Of a DNA stretch of 64,000 nt, positions 1-64,000 are shown in pieces. Origin of the DNA: Sphingomonas anseongensis (lineage in GTDB: Bacteria > Pseudomonadota > Alphaproteobacteria > Sphingomonadales > Sphingomonadaceae); assembly GCF_023516495.1 (NCBI RefSeq), contig NZ_JAMGBC010000001.1, positions 992,001 through 1,056,000 on the forward strand, given 5' to 3'. The position numbers and the translations under genes were made by a program. How positions within the stretch are numbered: position 1 is the first letter of the stretch; each line of letters opens with the position of its first letter. Under the pieces are notes generated by a model that was not told the origin of the DNA, searched no databases, and saw nothing but the letters and a program-made list of their open reading frames with translations.

Positions 1-1
1 C

Positions 2-526
2 ATCATCCACGCTTATTCGGGCTTCGAGAACAAGGTGCGCGAGCAGATCCTCGCCGACGCCGCCCGAATGGGCCTCGAAAGCCAGGTCGAATCGGTCGAA
101 GTCCCGACCGAGAAGGTGACCGAGATCCGCCGCGGCAAGAAGGTCACGTCCGACCGCAAGTTCTTCCCCGGCTACGTGCTGGCCAAGCTGAACATGAGCG
201 ACGACGTCTACCACCTGGTGAAGAACACGCCGAAGGTGACCGGCTTCCTCGGCCCCAACGGCAAGCCGCAGGCGATCAGCGAGGCCGAGGCCGCGCGGAT
301 CCTCTCCACCAAGGAAGAGATGGCCGCCGCCGCGCCGAGCAAGAAGATCCAGGTCGATTACGACATCGGCGACAGCGTCAAGGTCCTCGACGGCCCCTTC
401 GCAAGCTTCAATGGCATCGTCGAAGAGCTCGATTTCGACCGCAGCCGGGTGAAGGTCAGCGTGAGCATCTTCGGTCGCGCGACGCCGGTGGAGCTGGAGT
501 TCGAACAAGTCGAACGAGTCAAATGA
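2..526 (+). CDS. nusG: Transcription termination/antitermination factor NusG (5' end cut by window)
   Basis: NusG binds RNA polymerase through its N-terminal NGN domain and links it to Rho or ribosomal protein S10 through its C-terminal KOW domain. The reading frame is open from base 2 and begins with IIHAYSGFENKVREQI, the usual NGN start, so only a few N-terminal codons lie outside the window. RKFFPGYVLAKLNM and TPKVTGFLG are NGN-domain landmarks. The C-terminal part (GDSVKVLDGPFASFNG, then SIFGRATPVELEF) is a typical KOW domain. Its usual neighbour rplK is not next; it lies about 7.3 kb downstream. The GTG at 35 is internal and is not the start. Confidence 0.97.
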   Translation: MIHAYSGFENKVREQILADAARMGLESQVESVEVPTEKVTEIRRGKKVTSDRKFFPGYVLAKLNMSDDVYHLVKNTPKVTGFLGPNGKPQAISEAEAARILSTKEEMAAAAPSKKIQVDYDIGDSVKVLDGPFASFNGIVEELDFDRSRVKVSVSIFGRATPVELEFEQVERVK

Positions 527-545
527 CACCGAGCGCAAGGCGGAA

Positions 546-655
546 GGTCGCGTAGCGACCGCCGACTTGTGTCGAAGATTGGCATGACCGCGGCCGGCGG
601 GGCGCGAGCCTGATGCGAGCGAACCCGTTCGACGTCACGAATTTACTTCGTGACG
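546..655 (+). terminator. Two perfect hairpins after nusG, possible transcription end
   Basis: Two inverted repeats lie in the gap after nusG. The first is GGTCGC-gta-GCGACC at 546-560. The second is a 9-bp stem CGTCACGAA / TTCGTGACG at 633-655 with a 5-nt loop. Neither has a clean T-run; the second is followed by a pyrimidine-rich stretch (ttcttcccttt). They may end nusG transcription now that rplK is not adjacent, or be a repeat of another kind. The rest of 527-681 shows nothing recognisable. Confidence 0.4.
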
Positions 656-681
656 GCAGTTCTTCCCTTTAGTGTTTGCAC

Positions 682-863
682 ATGGCCAGCGGCGAAAAAT
701 TCGAACGCCACCGCCAGCCCTGGCGGCAGGACGAGATCAGCAAGCTCCACCAGCTCGCCGGCAAGGGCATGAGCCTGAGAGCCATAGCCAAGGCGCTAAC
801 CCGCACCGAGGAATCGGTGAAGGACCGAGCGAAGGCGGACCGGCTGAAGATCACGAAGATGCG

Positions 864-867
<4 letters not shown>
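682..867 (+). CDS. Small helix-turn-helix-like protein, function unknown
   Basis: This predicts a basic protein of about 61 residues starting at the ATG at 682; a TTG at 676 would add two residues. The segment ISKLHQLAGKGMSLRAIAKA followed by TRTEESVKDRAKADRL looks like a small Myb/SANT or sigma-like helix-turn-helix, which suggests DNA binding. I do not recognise a named family. Its stop codon overlaps by four bases the stop of the leftward helicase gene, so the two genes converge. The coding call rests on the HTH-like pattern and compact fit, not on known homologues. Confidence 0.55.
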
Positions 868-3426
<2,559 letters not shown>

Positions 3427-3434
<8 letters not shown>

Positions 3435-5013
3435 CGCCTGTGTCCATCGGCCGGATCATGCTTTCTATGAAGGCGGCTTCCTCCTCGGTGATGCCGTATT
3501 TTTCGTAAAGTTCGGCGTCGGTCCAAGTCCGATCCCAAGTCTGTTGCGGGACCCACATGTACGTGCCGCGCAGCGCGTCCTGCGTGATCTTCCGAAGGGA
3601 GACGAGAAAGCGGAAAAACTTCGTCGTATAGTAAGAGCGAATGCTCAACGCCGCTGCCTCACTATCCGCCCAAAACGCAATAAACGTTTGCGTGCAAACA
3701 GAACCCGGTTCGACAACAAGAGGCTTTCCGAGCACGACGTCAGGAATCTTCTGTCCGCCGTCAGAGCCAGCCTTTGGCGTGAGCACCTTCCATAGGTCTA
3801 CGAGATGCGCGTTCTTTTTGATAAACTTGTTCGGCAGGTAGCCCACAAGGCGCTTGCCTTGCTTCACGAGGTGAAGGGCTACGTCTCCCGCCTTCGCCCG
3901 CTGTTCGTAGTTTTCAAAATTAGTAGCGATACCGAACGGCGTGTCTCCCGTAAGAATTTCCGTGATCGACGGCTCGGACTTCGCTTGGACCTTGTGCAGA
4001 ATTTTGATGGCGCGAGGGTCGCGGACAAAAATATCAAATTCATTTAGGTCGCGCCCGACGGGGCCCACCGTCTCTTCTCCGCGGATCGTCGTCACAGCCG
4101 TTTGGCCTTCGTGCGATTTGCTCCAAAGGAAATAACCGATGCCGCCCTTTACCTCGACGCCTGGAAAAACGTCCTTTGAGACAGGATAATCTACGAGCTG
4201 CGAAATCTTACCGCAGGAAAGCATTGTTGCCCTGAATTCGTCCATCCCGCGCCCGCCGGCTAACCAGCGGGACGGCGTGACCATGCTCACAAAACTCGGC
4301 TCTAACTTGATCGCTTGCTCCACGAACAAGTGGTAAATTGAGGAGTCGCTCGTCCCGCCAGCGCCGCCAGTCATCTGATACGGCGGGTTCCCGATAATCA
4401 CGTCGAAATGCATCGTGCCTCCGAACAACTCGCCGAGGCGAGTGCTGATGTCGCTTGCATGGATGAACGCATAGGCGTGGTTCTCTTCGTCCGGCCCGCG
4501 GTCGAGGAAGGTCTTGCCCGCGCCGCAGACGCGGCAACGGTCGCCGTCGCGGATGTGCTCGGTCCGCTCGAACCAGACATTGCCGTCGTCGTTGTCGTCG
4601 AACGCCACGGCGGCGACGCTGTGCGGGCCGGTCGCGTGCTTCGAGCAATAGAGGCTGCGCCGGGCGAGCAGCGCGGTCAGCCGGGTGATGCCGATGCCGA
4701 AGAGCTGCTTCGTCAGGATATGATCGACTCGCTCTTGCAAATCGGGGAACTCGCCCTCCAGCCCCTTGATGAGCCGCGTCGCGATCTCGCGCAGGAACAC
4801 GCCCGACTTGGTGCAGGGATCGAGGAAGGTGACTTTGCTGTCCGCCCAGATGTCCGCGCCCCCGTTGGCCGCCGCCCAGCCTTCCGCCAGCGTATCGAGC
4901 ATGCGGTTGGCGAACTCGGGTGGAGTGAACACCTCGTCGTTCGACAGGTTGGCGATGCAGGTGAGGACGTCGGGGTTGCGGCCCTTGAGGGTGAAAGGGG
5001 CCTGGTCCGTCAT
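3427..5013 (-). CDS. Eco57I-type N6-adenine DNA methylase (modification subunit)
   Basis: Predicted 528-residue DNA methylase. Landmarks are NDEVFTPPEF (25-34), an SAM-binding motif I written as FLDPCTKSG (63-71) instead of the usual DPxxGxG, and the catalytic motif IV IIGNPPYQ (207-213). Between them is a Cys-containing insert (Cys123, and CRVC at 160-163) that could bind zinc. The C-terminal part should carry the target-recognition region. The ATG at 5013 overlaps the stop of the upstream methylase gene as ATGA, indicating translational coupling. Bases about 3600-4350 are visibly less GC-rich than the flanks. I infer that this protein marks host DNA against the downstream helicase-nuclease; the target sequence cannot be read. 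Confidence 0.85.
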
Positions 5014-5909
5014 GCCGCGCCGTCCAGCGCCGCCAGTTCGCGCACATTCATCGGCGCATGGTTGGCGATTGGCTGGAACACCGGATGCTGGCCGAGCGTG
5101 GCGAACAGCGAAGGCTGACCGGCATAGCCCTGCCGCTCTTCCTTGAGCGAGCCCGCCTCGGTCAGGCTCTTCAGGCTGAAGTCCCGCCGCTGGAACTTGC
5201 CCTTGCCGATATAGCCCCATTCGACGATCATGATCGGCCCCCCGTCCGCGTCGGTCATCTTCATCGCATCGCCGTGGATCAGGTTCAACGACAGAACGTG
5301 GCTGGCGGCGTGGTAAAGATCGTCGTCCTCGGTCAGGCCGAGGTATTGCGCGAACACTTCGAGCATGTTGCCGCGGCATTCGGCGATGTTGTCGGCCAGC
5401 AGCTCTATCCCGTAGCAACTCGTGAGCGCGAGCAGCGCGTAGTGGCGCTCCTCGAACGCGTTCTTGCCGTACTTCGCCTCGACCGCGGCCAGCTTGCGCT
5501 GGAGGATCGGCACGAGGAAATTGCCGCTGCCGCAGGCGGGTTCGAGGAAGCGGGAGTCGATCCGTTCGGTCTCGCCTTTCACGAGGTCGAGCATCTTCTC
5601 GACCAGCCACGGCGGCGTGAACACCTCGCCGTGATCGGCGACGCGCTTTTTCGACTTGATCAGCTTGTCGCCGCGGTACAGCGGGCCTTCGTCGCGCGTT
5701 GCGTCGAACTCCGGCTGGAGCGGCTTGATGCCGTCGGGTGCTTGGCTCTTGCTCATTGTCGCAATCACATCGAGCGTACGGGCAACGCGGGCCGGCGGCT
5801 GGGCCTTGCCCGCCTCCCAAGCCTCCACCGTTGCCGATGAGACACCAAATTCGCGGCAAACATCATCAAGAGTGAACCCGGCCTCGGTCCGGCAATTCGA
5901 GAAAGACAA
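5010..5909 (-). CDS. HTH-fused N6 DNA methylase-like protein
   Basis: 299-residue protein, first gene of the restriction-like operon. Residues about 11-50 (FTLDDVCREFGVSSATVEAW) form an XRE-type helix-turn-helix. A methylase segment follows with HGEVFTPPWL (93-102) and a textbook motif I FLEPACGSGNF (121-131). No (D/N)PP(Y/F) motif IV is visible; where it is expected the sequence reads IMIVEWGYIGKGKF. The protein may therefore bind SAM but need the second methylase for catalysis. The chosen TTG start at 5909 follows a GGGGGTAGAGG ribosome site. An ATG at 5756 would remove the HTH but has no Shine-Dalgarno sequence. The HTH could autoregulate the operon, as C proteins do in other systems (inference). 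Confidence 0.8.
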   Translation of the reverse strand: MSFSNCRTEAGFTLDDVCREFGVSSATVEAWEAGKAQPPARVARTLDVIATMSKSQAPDGIKPLQPEFDATRDEGPLYRGDKLIKSKKRVADHGEVFTPPWLVEKMLDLVKGETERIDSRFLEPACGSGNFLVPILQRKLAAVEAKYGKNAFEERHYALLALTSCYGIELLADNIAECRGNMLEVFAQYLGLTEDDDLYHAASHVLSLNLIHGDAMKMTDADGGPIMIVEWGYIGKGKFQRRDFSLKSLTEAGSLKEERQGYAGQPSLFATLGQHPVFQPIANHAPMNVRELAALDGAA

Positions 5910-6017
5910 GCAGCACCTCTACCCCCGAGCAACAGCACTGTGGGCCACGAAGTGGCGAGGTGCAAGGAAGAGAAAGTCCCTGTCCTACAGCCCCCATTTT
6001 GTGCCTTATCCTCGTGG

Positions 6018-6614
6018 ATGAAACATTCGAGTAAGGACTGCCTGGGGCAGTCCGACGGAGAAGTTCCGGATAAACCCAAGGCCGCCTTAGGAACCGTTTG
6101 CGACGGTTCGACGCCGGCTTTCCCCTTCACCCCCGTCGCCCTCCGCCCCCGCCACGACGGCTGGACCCCCGAGAAACAGATCGCCTTCATCGAAGCGCTG
6201 GCCGAGACCGCCTGCGTCGAGGAAGCGTGCCGCCGCGTCGGAATGTCGGACAGCTCCGCCTACCAGCTCCGCCGCCGTCCGTGCGGCGCGCCGTTCCGCC
6301 GGGCCTGGGACGCGGCGCTCGATTACGCGCTTCACCGGCTGGAGCAGGCGGCCCTTTCGCGGGCACTCAACGGCGTCCCTCGTCCGGTCTTCTACAAGGG
6401 CGAGCAGGTCGGCGAATGGCGCGAATATGACGAGCGGCTGACCATGTTCCTGCTTCGCTTCCGCCGGGCGCGAAGGTTCGGCGGCTGGATCGACGGGCTG
6501 CCTCCCGCGCCGGACGCCGAGATTGAAACCGAGGAGGATGCTGCAATCCGCCTCGATCTCGCTCTCGACACCATCGAAGATTCGACCACCCCTCCTCGCG
6601 CGTCAGGGGAGTGA
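6018..6614 (+). CDS. Putative HTH / terminase-small-subunit-like DNA-binding protein
   Basis: About 198 residues from the ATG at 6018; a GTG at 5940 would add 26 residues with no recognisable content. The core, GWTPEKQIAFIEALAET then CVEEACRRVGMSDSSAYQLR, is a recognisable helix-turn-helix resembling phage terminase small subunits and related regulators. It continues with a conserved-looking basic helix (DERLTMFLLRFRRARRFG). No other phage gene is nearby. It diverges from the methylase operon, with about 108 bp between the starts. DNA binding is likely; the role is unknown. The start is uncertain. Confidence 0.65.
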   Translation: MKHSSKDCLGQSDGEVPDKPKAALGTVCDGSTPAFPFTPVALRPRHDGWTPEKQIAFIEALAETACVEEACRRVGMSDSSAYQLRRRPCGAPFRRAWDAALDYALHRLEQAALSRALNGVPRPVFYKGEQVGEWREYDERLTMFLLRFRRARRFGGWIDGLPPAPDAEIETEEDAAIRLDLALDTIEDSTTPPRASGE

Positions 6615-6634
6615 AGTTAGTGAACTTCCGCGCA

Positions 6635-7090
6635 CTACTTCTTCGCCGTCCGCGGATCGTCCGCCGGATTCACGTAGATGATCTGGAACGGCCCGTGGCT
6701 GGTGATCTGCACCGTCGCCCCGCCGTCGGTGAACGCATAATGGTTCATGTTCGGAGCCATGGCGATGTAGCCGCCTAGGCCCAGCGTGCCGGCCTTCGCC
6801 TTGTCGGCCACGTCGCCCATTCCGAGCGACATCGATCCTTCCATCACCGTCACCAGCTCCGGCGTCGGGTGGTGGTGCGGGGCGACCGAATAGCCGGCCG
6901 GGAATTTCAGGCGGATGGTGAACATCCCCTCCTTGGTCGGATCTCCGGAGAGCACCGCGAGCTGCGCGCCCGCCGGGAGCCCTGGCGGTGCCGGTCCCCA
7001 TTTGAGGTCGGTCGGCATCATCTGGGCGCTCGCGGTCGAGCCCGCGAAAGCGGCCGCGGCGCAAAGGGAGAGCATAAGCGTACGGGTCAT
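6635..7090 (-). CDS. Exported cupin-domain protein
   Basis: 151 residues from the ATG at 7090, which follows a GGAAAGGGGTAAT ribosome site. It begins with a cleavable signal peptide (MTRTLMLSLCAAAAFAGSTA). The mature part is a single cupin barrel: PAGYSVAPHHHPTPELVTVM gives the metal-binding His-rich motif 1, and MAPNMNHYAFTDGG supplies the second motif His. It probably acts in the periplasm. Cupins of this form bind a metal ion, but the substrate cannot be told from sequence. It sits tail to tail with the gene ending at 6614. Confidence 0.85.
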   Translation of the reverse strand: MTRTLMLSLCAAAAFAGSTASAQMMPTDLKWGPAPPGLPAGAQLAVLSGDPTKEGMFTIRLKFPAGYSVAPHHHPTPELVTVMEGSMSLGMGDVADKAKAGTLGLGGYIAMAPNMNHYAFTDGGATVQITSHGPFQIIYVNPADDPRTAKK

Positions 7091-7168
7091 CGGATTACCC
7101 CTTTCCGATTCACCACCCACGACGCCCCCTTACCACGCGCGACGGGCCAGCGAAATTGGCGAGCGCGC

Positions 7169-7552
7169 TCAGAGGAACTTGCCGGCCTGCTTCAGCACCA
7201 TGCTGCACGCCTGCGACTTGATTGGGTCGCTTACGCTTCCGAGCGAGAAGCTGGACTTGCCGCTGAGGATCGTCCCGGCCTGGCCGGCCGCGAGTCCCTT
7301 CGAACCGGCGACGCCCGGCTTCTTCATCAGGCCGTCGAGCACCGACGTCGCATTGGCGGACCCGCCCCCAAGCAGGTTGTTCTTGGCGCAATATCCCAGC
7401 ACGCCTGCGGCATTGCCCATTCCGATGCCGGAAATGTTCGGGATTCCGCCCAGGCCGCCGAGCCCCGCGATCGACGGCATTTGCGCGCTCGACGCGGAGG
7501 CCGCTGCCGCGGCCACCAGCCCGAACAGGAACGATGTGCGCGAATATGGCAT
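7169..7552 (-). CDS. Exported DUF2501 (YjjA-like) protein
   Basis: 127 residues from the ATG at 7552. An N-terminal signal peptide (MPYSRTSFLFGLVAAAAASA) is followed by a Gly/Ile-rich stretch. The family signature then appears: GNAAGVLGYCAKNNLLGG and, at the C-terminus, KSQACSMVLKQAGKFL. The two Cys residues probably form a periplasmic disulfide. The family has no established function. It is transcribed away from rplK, and the 234-bp gap to rplK must hold the rplK leader and promoter. Confidence 0.85.
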   Translation of the reverse strand: MPYSRTSFLFGLVAAAAASASSAQMPSIAGLGGLGGIPNISGIGMGNAAGVLGYCAKNNLLGGGSANATSVLDGLMKKPGVAGSKGLAAGQAGTILSGKSSFSLGSVSDPIKSQACSMVLKQAGKFL

Positions 7553-7742
7553 GACTGACGATCCTTTCGGCCGGACGGCTACGCCCGGGCGAAGGCAGCG
7601 AACATCGGGCCTAATCCCGACCCGCGGCTCCCCTTCCAATCCGTGCCCTCATCGTGTAGGGGCCCCGCCTTCCAATCCAATTGGAAACCATCGCGGGAGG
7701 CTGTCCCAGAGGCAGCCGTTCGTACCGCTAAACTTGAGAACC

Positions 7743-7769
7743 GCCTGCGGAGATGTTTCGACCGCAGGC
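7743..7769 (+). promoter_or_regulatory. Hairpin in the rplK leader
   Basis: A perfect 8-bp inverted repeat, GCCTGCGG (7743-7750) and CCGCAGGC (7762-7769), with an 11-nt loop, ends 17 bases before the rplK start. In many bacteria L1 represses the L11-L1 operon by binding a leader structure. This hairpin is a candidate for such a site, but I did not match it to the L1 consensus. Farther upstream (7670-7690) is an imperfect palindrome around TTCCAATCCAATTGGAA. Confidence 0.4.
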
Positions 7770-7786
7770 CAACGACAGAGTGAGAC

Positions 7787-8218
7787 ATGGCAAAGAAAAT
7801 CACCGGCTACATCAAGCTGCAGGTGCCCGCGGGCATCGCCAATCCGTCGCCGCCGATCGGCCCGGCGCTTGGCCAGCGCGGCGTCAACATCATGGAATTC
7901 TGCAAGGCGTTCAACGCCGCGACGCAGGAACTCGAAAAGGGCTCGCCGATCCCGACGGTCATCACCGTCTATGCGGACCGGTCGTTCTCGTTCACCACCA
8001 AGACCCCGCCCGCGTCCTTCCTTCTGAAGAAGGCGGCCCGGATCCAGAAGGGCTCGAGCGAGACCGGCAAGTCGTCGGCCGGGACCATCAAGCGCTCGCA
8101 GCTTCGCGAGATCGCCGAGACCAAGATGGCCGACTTGAACGCCAACGACCTCGACGCCGCGTCGAAGATCATCGAAGGCTCCGCCCGCGCGATGGGCCTC
8201 ACCGTGGTGGAGGGCTAA
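7787..8218 (+). CDS. rplK: 50S ribosomal protein L11
   Basis: 143 residues, the normal L11 length. The N-terminal domain opens with [20 protein letters not shown], and [19 protein letters not shown] is the L11 hallmark. The C-terminal 23S-rRNA-binding domain includes [17 protein letters not shown] and a conserved [10 protein letters not shown] segment. L11 forms the GTPase-associated centre of the large subunit. The ATG at 7787 follows a gagtgagac ribosome site. rplA starts 3 bases after its stop, so the pair is one transcript. Confidence 0.98.
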
Positions 8219-8221
8219 ACC

Positions 8222-8917
8222 ATGGCACTTTCCAAGAAGCAGAAGGCGCAGGCCCCGACCGTCGATCGCGACAAGTTCTACGCGGTCGATGAGGCCATTT
8301 CGCTGGTCAAGAAGAACGCCACGTCGAAGTTCGACGAGACAGTCGAGCTGGCGCTGAACCTCGGCGTCGACCCGCGCCACGCCGACCAGATGGTCCGCGG
8401 TGTCGTGTCGCTTCCCAAGGGCACCGGCAAGGACGTCCGCGTCGCGGTCTTCGCCAAGGGCGACAAGGCTGACGAGGCCAAGGCGGCCGGTGCCGACATC
8501 GTCGGCGCGGAAGACCTGATGCAGACCATCCAGGACGGGACCATCGACTTCGACCGCGTGATCGCGACCCCGGACATGATGGGCGTCGTCGGGCGCCTCG
8601 GTAAGGTCCTCGGCCCCAAGGGGCTGATGCCGAACCCGAAGCTCGGAACCGTCACAATGGACGTCAAGAAGGCGGTCACCGACGCCAAGTCGGGCCAGGT
8701 CGAATTCCGCGTCGAAAAGGCGGGGATCGTCCATGCCGGGATCGGCAAGGCGAGCTTCCCCGAAGCCGACATCCGCGCCAATTTCGACGCCTTCATGGAC
8801 GCGATCGTCCGCAACAAGCCGACCGGCGCCAAGGGCAAGTTCGTCAAGAAGGTCTCGCTGACCTCGACGATGGGCCCGGGCGTCAAGCTCGACCTCGAGG
8901 GAATCCCGGGCGCCTAG
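8222..8917 (+). CDS. rplA: 50S ribosomal protein L1
   Basis: 231 residues, the usual length. Diagnostic segments include [37 protein letters not shown], and [20 protein letters not shown]1 binds the L1 stalk of 23S rRNA and commonly represses its own operon by binding the L11-L1 leader. The gene follows rplK by 3 bp. Unlike the usual order, rplJ does not follow; two leftward genes abut its 3' end at 8922 and rplJ lies 5.2 kb away. Confidence 0.98.
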
Positions 8918-8921
8918 GGCG

Positions 8922-9953
8922 CTACAGGCAGCTCTTGAGCACCTTGGCCTTCAATATGTCGTTGGAGGCGATGTCGGCGAAGAAGCTGTCGAGGAACTGG
9001 GTAGCCCGGGCGGCGGTCTTCGGATCGAGCCCGGGCGTCGAGGTCAGCGCTGCGTAGACCTGCGGCCGCTGGCTCCGCATCTGCACCGCGACCGCATAGG
9101 CCTCGCCGTTGTGAGCGCAGTATCCGCGGTACAGCCGCTGGCGAACGTTCGCGATCTTCAGGACGTCGGGCGGCGTCGCATAGGGCGCGTTGACCAGGCC
9201 TGAAAAGTCGAAGTCGTAGGGGATCGGGATCACCGCGGCGGCGACCCCCCTCGCCGGTGCAATCATCTTGGCGTTGTGGCAGCAGGCCTCGCCCTTCGGC
9301 CCCGCCCGCATCGACCAGTCGTGGTTGGCGATCATGTGCTGGAACAGGGCGTAGAGCGCAGCGTGGCGGGTGCTGAGCGCCGTGATCGGGATGATCTCCG
9401 GAAGCTTCGCCTCCTGCATCCCGTTGCGCCTCGCGACGTCGCCCAGGTCCTCGATGAAGAAGCCGTAGCGGAGCCCAAGCGACCGGCCGTTGTCGTCGAC
9501 ATAGTCGATCTGCGCCAGCCGGACCCGGAAGCTCGCCGGGCTGAGCACGTTGAGCATCCGGTACGCGGCATATTCCAGCAGAACATATTGCTGGAACGCC
9601 GGCGCCGCCTTGCAGTGGGTCACGAGCTTCAGCGACTTCTGCCCCGAAAAGGGGGAGTCCGCCGGCGGGTTCGTGAAGCGGACCTTGAGCGGCGGGAACT
9701 GGCAGATGTCCGACGCCCGGCGGGTGATCCCACGAGTGGTGAGCGTGATCGGCAGTTGCTCGGTCGTTCCGTCCACCGTCAGCGTGGCCGGCCTCGGGTC
9801 CTCGGCGCGGTTACGAACGATGGTCGACAGCGGTCCCTTGATCGTCAGGCGGAGAACGTCCGGCGAGGAGAACAGCGGCCTTTCGCCAACGGCTGCGGCG
9901 GCGGGCGAAACAAGTGCGATGGCCAAAAGCCAGAGCAAAATCCTGCCCATCAT
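8922..9953 (-). CDS. Exported CotH-like protein, putative secreted kinase-fold protein
   Basis: 343 residues with an N-terminal signal peptide (ILLWLLAIALVSPAAA). The body resembles the CotH family: LRLTIKGPLS, an early RG pair (74-75), FPPLKVRF and KSLKL (106-110). An NHDW (210-213) ... CCHN (224-227) ... PYDFDF (245-250) series is spaced like the CotH catalytic D..HN..D pattern. CotH proteins are atypical secreted kinases. Kinase activity here is inference, and I cannot align catalytic residues with certainty. Five Cys residues in the mature part suggest disulfides. Its ATG overlaps the stop of the upstream phosphatase gene as ATGA. It ends 4 bases from the rplA stop. Confidence 0.7.
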   Translation of the reverse strand: MMGRILLWLLAIALVSPAAAAVGERPLFSSPDVLRLTIKGPLSTIVRNRAEDPRPATLTVDGTTEQLPITLTTRGITRRASDICQFPPLKVRFTNPPADSPFSGQKSLKLVTHCKAAPAFQQYVLLEYAAYRMLNVLSPASFRVRLAQIDYVDDNGRSLGLRYGFFIEDLGDVARRNGMQEAKLPEIIPITALSTRHAALYALFQHMIANHDWSMRAGPKGEACCHNAKMIAPARGVAAAVIPIPYDFDFSGLVNAPYATPPDVLKIANVRQRLYRGYCAHNGEAYAVAVQMRSQRPQVYAALTSTPGLDPKTAARATQFLDSFFADIASNDILKAKVLKSCL

Positions 9954-11017
9954 TCTTCCCCTTTCGCAGCAGCCGAGGAGCGCGGAACCACGTGCGGGAC
10001 CAGCCGGTCGCCGACGATCTCGAGATAGCTCGGCGGGCCGCCGTAATAGCGCGAGTTGCCGGTATCGATCGTCACCAGCCGCCCGCCGTAGAGGATCTGG
10101 ATGCCCTTCAGGTTGGGCGTGTGGCCGACGATGATCCGCTTCGCTTCGTATGCTTCGAGCACCGTCGGCAGTTCCTGCGAAATCGGCGTTCTCGCCGCGC
10201 CCACCGCCGGAATTTGCGTGACCTTCGGATCGCGAGTGATCAGCCCCCGGTACCACAGGGGCCCGAGCGGATCGGTAAGGATGGAATCCCCGGAGCGCTG
10301 CACGGTCTTCAGGGCGCTGGCGACCTGGCGATTGATCTCGTCGATCGGGCGCTTGGAATATTCGACGCTGATTCCGCCATGGACGAACAGGTTGCCGTTG
10401 ACGATGGCGACGGCGGGGTTGCGGATGACCCACTGGCCGATCTCGCCCTTAGGGCTCCACGCCAGGCGCTGTTCTACCCAGCCGAGCGGAGTGGACTTCA
10501 CCCAAGCGTCGTGGATGGCCGGCGCAGTCATCTTCGGATCGGAGGCGCGGTACTTGGCTTCGACTTCGCCTTTTCTCGCCTGGTATAGCCGCTCCCGAAG
10601 CGCAGCGGAGTCCGCGTTCGCAAAGGCTGCGAAGTCGGCCGGCGTCGTGTAGCGAAGGTCGCCGGTGATGTTCATCGCCTCGTGATTTCCGACGAGGACG
10701 ATCACCTGCCCGCCCTGCTTTGGCGCCTCCTTCTGGAGCTGCATCAGGTTGTGGAGGATTCCGAGCGAATCCGGGCCACGATCGACGACATCGCCGACCT
10801 GGACGAGCGTCGTTCGTCCCCCGCTCCAATGACCTCGGGAGTCGATCAACCCGGCGGCTCCGGCAATGTCGCGCCAGACCCCTAGATCGCCGTGAAGGTC
10901 GCCGACAGCGACGATGCGCGCCGGTGGTGGCGAAGGCGGAGGAGCAGCCAGAGCCGGCGCCGCCGCGACCATTGCAGCGGCAGCGAGGCGAACCATCCTC
11001 CACACACGCAAAAGCAT
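9950..11017 (-). CDS. Exported PPP-family metallophosphatase (Shewanella-like phosphatase type)
   Basis: 355 residues with a signal peptide (about residues 1-25) and a short Pro-rich linker. All PPP-family metal and active-site motifs are intact: GDLHGD (39-44), GDVVDRG (75-81), GNHE (110-113), FVHGG, and VGHTPN near the C-terminus. This set defines serine/threonine or tyrosine phosphatases and related hydrolases with a two-metal centre. The GNHEAMNITGDLRY context is typical of Shewanella-like bacterial phosphatases. The enzyme should act outside the cytoplasm. It is the first gene of a two-gene leftward unit with the CotH-like gene, translationally coupled by a 4-nt overlap. The substrate is unknown. 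Confidence 0.88.
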   Translation of the reverse strand: MLLRVWRMVRLAAAAMVAAAPALAAPPPSPPPARIVAVGDLHGDLGVWRDIAGAAGLIDSRGHWSGGRTTLVQVGDVVDRGPDSLGILHNLMQLQKEAPKQGGQVIVLVGNHEAMNITGDLRYTTPADFAAFANADSAALRERLYQARKGEVEAKYRASDPKMTAPAIHDAWVKSTPLGWVEQRLAWSPKGEIGQWVIRNPAVAIVNGNLFVHGGISVEYSKRPIDEINRQVASALKTVQRSGDSILTDPLGPLWYRGLITRDPKVTQIPAVGAARTPISQELPTVLEAYEAKRIIVGHTPNLKGIQILYGGRLVTIDTGNSRYYGGPPSYLEIVGDRLVPHVVPRSSAAAKGEE

Positions 11018-11157
11018 CGGCAGCTCCCCGGCCAGCCCGCGCCGATGGGGCGCCAGGACGCCCCTTTTGTCAACAAGCGGGCGGCGTTCGTCGAATGCAG
11101 GCGTGACTCTCCGGCCGCTAACTTTAGGTAGCCCGACGCAGTTCAGAAGGAATCCCC

Positions 11158-13857
11158 ATGAGGCTCATCCCCGTCTTGCTCGCTTCGGCGGCATTCGCTT
11201 TCGCAGCGCCTGTTGCCGCCCAGGTCCAGGCCGACACGGTCGATACCAGCATTCCGACCCAGCTTCCGAGGACGGCGGTTCCGCATCATTATGCGGTGAC
11301 AGTCACTCCGCACGCGGATTCGATGACGTTCGACGGAACGGTTTCGATCGACCTCAACGTCGTTCAGCCGACCCGGGAGCTGACACTGAACGCGGCGGAC
11401 ATGAGCTTCGCAAAGGCCACGCTGACTCGTGCCGGAACTGCGCCCCTCGATGCAAGCGTCGCGATGAATGCTGACGCGCAGACGGCAACTCTCACCTTCC
11501 CGCGCCAGCTTGCTCCCGGCGCCTATCGGTTGACCATCGCCTATTCCGGCAAGATCAACACCCAGGCGAACGGGCTGTTCGCGCTCGATTACAAGAACCC
11601 GCAGGGCGCCCAGAAGCGGGCGCTCTTCACCCAGTTCGAGCCGTCGGACGCCCGCCGTTTCGTGCCGAGCTGGGACGAGCCCGATTACAAGGCGACGTGG
11701 GACGTGACAGCCGTTGTCCCCGCGGGCGACATGGCCGTCAGCAACATGCCGGCGGCCCGTACCGAGCCACTGAGCGGCGGCACGAAGCGCGTGACGTTCG
11801 CACGGACCCCCCAGATGTCGAGCTATCTCCTCTTCTTCGGCGCCGGCGAGTTCGGCCGGATCACAAAGATGGCGGGCAAGACCGAGGTCGGAATCGTCAT
11901 GGGGCGGGGCAATGAGTCCAAGGCCCAGACGGCGCTCGACGCCGAGGCGCAGATCCTCCCTTATTACAACGGCTATTTCGGCGTGGATTACCCGCTTCCC
12001 AAGCTCGATAACGTCGCTGGGCCGGGCCAGTCGCAATTCTTCAGCGCGATGGAGAATTGGGGCGCGATCTTCACCTTCGAACGGGTTCTGCTCGACGACC
12101 CTGCGGTGACCACCGAGTCCGAGCGGCAGGCCATTTTCGGCGTCGAAGCGCACGAGATGGCGCACCAGTGGTTCGGCGACCTGGTCACCATGGCCTGGTG
12201 GGACGATCTGTGGCTGAACGAGGGCTTCGCAAGCTGGATGGCGACCAAGGCCACCAAGCATTTCCACCCCGATTGGGGAGCGGAGTTCGACGCGATCGGC
12301 GCTCGCGAATCCGCGATGCGGCAGGATTCGCTGACCACGACGCACCCGATCGTCCAGCATGTGCGGACCGTCGAGCAGGCCAACCAGGCGTTCGACAGCA
12401 TCACTTATTCGAAGGGTGAGTCCGTCATCTCGATGCTGGAGGGCTATGCCGGCGCCGACGTCTGGCAAAAGGGCATCCAAGCTTACATCCGAAGGCACGC
12501 GTATCAGAACACGCGGACGGACGACCTGTGGCGGGCGGTCGAACAGGCCGGAGCGACCGGCCTCACTCAAATGGCCCACGACTTCACGCTGCAGCCCGGA
12601 GTGCCGCTGATCCGCGTCGGCGCTCCGACCTGCGAGAATGGCGTCACGCACGTCATGCTGCTGCAGGACGAGTTCTCGGTCGACCGGAAGCCCGGATCGT
12701 TCCAGCCGCTCGGCTGGCACGTCCCCGTTCGTGCGATGACGCTTGGCGGCAAAGTCGCGACGGTCGTGACCCAGGGCCGCGACACGCGGCTGGAGGTCCC
12801 GGGCTGCGGGCCGTTGGTCGTGAACGCCGGCCAGACCGGCTATTATCGAAGCCTCTACCAGCCGGCGGTCGCGCAGCAGCTTCGCGCCGGGTTCAACAGC
12901 CTCGATTCGGTCGACCAGTTTGGCCTGGTGGAGGACCAGGTGGCGCTATCGTCGGCCAACTACCAGCCGATGGGCGTGGCTCTCGACTTCGTCAGTGCGA
13001 TCCCGGTCAACGCCCGTCCCGAGCTAATCGGGCTCGGCCTTGGCCAGTGGGACAATTGGTACGAGCTGTTCGACGGCGACGCAGCCAATCAGAAGCGGAT
13101 CGCGGCAATCATCGAGCAGCGCTACGCGCCGGTGCTCGCGCAGATCGGCCTGGTACCCAAGCCTGGCGAGAAACCGACGGTCTCCACCCTTCGCCCGCAG
13201 CTGATCGGAACGCTCGGCCGAGTCGGCGACCCGGGAGTCACCGCCGAAGCTGCCAGGCTGTTCGCGGCGATGCAGACAGATCCGAACGCTGTTCCAGGCG
13301 GGCTGAAGCGCGCATGGCTCGCACTTACGGCGCGCAACGCCGATGCCGCGACCTGGGAGCAGATCCAAGCGATGGCGCGCAATGCCTCCAGCGCGACCGA
13401 GCGGCAGAACCTCTATTCGCTGCTCGGCTCCGCCAAGGACGAAGCGCTCGCTCGCCGGGCGCTGGAGCTGGCGCTGACCGATGAGCCGGGCAAGACGGTA
13501 AGCGCCGGCATGATCAGCTCCGTATCGAACCGGCATCCCGAACTCGCGCTCGACTTCGTGATGACCCACTGGAACCAGGTGTCGGAGCTGGTCGACGCAA
13601 CGTCGCAGTCGCGATACGTCGCCCGCCTCGCCTCCGGAAGCGACAAGGCCGATACGGTGGGCAAGCTGCAGGCCTATGCGAACCAGCATATCGCGGCGAG
13701 CAGCCGCAAGCCGATCGACCAGGCGGTCAGCACGATCAAGGCTCGGCTGGAAAGGGAGCCGCGGGTGAAGTCGCAGGTCGCCCAGTGGCTTCAAACGCAT
13801 GGGACGGCACCGGCTGCTACTGCTCCCACTGTCGGCGCCGCGCCCGAAAGAGGTTGA
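11158..13857 (+). CDS. Exported M1-family zinc aminopeptidase
   Basis: 899 residues with a signal peptide (MRLIPVLLASAAFAFAAPVA). The GAMEN-type exopeptidase motif appears as SAMENWGAIFTFER. The zinc site is HEMAHQWFGDL with the third ligand in LWLNEGFASWM. An ERAP1-like helical C-terminal domain fills the rest. M1 enzymes remove N-terminal residues from peptides; the signal peptide places this one in the periplasm or outer membrane space. The start ATG follows gaaggaatcccc. Its stop codon overlaps the candidate -35 of the rplJ promoter. Confidence 0.95.
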   Translation: MRLIPVLLASAAFAFAAPVAAQVQADTVDTSIPTQLPRTAVPHHYAVTVTPHADSMTFDGTVSIDLNVVQPTRELTLNAADMSFAKATLTRAGTAPLDASVAMNADAQTATLTFPRQLAPGAYRLTIAYSGKINTQANGLFALDYKNPQGAQKRALFTQFEPSDARRFVPSWDEPDYKATWDVTAVVPAGDMAVSNMPAARTEPLSGGTKRVTFARTPQMSSYLLFFGAGEFGRITKMAGKTEVGIVMGRGNESKAQTALDAEAQILPYYNGYFGVDYPLPKLDNVAGPGQSQFFSAMENWGAIFTFERVLLDDPAVTTESERQAIFGVEAHEMAHQWFGDLVTMAWWDDLWLNEGFASWMATKATKHFHPDWGAEFDAIGARESAMRQDSLTTTHPIVQHVRTVEQANQAFDSITYSKGESVISMLEGYAGADVWQKGIQAYIRRHAYQNTRTDDLWRAVEQAGATGLTQMAHDFTLQPGVPLIRVGAPTCENGVTHVMLLQDEFSVDRKPGSFQPLGWHVPVRAMTLGGKVATVVTQGRDTRLEVPGCGPLVVNAGQTGYYRSLYQPAVAQQLRAGFNSLDSVDQFGLVEDQVALSSANYQPMGVALDFVSAIPVNARPELIGLGLGQWDNWYELFDGDAANQKRIAAIIEQRYAPVLAQIGLVPKPGEKPTVSTLRPQLIGTLGRVGDPGVTAEAARLFAAMQTDPNAVPGGLKRAWLALTARNADAATWEQIQAMARNASSATERQNLYSLLGSAKDEALARRALELALTDEPGKTVSAGMISSVSNRHPELALDFVMTHWNQVSELVDATSQSRYVARLASGSDKADTVGKLQAYANQHIAASSRKPIDQAVSTIKARLEREPRVKSQVAQWLQTHGTAPAATAPTVGAAPERG

Positions 13858-13881
13858 TCGCGCGAGGGAAAACGGTATAGG
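13854..13881 (+). promoter_or_regulatory. Candidate sigma-70-type promoter for rplJL
   Basis: TTGATC (13854-13859) and TATAGG (13876-13881) are separated by 16 bases and lie upstream of a leader of about 250 nt. The -35 overlaps the stop codon of the aminopeptidase gene. A long untranslated leader before rplJ is expected because L10/L12 commonly regulates its own mRNA there. The leader (13882-14131) contains GC-rich inverted segments such as agcgtctctggcgct, but no further coding sequence that I can support. Confidence 0.45.
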
Positions 13882-14131
13882 CGCGCCCTTCGCATCGGCT
13901 TCGGCCGGTGCAGCCGTCCGAGACAGTTGCTGGGGCCTTGCCCCTTAATTTGCAGCCTAGACGGGGACAGGAATCACCGAAGCGTCTCTGGCGCTTCGAC
14001 GTGCGTTGCTCCTGGAGCGGCGCCATCGATCCAACTCCCCACGGACATTCGCGTTTCGCCGCGGCCTCGGCTGCTGCGGGACATTGTTTGGTCCCCATCG
14101 AACGTGTTCGGTGGGATAATTTGGAGTTGGC

Positions 14132-14647
14132 ATGGATCGTTCGCAAAAAGCCGATCTGGTCGACCAGCTGAAGCAAGTCTTCACCGAGACGAGCGTCGTC
14201 GTGGTGACCCGCAACCTTGGGTTGTCGGTCGCTCAGTCGACGGATCTGCGGCTGAAGATGCGCGACGCCGGCGCCCAGTTCAAAGTTGCGAAGAACCGGC
14301 TCGCACTCATCGCCCTGGACGGGACTCGCTACCAGCCGATCGGCGACCTTCTCAAAGGTCCGACGGCTCTCGCTACCTCGTCCGATCCCGTCGCGGCCGC
14401 CAAGGTCGCGGTGGATTTCGCCAAGACGAACGACAGGCTCGAAATCGTCGGCGGAGCGATGGGCGACACCGTGCTCGACGTCGAAGGGATCAAGGCTCTC
14501 GCCGCGCTCCCCTCGCTCGACGAGCTTCGGGCCAAGATCGTCGGGCTCATCCAGGCGCCTGCGAGCAAGATCGCTCGCACCGTCAACGAGCCGGGCGCGC
14601 AGCTGGCGCGGGTCTTCGCGGCCTATGGGGCCAAGGAAGCCGCTTAA
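14132..14647 (+). CDS. rplJ: 50S ribosomal protein L10
   Basis: 171 residues, standard length. The N-terminus [17 protein letters not shown] and the segment [20 protein letters not shown] are the L10 rRNA-binding domain. [15 protein letters not shown] is a family hallmark. The C-terminal helix ([19 protein letters not shown]) carries the L7/L12 dimers. The ATG follows a ggag site at 7-8 bases. rplL follows after 53 bp in the same transcript. Confidence 0.98.
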
Positions 14648-14700
14648 GTTTCTTTGTTTTCAACGCACTTGGGGCGAGTCCCCGCACAGGAGTTTGAATA

Positions 14701-15075
14701 ATGGCTGACATCAACAAGCTGGTCGACCAGCTGTCCGAACTGACCGTCCTCGAGGCCGCCGACCTGGCGAAGGCTCTCGAAGAGAAGTGGGGCGTTTCCG
14801 CCGCCGCAGCCGTTGCAGCCGCTCCGGCTGCTGCCGCCGCTGCCGGCCCGGCCGCCGAAGAGAAGACCGAATTCGACGTCATCCTGACCGGCGACGGCGG
14901 AAAGAAGATCAACGTGATCAAGGAAGTCCGTGCGATCACCGGTCTTGGCCTCGGCGAGGCGAAGGCTCTGGTCGAGGGCGCCCCGAAGGCCGTCAAGGAA
15001 GGCGTCAACAAGGACGAAGCCGAGAAGATCAAGAAGCAGATCGAGGATGCCGGCGGAACCGTCGAGCTCAAGTAG
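14701..15075 (+). CDS. rplL: 50S ribosomal protein L7/L12
   Basis: 124 residues. N-terminal dimerisation domain [20 protein letters not shown], an Ala-rich hinge (about residues 36-54), and the conserved C-terminal factor-binding domain ([20 protein letters not shown] and [20 protein letters not shown]). L7/L12 recruits elongation factors to the ribosome. The start follows an aggag site. A strong terminator 46 bases after the stop closes the rplJL transcript, so rpoB is not read through from here. Confidence 0.98.
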
Positions 15076-15121
15076 GCTTCTGCGAGATTCGCGGGTGTCT
15101 TGAAGCATTCGCGGATGGGAA

Positions 15122-15150
15122 GGGCGGCTCCGCAAGGGGTCGCCCTTTTT
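15122..15150 (+). terminator. Rho-independent terminator of rplJL
   Basis: A 10-bp GC-rich stem (GGGCGGCTCC / GGGGTCGCCC, two wobble pairs) with a stable GCAA tetraloop is followed directly by five T residues. It lies 46 bases after the rplL stop and ends exactly at the stop codon of the leftward gene starting at 15151. Confidence 0.9.
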
Positions 15151-16551
15151 CTATCTGCGGACGTGGATCACCGCATATTTGTCGGCATAGGCGCGGCGCC
15201 AGTTGGGGTCGCGGTCCAGCACCGGGACCAGCAGCCCCGACGGGTGAAGGATGGTCCAGCGGATATTCCACCGCTTCACCGCCTCATTGAAGCGCCGGGC
15301 GTCGCCGCGCTCGATCGCGTGTGCGTCGGCGGTGAAGTCATCGCCGTACATGTCGGCGCGGCCGTCGATGAACGGCGCGATTCCGTGGAGGATGAGCGCT
15401 CCCCCGAAATCATAGGAATTGAGCACCGCCTGCGACCTAAGCGGCTGCGGTACCGATGCGATGGCCTGTCCCGGATAGACGGGCGTGTCCCTGTGCGGCA
15501 GCGGAGCGGCGAGGCGGACTGCCCCAACCAGCAGGAGGGCGAGGACGGCGGTCACCGCCACCGCTCGCCGTGGGGCCCTGTCCTGCGCCGGCGCCCTGTG
15601 CGCGAGCGACGGGGCGACGAGGAGGAGGGACACGATCCCGAACAGCGCCTGGTGCCGCGCATGGGTCAGCGCGAGATAGAAGAGCGCGGCGATCAAGAGC
15701 AGGCGTGTCAGCGGGATCCGAGCGCGGCTGGCGACCACCGCGACCGCTGCAAGGGACGTCATTGCGAAGAACAAGGGGTCCTTCGACAGGCTGCTCGGCC
15801 GCCACTCGTTGATCAGCGGCAGAATCTTCATCGAACTGACCTGGAACGCATAGAGCACGCCCTGCAATCCGGTCGGGTTCACCAGCGTCAGGAGCAGCGA
15901 CAGGAGGCCGAACGCGCCCCAGCGAAGCACGACGCTTGCCCGGTCCTTTTCCTGAAGGAGCGCTTCGAGGGCGAAGAAGGGGATCATGACCAGCCCGAAG
16001 ACGAAGCTTGCATGGAGATTCGCCCAGACGAGCATCAGCAATGAAGCGGCGAGCGGTGGCGCCGTCCGGCGCTCGCGGGCGTGGAGAAGCAGCAACGTCC
16101 ACAAGGCGACGATCGGCCAGGCGAGGACGTGCGGCCGGGCGAGCAAAGACGGCTGGAGAAGCACGAAGAGGAGCACGAGGGCGGCGACGGCATGGAGCGG
16201 CCGGACGAAGCGCCTGAGGTGGAATCCGGCAAGCGCTAGCGTCAGTCCGACCGCGCCGCCGAACAGGACCGCAACTCCCGCCCACGAAGCGGCCGCGAAG
16301 GCTGAGGCCATCAGGACTTCCGCGAGCCATTCGTGCGCCGTCCAGGCCTGGCCGCGGGCGCTGAACGAAAATGGGTCGGTGGTCGGGACCGTCATGTGGT
16401 CGAGGACCCAGCGGCCGGCGCCTAGGTGCCAGTAGGTGTCGCCGTCGTTGAACAGCAGCGGTGCGAAAGCGACGTAGGCGAAGGCGAGGAAGATCACGGC
16501 GACCAGCGGCCAGCCATCCCACTTCAGCGCTGCTGCCGGCTTTCCGTCCAC
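15151..16551 (-). CDS. Polytopic membrane protein, possibly GT-C-like
   Basis: About 466 residues from a GTG at 16551; the start is uncertain because no strong ribosome site is visible. There are at least nine hydrophobic segments (for example GWPLVAVIFLAFAYVAFAPL near the N-terminus and AVAVTAVLALLLVGAVRLAA). The first periplasmic loop, NDGDTYWHLGAGRWVLDH followed by PTTDPFSF and HEWLAEV, resembles the Asp-containing loop of GT-C-fold lipid-linked sugar transferases, but I cannot name the family. The C-terminal soluble part (YDFGGALILHGIAPFIDGRA) is also typical of that group. It separates rplL from rpoB and is transcribed against them. Confidence 0.75.
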   Translation of the reverse strand: MDGKPAAALKWDGWPLVAVIFLAFAYVAFAPLLFNDGDTYWHLGAGRWVLDHMTVPTTDPFSFSARGQAWTAHEWLAEVLMASAFAAASWAGVAVLFGGAVGLTLALAGFHLRRFVRPLHAVAALVLLFVLLQPSLLARPHVLAWPIVALWTLLLLHARERRTAPPLAASLLMLVWANLHASFVFGLVMIPFFALEALLQEKDRASVVLRWGAFGLLSLLLTLVNPTGLQGVLYAFQVSSMKILPLINEWRPSSLSKDPLFFAMTSLAAVAVVASRARIPLTRLLLIAALFYLALTHARHQALFGIVSLLLVAPSLAHRAPAQDRAPRRAVAVTAVLALLLVGAVRLAAPLPHRDTPVYPGQAIASVPQPLRSQAVLNSYDFGGALILHGIAPFIDGRADMYGDDFTADAHAIERGDARRFNEAVKRWNIRWTILHPSGLLVPVLDRDPNWRRAYADKYAVIHVRR

Positions 16552-16601
16552 GCCACCCCCGCCAAGCGTCTTAGGAGTCGACCCGGAGCCGCGCAATATC
16601 G

Positions 16602-16934
16602 CTAGGCGGACGCGTCGAAGATCGACAGGTCCAACGTTTCGCTTTCGCCGAACCAGATGACGTGGCGGGTATGGTCGGCGAGATCTTCGCCGGTGTTGGC
16701 ATGGGCGAAGATGGTTAGGTCGCCGCGGTTGAGTACTAGCCAGCGAGCGACGTCGCCGAACTGATCGGCCGGGACCGTGAGCTGCACGCTTCCGCGCGGG
16801 TGCGGGCCGACGGGTCCGAGGTGGTAACGCCCGACGCGGACGGAGAACCGGCGGTGGGCCTCCTCGCCTAGCGCCCTCGCCTTCTCGATCTCTTCGGCGT
16901 CGAAATAGATATGGGCGTGGAAATCGCGGATCAT
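16602..16934 (-). CDS. DOPA 4,5-dioxygenase family protein
   Basis: 110 residues. The family pattern is clear: RDFHAHIYFDAEE at the N-terminus, GPHPRGSVQLTVP, then ANTGEDLADHTRHVIWFGES. The conserved His residues in these segments are the expected metal ligands of this small extradiol ring-cleavage fold. Bacterial members are usually annotated by homology to fungal and plant DOPA dioxygenase; the physiological substrate is not known. It is a leftward gene just upstream of the membrane-protein gene and diverges from the rpoB leader. Confidence 0.88.
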   Translation of the reverse strand: MIRDFHAHIYFDAEEIEKARALGEEAHRRFSVRVGRYHLGPVGPHPRGSVQLTVPADQFGDVARWLVLNRGDLTIFAHANTGEDLADHTRHVIWFGESETLDLSIFDASA

Positions 16935-16953
16935 CCGCTTCCCCTACTACCTC

Positions 16954-16981
16954 TTGCGCCAAAGCAGGAAACGCCTATATC
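16954..16981 (+). promoter_or_regulatory. Candidate rpoB promoter
   Basis: TTGCGC (16954-16959) and TATATC (16976-16981) are spaced by 16 bases in the divergent gap before rpoB. This would give an rpoBC leader of about 200 nt. It is a pattern match only; no start site is known. Confidence 0.35.
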
Positions 16982-17123
16982 GGGCAAATCCAACACATAT
17001 CGGCTCTGGCCGCACCTTGTCGTGCGCCCGGAGCCTTTCCCGTCCTCTCCGGGACAGGGCCCGAAACGGCGCACGGGCTCAACGCATTGGAGAGGGTAAG
17101 CGGGACAAGCGCTCCATTTCAGT

Positions 17124-17167
17124 TCCCGGCAAGTGCCGGGATTCACTGGGCACCGGCTCGACCGGTG
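17124..17167 (+). promoter_or_regulatory. Tandem hairpins in the rpoB leader
   Basis: Two perfect stems lie in a row just before rpoB: TCCCGGC-AAGT-GCCGGGA at 17124-17141 and CACCGG-CTCGA-CCGGTG at 17151-17167. The rpoB ATG at 17190 follows after 22 bases with an agggaag ribosome site between. No T-run follows either stem, so they are not ordinary terminators. They could affect rpoB translation or partial attenuation (inference). Confidence 0.45.
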
Positions 17168-17189
17168 AACAGACAGCGCAGGGAAGATA

Positions 17190-20100
17190 ATGGCGACAAA
17201 AGCGATCGACGCTCCGGCCTCCACGATGGGCCGAGCCACCGCCGCGCGGCGGATCCGCAAGATTTTCGGAAACATTCACGAAATCTCGGAAATGCCGAAC
17301 CTCATCGAGGTCCAGCGCGAGAGCTATGAGCAGTTCCTCCGGTCCGACCCGGCGATCGGCTATGTGTCCGGTCTCGAGAAGACCCTGCGCTCGGTGTTCC
17401 CGATCGAGGACTTCGCCGGCACCGCCCACCTCGACTTCGACCATTACGTCCTCGAGCACCCCAAGTTCGACACCGACGAGTGCCGCCAGCGCGGCCTCAC
17501 CTATGCCGCGCCGATGCGCGTCACCCTGCGCCTGACGACGTTCGAGATCGACCCCGACACCGAGGCCCGCTCCGTCATCGATATCAAGGAGCAGGATGTT
17601 TACATGGGCGACATGCCGCTCATGACGCAGAACGGCACCTTCATCATCAACGGCACCGAGCGAGTGATCGTCAGCCAGATGCACCGGTCGCCGGGCGTCC
17701 TGTTCGACCACGACCGCGGCAAGACCCACGCCAGCGGCAAGTATCTTTTCGCCGCGCGGGTGATCCCGTACCGCGGCAGCTGGCTCGACTTCGAGTTCGA
17801 CGCCAAGGACATCGTCAACGTCCGCATCGACCGCAAGCGCAAGCTTCCGGTCACCGCGCTGCTTCACGCGCTTGGCCTGACCAGCGAGGAAATCCTCAAC
17901 ACCTTCTACAGCACCGTGGTCTATGGCCGCGGCAAGAACGGCTGGCAGATCCCCTACCTCGCGGAAGCGTGGCGCGGGCAGAAGCCGATGTACGACGTCG
18001 CCGACGCAAAGACCGGCGAGATCATCTTCAAGTCGGGCGAGAAGATCACTCCTCGCCGCGCCAACCAGGCGGCGAAGGACGGCCTCAAGAACCTCGTCAT
18101 CCCGACGGAGGAAATCTTCGGCCGCTTCTCGGCTTACGACCTGGTCAACGAGAAGACCGGCGAGATCTACATCGAGGCCGGCGACGAGGTCAGCGAGGAA
18201 AATCTCGCGAAGATGGACGCGGCGGGGATCAAGACCCTCGAGCTGCTCGACATCGATTACGTCAACACCGGTCCGTGGATGCGCAACACGCTGAAGGCGG
18301 ACAAGTCTGAAGACCAGGATTCGGCGCTTGCCGACATCTACCGGGTCATGCGCCCCGGCGAGCCGCCGACCCGCGAGACCGCGGACGCGCTGTTCTATGG
18401 CCTGTTCTTCGACCCTGAGCGCTACGACCTCTCCGCGGTCGGCCGAGTGAAGCTCAACATGCGCCTCGGACTCGACGCTCCCGACACGGTCACCACCCTT
18501 CGCCGCGAGGACATTCTCGCGGTCGTCCAGGAATTGGTGAACCTGAAGGACGGCAAGGGTGAGATCGACGACATCGACAACCTAGCCAACCGCCGGGTCC
18601 GCTCGGTCGGCGAACTCCTCGAGAATCAGTACCGCATCGGCCTGCTTCGGATGGAGCGCGCCGTGAAGGAGCGGATGAGCAGCGTCGACGTGTCGACGGT
18701 GATGCCGAACGACCTCATCAACGCGAAGCCGGCGGTCGCCGCGGTTCGCGAATTCTTCGGCTCGTCGCAGCTTTCGCAGTTCATGGACCAGACCAATCCG
18801 CTTTCGGAAGTCACCCACAAGCGCCGCGTGTCGGCGCTCGGGCCGGGCGGCCTGACCCGCGAGCGCGCGGGCTTCGAGGTCCGCGACGTCCACCCGACCC
18901 ACTATGGCCGGATCTGCCCGATCGAGACTCCGGAAGGCCCGAACATCGGCCTCATCAACTCGCTCGCCAGCTTCAGCCGGGTGAACAAGTACGGCTTCAT
19001 CGAGACCCCGTACCGCAAGGTTGTGGACGGAAAGGTGACCGACGACGTCGTTTACCTGTCGGCCATGGAAGAGGCGAAGCACACGATCGCCCAGGCCAAC
19101 GCCGAACTGAACAAGGACAAGACGTTCGGCGAGGAGATCGTCTCCGCCCGCCGCAACGGCGACTTCTTGATGGCTCCGCGCGATCAGATCACCCTGATGG
19201 ACGTCAGCCCCAAGCAGCTAGTGTCGGTCGCGGCCTCGCTGATTCCGTTCCTGGAGAACGATGACGCGAACCGCGCTCTGATGGGATCGAACATGCAGCG
19301 CCAGGCGGTGCCGCTTCTCCAGGCCGAGGCGCCGCTGGTCGGCACCGGAATGGAAGAGACGGTTGCCCGCGATTCCGGTGCTGCCATCGCCGCCCGCCGC
19401 TCGGGCGTGATCGACCAGGTGGATGCCGGCCGTATCGTCATTCGCGCGACCGGCGATCTCAACCCGGGCGAATCCGGGGTCGACATCTACACGCTGATGA
19501 AGTTCCAGCGATCGAACCAGAACACCTGCATCAACCAGCGCCCGCTGGTGAAGAAGGGTCAGACGGTCGAGGCCGGGCAGATCATCGCCGACGGCCCGTC
19601 GACGGAGTTCGGCGAGCTCGCGCTCGGCCGGAACGTGCTCGTCGCGTTCATGCCGTGGAACGGGTACAATTACGAGGACTCGATCCTGATCTCAGAGCGG
19701 ATCGTGAAGGACGACGTCTTCACCTCGATCCATATCGAAGAGTTCGAGGTTATGGCCCGCGACACCAAGCTCGGGCCTGAGGACATCACCCGCGACATCC
19801 CCAACGTCGGCGAGGAAGCCTTGCGCAACCTCGACGAGGCGGGAATCGTCTACATCGGTGCCGAGGTCGAGCCGGGCGACATCCTGTGCGGCAAGATCAC
19901 CCCAAAGGGCGAAAGCCCGATGACGCCGGAGGAAAAGCTCCTCCGCGCCATCTTCGGCGAAAAGGCTTCGGACGTCCGCGACACCTCGCTCCGGTTGCCG
20001 CCGGGCGTTGCCGGCACGGTCGTCGAAGTCCGGGTCTTCAACCGGCACGGGATCGACATCGATGACCGTACCCGGGCGATCCAGACCGAGGAAAAGGAGC

Positions 20101-21356
20101 GTCTGAAGAAGGACGCCGACGACGAGCGCGCCATCCTCAACCGTGCGACCTTCGCACGCCTCAAGGAGATGCTCCTAAAGCAGACGGCGACGGCTGCTCC
20201 CAAGGGCATCAAGAAGGGCGCGAAGATCGACGCCGAAACGCTCGAGGGGGTGCAGCCGCACGAGTGGTGGAAGATCGCGGTCAAGGACGACAAGCGCCAG
20301 GCCGACATCGAGGCCCTCAAGGCCCAGTATGACGAGGCCGCCAACACGATCCTCCGGCGCTTCGAAGACCGCGTCCAGAAGATCGAGGCCGGAGACGAGC
20401 TGGCTCCGGGCGTGCTCAAGATGGTCAAGGTCTTCGTCGCGGTGAAGCGCAAGCTTCAGCCGGGCGACAAGATGGCCGGCCGCCACGGAAACAAGGGCGT
20501 CATCAGCCGGATCCTTCCTTCGGAGGACATGCCGTTCCTCGAGGACGGGACTCCGGTCGACATCGTGCTCAACCCGCTAGGCGTGCCGAGCCGAATGAAC
20601 GTCGGGCAGATCTTCGAGACCCACCTTGGCTGGGCAGCCCGCGGTCTTGGCCAGCAGATCCAGGCAATGCTCGAGGGAATGCACGAGCGCGGCAAGGATT
20701 TCGCCGACAAGGACGTCAAGGCGATCCGGACGAAGATCAAGGACATCTACGGCAAGCATTATGCCGCTGAGATCGACGCCCGAAGCGATGAGGATGTCAT
20801 GGAGATGGCATCGGCCCTGACCCGCGGAATCCCGATGGGCACTCCGGTGTTCGACGGCGCTCGCGAACCGGACGTGACCGAGATGCTCAATAAGGCGGGC
20901 CTCGACCCGTCGGGGCAGGTGACGCTGTTCGACGGCCGTACCGGCAATCCGTTCGATCGCAAGGTGACGGTTGGCTACATCTACATGCTGAAGCTTCACC
21001 ACCTCGTGGACGACAAGATCCACGCCCGCTCGATCGGCCCGTACAGCCTTGTCACCCAGCAGCCGCTGGGCGGAAAGGCGCAGTTCGGCGGACAGCGCTT
21101 CGGCGAAATGGAGGTCTGGGCTCTCCAGGCCTACGGCGCCGCCTACACGCTGCAGGAGATGCTGACGGTCAAGTCGGACGACGTGATCGGCCGGACCAAG
21201 GTCTACGAGGCGATCGTCAAGGGCGACGACACGTTCGAGGCCGGAATTCCGGAGAGCTTCAACGTGCTCGTGAAGGAAATGCGCAGCCTTGGCCTCAACG
21301 TCGAGCTGGACAGCGTCCAGACCGAAGACGAACCGCCGGCACTCGCAGCCGAATAA
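17190..21356 (+). CDS. rpoB: DNA-directed RNA polymerase subunit beta
   Basis: 1388 residues. The rifampicin-pocket cluster reads [20 protein letters not shown] and [19 protein letters not shown], which is the wild-type sensitive form. Other landmarks are [37 protein letters not shown], the catalytic-site Lys region [17 protein letters not shown], and the C-terminal [20 protein letters not shown]. It forms the RNA polymerase core with beta-prime. It is preceded by its own leader and not by rplL read-through. Confidence 0.99.
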
Positions 21357-21376
21357 GCTTCAGATACCCACCCCAC

Positions 21377-21397
21377 CCCCTCCCTCGAAGGGAGGGG
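21377..21397 (+). promoter_or_regulatory. Perfect hairpin between rpoB and rpoC, abutting the rpoC ribosome site
   Basis: CCCCTCCCT (21377-21385) and AGGGAGGGG (21389-21397) form a 9-bp perfect stem with a 3-nt loop in the 55-bp rpoB-rpoC gap. The caggag ribosome site begins on the next base, and the rpoC ATG is at 21412. Sequences of this CCCTCCC-tcga-GGGAGGG form look like a dispersed intergenic palindrome, but only this copy was noticed here. It could tune rpoC translation relative to rpoB. Confidence 0.5.
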
Positions 21398-21411
21398 CAG
21401 GAGTTGCAAGA

Positions 21412-25689
<4,278 letters not shown>

Positions 25690-25719
25690 GCCGGGCCATC
25701 CGCCACGGCCAATGGAAAA

Positions 25720-25753
25720 GGCCCCGCCGGCACATGCCGACGGGGCCTTCTTT
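25720..25753. terminator. Bidirectional terminator between rpoC and an entericidin gene
   Basis: A 12-bp stem (GGCCCCGCCGGC / GCCGACGGGGCC, one mismatch) with an ACAT loop has ttcttt on the right and aaaa on the left. It can stop rpoBC from the left and the leftward lipoprotein gene from the right. Confidence 0.9.
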
Positions 25754-25767
25754 CTGTCAGCCGACGC

Positions 25768-25911
25768 TTACTTGCAGCGACCGGTATTGATGGTGTTCTC
25801 GGTGCAGTTCGCGACCGAATTCACGTCCGCCGCGGCGCCGCGGACGGTGTTGCAAGCGGCAACCGCAAGGCTGCCAACAACGACTGCGCTGATCACAAAA
25901 GCTCGAAGCAT
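25768..25911 (-). CDS. Entericidin-type small lipoprotein (copy 1)
   Basis: 47 residues from the ATG at 25911, just after a GGGTGGGAC site. MLRAFVISAVVVGSLAVAAC is a lipoprotein signal with the lipobox VAAC. The mature part NTVRGAAADVNSVANCTENT matches the entericidin A/B pattern (CNTVxGxxxD). Entericidins are small bacterial membrane lipoproteins linked to toxin-antidote behaviour in Escherichia coli; that role is not shown for this family branch. It ends in the terminator shared with rpoC. A near-identical copy lies 157 bp upstream. Confidence 0.88.
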   Translation of the reverse strand: MLRAFVISAVVVGSLAVAACNTVRGAAADVNSVANCTENTINTGRCK

Positions 25912-26011
25912 TGTCCCACCCTTCCTTTCGACTACGAAACGACAATGCAATCATGTTGAGCCTATGTCGACTGTCCCTCCGATGAACCGAATCCCTGCTG
26001 CGACGGCTGGC

Positions 26012-26046
26012 AGAAAAAAGCCCCGCAGGGGATGCCTGCGGGGCTT
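26012..26046 (-). terminator. Terminator between the two entericidin genes
   Basis: A perfect 12-bp stem, AAGCCCCGCAGG (26018-26029) and CCTGCGGGGCTT (26035-26046), with a 5-nt loop is followed on the minus strand by six T residues. It ends transcription of the upstream lipoprotein gene, so the two copies are separate transcription units. Confidence 0.9.
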
Positions 26047-26067
26047 CTTGAACGGCTATCGGCAAGC

Positions 26068-26211
26068 CTAGCAGTTGCCGCCGTTTATCGCGTTCTCGGT
26101 GCAGTTCGCGACCGAATTGACGTCGCGAGCGGCGCCACGAACGGTGTTGCACGCCGCCGTCGCAAGCGCGGCGCCCACGATGAGCACAGTAGCGATCTTC
26201 TGAAGCATCAT
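26068..26211 (-). CDS. Entericidin-type small lipoprotein (copy 2)
   Basis: 47 residues from the ATG at 26211 (a second ATG follows directly), preceded by AGGAGAGAA. The signal MMLQKIATVLIVGAALATAA ends in the lipobox ATAAC. The mature sequence NTVRGAARDVNSVANCTENA differs only slightly from copy 1, while the signal peptides differ more. This indicates a tandem duplication kept under selection on the mature part. The expected entericidin fold is a short amphipathic helix anchored by its lipid. It is followed by its own terminator. Confidence 0.88.
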   Translation of the reverse strand: MMLQKIATVLIVGAALATAACNTVRGAARDVNSVANCTENAINGGNC

Positions 26212-26292
26212 TTCTCTCCTCGCCTTAGGCACTCGAAACGCGGCAGGAATGAATCGGGTCCGTTCGACCCGACGCGCGATTGCCACGAGTAG

Positions 26293-27087
26293 TCAAACGG
26301 CCACGGGCGCGGAAATGTGCGGGTGCGGGTCGTAATTTTCGAAAAGGAAGTCTTCCGGCTCGTAACTATCGATCGTCTGGCCGCGGTCCTTGAGGACAAG
26401 CTGCGGAAGCGAGCGAGGTTCACGGCCTAGCTGGAGCCTCACCTGCTCCATATGGTTCGAATAGATGTGGCAGTCTCCGCCGGTCCAGACGAACACGCCC
26501 GGCTCCAGCCCGCATTCGCGCGCGAGCATGTGCGTCAGCAGCGAATAGCTGGCGATGTTGAACGGGACGCCCAGGAACATGTCCGCGCTGCGCTGGTAAA
26601 GCTGGAGGTTGAGCCGGCCCCCCGCCACCTGCGTCTGGAATAGGCAGTGGCACGGCGCGAGCGCCATCTTGTGGATCTCGCCGGGGTTCCAGGCGGTGAC
26701 GATCTGCCGGCGCGACGAGGGATCCCTCTTGATGAGGTCGACCAGGTTCGCGATTTGGTCGATGTGGCGGCCGTCGCTGGTTTCCCAGTCGCGCCACTGC
26801 TTCCCGTAGACGGGACCAAGGTCGCCCTTCTCGTCCGCCCACTCGTCCCAGATCTTGACGTTACGCTCCTTCAGCCAGGCGATGTTCGTGTCGCCGCGAA
26901 GGAACCACAGAAGCTCGACGATGATCGAACGAAGGTGGAGCTTCTTGGTCGTGAGAAGCGGAAAGCCCTTTTGAAGGTCGAAGCGCATCTGCGCTCCGAA
27001 ATAGGTGAGGGTTCCGGTCCCGGTGCGGTCCGACTGCGGCACGCCTTCGTCGAGGATGGTCTGCAGCAGGTCGAGATATTGGCGCAT
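26293..27087 (-). CDS. thyA: Thymidylate synthase
   Basis: 264 residues from [15 protein letters not shown], identical in length to the E. coli enzyme. It contains [19 protein letters not shown], the active-site region [11 protein letters not shown] with the nucleophilic Cys, and the dUMP-contact segments [10 protein letters not shown] and [16 protein letters not shown]. It makes dTMP from dUMP with methylenetetrahydrofolate. A TTG at 27123 that overlaps the upstream stop (TTGA) would add 12 residues not typical of the family. The upstream gene is close, so co-transcription is likely. Confidence 0.97.
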
Positions 27088-27119
27088 CGCCAGCGACCCT
27101 AATTGCGCCCGGGATAAAC

Positions 27120-27668
27120 TCAACCGGCCTCGTAGCTGCGGATCGCCTCCTCATATTCCGAACGCTCGTCGTCCAGCCGCTGTTGAGCTTTGTCGCGCTC
27201 GCTTTCGTGGCGTTGCTTGAGGTCGCGCAGTTTGCGCTCGAGAGTCTCCTGCTGCTTCTCGAGGTTCCTAATTTCGCCTTCCTGCCGCTTTTCAATGCGG
27301 TCGAGCGCCTCCTGTGCCTTCGCGAGCGCAGCCCGGCTCGGCTTGGGCAGGCGCTTCTTCGACCGCGTCGGGACAATCTCCGGCTCCTGCGCTTTCCTTC
27401 GCTTCGGCGTTTCCTGAGCTTCCAGGGCTGCCAGCTGCTCGGCCGCGGTGCCTCGAAGCACCTTCACGACTTGGCCGGGATTCTCCAGCGGCACCTTGGT
27501 GAGTTTGGCGTCGGTCACCTGCTCCGCGATCCCGCGCCCAAACAGGTTGGTGTCCGCGCCCCAGGCTTCCAGCGCTGCCTTCTGGCTCGGCGCCGCGACG
27601 AAAGCGTCGTGAAAGCCGATCGGAGTCCGGTAGACCTTGAGCTTCTGCCTGCGTTTGGGCGCCGCCAT
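27120..27668 (-). CDS. Coiled-coil protein of unknown function
   Basis: 182 residues. The N-terminal half ([20 protein letters not shown], then [20 protein letters not shown]) looks like a small folded domain conserved among sphingomonads. The C-terminal half from about residue 110 is a long charged coiled coil ([20 protein letters not shown] and on). No signal peptide is present. I do not recognise a functional family. It lies just upstream of thyA and diverges from the DUF3606 gene. Confidence 0.8.
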
Positions 27669-27676
27669 GGCCCGGT

Positions 27677-27733
27677 AAACGCGCTTCGGCCGCGTTGGTC
27701 GCGCGAGGAACGCAGCCGAAGCGGGACGCGTTT
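27677..27733. repeat. Interrupted inverted repeat in a divergent promoter gap
   Basis: AAACGCG-CTTCGGC (27677-27690) is mirrored by GCCGAAG (27715-27721) and CGCGTTT (27727-27733) with a 5-nt bulge. It fills the space between the divergent coiled-coil gene (start 27668) and the DUF3606 gene (start 27754). The position suits an operator or shared regulatory structure more than a terminator. Confidence 0.4.
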
Positions 27734-27753
27734 GAGTCTCAGAGGAGGTTTCT

Positions 27754-27939
27754 ATGTCAGACGATAAATCGAATGTCGGCGGGTCGGATCGGTCACGCGT
27801 CGCGGGCGACCAGGATTATGAGCTCGACCATTTCGCGCGCAAGCATGGGATCAGCCGCGAGCAAGCCCGGGCGCTGATCGAGCAGCACGGCAACGATAGG
27901 GCGACGCTCGACGCCGCCGCGGAAGCCCTGAACAGCTAG
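27754..27939 (+). CDS. DUF3606 small protein
   Basis: 61 residues from an ATG with a strong AGAGGAGG site 7 bases upstream. The pattern DQDYELDHFARKHGISREQA then LIEQHGNDRATLDAAAEAL is the DUF3606 helical repeat. Members are small cytoplasmic proteins often found in stress-related contexts, with no established activity. Its stop overlaps that of folE by 3 bases in convergent orientation. Confidence 0.88.
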   Translation: MSDDKSNVGGSDRSRVAGDQDYELDHFARKHGISREQARALIEQHGNDRATLDAAAEALNS

Positions 27940-28547
27940 TAGCCCATAAGGGCGAGGACCTCGCGCCGGCTGCGCTCGTCCTCGCGGAACGTGCCCATCA
28001 TCCGGCTGGTGGTCATCATCACGCCCGGAGTATTTACTCCGCGCGCCGTCATGCACGAATGGCTAGCCTCGATGACCACCGCCACGGCCTTCGGCTCCAG
28101 ATGAGTCCAAATGCAGTCGGCGACCTGGGCCGTCAGCCGCTCCTGAACCTGAAGCCTGCGGGCATAGCCGTGCAGGACTCGCGCCAGCTTGCTGATCCCG
28201 ACCACCTTGTCTCTTGGTAGATACGCGATCGCGGCCTTGCCGATGATCGGCGCCATGTGGTGTTCGCAATGCGATTGGAACGGAATGTCCTTCAAAAGGA
28301 CGATCTCGTCATAACCGCCGACCTCGTAGAAGGTGCGGCTGAGGTGGACCGCCGGGTCTGACTGGTATCCGGCAGAATATTCCGCCCAGGCACGCGCTAC
28401 TCGCTTCGGCGTTTCCAGGAGTCCTTCGCGATCGGGGTCGTCCCCGGTCCAACGGATCAGGGTGCGGATCGCCTCCTGCACGTCATCGGGCACCGGCAGC
28501 TTCGCCGGCTCTTCGTAAATATCGCCGTTGTCGGGCGTCGGGCTCAT
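27936..28547 (-). CDS. folE: GTP cyclohydrolase I
   Basis: 203 residues from the ATG at 28547. Zinc and active-site motifs are present: QSHCEHHMAPIIGKAAIAYL and the second Cys in ASHSCMTARGV. Also seen are DPDREGLLETPKRVARAW and SKLARVLHGYARRLQVQERL. It converts GTP to dihydroneopterin triphosphate, the first step of folate synthesis. It overlaps the upstream FAD-protein gene by 4 nt (ATGA). Nearby thyA is another folate-dependent enzyme. Confidence 0.97.
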   Translation of the reverse strand: MSPTPDNGDIYEEPAKLPVPDDVQEAIRTLIRWTGDDPDREGLLETPKRVARAWAEYSAGYQSDPAVHLSRTFYEVGGYDEIVLLKDIPFQSHCEHHMAPIIGKAAIAYLPRDKVVGISKLARVLHGYARRLQVQERLTAQVADCIWTHLEPKAVAVVIEASHSCMTARGVNTPGVMMTTSRMMGTFREDERSRREVLALMGY

Positions 28548-29860
28548 TGTCCAAGCTCCGTTGCAATGTCTTCGGCCACCGCTGCGGCCTGGTGCCGGAT
28601 GTCCGGCACCGCGATGATTTCCCAGTAGCGGCCCTTGGTTAGAGTCCCGAGAGCCCAAAGACGTTCCCCCGGCGCTGCCCGGCAGCGCTCGTCGACCGCA
28701 AGGCCGATGGATAGCTCATCGGGCACGACCAGGCCGCCGTCCAGCAGATGCCGAAGGAGAGGCTCCGCGGTCCGGCCGATGTCACCGAGCGGGCCGGTGC
28801 AGTTGAAGACGTAGCCGAAGCGCTGTGGCGAATCGGCTTCCGCCTTCCCGCGCCTGCGGATCGCGACGTCGACACCTCCATCGTACGCTTCAACCGTCGC
28901 GACGCGGCCCGCGACGATCTCCAGGCGACCATCCGAAACGAGCTGGGCGATCCTGGCGGCGACCTGGGGCGCTATCCGATGGCGGTGAATGTCCCACCAC
29001 GGACGGCCGTTGCGAAGGAAGCGTCGCTTCTCTTCGTTCGAAAAGGTCTGCCAGATTCGATGGCTGTGCGGCCGCAGTGAATCGATCGCGGACCGCCAGT
29101 CCACATTCGCGCTGCGATTTCGAAGCCATTTCGCGAATTCTCGAACCTTCAGCTGCGGAAGGTTCTCCCACTGCACGGGCGCAGGATCATGCAATCCAGC
29201 GGCAAGGGGAATCTTGCCGCGGCGGGAGACGGCAACGATCCTTCCGCGATGATCCGTCCGGTCCAGCGACAGGACAACGTCGACCATCGTCAGGCTCGTG
29301 CCCACGATTATGATGTCGTCGCTGCTCGCCGCGGCCTCGGAAATCGCGGATCGAGCACGCTTTCCCCACGGATTGTCGATCAGATGGGCGCCGGCCAGTT
29401 TCGCAAATGGCAGTTCCGCCGGCGGCTGGTTGCCGATCGCGAGGACCAGTGCGCCGGCTTCAACACTATCCCCGCCTTCCAGCCGGACTTGCCAACCTTC
29501 CACATGTCGCTTCGCTTCGACGGCGCGATTCTCGATGAGCTGCACACAGCCGCTCTCGATCGCCTGGTCGAGGATCGAGCGAAGATAGCGGCCGTACCTG
29601 CGCCGCTCCGCGAACTCGTCCGGCTCTGCTCCCTCGGTCCTTGCAAAATGTCCCGGATCGTCGGCCCAGGCACCCATGTTGTTCGCGCGGATGTTGAGAA
29701 GGTGAGCCGGTTCGATCGTCGAATAGGCCGCGCCCTGCCCCGCCTGCCCGTTCGCTTCGATCAGGACTGAACGAATCCCGCGCCGCGCGAGGTTCGCCGC
29801 CACCATCGTCCCGGAAAAACCGCCGCCGACGATGGCGACCGGCGTGCGCAGTTCAGGCAT
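28544..29860 (-). CDS. FAD/NAD(P)-binding protein
   Basis: 438 residues. The N-terminal Rossmann motif VAIVGGGFSGTMVAANLARR binds FAD; LIEANGQAGQGAAYST is the next flavin contact. The segment LLNIRANNMGAWADDPGHFA is characteristic of the FAD-NAD(P)-binding (HpnW/YdhS-like) family. A second dinucleotide motif sits at DIIIVGTSLTMVDVVLSL. The substrate is unknown. It is translationally coupled to folE by 4 nt and overlaps the upstream DUF6356 gene by 8 nt, so all three are one operon. Confidence 0.85.
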   Translation of the reverse strand: MPELRTPVAIVGGGFSGTMVAANLARRGIRSVLIEANGQAGQGAAYSTIEPAHLLNIRANNMGAWADDPGHFARTEGAEPDEFAERRRYGRYLRSILDQAIESGCVQLIENRAVEAKRHVEGWQVRLEGGDSVEAGALVLAIGNQPPAELPFAKLAGAHLIDNPWGKRARSAISEAAASSDDIIIVGTSLTMVDVVLSLDRTDHRGRIVAVSRRGKIPLAAGLHDPAPVQWENLPQLKVREFAKWLRNRSANVDWRSAIDSLRPHSHRIWQTFSNEEKRRFLRNGRPWWDIHRHRIAPQVAARIAQLVSDGRLEIVAGRVATVEAYDGGVDVAIRRRGKAEADSPQRFGYVFNCTGPLGDIGRTAEPLLRHLLDGGLVVPDELSIGLAVDERCRAAPGERLWALGTLTKGRYWEIIAVPDIRHQAAAVAEDIATELGQ

Positions 29861-30116
29861 CCCGCTTCGCGTTCAACTTCTGGATGTGATCGTGCATCCG
29901 GATGACGGTCGTCGAAGCGGTTTCGCCGAAGATTCCCGGTACGACCGCGTGGATCAGCGCGGCGATTCCGGCCCCAATGAGCTGTAGGCCGACCTTCACC
30001 GCGCCTGCGCCGTGTCCGGCCCAGCTCATATCGAGAGAACGGGGATGTTCGAGGAACAGGCGGTCGACGATGCCCCCTTGCGACTCTTCGAGCTTCCGCT
30101 GCTTCGTCGTCGCCAT
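29853..30116 (-). CDS. DUF6356 small membrane-associated protein
   Basis: 87 residues from the ATG at 30116. The pattern LFLEHPRSLDMSWAGHGAGA followed by hydrophobic LQLIGAGIAALIHAVVPGIF matches DUF6356, a family seen in sphingomonads and relatives. The hydrophobic part suggests membrane association. Function is unknown. It is the first gene of the operon with the FAD protein and folE, just downstream of tRNA-Arg. Confidence 0.8.
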   Translation of the reverse strand: MATTKQRKLEESQGGIVDRLFLEHPRSLDMSWAGHGAGAVKVGLQLIGAGIAALIHAVVPGIFGETASTTVIRMHDHIQKLNAKRDA

Positions 30117-30136
30117 TGCCGATCCCTCCGAAAAAA

Positions 30137-30213
30137 TGGTGACCCCGACAGGATTCGAACCTGTGGCCCTCAGATTAGGAATCTGATGCTCTATCCTGCT
30201 GAGCTACGGGGTC
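30137..30213 (-). tRNA. tRNA-Arg (anticodon CCT)
   Basis: On the minus strand the gene starts GACCCCGTAGCTCAG and forms a full cloverleaf: acceptor GACCCCG/CGGGGTC, D-arm, anticodon arm TCAGA-TTCCTAA-TCTGA with anticodon CCT, and T-arm CAGG-TTCGAAT-CCTG. The discriminator is A, the 3' CCA is encoded, and the total is 77 nt. It reads AGG codons. Six T residues follow the CCA. It lies between the DUF1178 operon and the DUF6356 operon. Confidence 0.97.
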
Positions 30214-30248
30214 GCCTTGCTGTCGAATAGGGACGCGGAGGCGTTTCT

Positions 30249-30656
30249 TCAATTCACTTGGTTGGGCGGAAGCACCGGAAGCGGCAACGGAGCAACCGGG
30301 ATGCCATCGTCGATGAGTGTCTTCGCCTCAGCGGCCGTCACATTGCCGTGAACCGGCCGCGGGTCCGCTTCGCCTTCGTGAATGGCGCGCGCTTCATCGG
30401 CAAAGCGGTCGCCGACCCACTCGGAATTCTCGAGCATCTTGGCCTGCAGCGCCGCAAGCTTGGCGAGCGAAGGCGCTTCGCCGGACGTCCGTGCAGGCAC
30501 GTGGGGAGCCATTGGTGCCTTGGCGACGCGCGTAGACTGGCAGACTGGGCACTGGACCAGGCCCCGCGCCTTCTGCGCTTCGAAATCCGCGTTGGAATCG
30601 AACCAGCCTTCGAAGACGTCGCCCCTGTCCTGGCACTTGAGATCGAAGACGATCAC
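30249..30656 (-). CDS. DUF1178 protein
   Basis: 135 residues from a GTG that overlaps the upstream stop as GTGA. MIVFDLKCQDRGDVFEGWFD and LVQCPVCQSTRVAKAPMAP are the family signature; Cys8 and the CPVC pair suggest a small zinc ribbon. The family has no known function but commonly follows the nitrilase and glutaredoxin genes in alphaproteobacteria, as it does here. Confidence 0.9.
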   Translation of the reverse strand: MIVFDLKCQDRGDVFEGWFDSNADFEAQKARGLVQCPVCQSTRVAKAPMAPHVPARTSGEAPSLAKLAALQAKMLENSEWVGDRFADEARAIHEGEADPRPVHGNVTAAEAKTLIDDGIPVAPLPLPVLPPNQVN

Positions 30657-31492
30657 CTCGACACCGCCTCTCCCACCGGGCGCCGGTGGTCGATCGCCGG
30701 GATTCGCCGGCGAATGTCAGCGACTCTGCTCACATCAATCTCTGCAAGCCCGACGCCGACACTGTCGCGAAGGTCCGCGGCTATGGTCCCCCACGGGTCG
30801 ACGACGAGCGAATGGCCGTAGGTTTCGCGGCCGTCCTCGTGCCGGCCGCACTGCGCGGCGGCGACGATGAACACGCCCGCCTCGATCGCGCGCGCGCGCA
30901 GAAGGATTTCCCAATGGGCTCTGCCGGTCGGAACGGTGAACGCGGCGGGCACCGCAACCACCTCCGCCCCGGCATCCGTAAGGCGCTGGAAAAGCTGCGG
31001 AAAGCGAAGATCGTAGCAGATAGTGAGGCCGAGCTTGCCCACCGGCGTTCCAGAGACCACCACAGCGTCCGAGCCGCCGCGATAGATGTTGGATTCGCGC
31101 CAGGTCTCGCCCGTCGGAAGGTCGACGTCGAACAGGTGGATCTTGTCGTAGGTTGCGCGGATTTCGCCGTCCGAATCGATGACGAAGCCGCGATTGGCGA
31201 ACTTGCCCTCCTCCGCAAGCACTGCGAGCGAACCAAGGTGAAGCCAGATTCCCCGGGCCTTGCATGCCTCCCGGCACGCTGCGAGCACTGGGTCGTCCTC
31301 TTCGGTCCGGACGTTGTGCCGGGCACGACTGGCGTCGCGGTCGAGAAGCCCGGACATTTCGGGCGTGAACAGCATCTCCGCTCCGCCATCCGCTGCGTGG
31401 GCTATCGCCTTGACCAGCGCGTCCGCGTTGACGGCCGGGTCGATGCCCGTCCTCGACTGGAAAAGTGCAATCCGGGTCACGCGGCCAGCCAT
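30653..31492 (-). CDS. Carbon-nitrogen hydrolase, probable deaminated-glutathione amidase
   Basis: 279 residues. The nitrilase catalytic triad is in place: Glu in LFTPEMSG, Lys in YDKIHLFDVDLP, and Cys in GLTICYDLRFPQLF. These exact contexts fit the Nit1 group, which removes the amide from deaminated glutathione. The adjacent glutaredoxin gene supports a glutathione link. Its start overlaps the end of grxC by 16 nt. Confidence 0.9.
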   Translation of the reverse strand: MAGRVTRIALFQSRTGIDPAVNADALVKAIAHAADGGAEMLFTPEMSGLLDRDASRARHNVRTEEDDPVLAACREACKARGIWLHLGSLAVLAEEGKFANRGFVIDSDGEIRATYDKIHLFDVDLPTGETWRESNIYRGGSDAVVVSGTPVGKLGLTICYDLRFPQLFQRLTDAGAEVVAVPAAFTVPTGRAHWEILLRARAIEAGVFIVAAAQCGRHEDGRETYGHSLVVDPWGTIAADLRDSVGVGLAEIDVSRVADIRRRIPAIDHRRPVGEAVSR

Positions 31493-31734
31493 TCGCTGAG
31501 CTTGCCGTCCCGCTCCAGCTCGTAAAGTTCAGTGCATCCACCGACGTGCCGACCGTCGATGAAGATCTGCGGCACGGTCATCCGGCCTTTCGCTCGCTGG
31601 ATCATCTCTTCGCGCTTCGGGCCGCCGCCGTCGATCACATATTCCTCGAAATCCACGCCCTTGGATTCGAGGAGGTGACGGGCGCGCACGCAAAAACCGC
31701 AGAAGGTCTTGGTGTAGATTTCAACTTTCGCCAC
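31477..31734 (-). CDS. grxC: Glutaredoxin 3
   Basis: 85 residues, normal length, from a GTG at 31734. The redox motif is CGFC (TKTFCGFCVRARHLL) where CPYC is usual. The glutathione-binding segments TVPQIFIDGRHVGGCTEL and the cis-Pro are conserved. It reduces disulfides using glutathione. It sits between comF and the amidase in a compact operon. Confidence 0.95.
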   Translation of the reverse strand: MAKVEIYTKTFCGFCVRARHLLESKGVDFEEYVIDGGGPKREEMIQRAKGRMTVPQIFIDGRHVGGCTELYELERDGKLSEWLAA

Positions 31735-31742
31735 AATCGTCC

Positions 31743-32480
31743 TCAGGCATCCACTTGTGTCGGGCGGATTACGCGCGCCCAGCTTATCAGGTCCACTCCC
31801 TCCGCGCCTGCTTTCCTCAGCGCTCGGGCGCAGGCGTCGGCGGTGCTCCCGGTGGTCAGCACATCATCGACAAGAACCACGGTCCTGCCGCGAAGCTCCG
31901 CCTTCGAATTGGCGCGAAAGGCCCCGGCGACGGTTCGGCGCCTCTGGCGCATGCTGAGGCCCTTCAGCGGCGGCGTCGCCCGAACCCGCTTCAGCGCGTC
32001 GACCGAAAGCGACATTCCAGTCTGACGTGCCAACTCCTTAGCGACCAGCGCCGACTGGTTGAACCCGCGGCTCCAGAGGCGGGACCGGTGCAGGGGCACG
32101 GGCACGATCAGCGCTCCCGAAGGCAATTCGGCAAGCATCGGCCGCATGTAGCGCGACATGGTTCGCGCGAGGCCGACCTTGCGGCCATATTTGAGCTTCA
32201 GTGCGATCGATCGGCTGATCTCGCCATAAGCGACGGCGGCGCGCATCCGGTCGAGGCGCGGCGGCCTGGCCAGGCAGGCGCCGCAAATCTCCGCTTCCGT
32301 TGCCTCCAGCGGAATTCCGCACCGCGAACAGCCACCCTGGAGGAATTCGAGGCTCCGCCAGCAGGCGATGCAGAAGCTGTCGACTTCATCGACGATGGTT
32401 CCGCAGCCCCCGCAGCGAGCGGGAAGCCCGAAGTCGAGGAGGAAGCGGAAAAGCCGATAGGCCGCTGGGCGCAATTGCAT
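31743..32480 (-). CDS. ComF family phosphoribosyltransferase-like protein
   Basis: 245 residues from MQLRPAAYRLFRFLL at 32480. The N-terminal double zinc finger (RCGGCG ... FCIACW ... GCSRCG ... ICGACL) is followed by a PRPP-type fold with LIVPVPLHRSRLWSRGFNQS and the PRPP loop VVLVDDVLTTGSTADACA. In competent bacteria ComF helps handle incoming single-stranded DNA; its role in non-competent species is unclear. First gene of the comF-grxC-amidase-DUF1178 operon. Confidence 0.93.
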   Translation of the reverse strand: MQLRPAAYRLFRFLLDFGLPARCGGCGTIVDEVDSFCIACWRSLEFLQGGCSRCGIPLEATEAEICGACLARPPRLDRMRAAVAYGEISRSIALKLKYGRKVGLARTMSRYMRPMLAELPSGALIVPVPLHRSRLWSRGFNQSALVAKELARQTGMSLSVDALKRVRATPPLKGLSMRQRRRTVAGAFRANSKAELRGRTVVLVDDVLTTGSTADACARALRKAGAEGVDLISWARVIRPTQVDA

Positions 32481-32524
32481 CGCCTGTCTTGTCGCGCAGT
32501 GGCCGCCGACGCACAAGCGGCGCG

Positions 32525-33316
32525 ATGCCTTCCCCGCCCGAACTTTTCGACCTGAAGCTTCGCTCGCTGAGACGCGACCGGGCGGCTCGGACCGGGGTTG
32601 CGCTGTTCCTTTACGATCGCAGCTTCGATGACGTCCTCGAACGGCTTGCGGGCATAAACCGAAGCTTCTCGTCGGCGTTGCTAATCGGGGCTCCCGACCC
32701 GCAATGGGTGCAGCGTCTCCGCAACGTCACGGACAGCGTAATCGTGATCGATCCTGGCGCAGCATTCGCGTTGGCTTCAGGCGGAGACCGGGCAAACGAG
32801 GAAGAACTGGACCTCGAGCCACGCACCTTCGACCTCATCATCGCAATCGGCACGCTGGACACCGTCAACGACCTACCCGGGGCGATGCTTCGGCTGCGTT
32901 TCCTCTTGAAGCCGGATTCGCTCCTGATCGGAGCGATCGCCGGAGGCCAGACAATGCCCAGGCTTCGAAGCGCGATGCGAGCGGCCGACGCTGTCTCCGG
33001 GGCTGCCAGCCCGCACATCCACCCGCGAATCGAGCCCGCCGCACTCGCCCAGCTGCTGGGCGCCGCGGGGTTCGCAATGCCGGTAGTGGACGTGGACCGG
33101 GTGAGCGTCGCCTATAGGTGCCTTCGCACGCTCGTCGGCGACCTTCGCGCGATGGGCGCCACGAACCTGCTCACCGCGCGGTCGCGAAGGCCGTTAACGC
33201 GCAAGGCAATCGAGGCGGCCGAGGCCGACTTCACAGCGGCCGCGGAAGACGGCCGAACCGTCGAAACCTTTGAAATCCTGCACTTTGCAGCCTGGAGCCC
33301 GCCCGAGCGACCTTGA
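32525..33316 (+). CDS. Methyltransferase-like protein (BioC/NDUFAF5 type) with weak SAM motif
   Basis: 263 residues from the ATG at 32525; an upstream in-frame extension runs through comF and is rejected. PELFDLKLRSLRRDRAAR and the C-terminal RRPLTRKAIEAAEADF are typical of alphaproteobacterial BioC/NDUFAF5-like proteins. The segment where the SAM loop should be reads SSALLIGAPDPQWVQRL and lacks the GxGxG pattern, while FDLIIAIGTLDTVNDLPG matches motif IV. It may be a non-catalytic relative. It is divergent from comF, 44 bp away. Confidence 0.75.
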   Translation: MPSPPELFDLKLRSLRRDRAARTGVALFLYDRSFDDVLERLAGINRSFSSALLIGAPDPQWVQRLRNVTDSVIVIDPGAAFALASGGDRANEEELDLEPRTFDLIIAIGTLDTVNDLPGAMLRLRFLLKPDSLLIGAIAGGQTMPRLRSAMRAADAVSGAASPHIHPRIEPAALAQLLGAAGFAMPVVDVDRVSVAYRCLRTLVGDLRAMGATNLLTARSRRPLTRKAIEAAEADFTAAAEDGRTVETFEILHFAAWSPPERP

Positions 33317-33411
33317 GATGGATGAGGCGCCGTTAACCGCCTTACCCTCAAAACTTGTTAACCTCCCGTCACTATTAGTGCCGGAGTGGACGTGGACCAG
33401 AGGAGGGTGGC

Positions 33412-33594
33412 GTGATCGCTATCCGGCTAAACTTGCTTTTGCTTCTCGCCGACAGGCGGGGTGCTACCGCAATCGAATATGGGCTGATTGCTGCGCTCAT
33501 CGTTATCGCGATGATGAGTGCACTGTCGGGTCTTGGCGGCGGCGTTGGCGGCATGTGGACCAATTTGAGCTCCACTGCCCAATCCAGCATGTAA
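33412..33594 (+). CDS. Flp/Fap-type pilin
   Basis: 60 residues from a GTG preceded by AGGAGGGTGGC. The N-terminus MIAIRLNLLLLLADRRGATA precedes AIEYGLIAALIVIAMMSAL, the Flp pilin core with the TadV cleavage region (G/A-x(4)-E-Y). Flp pilins form tight-adherence pili assembled by Tad proteins. None of the tad/cpa genes is in this window, so this is an isolated pilin gene. Its stop is adjacent to that of the M48 protease gene. Confidence 0.9.
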   Translation: MIAIRLNLLLLLADRRGATAIEYGLIAALIVIAMMSALSGLGGGVGGMWTNLSSTAQSSM

Positions 33595-35064
33595 TCAGGA
33601 GCGCCGCTCTCCGTAGACGATTAGCTTGACCTTCTGGCCGGGCGCGAGCCGGGCGCCGGGCGACAGCCCATTGAGCGAGACGAATCGCTCCATCTTGAAA
33701 TCGCGATATGCCATTCGGCTGCTGAGCGACTGGACGGTATCGCCGGGCGCCACAGTCACCACGTCGATGACTCGCGGACGAATCGCTGCCGCCTCCGATG
33801 GCGTGATCTTCCTGATCGATTGGATCATGGAAGCGAACTGGCCGAGCCCTGCCCCGCCGGACGTGAGCGTTACGAAGTGATAGACCGTCCCCGGCGCCCA
33901 TTGGTAGGCGACGACGGCCAGATCGACGACGCCCGATGAGGTTCGCGTCCGAGTGACGGTGAACGCGGCCGGGATTCCATTGATAACGGTCCGCCTCGGC
34001 TGCGGAATCGGCACCCGGCGGTCGCCGAGCAGCTCCTGAAGCGCCGAATAGATGTAATTCTCGAGAGTTCCGTTGTAGCGGCCGCCGCCGAACTGCGCCT
34101 GCCCGGCCGATCCGGAGATGTCGACAGCCCTCGTGCCATTGTCCATCAAGTAGCCGACGGGGACAGTGAACTGGATCCGAAGGTCGGGGTGGAGGAAGGT
34201 CCGCCCGTCGATCACGCCCTGGGCCGGATCGTCGTCGACGAACATTCCGTCGATTCGCTGAAGGAACGCGTCGCGGTTGGTGATTCCGGTCCCGAGCCGG
34301 CCCGTGGACTGAGCCTCTGCAAAGGCTCGCTGCATGCGGTTCTCGCTCAACGGGTGAGTCATCGCCCACTCCGGCAGCTTTCGGCTGTCCTTGCCCTGCA
34401 CCCGAGCCTGAAGCGCTGAATTGCGCGTCAATGCGCCGAGGATTTCGGCGCCGCCGGAGGGATTGTAGCCGGCGGCAACCAGGTACCTCAGCCCCAGGTC
34501 GTCGGCCTGATATTCCTGATCGCGGGAGAAGCTAAGTGTCTGCAACTCTGCACGAAGCAGCCCGCGATTGGCAACTGCGTTGCCGAAATTGCCGCCGAAG
34601 ATGCCGCCCAGCAGGATCCACGGCAATTGCTGCCGGACGGCCCGCCTTTCGGCCTGCTCGCGCTGCTGTGCGTGGGCGGCGGCGACATGGCCGACCTCAT
34701 GACCCAAAGCGAAGGCGAGCTCCGCCTCGTCGTCCATCAGGGTCATCAGCTGGCGGGTGATGTAAATATAGCCGCCGGGGACGGAGAAAGCGTTCTCGAC
34801 CGCCGAGTTCAGGAGCGTGAAGCGATAAGTGCCGGCGGGATTCTCGACCCCGGAGAAGGCGGCGACCCGGTGGCCGACCTCGTCGACATAGGCTGCGCGA
34901 GGGCCGGTCTCAGCCCCGCCATATTGCTCGACGACCTGGGTGTGCTCCTGCCGCGCCTCCGCCACCAGCCGCGGGTCGAGGCTCCGGACCGCATATTGCG
35001 CGGTAACGGCCGTGCCGGACGCAACCAGTGCGGCGGCGGACAATAAAAGCAGCGCCTTTGACAT
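33595..35064 (-). CDS. Exported M48 metalloprotease with LysM-like C-terminus
   Basis: 489 residues. A signal peptide (MSKALLLLSAAALVASGTAV) precedes an M48 domain with the zinc motif ALGHEVGHVAAAHAQQ (HEVGH) and the third ligand in DQEYQADDLGLRYL. This matches BepA-like periplasmic chaperone-proteases for outer-membrane proteins. The last about 55 residues (VAPGDTVQSLSSRMAY then LSPGARLAPGQKVKL) look like a LysM domain that could bind peptidoglycan. It is followed downstream by a separate Flp pilin gene in convergent orientation. Confidence 0.92.
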   Translation of the reverse strand: MSKALLLLSAAALVASGTAVTAQYAVRSLDPRLVAEARQEHTQVVEQYGGAETGPRAAYVDEVGHRVAAFSGVENPAGTYRFTLLNSAVENAFSVPGGYIYITRQLMTLMDDEAELAFALGHEVGHVAAAHAQQREQAERRAVRQQLPWILLGGIFGGNFGNAVANRGLLRAELQTLSFSRDQEYQADDLGLRYLVAAGYNPSGGAEILGALTRNSALQARVQGKDSRKLPEWAMTHPLSENRMQRAFAEAQSTGRLGTGITNRDAFLQRIDGMFVDDDPAQGVIDGRTFLHPDLRIQFTVPVGYLMDNGTRAVDISGSAGQAQFGGGRYNGTLENYIYSALQELLGDRRVPIPQPRRTVINGIPAAFTVTRTRTSSGVVDLAVVAYQWAPGTVYHFVTLTSGGAGLGQFASMIQSIRKITPSEAAAIRPRVIDVVTVAPGDTVQSLSSRMAYRDFKMERFVSLNGLSPGARLAPGQKVKLIVYGERRS

Positions 35065-35151
35065 CGCTTCTCTCTCGCTTTGAAAGGAAAGGTAAGCCGG
35101 GCTTTTGAACGGGAGATGACCGGCCCGGTTCCGTTGAGAACCGCGCGGCGG

Positions 35152-36093
35152 TTAACCAATGGCGAGGAACTTGGCCCGTCGCTGCTCGAGAAGTTGCTTC
35201 GGCTTCATGGCCGAGCAGCCCTTCAGCTCCTCGAGGATGGCCAACTTTAAAGTTGCGATGGCCGCGTCGGAGTCACGCTGGGCTCCCCCGATTGGCTCCT
35301 CGACGATCCTGTCCACCACTCCGAGCGACAAGAGGTCGTTGGCCGTGATCCGCATTGCTTCGGCTGCATCGGCCGCCTTGTCGGCGGTCCGCCACAGGAT
35401 GGACGCGCAGCCTTCGGGCGAGATGACCGAATAGATCGCATGCTCGAACATCAGCACCCGGTTGGCGGTGGCGATCGCGACCGCGCCGCCCGACCCCCCT
35501 TCACCGACGATCGCCGCGATGATCGGAACCTTGAGGTCGAGGCATTCCTCGGTCGAGCGGGCGATCGCTTCGGCCTGCCCGCGCTCTTCCGCCTCGACAC
35601 CTGGAAAGGCGCCGGGAGTATCGACCAGCGTCACCACCGGAAGGCCGAAGCGGTCGGCGAGCCGCATCAGCCGGATCGCCTTGCGATAACCCTCCGGCTT
35701 GGCCATTCCGAAATTGTGCCGGAGCCGCGAGGCGGTGTCCTCGCCCTTTTCGTGACCGATCAGCATGACTCGCCGGCCGTCTATTCGCGCAAAGCCGCCA
35801 ACGATTGCCGGATCTTCGCCGTAGGCGCGATCGCCGGCGAGCGGGATGAACTCATCGGTCACTCCCGCCACATAATCCTTGAAATGCGGCCGCTCCGGAT
35901 GGCGCGCCACTTGCGCCTTCTGCCACGGCGAAAGCTTCGAATATGTGTCCTTGAGGAGCTTCGAAGCCTTGCCTTCGAGCTTGCCGACCTCGGCTTCGAT
36001 ATCGATCTCGCCGTTGTCAGCCGTTTCCTTCAGCTCCCGAACGCGCGCCTCAAGCTCGGCAATCGGCTTTTCGAAATCCAGGTACGTCAGCAT
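35152..36093 (-). CDS. accA: Acetyl-CoA carboxylase carboxyltransferase subunit alpha
   Basis: 313 residues. MLTYLDFEKPIAELEARVRE is the family N-terminus, and GHEKGEDTASRLRHNFGMAK, PVVTLVDTPGAFPGVEAEER and GEGGSGGAVAIATANRVLMF are carboxyltransferase signatures. With AccD it transfers CO2 from biotin to acetyl-CoA to start fatty acid synthesis. It lies 33 bp downstream of xerD, the usual alphaproteobacterial neighbourhood. Confidence 0.98.
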   Translation of the reverse strand: MLTYLDFEKPIAELEARVRELKETADNGEIDIEAEVGKLEGKASKLLKDTYSKLSPWQKAQVARHPERPHFKDYVAGVTDEFIPLAGDRAYGEDPAIVGGFARIDGRRVMLIGHEKGEDTASRLRHNFGMAKPEGYRKAIRLMRLADRFGLPVVTLVDTPGAFPGVEAEERGQAEAIARSTEECLDLKVPIIAAIVGEGGSGGAVAIATANRVLMFEHAIYSVISPEGCASILWRTADKAADAAEAMRITANDLLSLGVVDRIVEEPIGGAQRDSDAAIATLKLAILEELKGCSAMKPKQLLEQRRAKFLAIG

Positions 36094-36126
36094 TGGGAGG
36101 GCGCGTAAGCGGGGAGGCGCAAAGCG

Positions 36127-37014
36127 TCAACGATTGCGGTCGGCAAGCGGGTGCCGCTCGTTGACCAGCTGGACCAGCCGCGCGGCATCGACATGCGTGT
36201 ATATCTGCGTCGTTGCGATGTCCGCATGGCCGAGGAGCGCCTGGAGCACGCGCAGGTCCGCACCGCCCGAAAGCAGGTGCGTCGCAAAGGCGTGGCGGAG
36301 GACGTGCGGGCTGATCCGGTCGGGCGCGATTCCCGCATCGGCGGCCATCTGACGGACCACCTGGAACAGGCGGACCCGAGTCATGTGCTTCTTGCCCGTC
36401 GGGAACAGCCACGGGCTGGACGCGGGCACGTTACCGAGCCAGTCCCTGACGGCCGCCTCCGCACGCCCGGAAATCGGCACCAGACGCTCCTTCGCGCCCT
36501 TCCCTTGCAGGATCAGGAACGGCTGGCCGGGGCGGATTGCGGCCCGGGGAAGGGAAATCACCTCGCTTGCGCGAAGGCCGGACCCGTACAGCAATTCAAG
36601 CAGCGCTAGGTTGCGCTGGGCCAAGGGCTCGCCGCTCGCCGCCTTGTCGCCCGCTGCCTCGAACATCGCCTCAACGTCGGCTTCGCTCAGAACACGAGGG
36701 AGCGGCCGCTGCAGCTTGGGCTGGGGAAGCGCAGCCGACGGGTCGTCCGAGCGAAGGCCGTCATCGACGAGAAAGCGGTAGAAGCGTCGAAGAGCCGACG
36801 ACCGCCGCCCCACCGTCGACGCCGCGAGGCCCGACCATTTCTGCCCGAGCGTGGCGAGCTCGTCGCGCCCCGCGGCGCCAAGGTTCGTGCCCAGGTCCGC
36901 CGCCGCCTTGGCCAGGTCGTTGCGATAGGCGGCCAATGTATTTGGCGAGGCTCCGGCCTCGGCTGCAAGCATGTCGAGGAAGCGGGCGACCAGCGATTGG
37001 TCGGACGAGTCCAT
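36127..37014 (-). CDS. xerD: Tyrosine recombinase XerD
   Basis: 295 residues from the ATG at 37014, which overlaps the upstream stop as TGATG. All catalytic residues are visible: Arg in YGSGLRASEV, Lys in LQGKGAKERLVP, HxxR as HVLRHAFATHLL, His in LLGHADIATTQIYTH with the nucleophilic Tyr. XerD with XerC resolves chromosome dimers at dif. The housekeeping context (accA, aroK) argues against a mobile integrase. Confidence 0.95.
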   Translation of the reverse strand: MDSSDQSLVARFLDMLAAEAGASPNTLAAYRNDLAKAAADLGTNLGAAGRDELATLGQKWSGLAASTVGRRSSALRRFYRFLVDDGLRSDDPSAALPQPKLQRPLPRVLSEADVEAMFEAAGDKAASGEPLAQRNLALLELLYGSGLRASEVISLPRAAIRPGQPFLILQGKGAKERLVPISGRAEAAVRDWLGNVPASSPWLFPTGKKHMTRVRLFQVVRQMAADAGIAPDRISPHVLRHAFATHLLSGGADLRVLQALLGHADIATTQIYTHVDAARLVQLVNERHPLADRNR

Positions 37015-38774
37015 CAGGTCCGCGACAGGGCCTCTGCCGCGATCATCCTCGCTGCGAACTCCTGTCCGGTGTTCCGAAGCGCCATCACGATGTGGAACAG
37101 GTGAGCGGGCGGCAAGGATTCGAATTTCGGAGTCTGAAGCCCTGTGCCCGCGAGAACCAGAACGCTTCCCCCCTGGTGGCGGCGGGCTGCGGCATCGAGC
37201 ATCTGCGACCATTGGGTCACCCGCTCGATGTGCAGGCTGTATCGCCTATTCAGCCGTGACGCGGCCGCCGCGTCGATCCGGCCGAGCCCGACGAGGCCCG
37301 CGACCAGGAAAGCGCTCCGCCTTTTGCCCTCGCTCTTGTCGCGCCCGATAAAGGCGTTCACCCGGCCGACGCTGAGGTCGAGCGACGAGCCTTCCGGAGT
37401 TCCAAGAGCGAGCATCGCCCAGGCGCGATCGGCCGGCTCGTCGTCCATCTGGCGAATTGCATTGGCCCAGCGCGCTGCCTGCTGATCCAGCCCCGCGGTC
37501 AGCATCGAGGCGATCAGCTCCGGCGCGTCTGCCTGGAGGTCCTTGCTGGGTTCGATCCGGGCAGCCGCCCGTGCGACCGCTGCTCGAGCCGCTTCGTGCT
37601 GCAGCCGGCCGTCGCCTTCGCTCCAGAACCGACGCATCGCGGCGAGCCGGGTCTCCTGGTCGCGGCCGGCGAACGCCAGCCGAAGCTGCCAGGAGTCGGT
37701 GCCTCCGAGGTCGTTGGGATCGGTGGCGTCGTAAATTGCGGAGTAGAAATCGACCAAGGCCTGCGACGAAAGCACGCCGAGGCCGGCGGCGATCCTCGCG
37801 GAGTCGAGCCGGTCCTGGAACGGAATGAACGGCGCCCGCGCATACCAGGCACGAAGCTGCGGCGAGGCCGATTCGAGAAGCTTCTTCGGCGGGCTCATCG
37901 CTGTCGCCGTCGACAGGCCATAGCGCCAGGCGGTCAGGCTCTCGACCGGCTCCCATTCGATCGTCGCCGCGGTGCCGGTGTCGGCGGTCGCTCCAACGGC
38001 CTTCTGCGCGAGAGCGAGGTCGATCCCGCCGATCGTTCCCCGGCGGCGCGCGGACTCGATCTGGGCCGAAGCGGACGCAGCCTCGCCGTTCAGGCCGGCG
38101 CAGATCGCCTGGACGAGCGGGACCACACGTGCCTCGGCTTTTCGCATCCCGTCGAGCAGAGGGCACAAAGCGAGCGGATCGGAAGTCGCGAGCGCAGCCT
38201 GCACCGCGACCTGCACCATCTTTGGAGTGAAACGGTCCGTGTCGACGCTTGCAACAACCATCCGCGCAGCATCGGCTTCGCCCATGCGCAGCAGAAGCCA
38301 GGCCCGCTCGGCAGCCCAGTCCACCGGGTTAACTCCCGCGGGCGCGTGCGCCTTCGCCAGCAGCGCATCGCGCAACGCGATGTGCGCCCAGCGCGAAGCG
38401 ATCGGCGTGTCCATCCGCCGCATCAGCGACGACAGGAAGGCTCCGTTTGCCTGGCCCCAGGCGTCGCTTCCTATCGCCGTCCGGGCAGGGTCGAGCGCGC
38501 CGGCCGTAAACGGGTCGCGGCGCGCAAAGCTCGGATATTCGATCGGCGGGGGTGGCGGCCGATATGCGACCTCGTCCGCCGGCTGGACCTCGACGCCAAC
38601 ATCGTTGCCGTCGGCAGGCTGGGCCTGCGTCGGTTCGGGCCGCACAGGCTGAGGCGTCGGTGCAGGCGCTGGAGCCGGCGTCGGCGTAGTAGCGTTCTGC
38701 ACCTGCGCGATCGCTGGAATGGCGAGCGCGGCTGCAGCGCCTAGAAGGAGCAGTCGCCTAATGGCCGGCTGCAT
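37014..38774 (-). CDS. Large exported protein of unknown function
   Basis: 586 residues with a signal peptide (MQPAIRRLLLLGAAAALAIP) and a Pro-rich linker (TTPTPAPAPAPTPQPVRPEP) near residues 29-48, typical of a periplasmic protein crossing to the cell wall. The remainder is mostly helical with TPR-like character, such as ERAWLLLRMGEADAARMVVA. No catalytic motif is evident. It is placed between a 44-residue membrane protein (16-nt overlap) and xerD (1-nt overlap), so the three are one operon. It appears to be a lineage-specific protein. Confidence 0.85.
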   Translation of the reverse strand: MQPAIRRLLLLGAAAALAIPAIAQVQNATTPTPAPAPAPTPQPVRPEPTQAQPADGNDVGVEVQPADEVAYRPPPPPIEYPSFARRDPFTAGALDPARTAIGSDAWGQANGAFLSSLMRRMDTPIASRWAHIALRDALLAKAHAPAGVNPVDWAAERAWLLLRMGEADAARMVVASVDTDRFTPKMVQVAVQAALATSDPLALCPLLDGMRKAEARVVPLVQAICAGLNGEAASASAQIESARRRGTIGGIDLALAQKAVGATADTGTAATIEWEPVESLTAWRYGLSTATAMSPPKKLLESASPQLRAWYARAPFIPFQDRLDSARIAAGLGVLSSQALVDFYSAIYDATDPNDLGGTDSWQLRLAFAGRDQETRLAAMRRFWSEGDGRLQHEAARAAVARAAARIEPSKDLQADAPELIASMLTAGLDQQAARWANAIRQMDDEPADRAWAMLALGTPEGSSLDLSVGRVNAFIGRDKSEGKRRSAFLVAGLVGLGRIDAAAASRLNRRYSLHIERVTQWSQMLDAAARRHQGGSVLVLAGTGLQTPKFESLPPAHLFHIVMALRNTGQEFAARMIAAEALSRT

Positions 38775-38892
38775 TGGTTACATCGATTTCGACCGGCTGC
38801 GTCGGCACCTCACGAACGCTGCTCGACAGGAAGAATAAAGCCCCGGCAATAACGAGGACCACGACGATCAGGAGAATCAAGCCTCGCGACAT
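38758..38892 (-). CDS. 44-residue single-span membrane protein
   Basis: MSRGLILLIVVVLVIAGALF gives one transmembrane helix with a short charged N-terminus, then a periplasmic tail VREVPTQPVEIDVTNAAGH. The ATG at 38892 lies a short distance after gaaagggcgga on the minus strand, a plausible ribosome site. The 3' end overlaps the start of the large exported protein by 16 nt. Longer in-frame upstream extensions run through the aroK gene and are rejected. The role is unknown, possibly an anchor or partner of the neighbour. Confidence 0.75.
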   Translation of the reverse strand: MSRGLILLIVVVLVIAGALFFLSSSVREVPTQPVEIDVTNAAGH

Positions 38893-38966
38893 TCCGCCCT
38901 TTCCGATTGGTGTAAAGAACGGCGGGCTTTTGCCCGACCTTCGGGGCCGCTGTATAGCCCCGCGCG

Positions 38967-39569
38967 ATGCAAAAGCTCGGTGAGCGTCTGGATCGGCCGG
39001 TGGTTCTCGTCGGGCTGATGGGAGCGGGCAAGTCGACGGTCGGCCGAAGGCTGGCCAAGCGGCTCGGTCTGCCCTTCGTCGACAGCGACGATGAGATCGA
39101 GGGTGCCGCCGGCTGCTCGGCCGCCGAAATGTTCGACCGCTATGGCGAAGCGGACTTCCGCGACGGTGAGCGGCGGCTGGTCGCAAGGCTGATCGACGGC
39201 ACCGTCCGGGTCATCGCAACCGGCGGCGGCGCTTTCGTCGATCCGCGCACCCGCAAGCTCCTCAACGAGCGGGCGATCACAATCTGGCTCGACGCTCCGG
39301 TGGGAATTCTGACCGAACGAACAGGCCGTCGCGACACCAGGCCGCTGCTCCGCAACTCCGATCCGGCCGGGACTCTCGAGCGGCTGTCGGAGGAGCGTGG
39401 CCCCGCCTACGCCGAAGCTCATATCCGCGTGAGGAGCGGCGCCGCCGCCCATTCCAAGGTGGTCGAATCGATCCTTGGCTCTCTCGAGGACTATCTCGCA
39501 GGCGGCGCGGCGGGAGGAGCTTCCTCGGGCAAGGGTGACGAAGCGAACGACCGATCCTCGCCGGCGTGA
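38967..39569 (+). CDS. aroK: Shikimate kinase
   Basis: 200 residues. P-loop GLMGAGKSTVGRRLA, shikimate-binding FVDSDDEIEG, and TGGGAFVDPRTR with the lid R-rich segment LTERTGRRDTRPLL. It phosphorylates shikimate in aromatic amino acid synthesis. The family fold ends near LEDYL (about residue 177). The last 23 residues (GGASSGKGDEANDRSSPA end) are encoded antisense to the last codons of the converging Kef gene, a 79-bp overlap. aroB, which normally follows, is absent. Confidence 0.96.
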   Translation: MQKLGERLDRPVVLVGLMGAGKSTVGRRLAKRLGLPFVDSDDEIEGAAGCSAAEMFDRYGEADFRDGERRLVARLIDGTVRVIATGGGAFVDPRTRKLLNERAITIWLDAPVGILTERTGRRDTRPLLRNSDPAGTLERLSEERGPAYAEAHIRVRSGAAAHSKVVESILGSLEDYLAGGAAGGASSGKGDEANDRSSPA

Positions 39570-41296
39570 AGATCGCCGCTTTCCGCCTGCCGCTCCAGCC
39601 GCTCGCAATCGCGCATCCTATATTCGCTCTCGACCCGCTCGATCTCGGCTGAGCCGAAGCCGCTGGCGCGAAGCGCGGCCCTGCCCATGACCACAGCGCT
39701 TTCGAACAATTCGCGTTCGGCAAGCACAAGGTCCAGCCCGCGAAGCTCGATCAGGTGCCGCCGGTCGAACGCGCGGACCATCACCGAAGCCTGGGGAAAG
39801 GCGCCAAGAACCGCCTTCAGCGCGTCACGGGTCAGCTCGCCGTCTTCATTGTCGTTGCAGAACGCAATCACCCGGGCAGTCTCCGCCCCCGCTGCCCGAA
39901 GCAGGTCGAGCCGAAGCCCGTCGCCATAATAGACCTTGGTTCCGAACTCCTCGGCCGTTTCGATCATGCTCGGGGTCTTGTCGATCAGTGTGATCCCAAT
40001 GCCCTTGGCCATCAGCATCTGGGCGACAGTCTGTCCGAACCGGCCATAACCGACGACGATAGCGCTGGTTTCCGGCGACTTCTCCGGGCCGTCGAGGTCG
40101 TCGCCGCCGCGATCCTCGCGCCGCTCCATCCAGTCGACCAGCCGCATCAGGAACGGCGTGGTCGCCATGGACAGAGTCACGACCGCGCCGAACAGCGACC
40201 CAGCGGCCGGAAGGACGAGACCGGCAGCGGTCGCCTGCGCAAAGAGGACGAATCCGAATTCGCCGGCCTGGCTGAGGAGAAGCCCGAGGCGAACGCTTCG
40301 CGGCCAGTTGTTCCCGAAGATTCGCGCAAGTCCGGCGATCAGCAGAGCCTTGGTGACGATCACGCCTGCAGCGATGCCGACTACGAACCACGGCCGGGCG
40401 GCGATGACGCCCAGGTCGAGGAGCATTCCAACGGACAGGAAGAACAGGCCGAGAAGGATCGAGCGGAACGGCTCGACGTCGCTCTCCAGCTCATGCCGGT
40501 AGGGCGATTCCGCGAGCATCACGCCGGCGACGAAGGCGCCAAGCGCAACCGACAGGTGAAGGTAATGCATCACCGCGGCGGAGGCGACGACGGTGAATAA
40601 TCCGGCGACGACGAACAGCTCGCGCTCGCCGAACCGACCGATCAGCCGGAACAGCGGATTGAGGATTACCCTGCCCACCAGCACCAGGGCGGCGATTGCC
40701 GCAACCGTGTACAGCGCCAGCGTAAGGCCAGTCGGCGCGGTGAGGTCGGGCACCCGCGCCATTGCAGCGATGATCGTGATCATCGGGACGATCGACAGGT
40801 CTTGGAACAGCAGGATCGAGAACGCGCGCTCCCCCTCCGGCGTGTTCAGCTCATTGTCGGCGCGAAGCATCGGAAGGACCTGCGCGGTAGACGACAGGCC
40901 GAGCGGAAGGCCGATCGCGAGCGCTGCTTCCGGCGAGAGGCCAACGGCAAGATAGAGCAACAGGCTGAGCGCCAGTCCGCACAGAACGACCTGCGCCAAT
41001 CCAAGCCCAAAAATGTCGTTTCTGAGCCGCCACAGCCGCGCAGGGCGAAGCTCGAGCCCGACGATGAAGAGGAGCAACGCGATGCCGATCTCGGTGACGC
41101 TGCTCACCTGCGCCGGGTCGCGGATCAAGCCGAGGATCTGCGGGCCGATCAGCGCTCCGGCGACGATATAGCCCAAGGTCGCACCGAGCTTCAGCCGGCG
41201 GAAGATGGTGACGAAGAGGAGCGCGGCGCCGAGCATGATGGCGCCGCTTTCCAAGATGGCGGTCGTCGCCTGGGCAGTCTCGGCGGGAGTGGTCAC
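39491..41296 (-). CDS. Kef-type cation:proton antiporter with RCK domain
   Basis: About 601 residues from a GTG at 41296 that overlaps the upstream stop as GTGA. The first about 390 residues are a CPA2-type antiporter with 12 or so membrane spans (for example GYIVAGALIGPQILGLIRDP and the GLELRPARLWRLRNDIFGLG conserved acidic region). An RCK/TrkA-N domain follows with AIVVGYGRFGQTVAQ and LIDKTPSMIE. This is the KefB/KefC layout, which exports potassium under electrophile stress. The last 26 codons overlap aroK on the other strand. It is the last gene of the radA operon. Confidence 0.93.
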   Translation of the reverse strand: MTTPAETAQATTAILESGAIMLGAALLFVTIFRRLKLGATLGYIVAGALIGPQILGLIRDPAQVSSVTEIGIALLLFIVGLELRPARLWRLRNDIFGLGLAQVVLCGLALSLLLYLAVGLSPEAALAIGLPLGLSSTAQVLPMLRADNELNTPEGERAFSILLFQDLSIVPMITIIAAMARVPDLTAPTGLTLALYTVAAIAALVLVGRVILNPLFRLIGRFGERELFVVAGLFTVVASAAVMHYLHLSVALGAFVAGVMLAESPYRHELESDVEPFRSILLGLFFLSVGMLLDLGVIAARPWFVVGIAAGVIVTKALLIAGLARIFGNNWPRSVRLGLLLSQAGEFGFVLFAQATAAGLVLPAAGSLFGAVVTLSMATTPFLMRLVDWMERREDRGGDDLDGPEKSPETSAIVVGYGRFGQTVAQMLMAKGIGITLIDKTPSMIETAEEFGTKVYYGDGLRLDLLRAAGAETARVIAFCNDNEDGELTRDALKAVLGAFPQASVMVRAFDRRHLIELRGLDLVLAERELFESAVVMGRAALRASGFGSAEIERVESEYRMRDCERLERQAESGDLHAGEDRSFASSPLPEEAPPAAPPAR

Positions 41297-41712
41297 CGCG
41301 CCGAGTCTATCGCCGCAACGAGCGCCCGCAACGGGAGCAGGATCGCTCCGTGGCGGCTCTTTCGAGCGCGTGCAGGGGCGAGCGCGTCGAAGCCCGGCCA
41401 TTCCGGGGCGCGGTCGCGCTCGCCGCTCAGCCAGCCGGAAAGCTCGTCCAGCGCCGTTTGCACTTCGTGTGCTCCGCGACCCGTCACGCCCCGCGCGACG
41501 AGTGCCGCCGACGCCTGCCCGAAAGCGCAGGCCGTGACCGTCTGCGACAGCGCTTCGACTTGGCCGTCCCTCAATTGCACTTCGGTCTCGACGACGCTGC
41601 CGCATGTCGGCGATCGCTGCGAGGCGGACCCGTCAACGCGCTCCAGCTGCTTCGGCTCGGGCAGCGATGCCGCCAGCCGCAGGATGTCGAGGGTGTAGAG
41701 CGGCGCGTTCAT
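41293..41712 (-). CDS. Iron-sulfur assembly scaffold (SufU/IscU-like)
   Basis: 139 residues from the ATG at 41712 (ATGA with the cysS stop). MNAPLYTLDILRLAASLPEP and RSPTCGSVVETEVQL match the NifU/SufU-type fold with the first Cys; ACAFGQASAALVA holds a second conserved Cys and replaces the usual C-x-x-S form. The third ligand position expected near the C-terminus is not a clear Cys. It may be a divergent scaffold or carrier. Its stop overlaps the Kef start as GTGA. Confidence 0.8.
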   Translation of the reverse strand: MNAPLYTLDILRLAASLPEPKQLERVDGSASQRSPTCGSVVETEVQLRDGQVEALSQTVTACAFGQASAALVARGVTGRGAHEVQTALDELSGWLSGERDRAPEWPGFDALAPARARKSRHGAILLPLRALVAAIDSAR

Positions 41713-43019
41713 GTCCGCCGCCATGTGGTGCCGGAGGGGCCGTCCTCCAATATGATGCCGTCGTCTTTAAGCTCGTCGCGGATCCGGTCGGCAGTCGCGA
41801 AGTCGCGATTGGCCTTGGCCTCGGCGCGCTCGGCGATCCGGGCGTCGATTGCTGAATCGTCGCCACCGCCCCTGAACCAATCGTCCGCAGTGTCGGAGAG
41901 AAGCCCAAGCATCGCCGCGCTTGCCTTGATCGTGGCGGGATCATCGATCGCCTGGAGCCGCGCCAGCGCGGCAGGCGTGTTCAGGTCGTCGGACAAGGCT
42001 TCCAACATCTCGGCATCGATCTCGCCCGGCTGGGCCTCTCCCGCTGCTCGATACAGCCGGTCGAGAATCGTCTTCGATTGCTCAACTAGAGCCTCGGTCC
42101 AGGGGAGCGGCTGGCGGTAATGCGCGGACAGCAGGGCCAGCCGTAGAGTTTCCCCCTTGTGCCCCTGCTCCAGGAGCTCTGCCGGAGTGACGATATTGCC
42201 CAAGCTCTTCGACATCTTGTCGCTGCCCATGTCGACAAAGCCGTTGTGCACCCAATAGCGGGCGAGCGCTGCGCCGCCGTGGGCGCAGCGGCTCTGGGCG
42301 ATCTCGTTCTCGTGGTGGGGGAAGATGAGGTCGAGCCCGCCGCCGTGGATGTCGATCGTCTCGCCAAGATGCCGCTCGATCATCGCGGAGCATTCCAGGT
42401 GCCAGCCCGGACGACCGCGGCCCCACGGCGAGTCCCAGCCGATCACATCCGCATCGCTTGGCTTCCACAGCACGAAGTCGGCAGGATCGCGCTTGTAGGG
42501 CGCGACCTCCACTCGCGCCCCCGCGATCATCTGCTCGCGGTCGCGGTGGCTGAGCATTCCGTATGCGGGGTCTTTGGTGACGTCGAACAGCACGTGACCC
42601 TGCGCGGCATAGGCGTAGCCGCGCTCCACCAGCCGCTCGATCATCGCCACCATCGGCCCGATCTCCTGGGTCGCGTGCGGAGCGATGTCCGGGTCCCGAA
42701 CGCCGAGCGCCCGCATGTCCTCGAGATAGTGCTGCTCGTAGCGCTCGGTGATCACCGACGGATCGACACCCTCTTGCTCGGCAGCGGCGATGATCTTGTC
42801 GTCGACGTCGGTGACGTTGCGCGCATAGACCAGGCTGTCGGGGCCGAATTCGTGTCGGATCAGCCGGGCAAGCGTGTCGAACACGACCGCCGGACGTGCA
42901 TTGCCGATATGGGCGCGGCCGTAGACCGTCGGCCCGCACACATACATGGTGACGCGCTTCGGGTCGGCGGGGACGAACGCCCGCTTCTCGCGCGCCATTG
43001 TGTCGTAGAGCCGGATCAT
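41709..43019 (-). CDS. cysS: Cysteinyl-tRNA synthetase
   Basis: 436 residues. HIGH motif region YVCGPTVYGRAHIGNARPAV, zinc-site residues (CGPTV, WHLECSAM), and KMSKS region GSDKMSKSLGNIV. It charges tRNA-Cys. At 436 residues it is slightly short for the family because the C-terminal anticodon-binding tail is compact. It overlaps cvpA upstream and the scaffold gene downstream, both as ATGA. Confidence 0.97.
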   Translation of the reverse strand: MIRLYDTMAREKRAFVPADPKRVTMYVCGPTVYGRAHIGNARPAVVFDTLARLIRHEFGPDSLVYARNVTDVDDKIIAAAEQEGVDPSVITERYEQHYLEDMRALGVRDPDIAPHATQEIGPMVAMIERLVERGYAYAAQGHVLFDVTKDPAYGMLSHRDREQMIAGARVEVAPYKRDPADFVLWKPSDADVIGWDSPWGRGRPGWHLECSAMIERHLGETIDIHGGGLDLIFPHHENEIAQSRCAHGGAALARYWVHNGFVDMGSDKMSKSLGNIVTPAELLEQGHKGETLRLALLSAHYRQPLPWTEALVEQSKTILDRLYRAAGEAQPGEIDAEMLEALSDDLNTPAALARLQAIDDPATIKASAAMLGLLSDTADDWFRGGGDDSAIDARIAERAEAKANRDFATADRIRDELKDDGIILEDGPSGTTWRRT

Positions 43020-43534
43020 TCCTGGTTCGCCTCTTCGCGGGCGTGGCGGCGGGTTTCAACCCAGTCGACGATCGCTCGCCCGCTGGCGTTGAGCAGCGGA
43101 TAGGTGCGCGAGTTGGTCATCCAGGCCGGCCGCTCGGCTTCCGGGCCGTAGATCAGATCGGTGGCGAGGTTAGCGAACAGGAAGAACAACGTCGCAGCAA
43201 GCAGGCCCTTCACGACGCCAAAGCCGCCCCCAAGCCCCCGGTCCACGGGACCAAGCAGCGACCGCCGTGTCTTCCCGCCGATCGATCGCGCAACAAGCTT
43301 CACGAGGATGAAGGTCGGGACGAACAGGAGAGCAAAGGCCAGAACCGACGCGCCCTCCGCGGTACCGACGCTGTGCGCGAGCCCGCCGGAGAGCTGCGTG
43401 TGAAACAGCTTGATCATGGCGATGGCGGCCGCCCAGGCGAGCAGCGACAAGATCTCGTAGACAAAGCCGCGGACGAAGCCGACCGCGCCGCCGCCGACCA
43501 GCAGCAGGATCACGAAGATGTCGAGCGCACTCAC
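43016..43534 (-). CDS. cvpA: CvpA family inner-membrane protein
   Basis: 172 residues from a GTG at 43534 that overlaps the upstream stop as GTGA; an upstream extension of 17 residues is also open. Four membrane helices (ALDIFVILLLVGGGAVGFVR, YEILSLLAWAAAIAMIKLF, VLAFALLFVPTFILVKLVAR, GVVKGLLAATLFFLFANLA) fit the family. CvpA supports envelope resistance and was named for colicin V export. In many alphaproteobacteria it sits between radA and purF; here purF is about 9.4 kb to the right. Confidence 0.92.
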   Translation of the reverse strand: MSALDIFVILLLVGGGAVGFVRGFVYEILSLLAWAAAIAMIKLFHTQLSGGLAHSVGTAEGASVLAFALLFVPTFILVKLVARSIGGKTRRSLLGPVDRGLGGGFGVVKGLLAATLFFLFANLATDLIYGPEAERPAWMTNSRTYPLLNASGRAIVDWVETRRHAREEANQE

Positions 43535-44004
43535 GAACCTGCGGCTAGCGGACTCTTTTCGTGATTGCGAGGAGGCTTGCGCCACAACTGAAGCGAGCGG
43601 ACCGCGGCGGCGACGTCAGCACGTTCGTCGGGCTGGGAGACGATTCGTTCGACCATCCGCCACTTCCGCCGAAGCTTTGACTTGCGCCAGATGTCGGTAA
43701 CCCAGAACTGCCCGGACCAGTCCTCGCCATCCATCGTCGCCTTCATTTCCAGCTGGGTCGCGAAGATCGCCACTCCGCCAATGTCGCGGGCATAGATGTC
43801 GCCGAAGCGATAGGATTTGCAGCGATAGCGGCCGCTCGCGGCCTCGATCCAGCTCCTGTAGTCGAGGATCGTCGCCGGCTTGGATCCGATCACCATGCGG
43901 AAATTGCGCGATGTGAGCGCTTTAAGGGTCTTCATGTCGCCAGTGACCCACGCCCGCATCCAGCGATGCTCCATGGTTTCGATGATCGGGTGAATGTCCG
44001 CCAT
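43531..44004 (-). CDS. NTF2-like (DUF4440/SnoaL) protein
   Basis: 157 residues. The N-terminus IHPIIETMEHRWMRAWVTGD and the following SRNFRMVIGSKPATILDYRS match DUF4440-type NTF2-like folds that form a small pocket. No catalytic residue set is recognisable. It is second in the radA operon, 15 bp after radA, and translationally coupled to cvpA. Confidence 0.85.
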   Translation of the reverse strand: MADIHPIIETMEHRWMRAWVTGDMKTLKALTSRNFRMVIGSKPATILDYRSWIEAASGRYRCKSYRFGDIYARDIGGVAIFATQLEMKATMDGEDWSGQFWVTDIWRKSKLRRKWRMVERIVSQPDERADVAAAVRSLQLWRKPPRNHEKSPLAAGS

Positions 44005-44018
44005 GCTGGGTCCTCAAT

Positions 44019-45386
44019 TCATCGGCCGAGGATTTGGTCCACGAGCGCCCGCAGATTGGCGAAATGGGCCGCGGAAATTCCATCGCCCCCCTTCACCTCC
44101 TTGGGAACCCAAGCCTGCTCGAAACCGAGCTTTGCCGATTCCTTCAGACGCAGCGGCGCGTGCGCGACCGGGCGGATTTCTCCCGACAGCGCAATCTCGC
44201 CGAGGATCACCGCGCCGGAGGGGATGGGCTTCTCCGACAGCGCCGAGACAAGGGCCGCAGCGACCGCGAGATCCGCGGCCGGATCGGTCAGTCGATAGCC
44301 TCCGGCAACGTTCAGATAGACTTCGGTGGTCCCGAAGCTGAGACCGCAGCGCGCCTCGAGCACCGCGAGGATCATCGCCAGCCTCCCGCTGTCCCAACCC
44401 ACCGCCGCCCGCCTGGGGGTTGCACCGCTGGCGAGGCGCACCGTTAGCGCCTGGATTTCGACCAGCACCGGACGCGAGCCTTCCAGCGCGGGGAAGACGC
44501 TCGTGCCGCTGACCGGCTCGCCTCGCTGCGTGAGGAACAGCGCCGACGGATTCGGGACCTCGGTCAGCCCCTCGCTTTCCATCGCGAAGACGCCGATCTC
44601 GTCCGTGCCTCCAAAGCGGTTCTTGAGGGCTCTCAGGATCCGGTACTGGTGGCTTCGCTCCCCCTCGAAGCTGAGCACCGTGTCGACCATATGCTCGAGC
44701 ACTCGCGGCCCGGCGATGGTCCCGTCCTTCGTGACATGCCCGACGAGGGCCACCGCGGCGCCATGCTCCTTGGCGAAGCGCACGAGCTCCTGCGCGCTTG
44801 CTCGAACCTGGCTGACGGTGCCGGGAGCGCCCTCGATCAGGTCGCTGTGCATCGTCTGGATAGAATCGATGACCAGGAGGTCGGGCGCCTCGCCGTCTCC
44901 CAAGGTCGTCAGGATGTCGCGAACCGAGGTCGCCGCCGCCAGCCGGACCGGCGATTTGCCCAGGCCCAGCCGGATCGCGCGCAACCGCACCTGTTCCGCG
45001 GATTCCTCCCCGGAGACATAGACGACGTGGCGGCCGACCTCGGCAAGCTTCGCCCCGATCTGGAGGAGCAAGGTCGACTTGCCGATTCCGGGATCCCCGC
45101 CGACTAGCATCGCGGAACCTGGAACGATCCCTCCGCCGATCGCGCGGTCGAACTCGGCAACGCCGCTGACAATCCTCTCAGGCAGGGCGGCGGGAGCATC
45201 GAGCCCGACCAGGTCGATCCGCCGTCCTCCGCCCTGCAAATTGTGCTTCGCCGCGAAGATGCTCGTCACTTCCGCCGCTTCCTGAACGAGCGTGTTCCAC
45301 TCGGCGCAGTCCGGGCATTGTCCCTGCCAGCGCGGGGTGACCGACCCGCAGGCTTGGCACACATATCGGCTCTTCGCTTTCGCCAT
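44019..45386 (-). CDS. radA: DNA repair protein RadA
   Basis: 455 residues. N-terminal zinc finger CQACGSVTPRWQGQCPDC, RecA-like ATPase with Walker A GGDPGIGKSTLLLQ and the RadA-specific KNRFG motif (ALKNRFGGTDEIG), and a Lon-like C-terminal domain (YLNVAGGYRLTDPAADLAVA). It aids branch migration in recombinational repair. First gene of the leftward radA to Kef operon. Confidence 0.98.
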   Translation of the reverse strand: MAKAKSRYVCQACGSVTPRWQGQCPDCAEWNTLVQEAAEVTSIFAAKHNLQGGGRRIDLVGLDAPAALPERIVSGVAEFDRAIGGGIVPGSAMLVGGDPGIGKSTLLLQIGAKLAEVGRHVVYVSGEESAEQVRLRAIRLGLGKSPVRLAAATSVRDILTTLGDGEAPDLLVIDSIQTMHSDLIEGAPGTVSQVRASAQELVRFAKEHGAAVALVGHVTKDGTIAGPRVLEHMVDTVLSFEGERSHQYRILRALKNRFGGTDEIGVFAMESEGLTEVPNPSALFLTQRGEPVSGTSVFPALEGSRPVLVEIQALTVRLASGATPRRAAVGWDSGRLAMILAVLEARCGLSFGTTEVYLNVAGGYRLTDPAADLAVAAALVSALSEKPIPSGAVILGEIALSGEIRPVAHAPLRLKESAKLGFEQAWVPKEVKGGDGISAAHFANLRALVDQILGR

Positions 45387-45434
45387 CGCTTTCCAGCTTA
45401 GCGAATCCGGATTCCTTGGCTAGGGCGCAGATGG

Positions 45435-46721
45435 ATGACCTGGCTCCCCGAACCGTTCAGGATTCCCGCCTTTCGCGCCTTCTGGCTGGCGCGGCTGACC
45501 GCGACGATCGCGCAGATGGCGATGGTCATCGTCATCGGTTGGCAGGTTTATGACATCGCCCGCCACACGATGGATCCCAAGGCAGCGGCGCTTCGGCTCG
45601 GAATCATCGGGCTGGTCCAGTTCGCGCCCCTGTTTTTCCTGACCCTGGTGACCGGCTGGACCGCCGACCGCGTGGACCGCCGATGGATCGCGCGCGCTTC
45701 GGTGTTTCTGGAGTTGCTGTGCGCCCTCGCCCTCGGATTCTTCGCGTGGACCAACACGACCACGCTCGGCGCACTTTACGTCGTAGCGGCCTTGCTCGGC
45801 GTCGCTCGGGCATTTGCCGGACCGGCGCTGGGGGCGCTGGCTCCGAACCTGGTTCCGCGCAAGATCCTGCCAAACGCCATCGCGCTCTCGTCGATCGCCT
45901 GGCAGAGCGGGGCGATCATGGGGCCGGCGCTCGGCGGCTATCTCTACGCCCTCGCCCCGGTTGCGCCCTATGCCGGAAGCGCGTTGCTGTTCATTGTCTC
46001 GCTCATCGGGCTGTTCGCGATCCCGAAGGTCGAAAGCGTTCGGGCGGCCGCGACCATGCACCCGTGGCAGCAGATGATCGAAGGGCTTCGCTACGTTCGC
46101 CACAATCGGCTCGTGCTCGGAGCAATCAGCCTCGACCTCTTCGCGGTGCTTCTGGGCGGAGCGACGGCGATGCTTCCGGTCTACGCCCGCGACGTCCTTC
46201 ACGCCGGGCCGGCAGGGCTTGGGCACTTGCGTGCAGCGCCGGCGGTCGGGGCGACCCTCACGGCGGCCTATTTCGCGTTTCGCCCGCTCAAGTCCGAAGT
46301 GGGCCTGAAGATGCTGGGCGCCGTCGGATTGTTCGGAGTCGCTACGATCATCTTCGGCCTGTCGACGTCGATGCCGGTCTCGCTCGCCTGCCTGACCGTG
46401 CTCGGAGCCGCCGACATGTTCTCGGTCTATGTTCGCCAGTCGCTGATCCAGCTCTACACGCCAGACGAGATGCGTGGCCGAGTGGGCGCCGTCTCGTCGC
46501 TCTTCATCTCCGCGTCCAACGAGCTGGGCGAGGCCGAATCCGGTTTCCTGGCGGCCCTGATCGGCCCGGTCGCGGCCGTCGTCGCCGGCGGCGTCGGAGC
46601 GATCCTGGTCGTCGGGATCTGGGCGCGGCGCTTTCCCGAGCTTCGGCTCGCGAAAAGCTTCGACCCTCCCGACCTTCCCGGCGCCCCGGAGCAGGAACGG
46701 GCAGGCCGAAAACCGCTTTAG
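45435..46721 (+). CDS. MFS transporter (EntS-like group)
   Basis: 428 residues with about 12 membrane helices. The N-terminal IPAFRAFWLARLTATIAQMA and the loop TGWTADRVDRRWIARASVFL, which carries the MFS motif A (GxxaDRxdRR), fit the MFS_3 group that includes the enterobactin exporter EntS. VRQSLIQLYTPDEMRGRVGA is the second-half copy of motif A. The substrate is unknown. It diverges from radA and has no obvious partner genes. Confidence 0.9.
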   Translation: MTWLPEPFRIPAFRAFWLARLTATIAQMAMVIVIGWQVYDIARHTMDPKAAALRLGIIGLVQFAPLFFLTLVTGWTADRVDRRWIARASVFLELLCALALGFFAWTNTTTLGALYVVAALLGVARAFAGPALGALAPNLVPRKILPNAIALSSIAWQSGAIMGPALGGYLYALAPVAPYAGSALLFIVSLIGLFAIPKVESVRAAATMHPWQQMIEGLRYVRHNRLVLGAISLDLFAVLLGGATAMLPVYARDVLHAGPAGLGHLRAAPAVGATLTAAYFAFRPLKSEVGLKMLGAVGLFGVATIIFGLSTSMPVSLACLTVLGAADMFSVYVRQSLIQLYTPDEMRGRVGAVSSLFISASNELGEAESGFLAALIGPVAAVVAGGVGAILVVGIWARRFPELRLAKSFDPPDLPGAPEQERAGRKPL

Positions 46722-46843
46722 CCTCACCACTTTGGCGAAAACGCTAACAAGCCGGTTACCTTGTTTGTTCGCCGCGGCTTTAACTCCCGGCAGTCTAAGT
46801 CACGCCGAGTGCGGACCCAATCGGTTCCGCAGTGGGGCATTTG

Positions 46844-49534
46844 ATGTCGAGATCGCGTTTTGCGCAGGCGGTAAGCGGATCGTCGGAGAGCCCCGACCGC
46901 GCGTCGGTGCGCGAAGCCTTGTGGTTCGACATCGAAGCGGCTGAAACGACCGGCGACGAATCGCTTTCCGAAGCGCGCGGTGCCTCGTTCGACCATACCG
47001 CCTTCCTCCTCGGTGCGACGCACTTGCTTTTGGGGATCGCCTGTCTTGCGCGGCACCCGGCGCTAATGACGGCAACGCTGTTCGCCAATCCGTTGCTCCC
47101 GCTGGGGCTTCTCGTCTCGCTCGATGGAATTGCGGCACTGGCGCTGCAACGGCGCCGCAACATCGAACTTGCGCCGCACTCGCTTTCCCGAGCCATGTGC
47201 ATCTACATTGCGGCCGTTGGGACGTTGTGGACCTTGTTCGGCTTGTCGGTGATCACGTCGATTACCGCCCCCGCCCCGGTCGTTTCCGCCTCCATTTGCG
47301 CCGGAATCGCAATGATGGCGGTGGTCGCGATCGCCTCGCCGCCGGTATCCGTCATCAGCGCATTTGCTGCGACCGCGGGATCCGCGCTGTTCGCAGCCTC
47401 GCCGCTCGTTCCGATCGGGGTGGCGATCCTGTCTTTCTTCCTGGTCGCCTACAGCGTTGCCGTCGCCCGGACGAACATTGCTGCAGGAAGGCGACGGCTG
47501 AATCTCGACGCGGAGGCCCGAAAGGCGCTCACGTTCGTCGACGAGTTCGAAAACAGCGGGCGCGGCTGGTTCTGGGAGACTAACGCCGAGGGCACGCTCT
47601 CCTACGTGTCGCAGCAGCTTGCCGACGACTTCAAATGCGAGCCAGCCGAACTGCTCGGCCGGCAGTTCACGGATTTGCTGTCGGTGGACACCGCCTCGGA
47701 CGGAGCGATGGAAGAGGGCAAGACCCTCGGCTTCCACCTCTCGGCGCGCTTTCCATTCTCCGACGTGATCGTCCGCGCAGGAAGCGAGCATGACGTCCAC
47801 TGGTCTCTGTCCGGAAACCCGGTATTTGACGAGCGCGGGCGTTTCCTCGGCTTCCGCGGAATCGGCACCGACCTTACCGAGCAGCGCCGCACCGAGCAGG
47901 AAATCTCCAGGCTCGCCCGCTTCGACTCGCTCACGGGCCTGCCCAACCGCGCGATGATGCGCCAAACGCTTGAGGAAGGGCTTCGCAACGCAACTCACCG
48001 GCAGAAGGGCTGCGGCCTCTTCCTGATCGATCTCGACCGCTTCAAGAACGTCAACGACACGCTTGGCCATCCCATCGGCGACGCCCTGCTCCGCCAGGTT
48101 GCCGAGCGACTCAAGTCGGTGATGGGCGAGCATGGCCAGGTCGGCCGGCTGGGAGGCGACGAGTTCAAGGCGGTTCTTCCCGGAACGGTCGATATCGGCC
48201 TCCTCGAATCCCTGGCGCGGACCCTGATCGAGCAGGTTTCCCGTCCCTACGTCATCGAAGGGCACCGGATTCTGATCGGGGCATCACTGGGCATCGCGAT
48301 TGGCGACCCGGGCCGCGCCTGCGCCGACAGCCTGATCCGCAACGCCGACCTTGCCCTCTATGCCGCAAAGGCCGCCGGCCGCGGCAAGCACTGCTTCTAC
48401 GAGCCGTCGATGCACAGCGAGGCCGCCGACCGCCAGCTGCTTGAAAACGACCTGAGGCAGGCCATCGACCGGGGCGAGCTCAACGTCGTCTACCAGCCGA
48501 TCGTTCGAGCCTCGACGGAGGAAATCTCAGGCTTCGAATCTCTGGTCCGCTGGACCCACCCGGTGCGCGGCGCCATCTCGCCGGAAAAGTTCATTCCGCT
48601 TGCCGAGGAATGCGGCCTGATCGGCCAGATCGGGCAATGGGTCCTCGAAACGGCACTGAAGGAAGCGGCCAACTGGCCGGATCACGTGCGGATCGCGGTC
48701 AATCTTTCGCCGATCCAGTTCAACGATCCGGCGGTGGTCGACGCGATTGCGAAGGCCATCGACGAGTCCGGCGTGAAGCCTGCCCAGGTCGAGCTGGAAA
48801 TCACCGAAGGGGTGTTCCTTGCCGACAGCGATCATACCGAAGACACGTTCGCGAGGCTGAAGAAGCTCGGCGTCCGCCTCGCTCTGGACGATTTCGGCAC
48901 CGGCTATTCGTCGCTCGGCTATTTGAAGAAGGCGCCGTTCGACAAGATCAAGATCGATCAGAGCTTCGTCCGCGGGGCAGCCGCGCCGAGCAGCCGCAAC
49001 ACCGCGATCATCCGCGCCATCGTCAGCCTGGCCGAGAGCCTGGAGATGGAAACCTGCGCCGAAGGCGTGGAGACTCACGACGACCTCGCGCTCATTCGCG
49101 AGCTCGGCTGCAGCCACGTGCAGGGCTATATCTTCGGCCGCCCGGCCGCAGCAGACCAAGCGCGGGCGCTCGCCAACCGTTCGCGCGTCGAAGCCGCCGG
49201 CTTCCAGTGCATGCGCGAGCCGCGGCATCGCCTGATGCGCCGCGCCACCGCCATGATCGGCGGTTTCGAGGAGGAGATCAGGCTCCGCAACATATCGGTC
49301 ACTGGAGCGCTGATCGAATGCCGGCGTCCGCTAACCCCGGACACCCAGCTCAGGATCAATATCGTCGGAGTCGGTCCGGTGACGGGAATCGTGAAGTGGG
49401 CCGGCAACGGCAAGGCCGGCATTCAGTTCGACCACGAGTTCGAGCTTTCGCGACTGGCGCCCAAGAAAGAGAAGGTCAACGAAGTGACCATGCTTCGTCC
49501 CTGGTACATCGAACCGCGCGCGGCGGAGGGCTGA
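46844..49534 (+). CDS. Membrane-bound PAS-GGDEF-EAL-PilZ cyclic-di-GMP regulator
   Basis: 896 residues from the ATG at 46844; a GTG at 46832 would add four residues. Layout: several membrane helices (residues about 50-200), a PAS domain (about 230-350, GRGWFWETNAEGTLSYVSQQ), a GGDEF domain with an intact GGDEF motif near residue 436, and an EAL domain from about residue 545. The EAL signature reads ESL (SGFESLVRW); other EAL residues (NLSPIQFND, EITEGVF, DDFGTGYSSL) are present. A C-terminal PilZ domain from about residue 795 has RHRLMRRATAM and NISVTGALIEC, the cyclic-di-GMP-binding pattern. It can in principle make, break and sense the signal in one protein. Confidence 0.93.
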   Translation: MSRSRFAQAVSGSSESPDRASVREALWFDIEAAETTGDESLSEARGASFDHTAFLLGATHLLLGIACLARHPALMTATLFANPLLPLGLLVSLDGIAALALQRRRNIELAPHSLSRAMCIYIAAVGTLWTLFGLSVITSITAPAPVVSASICAGIAMMAVVAIASPPVSVISAFAATAGSALFAASPLVPIGVAILSFFLVAYSVAVARTNIAAGRRRLNLDAEARKALTFVDEFENSGRGWFWETNAEGTLSYVSQQLADDFKCEPAELLGRQFTDLLSVDTASDGAMEEGKTLGFHLSARFPFSDVIVRAGSEHDVHWSLSGNPVFDERGRFLGFRGIGTDLTEQRRTEQEISRLARFDSLTGLPNRAMMRQTLEEGLRNATHRQKGCGLFLIDLDRFKNVNDTLGHPIGDALLRQVAERLKSVMGEHGQVGRLGGDEFKAVLPGTVDIGLLESLARTLIEQVSRPYVIEGHRILIGASLGIAIGDPGRACADSLIRNADLALYAAKAAGRGKHCFYEPSMHSEAADRQLLENDLRQAIDRGELNVVYQPIVRASTEEISGFESLVRWTHPVRGAISPEKFIPLAEECGLIGQIGQWVLETALKEAANWPDHVRIAVNLSPIQFNDPAVVDAIAKAIDESGVKPAQVELEITEGVFLADSDHTEDTFARLKKLGVRLALDDFGTGYSSLGYLKKAPFDKIKIDQSFVRGAAAPSSRNTAIIRAIVSLAESLEMETCAEGVETHDDLALIRELGCSHVQGYIFGRPAAADQARALANRSRVEAAGFQCMREPRHRLMRRATAMIGGFEEEIRLRNISVTGALIECRRPLTPDTQLRINIVGVGPVTGIVKWAGNGKAGIQFDHEFELSRLAPKKEKVNEVTMLRPWYIEPRAAEG

Positions 49535-49579
49535 CCGCAAGCGATTGCATGACCGACGCCGCCGGAGCAAAGCTTCGGC

Positions 49580-50317
49580 ATGAAGATCATCGGCAGCTTC
49601 GTCAGCCCCTATGTCCGCAAGGTGCTGGCGTGCATGAATCTCAAGGGCCTCAGCTATGAGGTCGACCCGATCACGCCCTTCTTCGGCAATGACGAGTTTG
49701 AGCGCCTGAGCCCGCTCAGGCGAATCCCGGTGCTGGTCGACGGCGAGGTGAGCCTCAGCGATTCCTCGGTCATCTGCGCTTATCTGGACGAGGTCTACGG
49801 CGGCCATCCGCTCCTCCCTTCGGATCCCACGCAACGCGCCCGCGCCCGCTGGTTGGAGGAATATGCCGATACAAGGCTCGGCGACCTGTTCATCTGGGGG
49901 CTGTTCTATCAGAAGGTGGTCCGGCCGGCGGTCTGGGGCGAGGCGCCCGACGAAGAGCGGACCGCAAGGACGCTCAACGAGGGCCTGCCGCGCGAGCTCA
50001 ACTATCTGGAGAACCAGCTTCCCTCACAAGGCTTCCTGTTCGGCGAGATCGGGCTTGCCGACATTTCCATCGCCACCTTCTTCCGCAACGGGGCCTATGC
50101 CGGTTTCGACGTCGATGAGGGTCGCTGGCCCAGGACCGCGGCCTTCGTCGCTCGAACGCTCGAGCATGACTGCGTCGCTTCGCTCCTGCCCTTCGAGGAC
50201 GTCCAGCGAAGCTCCGACATCAGGCACCGCCGGCAGGCCCTGCTCGACAGCGGAGCGCCATTGACCAGGGAGACACTGGGCACTCGCGAGCCGAAGCGCG
50301 GAATGATGCCGCTCTAG
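49580..50317 (+). CDS. Glutathione S-transferase family protein
   Basis: 245 residues. N-terminal thioredoxin-like domain (IGSFVSPYVRKVLACMNLKG, then RIPVLVDGEVSLSDSSVICA with the cis-Pro and Ser contacts to glutathione). Helical C-terminal domain with FLFGEIGLADISIATFFRN. The substrate is unknown. It follows the cyclic-di-GMP regulator gene by 45 bp and ends before a bidirectional terminator. Confidence 0.92.
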   Translation: MKIIGSFVSPYVRKVLACMNLKGLSYEVDPITPFFGNDEFERLSPLRRIPVLVDGEVSLSDSSVICAYLDEVYGGHPLLPSDPTQRARARWLEEYADTRLGDLFIWGLFYQKVVRPAVWGEAPDEERTARTLNEGLPRELNYLENQLPSQGFLFGEIGLADISIATFFRNGAYAGFDVDEGRWPRTAAFVARTLEHDCVASLLPFEDVQRSSDIRHRRQALLDSGAPLTRETLGTREPKRGMMPL

Positions 50318-50320
50318 GCA

Positions 50321-50353
50321 AAAAAAGAAGCGCCGGGGCTGGCCCGGCGCTTC
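50321..50353. terminator. Terminator between GST and a leftward secreted-protein gene
   Basis: An 11-bp perfect stem (GAAGCGCCGGG / CCCGGCGCTTC) with a 5-nt loop carries seven A residues on its left, which give a T-run on the minus strand. It is a strong terminator for the gene at 50376-50867 and a weaker one for the GST gene. Confidence 0.88.
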
Positions 50354-50375
50354 CACTTTCGCTTCTGTCGTCAGC

Positions 50376-50867
50376 TTAGCGGCGGATCACGTCGACATCG
50401 CGGACATAGCCATTGTAGTCGACATCGCACTTGAACGAGAGGTCAGGCTGATAGGAATAGCCGACCGCTCCGTAGGCGCCCAGACCGTAGGGGTTGTACG
50501 CAGCACGGCCGGTCGTCGCGAGACCGCGAACGCGAATAAAGCTCCGGTCCGGGGTGACGCGGGTCACCGAAAGCACTCGAGCGCTGGTGCCCGAAAGGCC
50601 GAACAGCGAAGTGATGATGCTGCTAAGTCCAGTGCGGGTGTACAGACGGTTCTGGACAGCCGCAGTGCACTGCTGCGCAGCAGCCTGCGTGTTCACCGCG
50701 CCATAGGTCGTGGCGTAAGGACTGTAGGTCCGATACGGGCTGTAGGTGTTGTAGCCGTAGGGCGACGGAGCAGCGTAGCCGTACGGATACTGCGCAGCCG
50801 CAGGGGCGGCCGTCGCGAGCGCGGCAACACTTGCAGCACCGGCAAGCAGTTTGGTCATGATTGTCAT
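50376..50867 (-). CDS. Exported Tyr-rich protein of unknown function
   Basis: 163 residues with a signal peptide (MTIMTKLLAGAASVAALATA) and a Tyr/Pro-rich stretch (QYPYGYAAPSPYGYNTYSPY) after the cleavage site. The C-terminal half (TSARVLSVTRVTPDRSFIRV ... FKCDVDYNGYVRDVDVIRR) looks like a small folded domain with two Cys residues. It resembles secreted proteins common in sphingomonads. No function is known. GGAAGG precedes the first ATG. Confidence 0.85.
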   Translation of the reverse strand: MTIMTKLLAGAASVAALATAAPAAAQYPYGYAAPSPYGYNTYSPYRTYSPYATTYGAVNTQAAAQQCTAAVQNRLYTRTGLSSIITSLFGLSGTSARVLSVTRVTPDRSFIRVRGLATTGRAAYNPYGLGAYGAVGYSYQPDLSFKCDVDYNGYVRDVDVIRR

Positions 50868-51011
50868 GATCGAATCCTTCCGTGACGATTAGTCTTCGAA
50901 AGAAAAACGATCAGGGCCTCAGGGTTGTCCCGCAGTTTGCCGCCGAAACGAGGCAAACCGTCGCCGAGTCGTGAACTGTCGGTGAACCGACTGATTTAAC
51001 TAGTTGAAATA

Positions 51012-51038
51012 TAAGACTATTAGTTAACACAAGTCTTA
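51012..51038. repeat. Inverted repeat across the acyl-CoA dehydrogenase stop
   Basis: TAAGACT (51012-51018) and AGTCTTA (51032-51038) form a 7-bp stem around an AT-rich 13-nt loop, including the gene's stop codon (51036-51038). It is in one of the few AT-rich patches of the window (about 50990-51040). A weak terminator or the start of the neighbouring promoter are both possible. Confidence 0.35.
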
Positions 51039-52832
51039 GAATACGTGCTCCGGGATAGCCATAACGGCTTCCGCGCCCGCCTCGATCTTGTGGCGCAGCC
51101 CCGGCCCTTCCGGAAGCTCGCGCTGGGCGTAGAATCGGGCGGTGGCGAGCTTCGCCTCATGGAACTGACGGTCGGCGCTTCCCTCGGCGAGGAGCTTCGA
51201 AGAGACGGCCGCCATCTTCATCCACATCCAGCCGAGCGTCACCAGCCCCATCAGTTCCATATAGGGGTAAGCCCCGGCGCCGGCATTGTTGGGGTCCTGC
51301 ATTCCGTTCTGCGCCAGCCACATGGTTGCCGACTGAAGGTCGCCAAGCGCGGGTTCCAACGCGGCCGCGACGCCCGCAGGGTCTCCGGCCGCCTTGGCCT
51401 CGGCGATCTCGCGGCCGACCTGCTCCAGGAAGGTGCGGATGGCGCGACCGCCGTCCTTGGGCAGCTTGCGCCCGACAAGGTCCATCGCCTGGATTCCGTT
51501 GGTGCCCTCGTAAATCTGGGCGATCCTCGCATCCCGGACGAATTGCTCCATCCCGTGCTCGCGGATGTACCCGTGACCACCGAAGACCTGCTGTGCAAGG
51601 ACGGCCGCCTCGAAGCCCTTGTCGGTGCAATAGCCCTTGATGACCGGGGTGATGAGCCCGAGCAGATCCTCCGCGGTTTGGCGCTCCTGCTCGTCGGGCG
51701 AGCGGCGCATCAGGTCGACCTGCAGCGAGCCCCACAGCACCAGCGCCCGCGCGGCCTCGTTCCACGCGCGCATCTGCATCAGCATCCGGCGGACGTCGGG
51801 GTGGACGAAGAGCGTGTCGGCCTTGGCGTTCGGGTCCCGATCGCTTTCCTTCAGCGCCCGCCCCTGCCGGCGGTCGCGGGCATATTGGACTGCATTCTGG
51901 TAGGCGACCTCGCCTTGCGCCATGCCCTGAAGGCCGACGCCCAGACGAGCGGCGTTCATCATGATGAACATCGCCTGGAGGCCCTTTTCCGGCTCTCCGA
52001 CCAGCCAGCCCTTGGCGCCGTCATAGTTCATCACGCAGGTGGCGTTGCCATGGATTCCCATCTTCTTCTCGAGCGCTCCGCAGCCGAGGCTGTTGCGCTC
52101 TCCGAGCGAGCCGTCCTCGTTGACCAGGAACTTCGGCACGACGAACAGCGAGATCCCCTTCACATTGTCGGGCGCACCCGCCCGTTTCGCGAGGACGAGG
52201 TGGATTATGTTCTCGGTGAGGTCGTGATCGCCCGACGAGATGAAGATCTTGGTGCCGGTGATCGAGTAGCTGCCGTCGTCATTGGGGTCGGCCTTGGTTT
52301 TCAACAGGCCGAGGTCGGTGCCGCAATGCGGCTCCGTCAGGTTCATCGTCCCTGTCCATTCGCCAGTCACCATCTTGGGCAGGTAGGTCCGCTTCTGCTC
52401 GTCGGTGCCCTTGATCATCAGGGCCGCGATCGCGCCGGACGTGAGGCCCTGGTACATCTCGAAGCTATGGTTCGCGGAAAGGATATATTCGCCGATCGCC
52501 GTTCCGATGACCTGCGGAAGCCCCTGCCCGCCCCATTCTTCCGGAGCGGTGAGCGTCGGCCAGCCCGCTTCGCGGAACTGGTCATAGGCTTTCTTGAACC
52601 CCGGAGGCGTGGTGACGGAACCGTCGTCGTTGCGCTTGCAGCCGACCTCGTCCCCGACCTTGTTCAGCGGCTGCAGGACCTCGGCCGCGAACTTGCCCGC
52701 TTCCTCCAGGATCGCTTCGACCACGTCCGGAGTCGCGTTGGAAAAGCCCGGAAGGTTGGAATAGCGCTGCATCTGCAGGACATCGTCCAGGACGTAGAGG
52801 GTGTCTTTGACCGGCGCGGCATAGGTCGGCAT
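51036..52832 (-). CDS. Acyl-CoA dehydrogenase (long form with C-terminal extra domain)
   Basis: 598 residues from the ATG at 52832, after AAGGAA. Segments [20 protein letters not shown] and [20 protein letters not shown] bind FAD and substrate. The catalytic-base region is [19 protein letters not shown]. At about 600 residues with the C-terminal extension ([20 protein letters not shown]) it belongs to the group that includes the methylmercaptopropionyl-CoA dehydrogenases. The natural acyl chain cannot be told. It diverges from purF. Confidence 0.94.
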
Positions 52833-52962
52833 GGGCAAGTTTCCTTCTGAAACCCGACGTACCGTGGCCCAGCAGCGACGGGTCTTCAAGTCCGGTTCAT
52901 CGCGGGGGCGACAAATGCGCAAGCCATCCCTATATGAGCGGGCCAGCAGCAGTGGGCGGGAC

Positions 52963-54411
52963 ATGCTGACGACCAATCCATTCGACGACGACAAGCTTCA
53001 CGAAGAGTGCGGAATCTTCGGGATTTGGGGTGCCGAGAAGGCGGCGAGCTTCGTTGCTCTCGGCCTTCATGCCCTCCAGCACCGCGGCCAGGAGGCTGCC
53101 GGGATCACCAGCTTCGACGGGGCGCACTTCCATTCGCACCGCGCGATGGGGCACGTGGCCGGCAACTTCGACCGGGACGATGTGATCGCGCGCCTGCCGG
53201 GGCGAACGGCGATCGGACACGTTCGCTATTCGACCACCGGCGAGACTGCACTTCGCAACGTCCAGCCCCTGTTCGCCGAACTCAGCGACTGCGGGTTCGC
53301 AGTCGCCCATAACGGCAATATCTCCAACGCGATGAAGCTGAGGCGGACTCTCAGCCGCCGTGGCTCCATCTTCCAGTCGACCAGCGACACCGAGGTCATC
53401 ATCCACCTCGTCGCCACCTCGACCCAGTCGACCCCGCTCGACCGGCTGATCGACGCGCTGAAGCAGGTCGAGGGCGCCTATTCGCTCCTCGTCCTGACCG
53501 AGGAAGGCTTGATCGCCTGCCGCGACCCGCTGGGTATCCGGCCGCTCGTAATGGGCAAGCTCGGCGAGGCGACGATCTTCGCTTCCGAAACGGTGGCATT
53601 CGACGTTATCGGCGCGACCTTCATCCGGGACATCGAGCCGGGCGAGTTGGTCGTCGTCAACGACACCGGGATCCGCTCCTTCCGCCCGTTCGAGGCAGCG
53701 AAGCCGCGGCCGTGCATCTTCGAACATGTCTATTTTTCGAGGCCGGATTCGGTCGTCGACGGCACCTCGGTCTACGAGGTTCGCAAGAACATCGGCGCAG
53801 AGCTCGCGCGCGAAGCTCCGGTCGAGGCGGACATCGTCGTCCCCGTGCCCGACAGCGGAGTTCCCGCGGCGCTTGGCTTCAGCCAGGCGTCGGGGATCCC
53901 GTTCGAGCTGGGGATCATCCGCTCCCACTACGTCGGCCGGACCTTCATCCAGCCGAGCCAGGAAGTGCGCAACCTCGGCGTCAAGCTGAAGCACAATGCC
54001 AATTCGGCGCTGATTGCCGGCAAGCGAGTCGTTCTGATCGACGATTCGATCGTTCGCGGGACGACCAGCCTGAAGATCGTGCAGATGATGCGCGACGCCG
54101 GGGCGCGCGAGGTGCATTTCCGGATCGCGTCGCCGCCGACCAAGCACAGCTGCTTCTACGGAGTCGACACTCCCGAACGTGCAAAGCTTCTCGCGGCGCA
54201 GATGAGCGTCGAGCAGATGCGCGACTATATCAACGCCGATAGCCTCGCCTTCATCTCGATCGACGGCCTGTACCGCGCCCTCGGAGAAAGCCGGGACTCG
54301 CTCCAGCCTCAGAGGTGCGACGCCTGCTTCACCGGAGAATATCCGACGACGCTGACGGATGCGGAAGAGAGTGCGTCCGGCGCGGCTCTCTCGCTAGTTG
54401 CCAGCCGCTAG
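52963..54411 (+). CDS. purF: Amidophosphoribosyltransferase
   Basis: 482 residues from the ATG at 52963. The mature catalytic Cys lies in [19 protein letters not shown]. The glutaminase domain includes [13 protein letters not shown] and [19 protein letters not shown], and the phosphoribosyltransferase domain includes [19 protein letters not shown]. It makes phosphoribosylamine, the first purine step. Three tandem copies of AGCCGCT (54403-54423) straddle its stop codon. The SDR gene follows 46 bp later, the usual partner. Confidence 0.97.
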
Positions 54412-54457
54412 CCGCTAGCCGCTTCCACCGTCGGCGCGAACGCGATACGGGCGCGCC

Positions 54458-55177
54458 ATGACCGACAACCAGGACTTCCTTTCCGGCAAGCTTGCGCTGG
54501 TCACCGGAGCAAGCCGCGGGATCGGCGCAGCGACCGCCGCGGCGCTGGCCAAGGCCGGTGCTCACGTGATCCTTGTCGCCCGCACCGCCAAGGCTCTGGA
54601 GGACGTCGAGGAGCAGATCCACGAAGCAGGCGGAAGCGCTACGATCGCTCCGCTCGATCTCACCGAAGGCGAAGGAATCGGGAAGCTGGCGGCAGCAGTC
54701 GCCGAGCGCTGGCCATCGCTGGAGGTGCTCGTGCTGAACGCGGCCACCCTCGGCTCCCTGACTCCAGTCGAGCACATCGACTCCAAGGAATATGCGCGCA
54801 TCCTCACCCTCAATGTGGCCGCGAACCAGGCACTGATCGCGGCTTTCGACCCGCTTTTGAGGCGAAGCGAGCGAGCGGACGTGGTCGCAATCACATCCTC
54901 CGTCGGCCATGAGCCGCGGGCCTTCTGGGGCGCCTACGGATCGTCAAAGGCCGCCCTGGAAAACCTTGTTCTCGCCTATGGCGACGAGACGGAGCGGCTC
55001 GGGAAGATCCGCGTCCACGTGGTCGACCCGGGCGCCACGCGCACGAGGATGCGCGAGCTGGCCTTTCCGGGCGAGGAGCCGGAGAGCGTCAAGCCGCCCC
55101 AGGTCGTCGCCGACTTCATCCTCGACCGCCTCGGCTCCGACGCTCCAACCAAGGAGCGGGTCCGCGTCGATTCCTAG
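54458..55177 (+). CDS. Short-chain dehydrogenase/reductase
   Basis: 239 residues. NAD(P) motif LVTGASRGIGAATAAAL, NAG-like NAATLGS, catalytic Ser in AITSSVGH and YxxxK in WGAYGSSKAALEN. The substrate is unknown. It is paired with purF in many alphaproteobacteria, as here. Its stop overlaps that of the converging membrane hydrolase gene. Confidence 0.93.
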   Translation: MTDNQDFLSGKLALVTGASRGIGAATAAALAKAGAHVILVARTAKALEDVEEQIHEAGGSATIAPLDLTEGEGIGKLAAAVAERWPSLEVLVLNAATLGSLTPVEHIDSKEYARILTLNVAANQALIAAFDPLLRRSERADVVAITSSVGHEPRAFWGAYGSSKAALENLVLAYGDETERLGKIRVHVVDPGATRTRMRELAFPGEEPESVKPPQVVADFILDRLGSDAPTKERVRVDS

Positions 55178-56121
55178 TCGAGCGGGATCAGGAACGGGTC
55201 GTAGCGCCAGGACCGGCCGCGCTTCTCGTTCGGAAGCAGGTTGCTGGCGAGAAAACGCTGGTCGGTGAGATAGGCGCGGCCGTCGTCTACGACGACCATC
55301 GGCATTCGCGACCAGTAGAGGAAGGCGCGGACCCGGGGGCTCCGCTCGCGCCCCGCCTGCAGCCGCCGGTCGTCGAGGTGAAGCAAGCCTTCGCGGCCAG
55401 TGAGCGACAGGCCGCGCGAGGGCGAATAGCTTCCAACGCCGTAGCTTTTCCCGTCGCGCCACAGCATCGTCCGTCGCCAAAAGGCGAATGGCGGGGGGCT
55501 TGCGATGACTTCCGTAGGGTGGATCCGGTTGTTCAGAAGTGCACGCGTCGCCGCTGACTCGACGCGCTGGGTGAGGCCCAGGTTGAAAGCGATATAGGCG
55601 AGTAGCAGGCCAAAGGCCGCCTGCGCCGGAATCCCCGACGGAGCACCTCCCCTGCGCTCCCGCCAGACGGTCAGCGCAATGCCGCCTCCCATCACCAGCC
55701 AGAACACCCAGTCGATGATGAAGATCGCATCGCCCGCCACCCATTTGGGGGAGAATGGCGCGAGGATGTTAACTCCGTAGGTATTGAGGAAATCCAGCGC
55801 CGGGTGGCTGAGCACCGCCGCCAGGGTGACGAGGAATAACGGCAACGAGCGGAACGGCACCGCCTCCGGGTTGGGGCGCCAGCGGTCGTAGAGCCACAGC
55901 AAACCGACGATCGCCGCGGCCAACAGCGGCCAGCCGAGCACGGCGTGGGTGGGGCCCCGGTGGAAGGCGATGCCCTGAACGTTGAAGAACAAGGGCGCGA
56001 AGACGTCGATGTCGGGCGCGTTGGCGCCGAGCAGGCAGCCGGCCATCGCCAGGCGCGACTGGCGCTTGAGGCCCATCTGGCCGAGCAGCCCCCCGGCAAG
56101 CGTGTGAGTCAGATTGTCCAA
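55174..56121 (-). CDS. Membrane-bound metal-dependent hydrolase (DUF457/YdjM-like)
   Basis: 315 residues from a TTG start (56121). The family pattern is clear: MDNLTHTLAGGLLGQMGLKR, GANAPDIDVFAPLFF, FHRGPTHAVLGWPLL with the conserved His/Asp metal residues, and SHPALDFLNTYGVNILAPFS. Several membrane helices follow, then a soluble C-terminal part. These proteins are inner-membrane hydrolases of unknown substrate, some DNA-damage regulated in enterobacteria. Confidence 0.9.
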   Translation of the reverse strand: MDNLTHTLAGGLLGQMGLKRQSRLAMAGCLLGANAPDIDVFAPLFFNVQGIAFHRGPTHAVLGWPLLAAAIVGLLWLYDRWRPNPEAVPFRSLPLFLVTLAAVLSHPALDFLNTYGVNILAPFSPKWVAGDAIFIIDWVFWLVMGGGIALTVWRERRGGAPSGIPAQAAFGLLLAYIAFNLGLTQRVESAATRALLNNRIHPTEVIASPPPFAFWRRTMLWRDGKSYGVGSYSPSRGLSLTGREGLLHLDDRRLQAGRERSPRVRAFLYWSRMPMVVVDDGRAYLTDQRFLASNLLPNEKRGRSWRYDPFLIPLD

Positions 56122-56138
56122 CTAGAAGCCGCCGCGGG

Positions 56139-57148
<1,010 letters not shown>

Positions 57149-57152
<4 letters not shown>

Positions 57153-57235
57153 GCGAAAAATCCACCAAGCCAGACAATCAGGAGGACGATGACGATCAGC
57201 ATCATAACCATCGGAAAGACGTTGATTGGCCTCAT
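57149..57235 (-). CDS. 28-residue membrane microprotein between KorA and KorB
   Basis: The whole product is MRPINVFPMVMMLIVIVLLI followed by VWLGGFFA: a short polar N-terminus and one strongly hydrophobic helix. Its ATG (57233-57235) overlaps the korA stop as ATGA, and its TGA (57149-57151) overlaps the korB ATG the same way, so the three are one translationally coupled unit. I know of no named family. The exact fit on both sides and the clean membrane-helix composition support a real gene over a chance ORF. Confidence 0.7.
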
Positions 57236-59139
57236 TTCAACGCCTCGTCGATCGCTTGCTCGATCTCGGCGATGCGGAACGGCTGCCCGGCGACCTTCGA
57301 CAGCGGCTTCGCGTCGACGAGGAACTGGTCGCGCAACACCGTCTTGAGCTGTCCCATGTTCATCTCGGGGACGAGGATATGCTCGAAGCCCTTGAGCAGC
57401 GCCGACATATTCTTCGGCATCGGCCAGATGTGGCGGATGTGGATGTGGCTGACGTCGAGCCCGCGGTTGCGGGCGCGTCGGACCGCCTGGTGGATCGGGC
57501 CGTAGGTCGAGCCCCAGCCGACGACGGCGAGCTTGCCGCTGGTCTCGCCAAGGCAGACGTCCTGGTCGGGAATCGTCTCCGCGACCTTGAGAACCTTGTT
57601 CGCGCGCTCGAAGGTCATCTCTTCGTGAGCGACGGGGCTGTAGTCGATGTTGCCGGTGCCAGGCTGCTTCTCGATCCCGCCGATCCGGTGCTCCAGCCCG
57701 GGAGTGCCGGGCTTGATCCACGGACGCGCTAGGTCGGCGTTGCGGACGTAAGGCATCACCCCCTCGCCTTCCGCAGGCGCGGTCTCGAAATAGCTGACTG
57801 GGAACGGCTGGTAGCCGCTCATGTCCGGCACCCGCCACGGCTCCGCAGCATTGGCGATGTAGCCGTCGGTCAGGAGCATCACCGGCACCATGTAGCGGGT
57901 CGCGACCCGACAAGCCTCGATCGCGCAATCGAAGGCATCGGCCGGTGAGCGGGCGGCGAGCACGACCACCGGCGAATCGCCGTTGCGCCCGTAGACTGCC
58001 TGGTAGAGGTCCGACTGCTCGGTCTTGGTCGGAAGGCCGGTCGAGGGGCCGCCGCGCTGCGAGTTGACGACGACGAGCGGAAGCTCGGTCATCACCGCAA
58101 GCCCGAGCGCCTCGGTCTTCAGGGCAATGCCCGGCCCGGATGACGACGTGATGCCAAGCTGGCCGGCGTAGCTCGCGCCGATTGCCGCGCAAATTGCGGC
58201 GATTTCGTCTTCCGCCTGGAAGGTCGTGATCCCGAACTCCTTGAGGCGGGCGAGATGATGGAGGAGCGGGCTCGCGGGAGTGATTGGATATGAACCGAAG
58301 AACATCCGTACGCCGGCCAGCTGGCATCCGGCGACAAGGCCCAGCGCCAGCGATTCCGCGCCGGTGACTGTACGGTAGAGACCGGGTTCCGCGGGCGCAG
58401 CAGCGATGTGGTGCTGGGCGATCCCCGGCGCGCTTAGCTCCACCGTCTCGCCATAAGCGTGGCCGGCGTTGAGCGCGGCGATATTGGCTTCGGCAAGCTC
58501 GGGCGCCTTGGCGAACTTGGCCATGAGCCAGTCGACGATCGGCTGGCGGTCGCGGTCGAACATCCACAGCGCCAGGCCGAGCGTCCACATGTTCTTGCAT
58601 CGCAGGGCTTCCTTGTTGCCCAGCCCGAACGGCTTCACGGCATCGAGCGTCAGCTGCGAAATGTTGAAGTGGATGACCTGCCACTTGGCGAGGCTTCCAT
58701 CCTCCAGCGGGTTCTGCTCGTAACCGGCCTTCGACAGGTTGCGGGCAGTGAACTCGCCTTCGTCCGCGATGATGAGCCCGCCTTCGCGAAGCTGGTCGGC
58801 GTTCACCTTCAGCGCCGCCGGGTTCATCGCCACGAGCACGTCCGGCTGGTCGCCCGCGGTGTCGATCGCGGTTGATCCGAAATTGATCTGGAAGGCGGAA
58901 ACGCCGAAGGTCGTGCCTTGGGGAGCGCGGATTTCGGCGGGAAAGTCCGGGAAGGTCGCAAGATCGTTGCCGGCAAGCGCCGTCGAAAGCGTGAACTGGC
59001 CGCCGGTCAGCTGCATTCCGTCGCCGCTGTCTCCGGCGAAGCGGACCACGACCGCTTCAGGCTGCGGATGGGCGGCGGCTTCCTTTTCGGTGAGGAGATG
59101 GGTGGCTGTCGCCACAAGCGGGTCCTTCACAAACGTCAA
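57232..59139 (-). CDS. korA: 2-oxoacid:acceptor oxidoreductase subunit alpha (gamma-alpha fusion)
   Basis: 635 residues. The N-terminal gamma domain (VVRFAGDSGDGMQLTGGQF and FPAEIRAPQGTTFGVSAFQI) is fused to the alpha domain (FGSYPITPASPLLHHLARLK, GPSTGLPTKTEQSDLYQAVY). This is the KorA layout of the 2-oxoglutarate:ferredoxin enzyme group. The start is a TTG at 59139 with GGAGGAG about 14 bases upstream; a GTG at 59130 is an alternative. It forms one operon with the microprotein and korB. Confidence 0.95.
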   Translation of the reverse strand: MTFVKDPLVATATHLLTEKEAAAHPQPEAVVVRFAGDSGDGMQLTGGQFTLSTALAGNDLATFPDFPAEIRAPQGTTFGVSAFQINFGSTAIDTAGDQPDVLVAMNPAALKVNADQLREGGLIIADEGEFTARNLSKAGYEQNPLEDGSLAKWQVIHFNISQLTLDAVKPFGLGNKEALRCKNMWTLGLALWMFDRDRQPIVDWLMAKFAKAPELAEANIAALNAGHAYGETVELSAPGIAQHHIAAAPAEPGLYRTVTGAESLALGLVAGCQLAGVRMFFGSYPITPASPLLHHLARLKEFGITTFQAEDEIAAICAAIGASYAGQLGITSSSGPGIALKTEALGLAVMTELPLVVVNSQRGGPSTGLPTKTEQSDLYQAVYGRNGDSPVVVLAARSPADAFDCAIEACRVATRYMVPVMLLTDGYIANAAEPWRVPDMSGYQPFPVSYFETAPAEGEGVMPYVRNADLARPWIKPGTPGLEHRIGGIEKQPGTGNIDYSPVAHEEMTFERANKVLKVAETIPDQDVCLGETSGKLAVVGWGSTYGPIHQAVRRARNRGLDVSHIHIRHIWPMPKNMSALLKGFEHILVPEMNMGQLKTVLRDQFLVDAKPLSKVAGQPFRIAEIEQAIDEALK

Positions 59140-59286
59140 AGAATGTTGAGCTGCTCCTCCTTAGAGCGGACTGACGCCTCCCGCCACCATTTGTCATGGA
59201 ATTCCCAAGTGCGCCTGGGTGGTTCACCGGATTGGCTCGCGATTGATTGGGAGGGAGGTCAAAGCCGCACGGTGCGGGAGAGGCCC

Positions 59287-59958
59287 ATGAAACGGCTCGG
59301 ATTGATTGGAGCGATAGTTTCCGGCGCTCTCCTTTGGGTCGCGCCCTCGACCGCCGCCCCGCCCGCAAGCTGGGACGGACTGGTCCAGGTCAAATCCAAG
59401 CGGCTCGATGTCGTATATCTCCAGCCGGGAGCGGACTTTCGCGGTTATTCGAAGGTGATTCTCGATCCGACGGAGGTCGCGTTCCACAAGAGCTGGCAGA
59501 AGGATTATAACCGGACCGCGATCGGTCTCGGCGGGCGGGTTTCCGACCAGGACATTGCGCGAGCAGTTACCCTCGGGATTGCTGCGGCCAACGATATCTT
59601 CGCAAAAGCTTGGCGGGACGGCGGCTATTCGGTGGTGGCCGATCCCGGGCCCGACGTCCTGCGGGTGAGAACTGCCGTTCTCAACATCAATGTCACCGCC
59701 CCCGAGGCGCGTACATCATCGCGGTCCTTCACCTTCTCCGACGATGCCGGAAGTGCCGTTCTTGTCGTGGAGGTGCGGGATTCCGTGACAAACGCGCTGC
59801 TCGGCCGCGCTGTCGACGGCGAAGTCGCCGGCGACACCACCGTCGGATGGCGGTCCAGCGTCAGCAATGCCGGCGACTTCCGAGCTCTCGTCGAAAATTG
59901 GGCGAGAACCAGCGTCAAGGGGCTCGCCGAACTGAAGGCTCTTTCCCCAATCCGCTGA
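59287..59958 (+). CDS. Exported DUF3313 protein
   Basis: 223 residues from the ATG at 59287. Signal peptide MKRLGLIGAIVSGALLWVAP. DUF3313 features: FRGYSKVILDPTEVAFHKSW, GIAAANDIFAKAWRDGGYSV, VADPGPDVLRVRTAVLNINV. The family is a periplasmic or lipoprotein group of unknown function; no lipobox is evident here. Divergent from korA. Confidence 0.88.
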   Translation: MKRLGLIGAIVSGALLWVAPSTAAPPASWDGLVQVKSKRLDVVYLQPGADFRGYSKVILDPTEVAFHKSWQKDYNRTAIGLGGRVSDQDIARAVTLGIAAANDIFAKAWRDGGYSVVADPGPDVLRVRTAVLNINVTAPEARTSSRSFTFSDDAGSAVLVVEVRDSVTNALLGRAVDGEVAGDTTVGWRSSVSNAGDFRALVENWARTSVKGLAELKALSPIR

Positions 59959-60032
59959 CCGTCCGGCCGATTGCCGGTCCGGTTGCGATCTTCGCCCACC
60001 CCTTCCCCTGCAAATGCGCGGCAGGATAAGGG

Positions 60033-60509
60033 ATGCACGTGGCAGACGACGACCTCTACCGCCTCGGCGCCGGAATCATGCTGGTCAACCACGACGGCAA
60101 GGTCTTCGTCGCCGCCCGCATCGATAATCCGGAAGATGCGTGGCAGATGCCTCAGGGCGGGATCGACGACGGTGAGGAGCCTTGGCCTGGCGTCCTCCGC
60201 GAGCTGGAAGAAGAGACTGGCATCGCGCCGAGACTGGTCGAGCGGATCGCAGAGCATCCGGAGCGGCTTCGATACGACCTTCCCGACGAATGGCGGGACA
60301 AATTGTGGCGGGGAAAGTGGAAGGGCCAGGTGCAGCACTGGTTTCTGGCCCGCTTCCTGGGCACTGACGCCGACGTGAATCTGGCGACCAGGCACCCCGA
60401 ATTCCGGGCCTGGAAGTGGGTCGAGCCGAGCGAGCTTCCGGAATTGATCGTCCCCTTCAAACGCGACCTGTACTGCCGGCTGCTCGAGGATTTCGCAGGC
60501 TACTTCTAG
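60033..60509 (+). CDS. rppH: RNA pyrophosphohydrolase
   Basis: 158 residues, standard length. The Nudix box is complete: GGIDDGEEPWPGVLRELEEE then TGI. The N-terminus YRLGAGIMLVNHDGKVFVAA and the C-terminal EFRAWKWVEPSELPELIVPF are RppH-like. It removes pyrophosphate from 5' triphosphate mRNA ends to start decay. No strong ribosome site; ggataaggg precedes the ATG. Confidence 0.94.
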   Translation: MHVADDDLYRLGAGIMLVNHDGKVFVAARIDNPEDAWQMPQGGIDDGEEPWPGVLRELEEETGIAPRLVERIAEHPERLRYDLPDEWRDKLWRGKWKGQVQHWFLARFLGTDADVNLATRHPEFRAWKWVEPSELPELIVPFKRDLYCRLLEDFAGYF

Positions 60510-60511
60510 AC

Positions 60512-60730
60512 CTATCCAGTCATCTGCCGCGCCGCCGGGAAGTCGTTGCCGCCGGCTTGGGCCACCAGGCGCTGATCGCACCAAAGCTCGAACCGCGGCA
60601 GCAGGTTGCGACAGTTGAGCACAGCCAGGGCTTCGGAATCGCTGCGCGCCTCCAGCCACTCCGCGCCGGTCATGCCGCCGCCGTCGTCGAACCAGAGAAG
60701 GCGGTAGTCGGCCAATACGTTAGTCCGCAT
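60512..60730 (-). CDS. Small conserved-looking protein, unknown
   Basis: 72 residues. Balanced composition with MRTNVLADYRLLWFDDGGGM and EARSDSEALAVLNCRNLLPR; its N-terminus overlaps the end of the PilZ gene by 11 nt. It fits the general look of short sphingomonad cytoplasmic proteins, but I recognise no family. A chance ORF cannot be excluded. Confidence 0.5.
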   Translation of the reverse strand: MRTNVLADYRLLWFDDGGGMTGAEWLEARSDSEALAVLNCRNLLPRFELWCDQRLVAQAGGNDFPAARQMTG

Positions 60731-61151
60731 CCTGCGGAAGGATCACGCGATGAAAAGCGCGATCCAGATCGGCGCGAGTCATTTGCCGATAGAATTCGAG
60801 ACCGGCCTCATTGTCCTTGGACCAGGCAATCCGAGCGACAACGAAGATGGAGCCGCGGCGAAGGTAGGCATCCTGACCCGCCGAAATTCTGTTGCCGGCA
60901 CAGATACGTGCGCCCTTACGCGAAATATCGCGCAGCAGCACCTGGTGAGAGCCGTCGGCCGTGACGACGTTTCCGGCCATCAGCACGCGCGAACGGCTGT
61001 TCGCACGTTTGGGTGTCTTCGCTTCGGCTGTCACTGCCCATTCCCGGCTGCTGGCTCGAACGAAAAAGCGCAAACGGGGGCCATGGGGTAGCTTTGCCAC
61101 CGCCCGAAGCCGTCGATTAACCGACGTGTGGTTGACAATTACCCCAATCAC
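60720..61151 (-). CDS. PilZ-domain protein
   Basis: Up to 143 residues from a GTG at 61151; a GTG at 61034 with GGGAATGGGC before it would give about 104 residues and starts closer to the domain. The cyclic-di-GMP-binding pattern is RANSRSRVLMAGN plus LLRDISRKGARI. It probably senses cyclic-di-GMP made by proteins such as the GGDEF-EAL-PilZ regulator elsewhere in the window. The start is uncertain. Confidence 0.8.
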   Translation of the reverse strand: MIGVIVNHTSVNRRLRAVAKLPHGPRLRFFVRASSREWAVTAEAKTPKRANSRSRVLMAGNVVTADGSHQVLLRDISRKGARICAGNRISAGQDAYLRRGSIFVVARIAWSKDNEAGLEFYRQMTRADLDRAFHRVILPQDAD

Positions 61152-61269
61152 TAAAGGTAGTTATCTTTAGATAGGTCGAAGCGAGGATTGGCCGAAAGCC
61201 TGGCGCGGAAATGAACTGCCACTCGGATCGCGCGTTAAGGCGGTAACTCGTTTTTCTGGAAGACAAAAA

Positions 61270-62046
61270 GTGACCAAACCACTGAAGCGCGCGCTATGCG
61301 CCGCGCTGTTGGCAGCGCTCGTGCCCGTCAGCCCCGCAATAGCAGGATCCGGGAGCACGGCTGACTCCGCCGCTGTCGCTGCCCTCGCCAACATCGTCCC
61401 CCGCACCGCCGGCCGCTCGATCCTGATCGATGCCGCGTCGGCGAAATTGTTCATGCTGGAGAATGGGCGGGTGGTCGATTCGATGAAGGTCATCGTCGGC
61501 AAGCCGGCGGAGCCGACGCCCGAGCTCACGACCTCGCTCACCTATGCGACGGTCAACCCTTACTGGCACGTGCCAGAGGATATCGCCCGGACCCTGACGG
61601 CGCCGAACGTCCTCAAGCAGGGCACCGAATACCTCTCCAGCCGCGGCTATGAGGTGATGTCGAGCTTCGGCCCCGACGGCCAGATCCTCGATCCGAACAC
61701 GATCGACTGGCAGGCGGTCGCGGACGGGCGGACGACCGTTCTCGTTCGACAGCGCCCGGGGCCCGCCAATTCGATGGGCCGGATCAAATTCAGCCTCGCC
61801 GCGGGCGACGGGATCTACCTCCACGACACGCCGAAGAAGGAACTGTTCGAGCAGGATCAGCGCAACCTCAGCGCGGGATGCATCCGGCTCGAGGACGCGC
61901 CTCGGCTGGCGCGCTGGCTGCTCGGCGATTCGATGCCGATGTCGGCCGACGTCCCCGAGGAACATATCGCCCTTCGAAGCTACGTGCCGGTGAAGATCAC
62001 CTATCTCGATCCGCAGGCGCAGATGCAGGTCGCCTCGCTGCGCTAG
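61270..62046 (+). CDS. Exported L,D-transpeptidase (YkuD fold)
   Basis: 258 residues from a GTG. A signal peptide (LCAALLAALVPVSPAIAG) precedes the YkuD core: KVIVGKPAEPTPELTTSLTY, FSLAAGDGIYLHDTPKKELF, and the catalytic segment LSAGCIRLEDAPRLARWL with the nucleophilic Cys. These enzymes form 3-3 cross-links in peptidoglycan or anchor proteins to it. The residue before the catalytic Gly-Cys is Ala where many family members have His. Confidence 0.92.
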   Translation: MTKPLKRALCAALLAALVPVSPAIAGSGSTADSAAVAALANIVPRTAGRSILIDAASAKLFMLENGRVVDSMKVIVGKPAEPTPELTTSLTYATVNPYWHVPEDIARTLTAPNVLKQGTEYLSSRGYEVMSSFGPDGQILDPNTIDWQAVADGRTTVLVRQRPGPANSMGRIKFSLAAGDGIYLHDTPKKELFEQDQRNLSAGCIRLEDAPRLARWLLGDSMPMSADVPEEHIALRSYVPVKITYLDPQAQMQVASLR

Positions 62047-62063
62047 CTGACCTCTCGATATCG

Positions 62064-62435
62064 CTAGACCCGGCCGTCAGGGCTCGTGTCGTGGTTACGG
62101 CCGTGCCGCCGACGGCGGGTTAGCCCGAGCAAACCGAGGAGTCCGATCAGACCTGCCAGACCCCAGGGCTTGTCGGTATCGGGGGCGGTACGTGTTTCCT
62201 CCAGGCAGCCCGTATCTTTGTCGCAGAGAACGCCGCCGCCGCCTTTGTAGCCACATCCCCAATTATTCCCGTCAGGCGACACCCAGACTTCAGCGTCATG
62301 GTTGCCGCAAATCCCGATGAGCTTGTCGTCGTCCTTTGCCAGATTTCCGAGGTCCCGCTCCTTTGCCGACGCAGGCTGGGTGGCGACAGCCATCGACGCG
62401 ATTGCAAAGCCGATCAGAAGCGTCTTGCGAAACAT
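62064..62435 (-). CDS. Exported WGxxG-CTERM protein
   Basis: 123 residues from the ATG at 62435, after GGAGGATAAGGGC. Signal peptide MFRKTLLIGFAIASMAVATQ. The C-terminus PWGLAGLIGLLGLLGLTRRR is a WGxxG-CTERM sorting signal: Trp-Gly motif, a short membrane helix and a basic cluster. Such proteins are thought to be anchored or processed at the membrane by a dedicated system. The middle contains four Cys residues (CGNHDAEVW ... GCGYKGGGGVLCDKDTGC). Confidence 0.85.
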   Translation of the reverse strand: MFRKTLLIGFAIASMAVATQPASAKERDLGNLAKDDDKLIGICGNHDAEVWVSPDGNNWGCGYKGGGGVLCDKDTGCLEETRTAPDTDKPWGLAGLIGLLGLLGLTRRRRHGRNHDTSPDGRV

Positions 62436-62589
62436 GCCCTTATCCTCCCTCGAAGTGCGCACTCGCGCGGAACAATATGGTCGACGACTCGGGTTCGCTT
62501 CGGAGCATCGATAACACGATAGCCTGGGGGTTTCGCGTTGTTCGCGCGGTGTGGCCTTCCGAATCGGGCGCGGCTACTGGATAGGGCCT

Positions 62590-63792
62590 ATGAGCCTCTC
62601 CGCAGATGAGCAGCAAGCGGTTGAACGCGCGGCTGACGAGCCGATGCTCGACCAGGTGCTGGCGTGGAGCGCGATCAACAGCGGATCGCGCAACCTGCCG
62701 GGCCTCGAGCGCGTCGCGGCGGTGCTCGCCGATGCATTCTCGGTTCTTCCAGGACAGATAGAACTCGTCGATCCAGCGCCGGTCGAGACGGTCGATTCCG
62801 CAGGGCGGAACGTGACGCTGGAGCATGGCCAGAACATCCGCCTCAAGGTCCGGGTGGATGCGCCCGTGCAACTCCTGCTCACCGGCCACATGGACACCGT
62901 CTTCCCCGTCGATCACGCTTTCCAGTCGACCCGCTGGCTCGAGGACGGCGTCCTGAACGGTCCCGGAGTGGCCGACATGAAAGGCGGGCTGGCAGTGATG
63001 CTTGCGGCGCTGAAAGCCGTAGAGGAGAGCCCCAAGGGGTCCAGCCTTGGCTATGAAGTCATCATCAACAGCGACGAGGAAGTGGGATCGCTCGGCTCCG
63101 CGGCACTGCTTGCCGATGCGGCTGCAGGAAAGCGCGCCGCGCTCACCTATGAGCCGTCAGCGCTTCCGGACGGCACCTTTGCCGGTGCCCGCCCCGGAAG
63201 CGGCAATTATTCCTTCGTTGTCCGCGGCCGTTCCGCCCATGCCGGCCGCAACCCCGAGGACGGCCGCAACGCCCTCCTCGCAGCCGCCGACCTCGCGCTA
63301 CGCCTCGATTCGCTCAGGCGCGACGGACTGACCGTGAACCCGGCACGGATCGAAGGCGGAAGCCCCAGCAACGTCGTTCCCGACATGGCTGTCCTCCGGG
63401 TGAATCTCAGGCCGCGCACTCCGGAAATCGAGGCCGACACCAGGCTCCGGATCGATGAAATCGTCGCCGCCGTAGCAACGACCCGCGACGTCTCGATCGA
63501 AGCACACGGCGGCTTCGGCCGCCCGCCCAAGCCGATGACGCCGGAAATGGAGAAACTGTTCGACCTGGTGAAGCAGGCGGGCGCCGACCTCGGCCAACCA
63601 ATCGGGTGGAAGGCCACAGGCGGCGTGTGCGACGGCAATAATATCGCGGCTTGCAGAGTGCCCGTCGTTGACACGATGGGCGTCCGCGGCGGCAAGATCC
63701 ACAGCATGGAGGAATTTCTGATCAGCGAAAGTCTCGGTGAACGGGCAGCGCTTTCGGCGCTGACCATCCTTCGAATTGCCGAGGGCTTATGA
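62590..63792 (+). CDS. M20-family hydrolase
   Basis: 400 residues from MSLSADEQQAVERA. Metal ligands: LTGHMDTVFPVD, GVADMKGGLAVML, and DEEVGSLGSAALL with the catalytic Glu; His in RGRSAHAGRNPEDGRN. M20 enzymes remove acyl groups or residues from small amides. The stop overlaps the astA start as ATGA, so it is coupled to arginine succinyltransferase. A role in arginine breakdown, perhaps standing in for the desuccinylase, is inference. Confidence 0.9.
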   Translation: MSLSADEQQAVERAADEPMLDQVLAWSAINSGSRNLPGLERVAAVLADAFSVLPGQIELVDPAPVETVDSAGRNVTLEHGQNIRLKVRVDAPVQLLLTGHMDTVFPVDHAFQSTRWLEDGVLNGPGVADMKGGLAVMLAALKAVEESPKGSSLGYEVIINSDEEVGSLGSAALLADAAAGKRAALTYEPSALPDGTFAGARPGSGNYSFVVRGRSAHAGRNPEDGRNALLAAADLALRLDSLRRDGLTVNPARIEGGSPSNVVPDMAVLRVNLRPRTPEIEADTRLRIDEIVAAVATTRDVSIEAHGGFGRPPKPMTPEMEKLFDLVKQAGADLGQPIGWKATGGVCDGNNIAACRVPVVDTMGVRGGKIHSMEEFLISESLGERAALSALTILRIAEGL

Positions 63793-64000
63793 CCATGCGC
63801 GTTCGGCCGGCGAGAGCGGAAGATTTTCCGGCGATCTACAAGATGGCGAAGCTGACCGGCGGCGGGTTCACCAACCTACCTCCCGACAAGGCAACTCTGG
63901 TCGAGAAGCTGGCGCGGTCCGCCGCGTCGTTCGAGCGCGAGGACGACGAGCAGAGCGGCGACCTCTATGTGTTCGTTCTTGAGGATGCGAAAACGAAAGC
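63789..64000 (+). CDS. astA: Arginine N-succinyltransferase (3' end cut by window)
   Basis: Only the first 70 codons are in the window. MTMRVRPARAEDFPAIYKMA, LTGGGFTNLPPDKATLVEKL and GDLYVFVLEDAKTK match the AstA N-terminus closely. AstA starts the ammonia-producing arginine succinyltransferase route. Its start is 4 nt inside the M20 gene end. Confidence 0.9.
   Translation, partial: MTMRVRPARAEDFPAIYKMAKLTGGGFTNLPPDKATLVEKLARSAASFEREDDEQSGDLYVFVLEDAKTK

Follow-up and report, generated by a model that had tools for sequence, protein, structure and literature searches.

A conserved hydrophobic microprotein encoded between korA and korB in Sphingomonadaceae is a candidate membrane-docking subunit of the KorAB oxidoreductase

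We analysed a 64,000-nucleotide stretch of Sphingomonas anseongensis DNA (the window), in which a very short open reading frame (ORF) lies between the genes for the two subunits of a 2-oxoacid:acceptor oxidoreductase (Table 1). The start codon of korA is uncertain, and its ORF as listed starts with TTG. The kor naming of the first-pass annotation held for the alpha subunit, which scored 635 bits against TIGR03710 (2-oxoacid:acceptor oxidoreductase alpha), above the cut-off of 483, but less well for the beta subunit, whose 244.7 bits against TIGR02177 (PorB/KorB subfamily) are under the cut-off of 261.9. Because KorB falls under this cut-off, 2-oxoglutarate is treated here as the presumed substrate of KorAB. 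No strong transmembrane stretch was found in KorA or KorB by Kyte-Doolittle analysis, and KorAB appears from its sequence to be a soluble enzyme. The YdjM-family gene begins 17 nt downstream of korB in the same direction and is possibly a member of the operon. It is not specific to loci that carry the microprotein, since 31 of 39 loci with it and 35 of 71 without it gave a YdjM match (some genomes contribute more than one locus). Elsewhere in the genome, a 2-oxoglutarate dehydrogenase E1 is encoded besides KorAB (contig C1, 1096094-1098745; 1083 bits), which rules out KorAB as the sole route to succinyl-CoA; there are therefore two possible routes from 2-oxoglutarate.

Table 1. Features of the korA-korB region, in positions of the window
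Feature	Position	Strand	Description
korA	57232..59139	-	2-oxoacid:acceptor oxidoreductase alpha subunit; POR, POR_N and PFOR_II domains (Pfam); TIGR03710
ATGA overlap, microprotein start with korA stop	57232..57235	-	ATG 57235-57233; korA TGA 57234-57232
Microprotein ORF	57149..57235	-	ATG start, 28 codons in all, then TGA; product MRPINVFPMVMMLIVIVLLIVWLGGFFA
Conserved N-terminal cap, residues 1-7	57215..57235	-	K/R2 and N5 kept
Predicted hydrophobic helix, residues 8-23	57167..57214	-	conserved face P8, L/M9, M12, L13, V/I16, L19, L23
ATGA overlap, microprotein stop with korB start	57149..57152	-	TGA 57151-57149; korB ATG 57152-57150
korB	56139..57152	-	beta subunit, 337 aa; TPP_enzyme_C (Pfam)
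YdjM-family inner membrane protein gene	55174..56121	-	PF04307, E 1e-29

The 28-residue ORF and both of its ATGA overlaps, as described in the first-pass annotation, were confirmed in the sequence; the plus-strand reading of the same segment is unrelated to the microprotein. The best 19 residues of the microprotein have a Kyte-Doolittle mean of 2.91, compared to 1.55 for KorA and 1.02 for KorB. Of 5000 dinucleotide shuffles of its own 87 bases, 20 yielded a hydrophobic ORF comparable to it, a frequency that would lend something to the idea of a chance ORF in the spacer, and shuffled 87-base pieces from the korA/korB region gave one in 0 of 3000.

We searched 61 genomes of the window's genus, which we take to be Sphingomicrobium of GTDB, with KorB and read the 30 best loci at the korA-korB junction. 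A hydrophobic ORF of 24-44 codons lies between korA and korB in 29 of these 30 loci, and these ORFs mostly follow the pattern MK(P/Q)(I/L)NxxP(L/M)(I/L)xML. Four further genus junctions (L031, L032, L081, and L082) also have the ORF. Read base by base, 33 of 34 genus junctions contain an intact, hydrophobic ORF. The exception, L020 from genome G032, is without the ORF, and its korA and korB are 3 nt apart. In L015 the frame is extended N-terminally and the start codon is absent at the usual place. The first-pass annotation had proposed looking for an equally placed ORF in other sphingomonads, and these junctions bear it out; broken or non-hydrophobic versions, which it had named as evidence against a gene, were not generally seen, and one genus member has lost the ORF.

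A census with a profile of 31 genus sequences (A1) detected the microprotein in 64 of 71 genus genomes (E <= 0.01), where only the matches to sequences outside those 31 are independent of the profile. KorB was found in 65 of the 71 (E <= 1e-60), and 64 of these 65 KorB-bearing genomes match the microprotein profile, G032 being the sole census genome with a KorB and without a microprotein. One metagenome-assembled genome (MAG) has two matches, and all 65 matches share the strand of a KorB and lie 5' of it, at a distance of -1 to 468 nt; no copies away from korB were found in the censused genus genomes. None of the six genus genomes lacking KorB at E <= 1e-60 has a microprotein match, although four of these are less than 90% complete and in G028 a partial KorB is found where a contig ends. 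Conservation in relatives makes a chance origin untenable, and we regard that explanation as having next to no likelihood. We conclude, judging by this conservation, that the sequence represents a real gene, and its strict tie to korAB speaks for a function connected with the KorAB enzyme.

What is conserved is more than position. Ten of the 33 genus copies (L003, L004, L007, L009-L012, L017, L025, and L081) start 22-193 nt past the korA stop, three genus copies end 373-468 nt upstream of KorB, and in L019, L023, and L031 extra genes stand between an intact ORF and korB. Thus, the ORF stays intact despite insertions on either side. By eye, palindromic repeats such as CCCCGGCGAAGGCCGGGG were seen in the korA-microprotein spacer of L007 and L009; likewise, the junctions of L085 and L092 are filled with other such palindromes, and L093, of the same genus as these two, carries the microprotein.

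We then grouped 209 korA-korB junctions, some of them from the same genome twice, by the size of the gap. A hydrophobic short ORF was present in 0 of 101 junctions with gaps of <=6 nt, 0 of 33 with gaps of 7-60 nt, 42 of 54 with gaps of 61-200 nt, and 10 of 21 with gaps of >200 nt, where one of these last ten (L120) belongs to a longer frame and is not a microprotein. Many non-carriers, accordingly, join korA directly to korB. No such ORF was found in 12 non-carrier junctions of 66-123 nt, which serve as a control set. A loose SD-like word lies upstream of 37 of the 52 ORFs (L120 included), a count to which, with no background rate to set it against, we give no weight. At E <= 10, a second model (A2), made from 27 sequences, picked up all 51 carrier loci and none of the 159 non-carrier loci, among which the best value was 15. 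The carriers recovered at the same place from outside this model were L184 (1.6e-8), L173 (9.4e-7), L171 (1.6e-4), and L170 (0.0074).

As a separate observation, 13 sphingomonad loci, some of the same genome, have different genes inserted in the korA-korB junction. These inserts are membrane-protein ORFs of 118-160 residues in L019, L031, L120, L135, L207, and L241 and are soluble-looking or lipoprotein-like in L023, L155, L156, L177, L180, L219, and L236. Given this mixture, we rejected recurrent membrane proteins as a rule for gaps of >200 nt.

Selection on the microprotein was estimated by the Nei-Gojobori method over codons 2-23 (22 codons) in 14 pairs, with partners matched by closeness of KorB. 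The pooled ratio dN/dS was 0.48 for the microprotein and 0.17 for korB, a rough estimate given such short sequences and a greedy choice of pairs. The 129 amino-acid differences observed compare with 160.0 +- 5.3 for random placement of the same changes, and 0 of 2000 random-placement runs were as low as 129. Pairing by microprotein distance instead gave 118 differences against 157.9 +- 5.5 expected. Of 528 sequence pairs, 471 had a lower pN than pS. Exceptions were pN = pS in 2 of the 14 nearest-KorB pairs, near equality in one other, and pN > pS in 3 of 16 pairs matched by microprotein distance. The ratio is not near one, which the first-pass annotation had named as the value that would count against a gene, and the deficit of amino-acid changes implies that selection acts on the amino acids of the microprotein.

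These results bear on the proposal, also in the first-pass annotation, that the ORF serves as a coupling or leader peptide, in which case all that would count is that ribosomes move on from korA to korB. The double ATGA overlap in the window is what such a peptide would show. However, its amino-acid sequence should then be free and its overlap fixed, and we found neither: amino acids are under selection, the spaced genus copies described above stand apart from korA or from KorB, and almost half of the 209 junctions manage gaps of <=6 nt with no ORF. The coupling claim is therefore not supported, and we consider this explanation very improbable.

Beyond the genus, profile A1 matched 39 of 199 family genomes at E <= 0.5, four of them of the window's genus. 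At least 8 of the 35 non-genus matches (G111, G134, G146, G187, G201, G210, G245, and G254) lie at the korA-korB junction, with a match in G072 left out of this count. Five of these eight are the best non-genus matches to A1; the sixth-best, in G069 (E 0.004), is far from korB. When 78 non-genus junctions were read, from 77 of the 152 KorB-positive genomes and mostly upper ranking, a diverged ORF was present in 8 (for example, MDDKPKSVLPLVGMLIVILAVIYMLWS and MNKPLHPAILIAMLIAVLAVIYFLLG). Both kor genes were present in 79 of the best 80 named loci, which are partly of the same genomes as other junctions read, and the microprotein in 10 (L164-L171, L173, and L184, with L164, L165, and L167 of the window's genus). 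The named carriers are Sphingomonas alba, S. edaphi, Sphingomonas sp. BN140010, three Sphingomonas MAGs, an Allosphingosinicella MAG, a Proteobacteria MAG, a Sphingomonadales MAG, and an uncultured Sphingomonadaceae. In the same order outside the family, the ORF was found in 0 of 18 junctions (from 18 of 24 genomes searched). Only the window's own genome matched below E 1e-3 among 289 genomes of the class, in a search that could miss copies as diverged as L170; five weak matches (E 0.007-0.016) all fell in frames of 244-559 residues. Some other genera thus have diverged copies in the equivalent position, most non-genus junctions read are without the ORF, and the microprotein is dispensable somewhere.

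On a KorA tree of 130 rows, made by a quick method and with a poorly resolved backbone, presence of the microprotein changes at least six times. Its history could be one old gain followed by several losses or could be several gains. The loss in G032 adjoins the carrier L022 on this tree, and is recent and clean. In L022 the sequence GCGCTGA occurs at each end of the ORF, which suggests that the G032 loss was a deletion between short direct repeats.

The composition of the product is strongly constrained. In columns 9-23 of 33 genus sequences, 0 of 495 residues are charged and 3 are polar (N, Q, H, S, or T), and together with the Kyte-Doolittle mean this shows an almost purely hydrophobic product. 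We infer from these data a hydrophobic helix that would span the membrane. Conserved residues in the 33 sequences include K2 (31/33), N5 (30/33), P8 (32/33), and L13 (32/33); residue 2 is R in one, that of the window. Besides this N-terminal K or R, an R also occurs within columns 24-26 in 12 of the 33 copies, so that the positive-inside rule cannot decide the orientation. Entropy at positions 5-23 has a 100-degree period in 36 genus sequences (p 0.0039) and in 47 sequences with diverged copies added (p 0.0018), the diverged rows having been placed by hand in the alignment. The corresponding values for positions 9-23 are p 0.0066 (36 sequences) and 0.0032 (47). The low-entropy positions 8/9, 12/13, 16, and 19 fall on one side of a helix, whose helical character is thus read from the conservation pattern rather than from a structure. 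This conserved face, together with the lack of a strong transmembrane stretch in KorA and KorB, suggests that the helix may touch a second one in the membrane, either a partner's or that of the microprotein's own copy. The anchoring of KorAB to the membrane that the first-pass annotation proposed is plausible, and the conserved face suggests more than a passive anchor would need.

Two further explanations were weighed. According to the main rival to docking, the microprotein binds and tunes another membrane protein (of the YdjM family or of a respiratory complex) and is merely co-expressed with korAB. This would account for a conserved face within the hydrophobic stretch, where KorAB has no helix to offer, and the YdjM gene is close at hand. 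By contrast, it leaves unexplained why every genus copy is 5' of korB and none elsewhere, even with spacers or genes inserted, and the frequent YdjM matches in non-carrier loci mean that YdjM does not track the microprotein. We consider this rival unlikely, though a serious competitor. The second, a self-associating membrane peptide that is independent of KorAB and has lodged in the operon with a regulatory or mildly toxic role, would fit the size, the hydrophobicity, and the single conserved face; the strict tie within the genus and the absence of the microprotein from the six KorB-less genomes, several of them incomplete, speak against it, and we judge it improbable.

KorB itself was compared between carriers and non-carriers. 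Near-perfect residue differences separated the 10 named carriers from the 70 others, and the comparison was widened to 117 full rows (35 genus carriers, 11 diverged carriers, and 71 non-carriers). The candidate signature positions 10, 14, and 30 (L165 numbering) were rejected, as in the diverged carriers the residue there is mostly that of the non-carriers, and no tested KorB residue tracks the microprotein through the distant carriers in these 117 rows. The closest to doing so, and a weak lead, is P267 (L165 numbering), which occurs in 34 of 46 carriers (30/35 genus, 4/11 diverged) and 0 of 71 non-carriers, a pattern that may be due to kinship.

The window microprotein has no Pfam match at E <= 1, and its sole NCBIfam match is to NF033488 (lmo0937 family membrane protein), over residues 12-27 at E 0.041 and 13.9 bits, under the cut-off of 30. 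Its likeness to the lmo0937 family is confined to this weak match, which is seen in 1 of 27 microprotein members and probably reflects hydrophobicity alone. Pfam and NCBIfam scans of the 27 members returned weak matches only (best E 0.014 and 0.021), none over a cut-off, and CydX / YbgT_YccB is absent from the nine Pfam families matched by these members at E <= 5. The lack of any family match fits the earlier suggestion that the gene may be overlooked.

In kind, the microprotein has the features of a small transmembrane redox accessory subunit: a single predicted hydrophobic helix, conservation, and a tie to one operon. KdpF, CcoS, and AcrZ are likewise short single-helix accessory proteins, each tied to one complex, but their partners are integral membrane complexes, whereas KorAB is predicted to be soluble; none of the three was returned in family or structure searches with the microprotein. 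CydAB, too, is an integral membrane enzyme, unlike KorAB. In the sections consulted, E. coli CydX is described as a 37-aa protein of one helix, encoded in the cytochrome bd oxidase operon, with one helix side conserved, a C-terminus of variable length, and presence in only part of the operons (PMC4325964). The microprotein and CydX (with CydY and CydZ) are, on that description, both short one-helix proteins whose operon also encodes the two subunits of a redox enzyme. CydX is encoded with cydAB and after it, whereas the microprotein gene stands between the subunit genes of korAB. We regard CydX as the closest analogue in kind, and as no relative by any test run.

For M. tuberculosis KorAB, likewise a ferredoxin-type KorAB in an aerobe, the consulted sections report no identification of the physiological electron acceptor and suggest membrane association, on the basis of hydrophobic stretches inside the alpha subunit; a small membrane subunit is not named in those sections (PMC2773412). 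No small protein in korAB was found in the literature as far as titles and the starts of abstracts tell.

We tentatively favour, as the most likely mechanism, membrane docking of KorAB by the microprotein as an accessory subunit. It would be translated together with the enzyme from a korA-microprotein-korB mRNA and would insert as a single-pass membrane protein, forming a small subunit of KorAB in an orientation that lets its N-terminal conserved cap touch the soluble KorAB complex. The helix would pack through its conserved face against a membrane helix, either of its own copy or of a membrane redox partner, and this would hold KorAB at the membrane, at a site where its electrons could be accepted. 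Counting against docking are the absence of the microprotein from most non-genus junctions read and from G032, and the failure of any tested KorB residue to track it through the distant carriers. A bolder version, which we offer as speculation that is probably wrong in at least some part, is that a subunit of ~25 residues makes a soluble ferredoxin-type 2-oxoacid oxidoreductase a membrane-docked respiratory dehydrogenase, with the face binding a membrane acceptor and electrons passing to the quinone pool.

Comparing operon junctions revealed here a gene that has fewer than 30 codons in most copies and is missed by curated family libraries. The electron route of KorAB in an aerobe is left open in the consulted sections of the M. 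tuberculosis work (PMC2773412), and the microprotein gives a handle on it.
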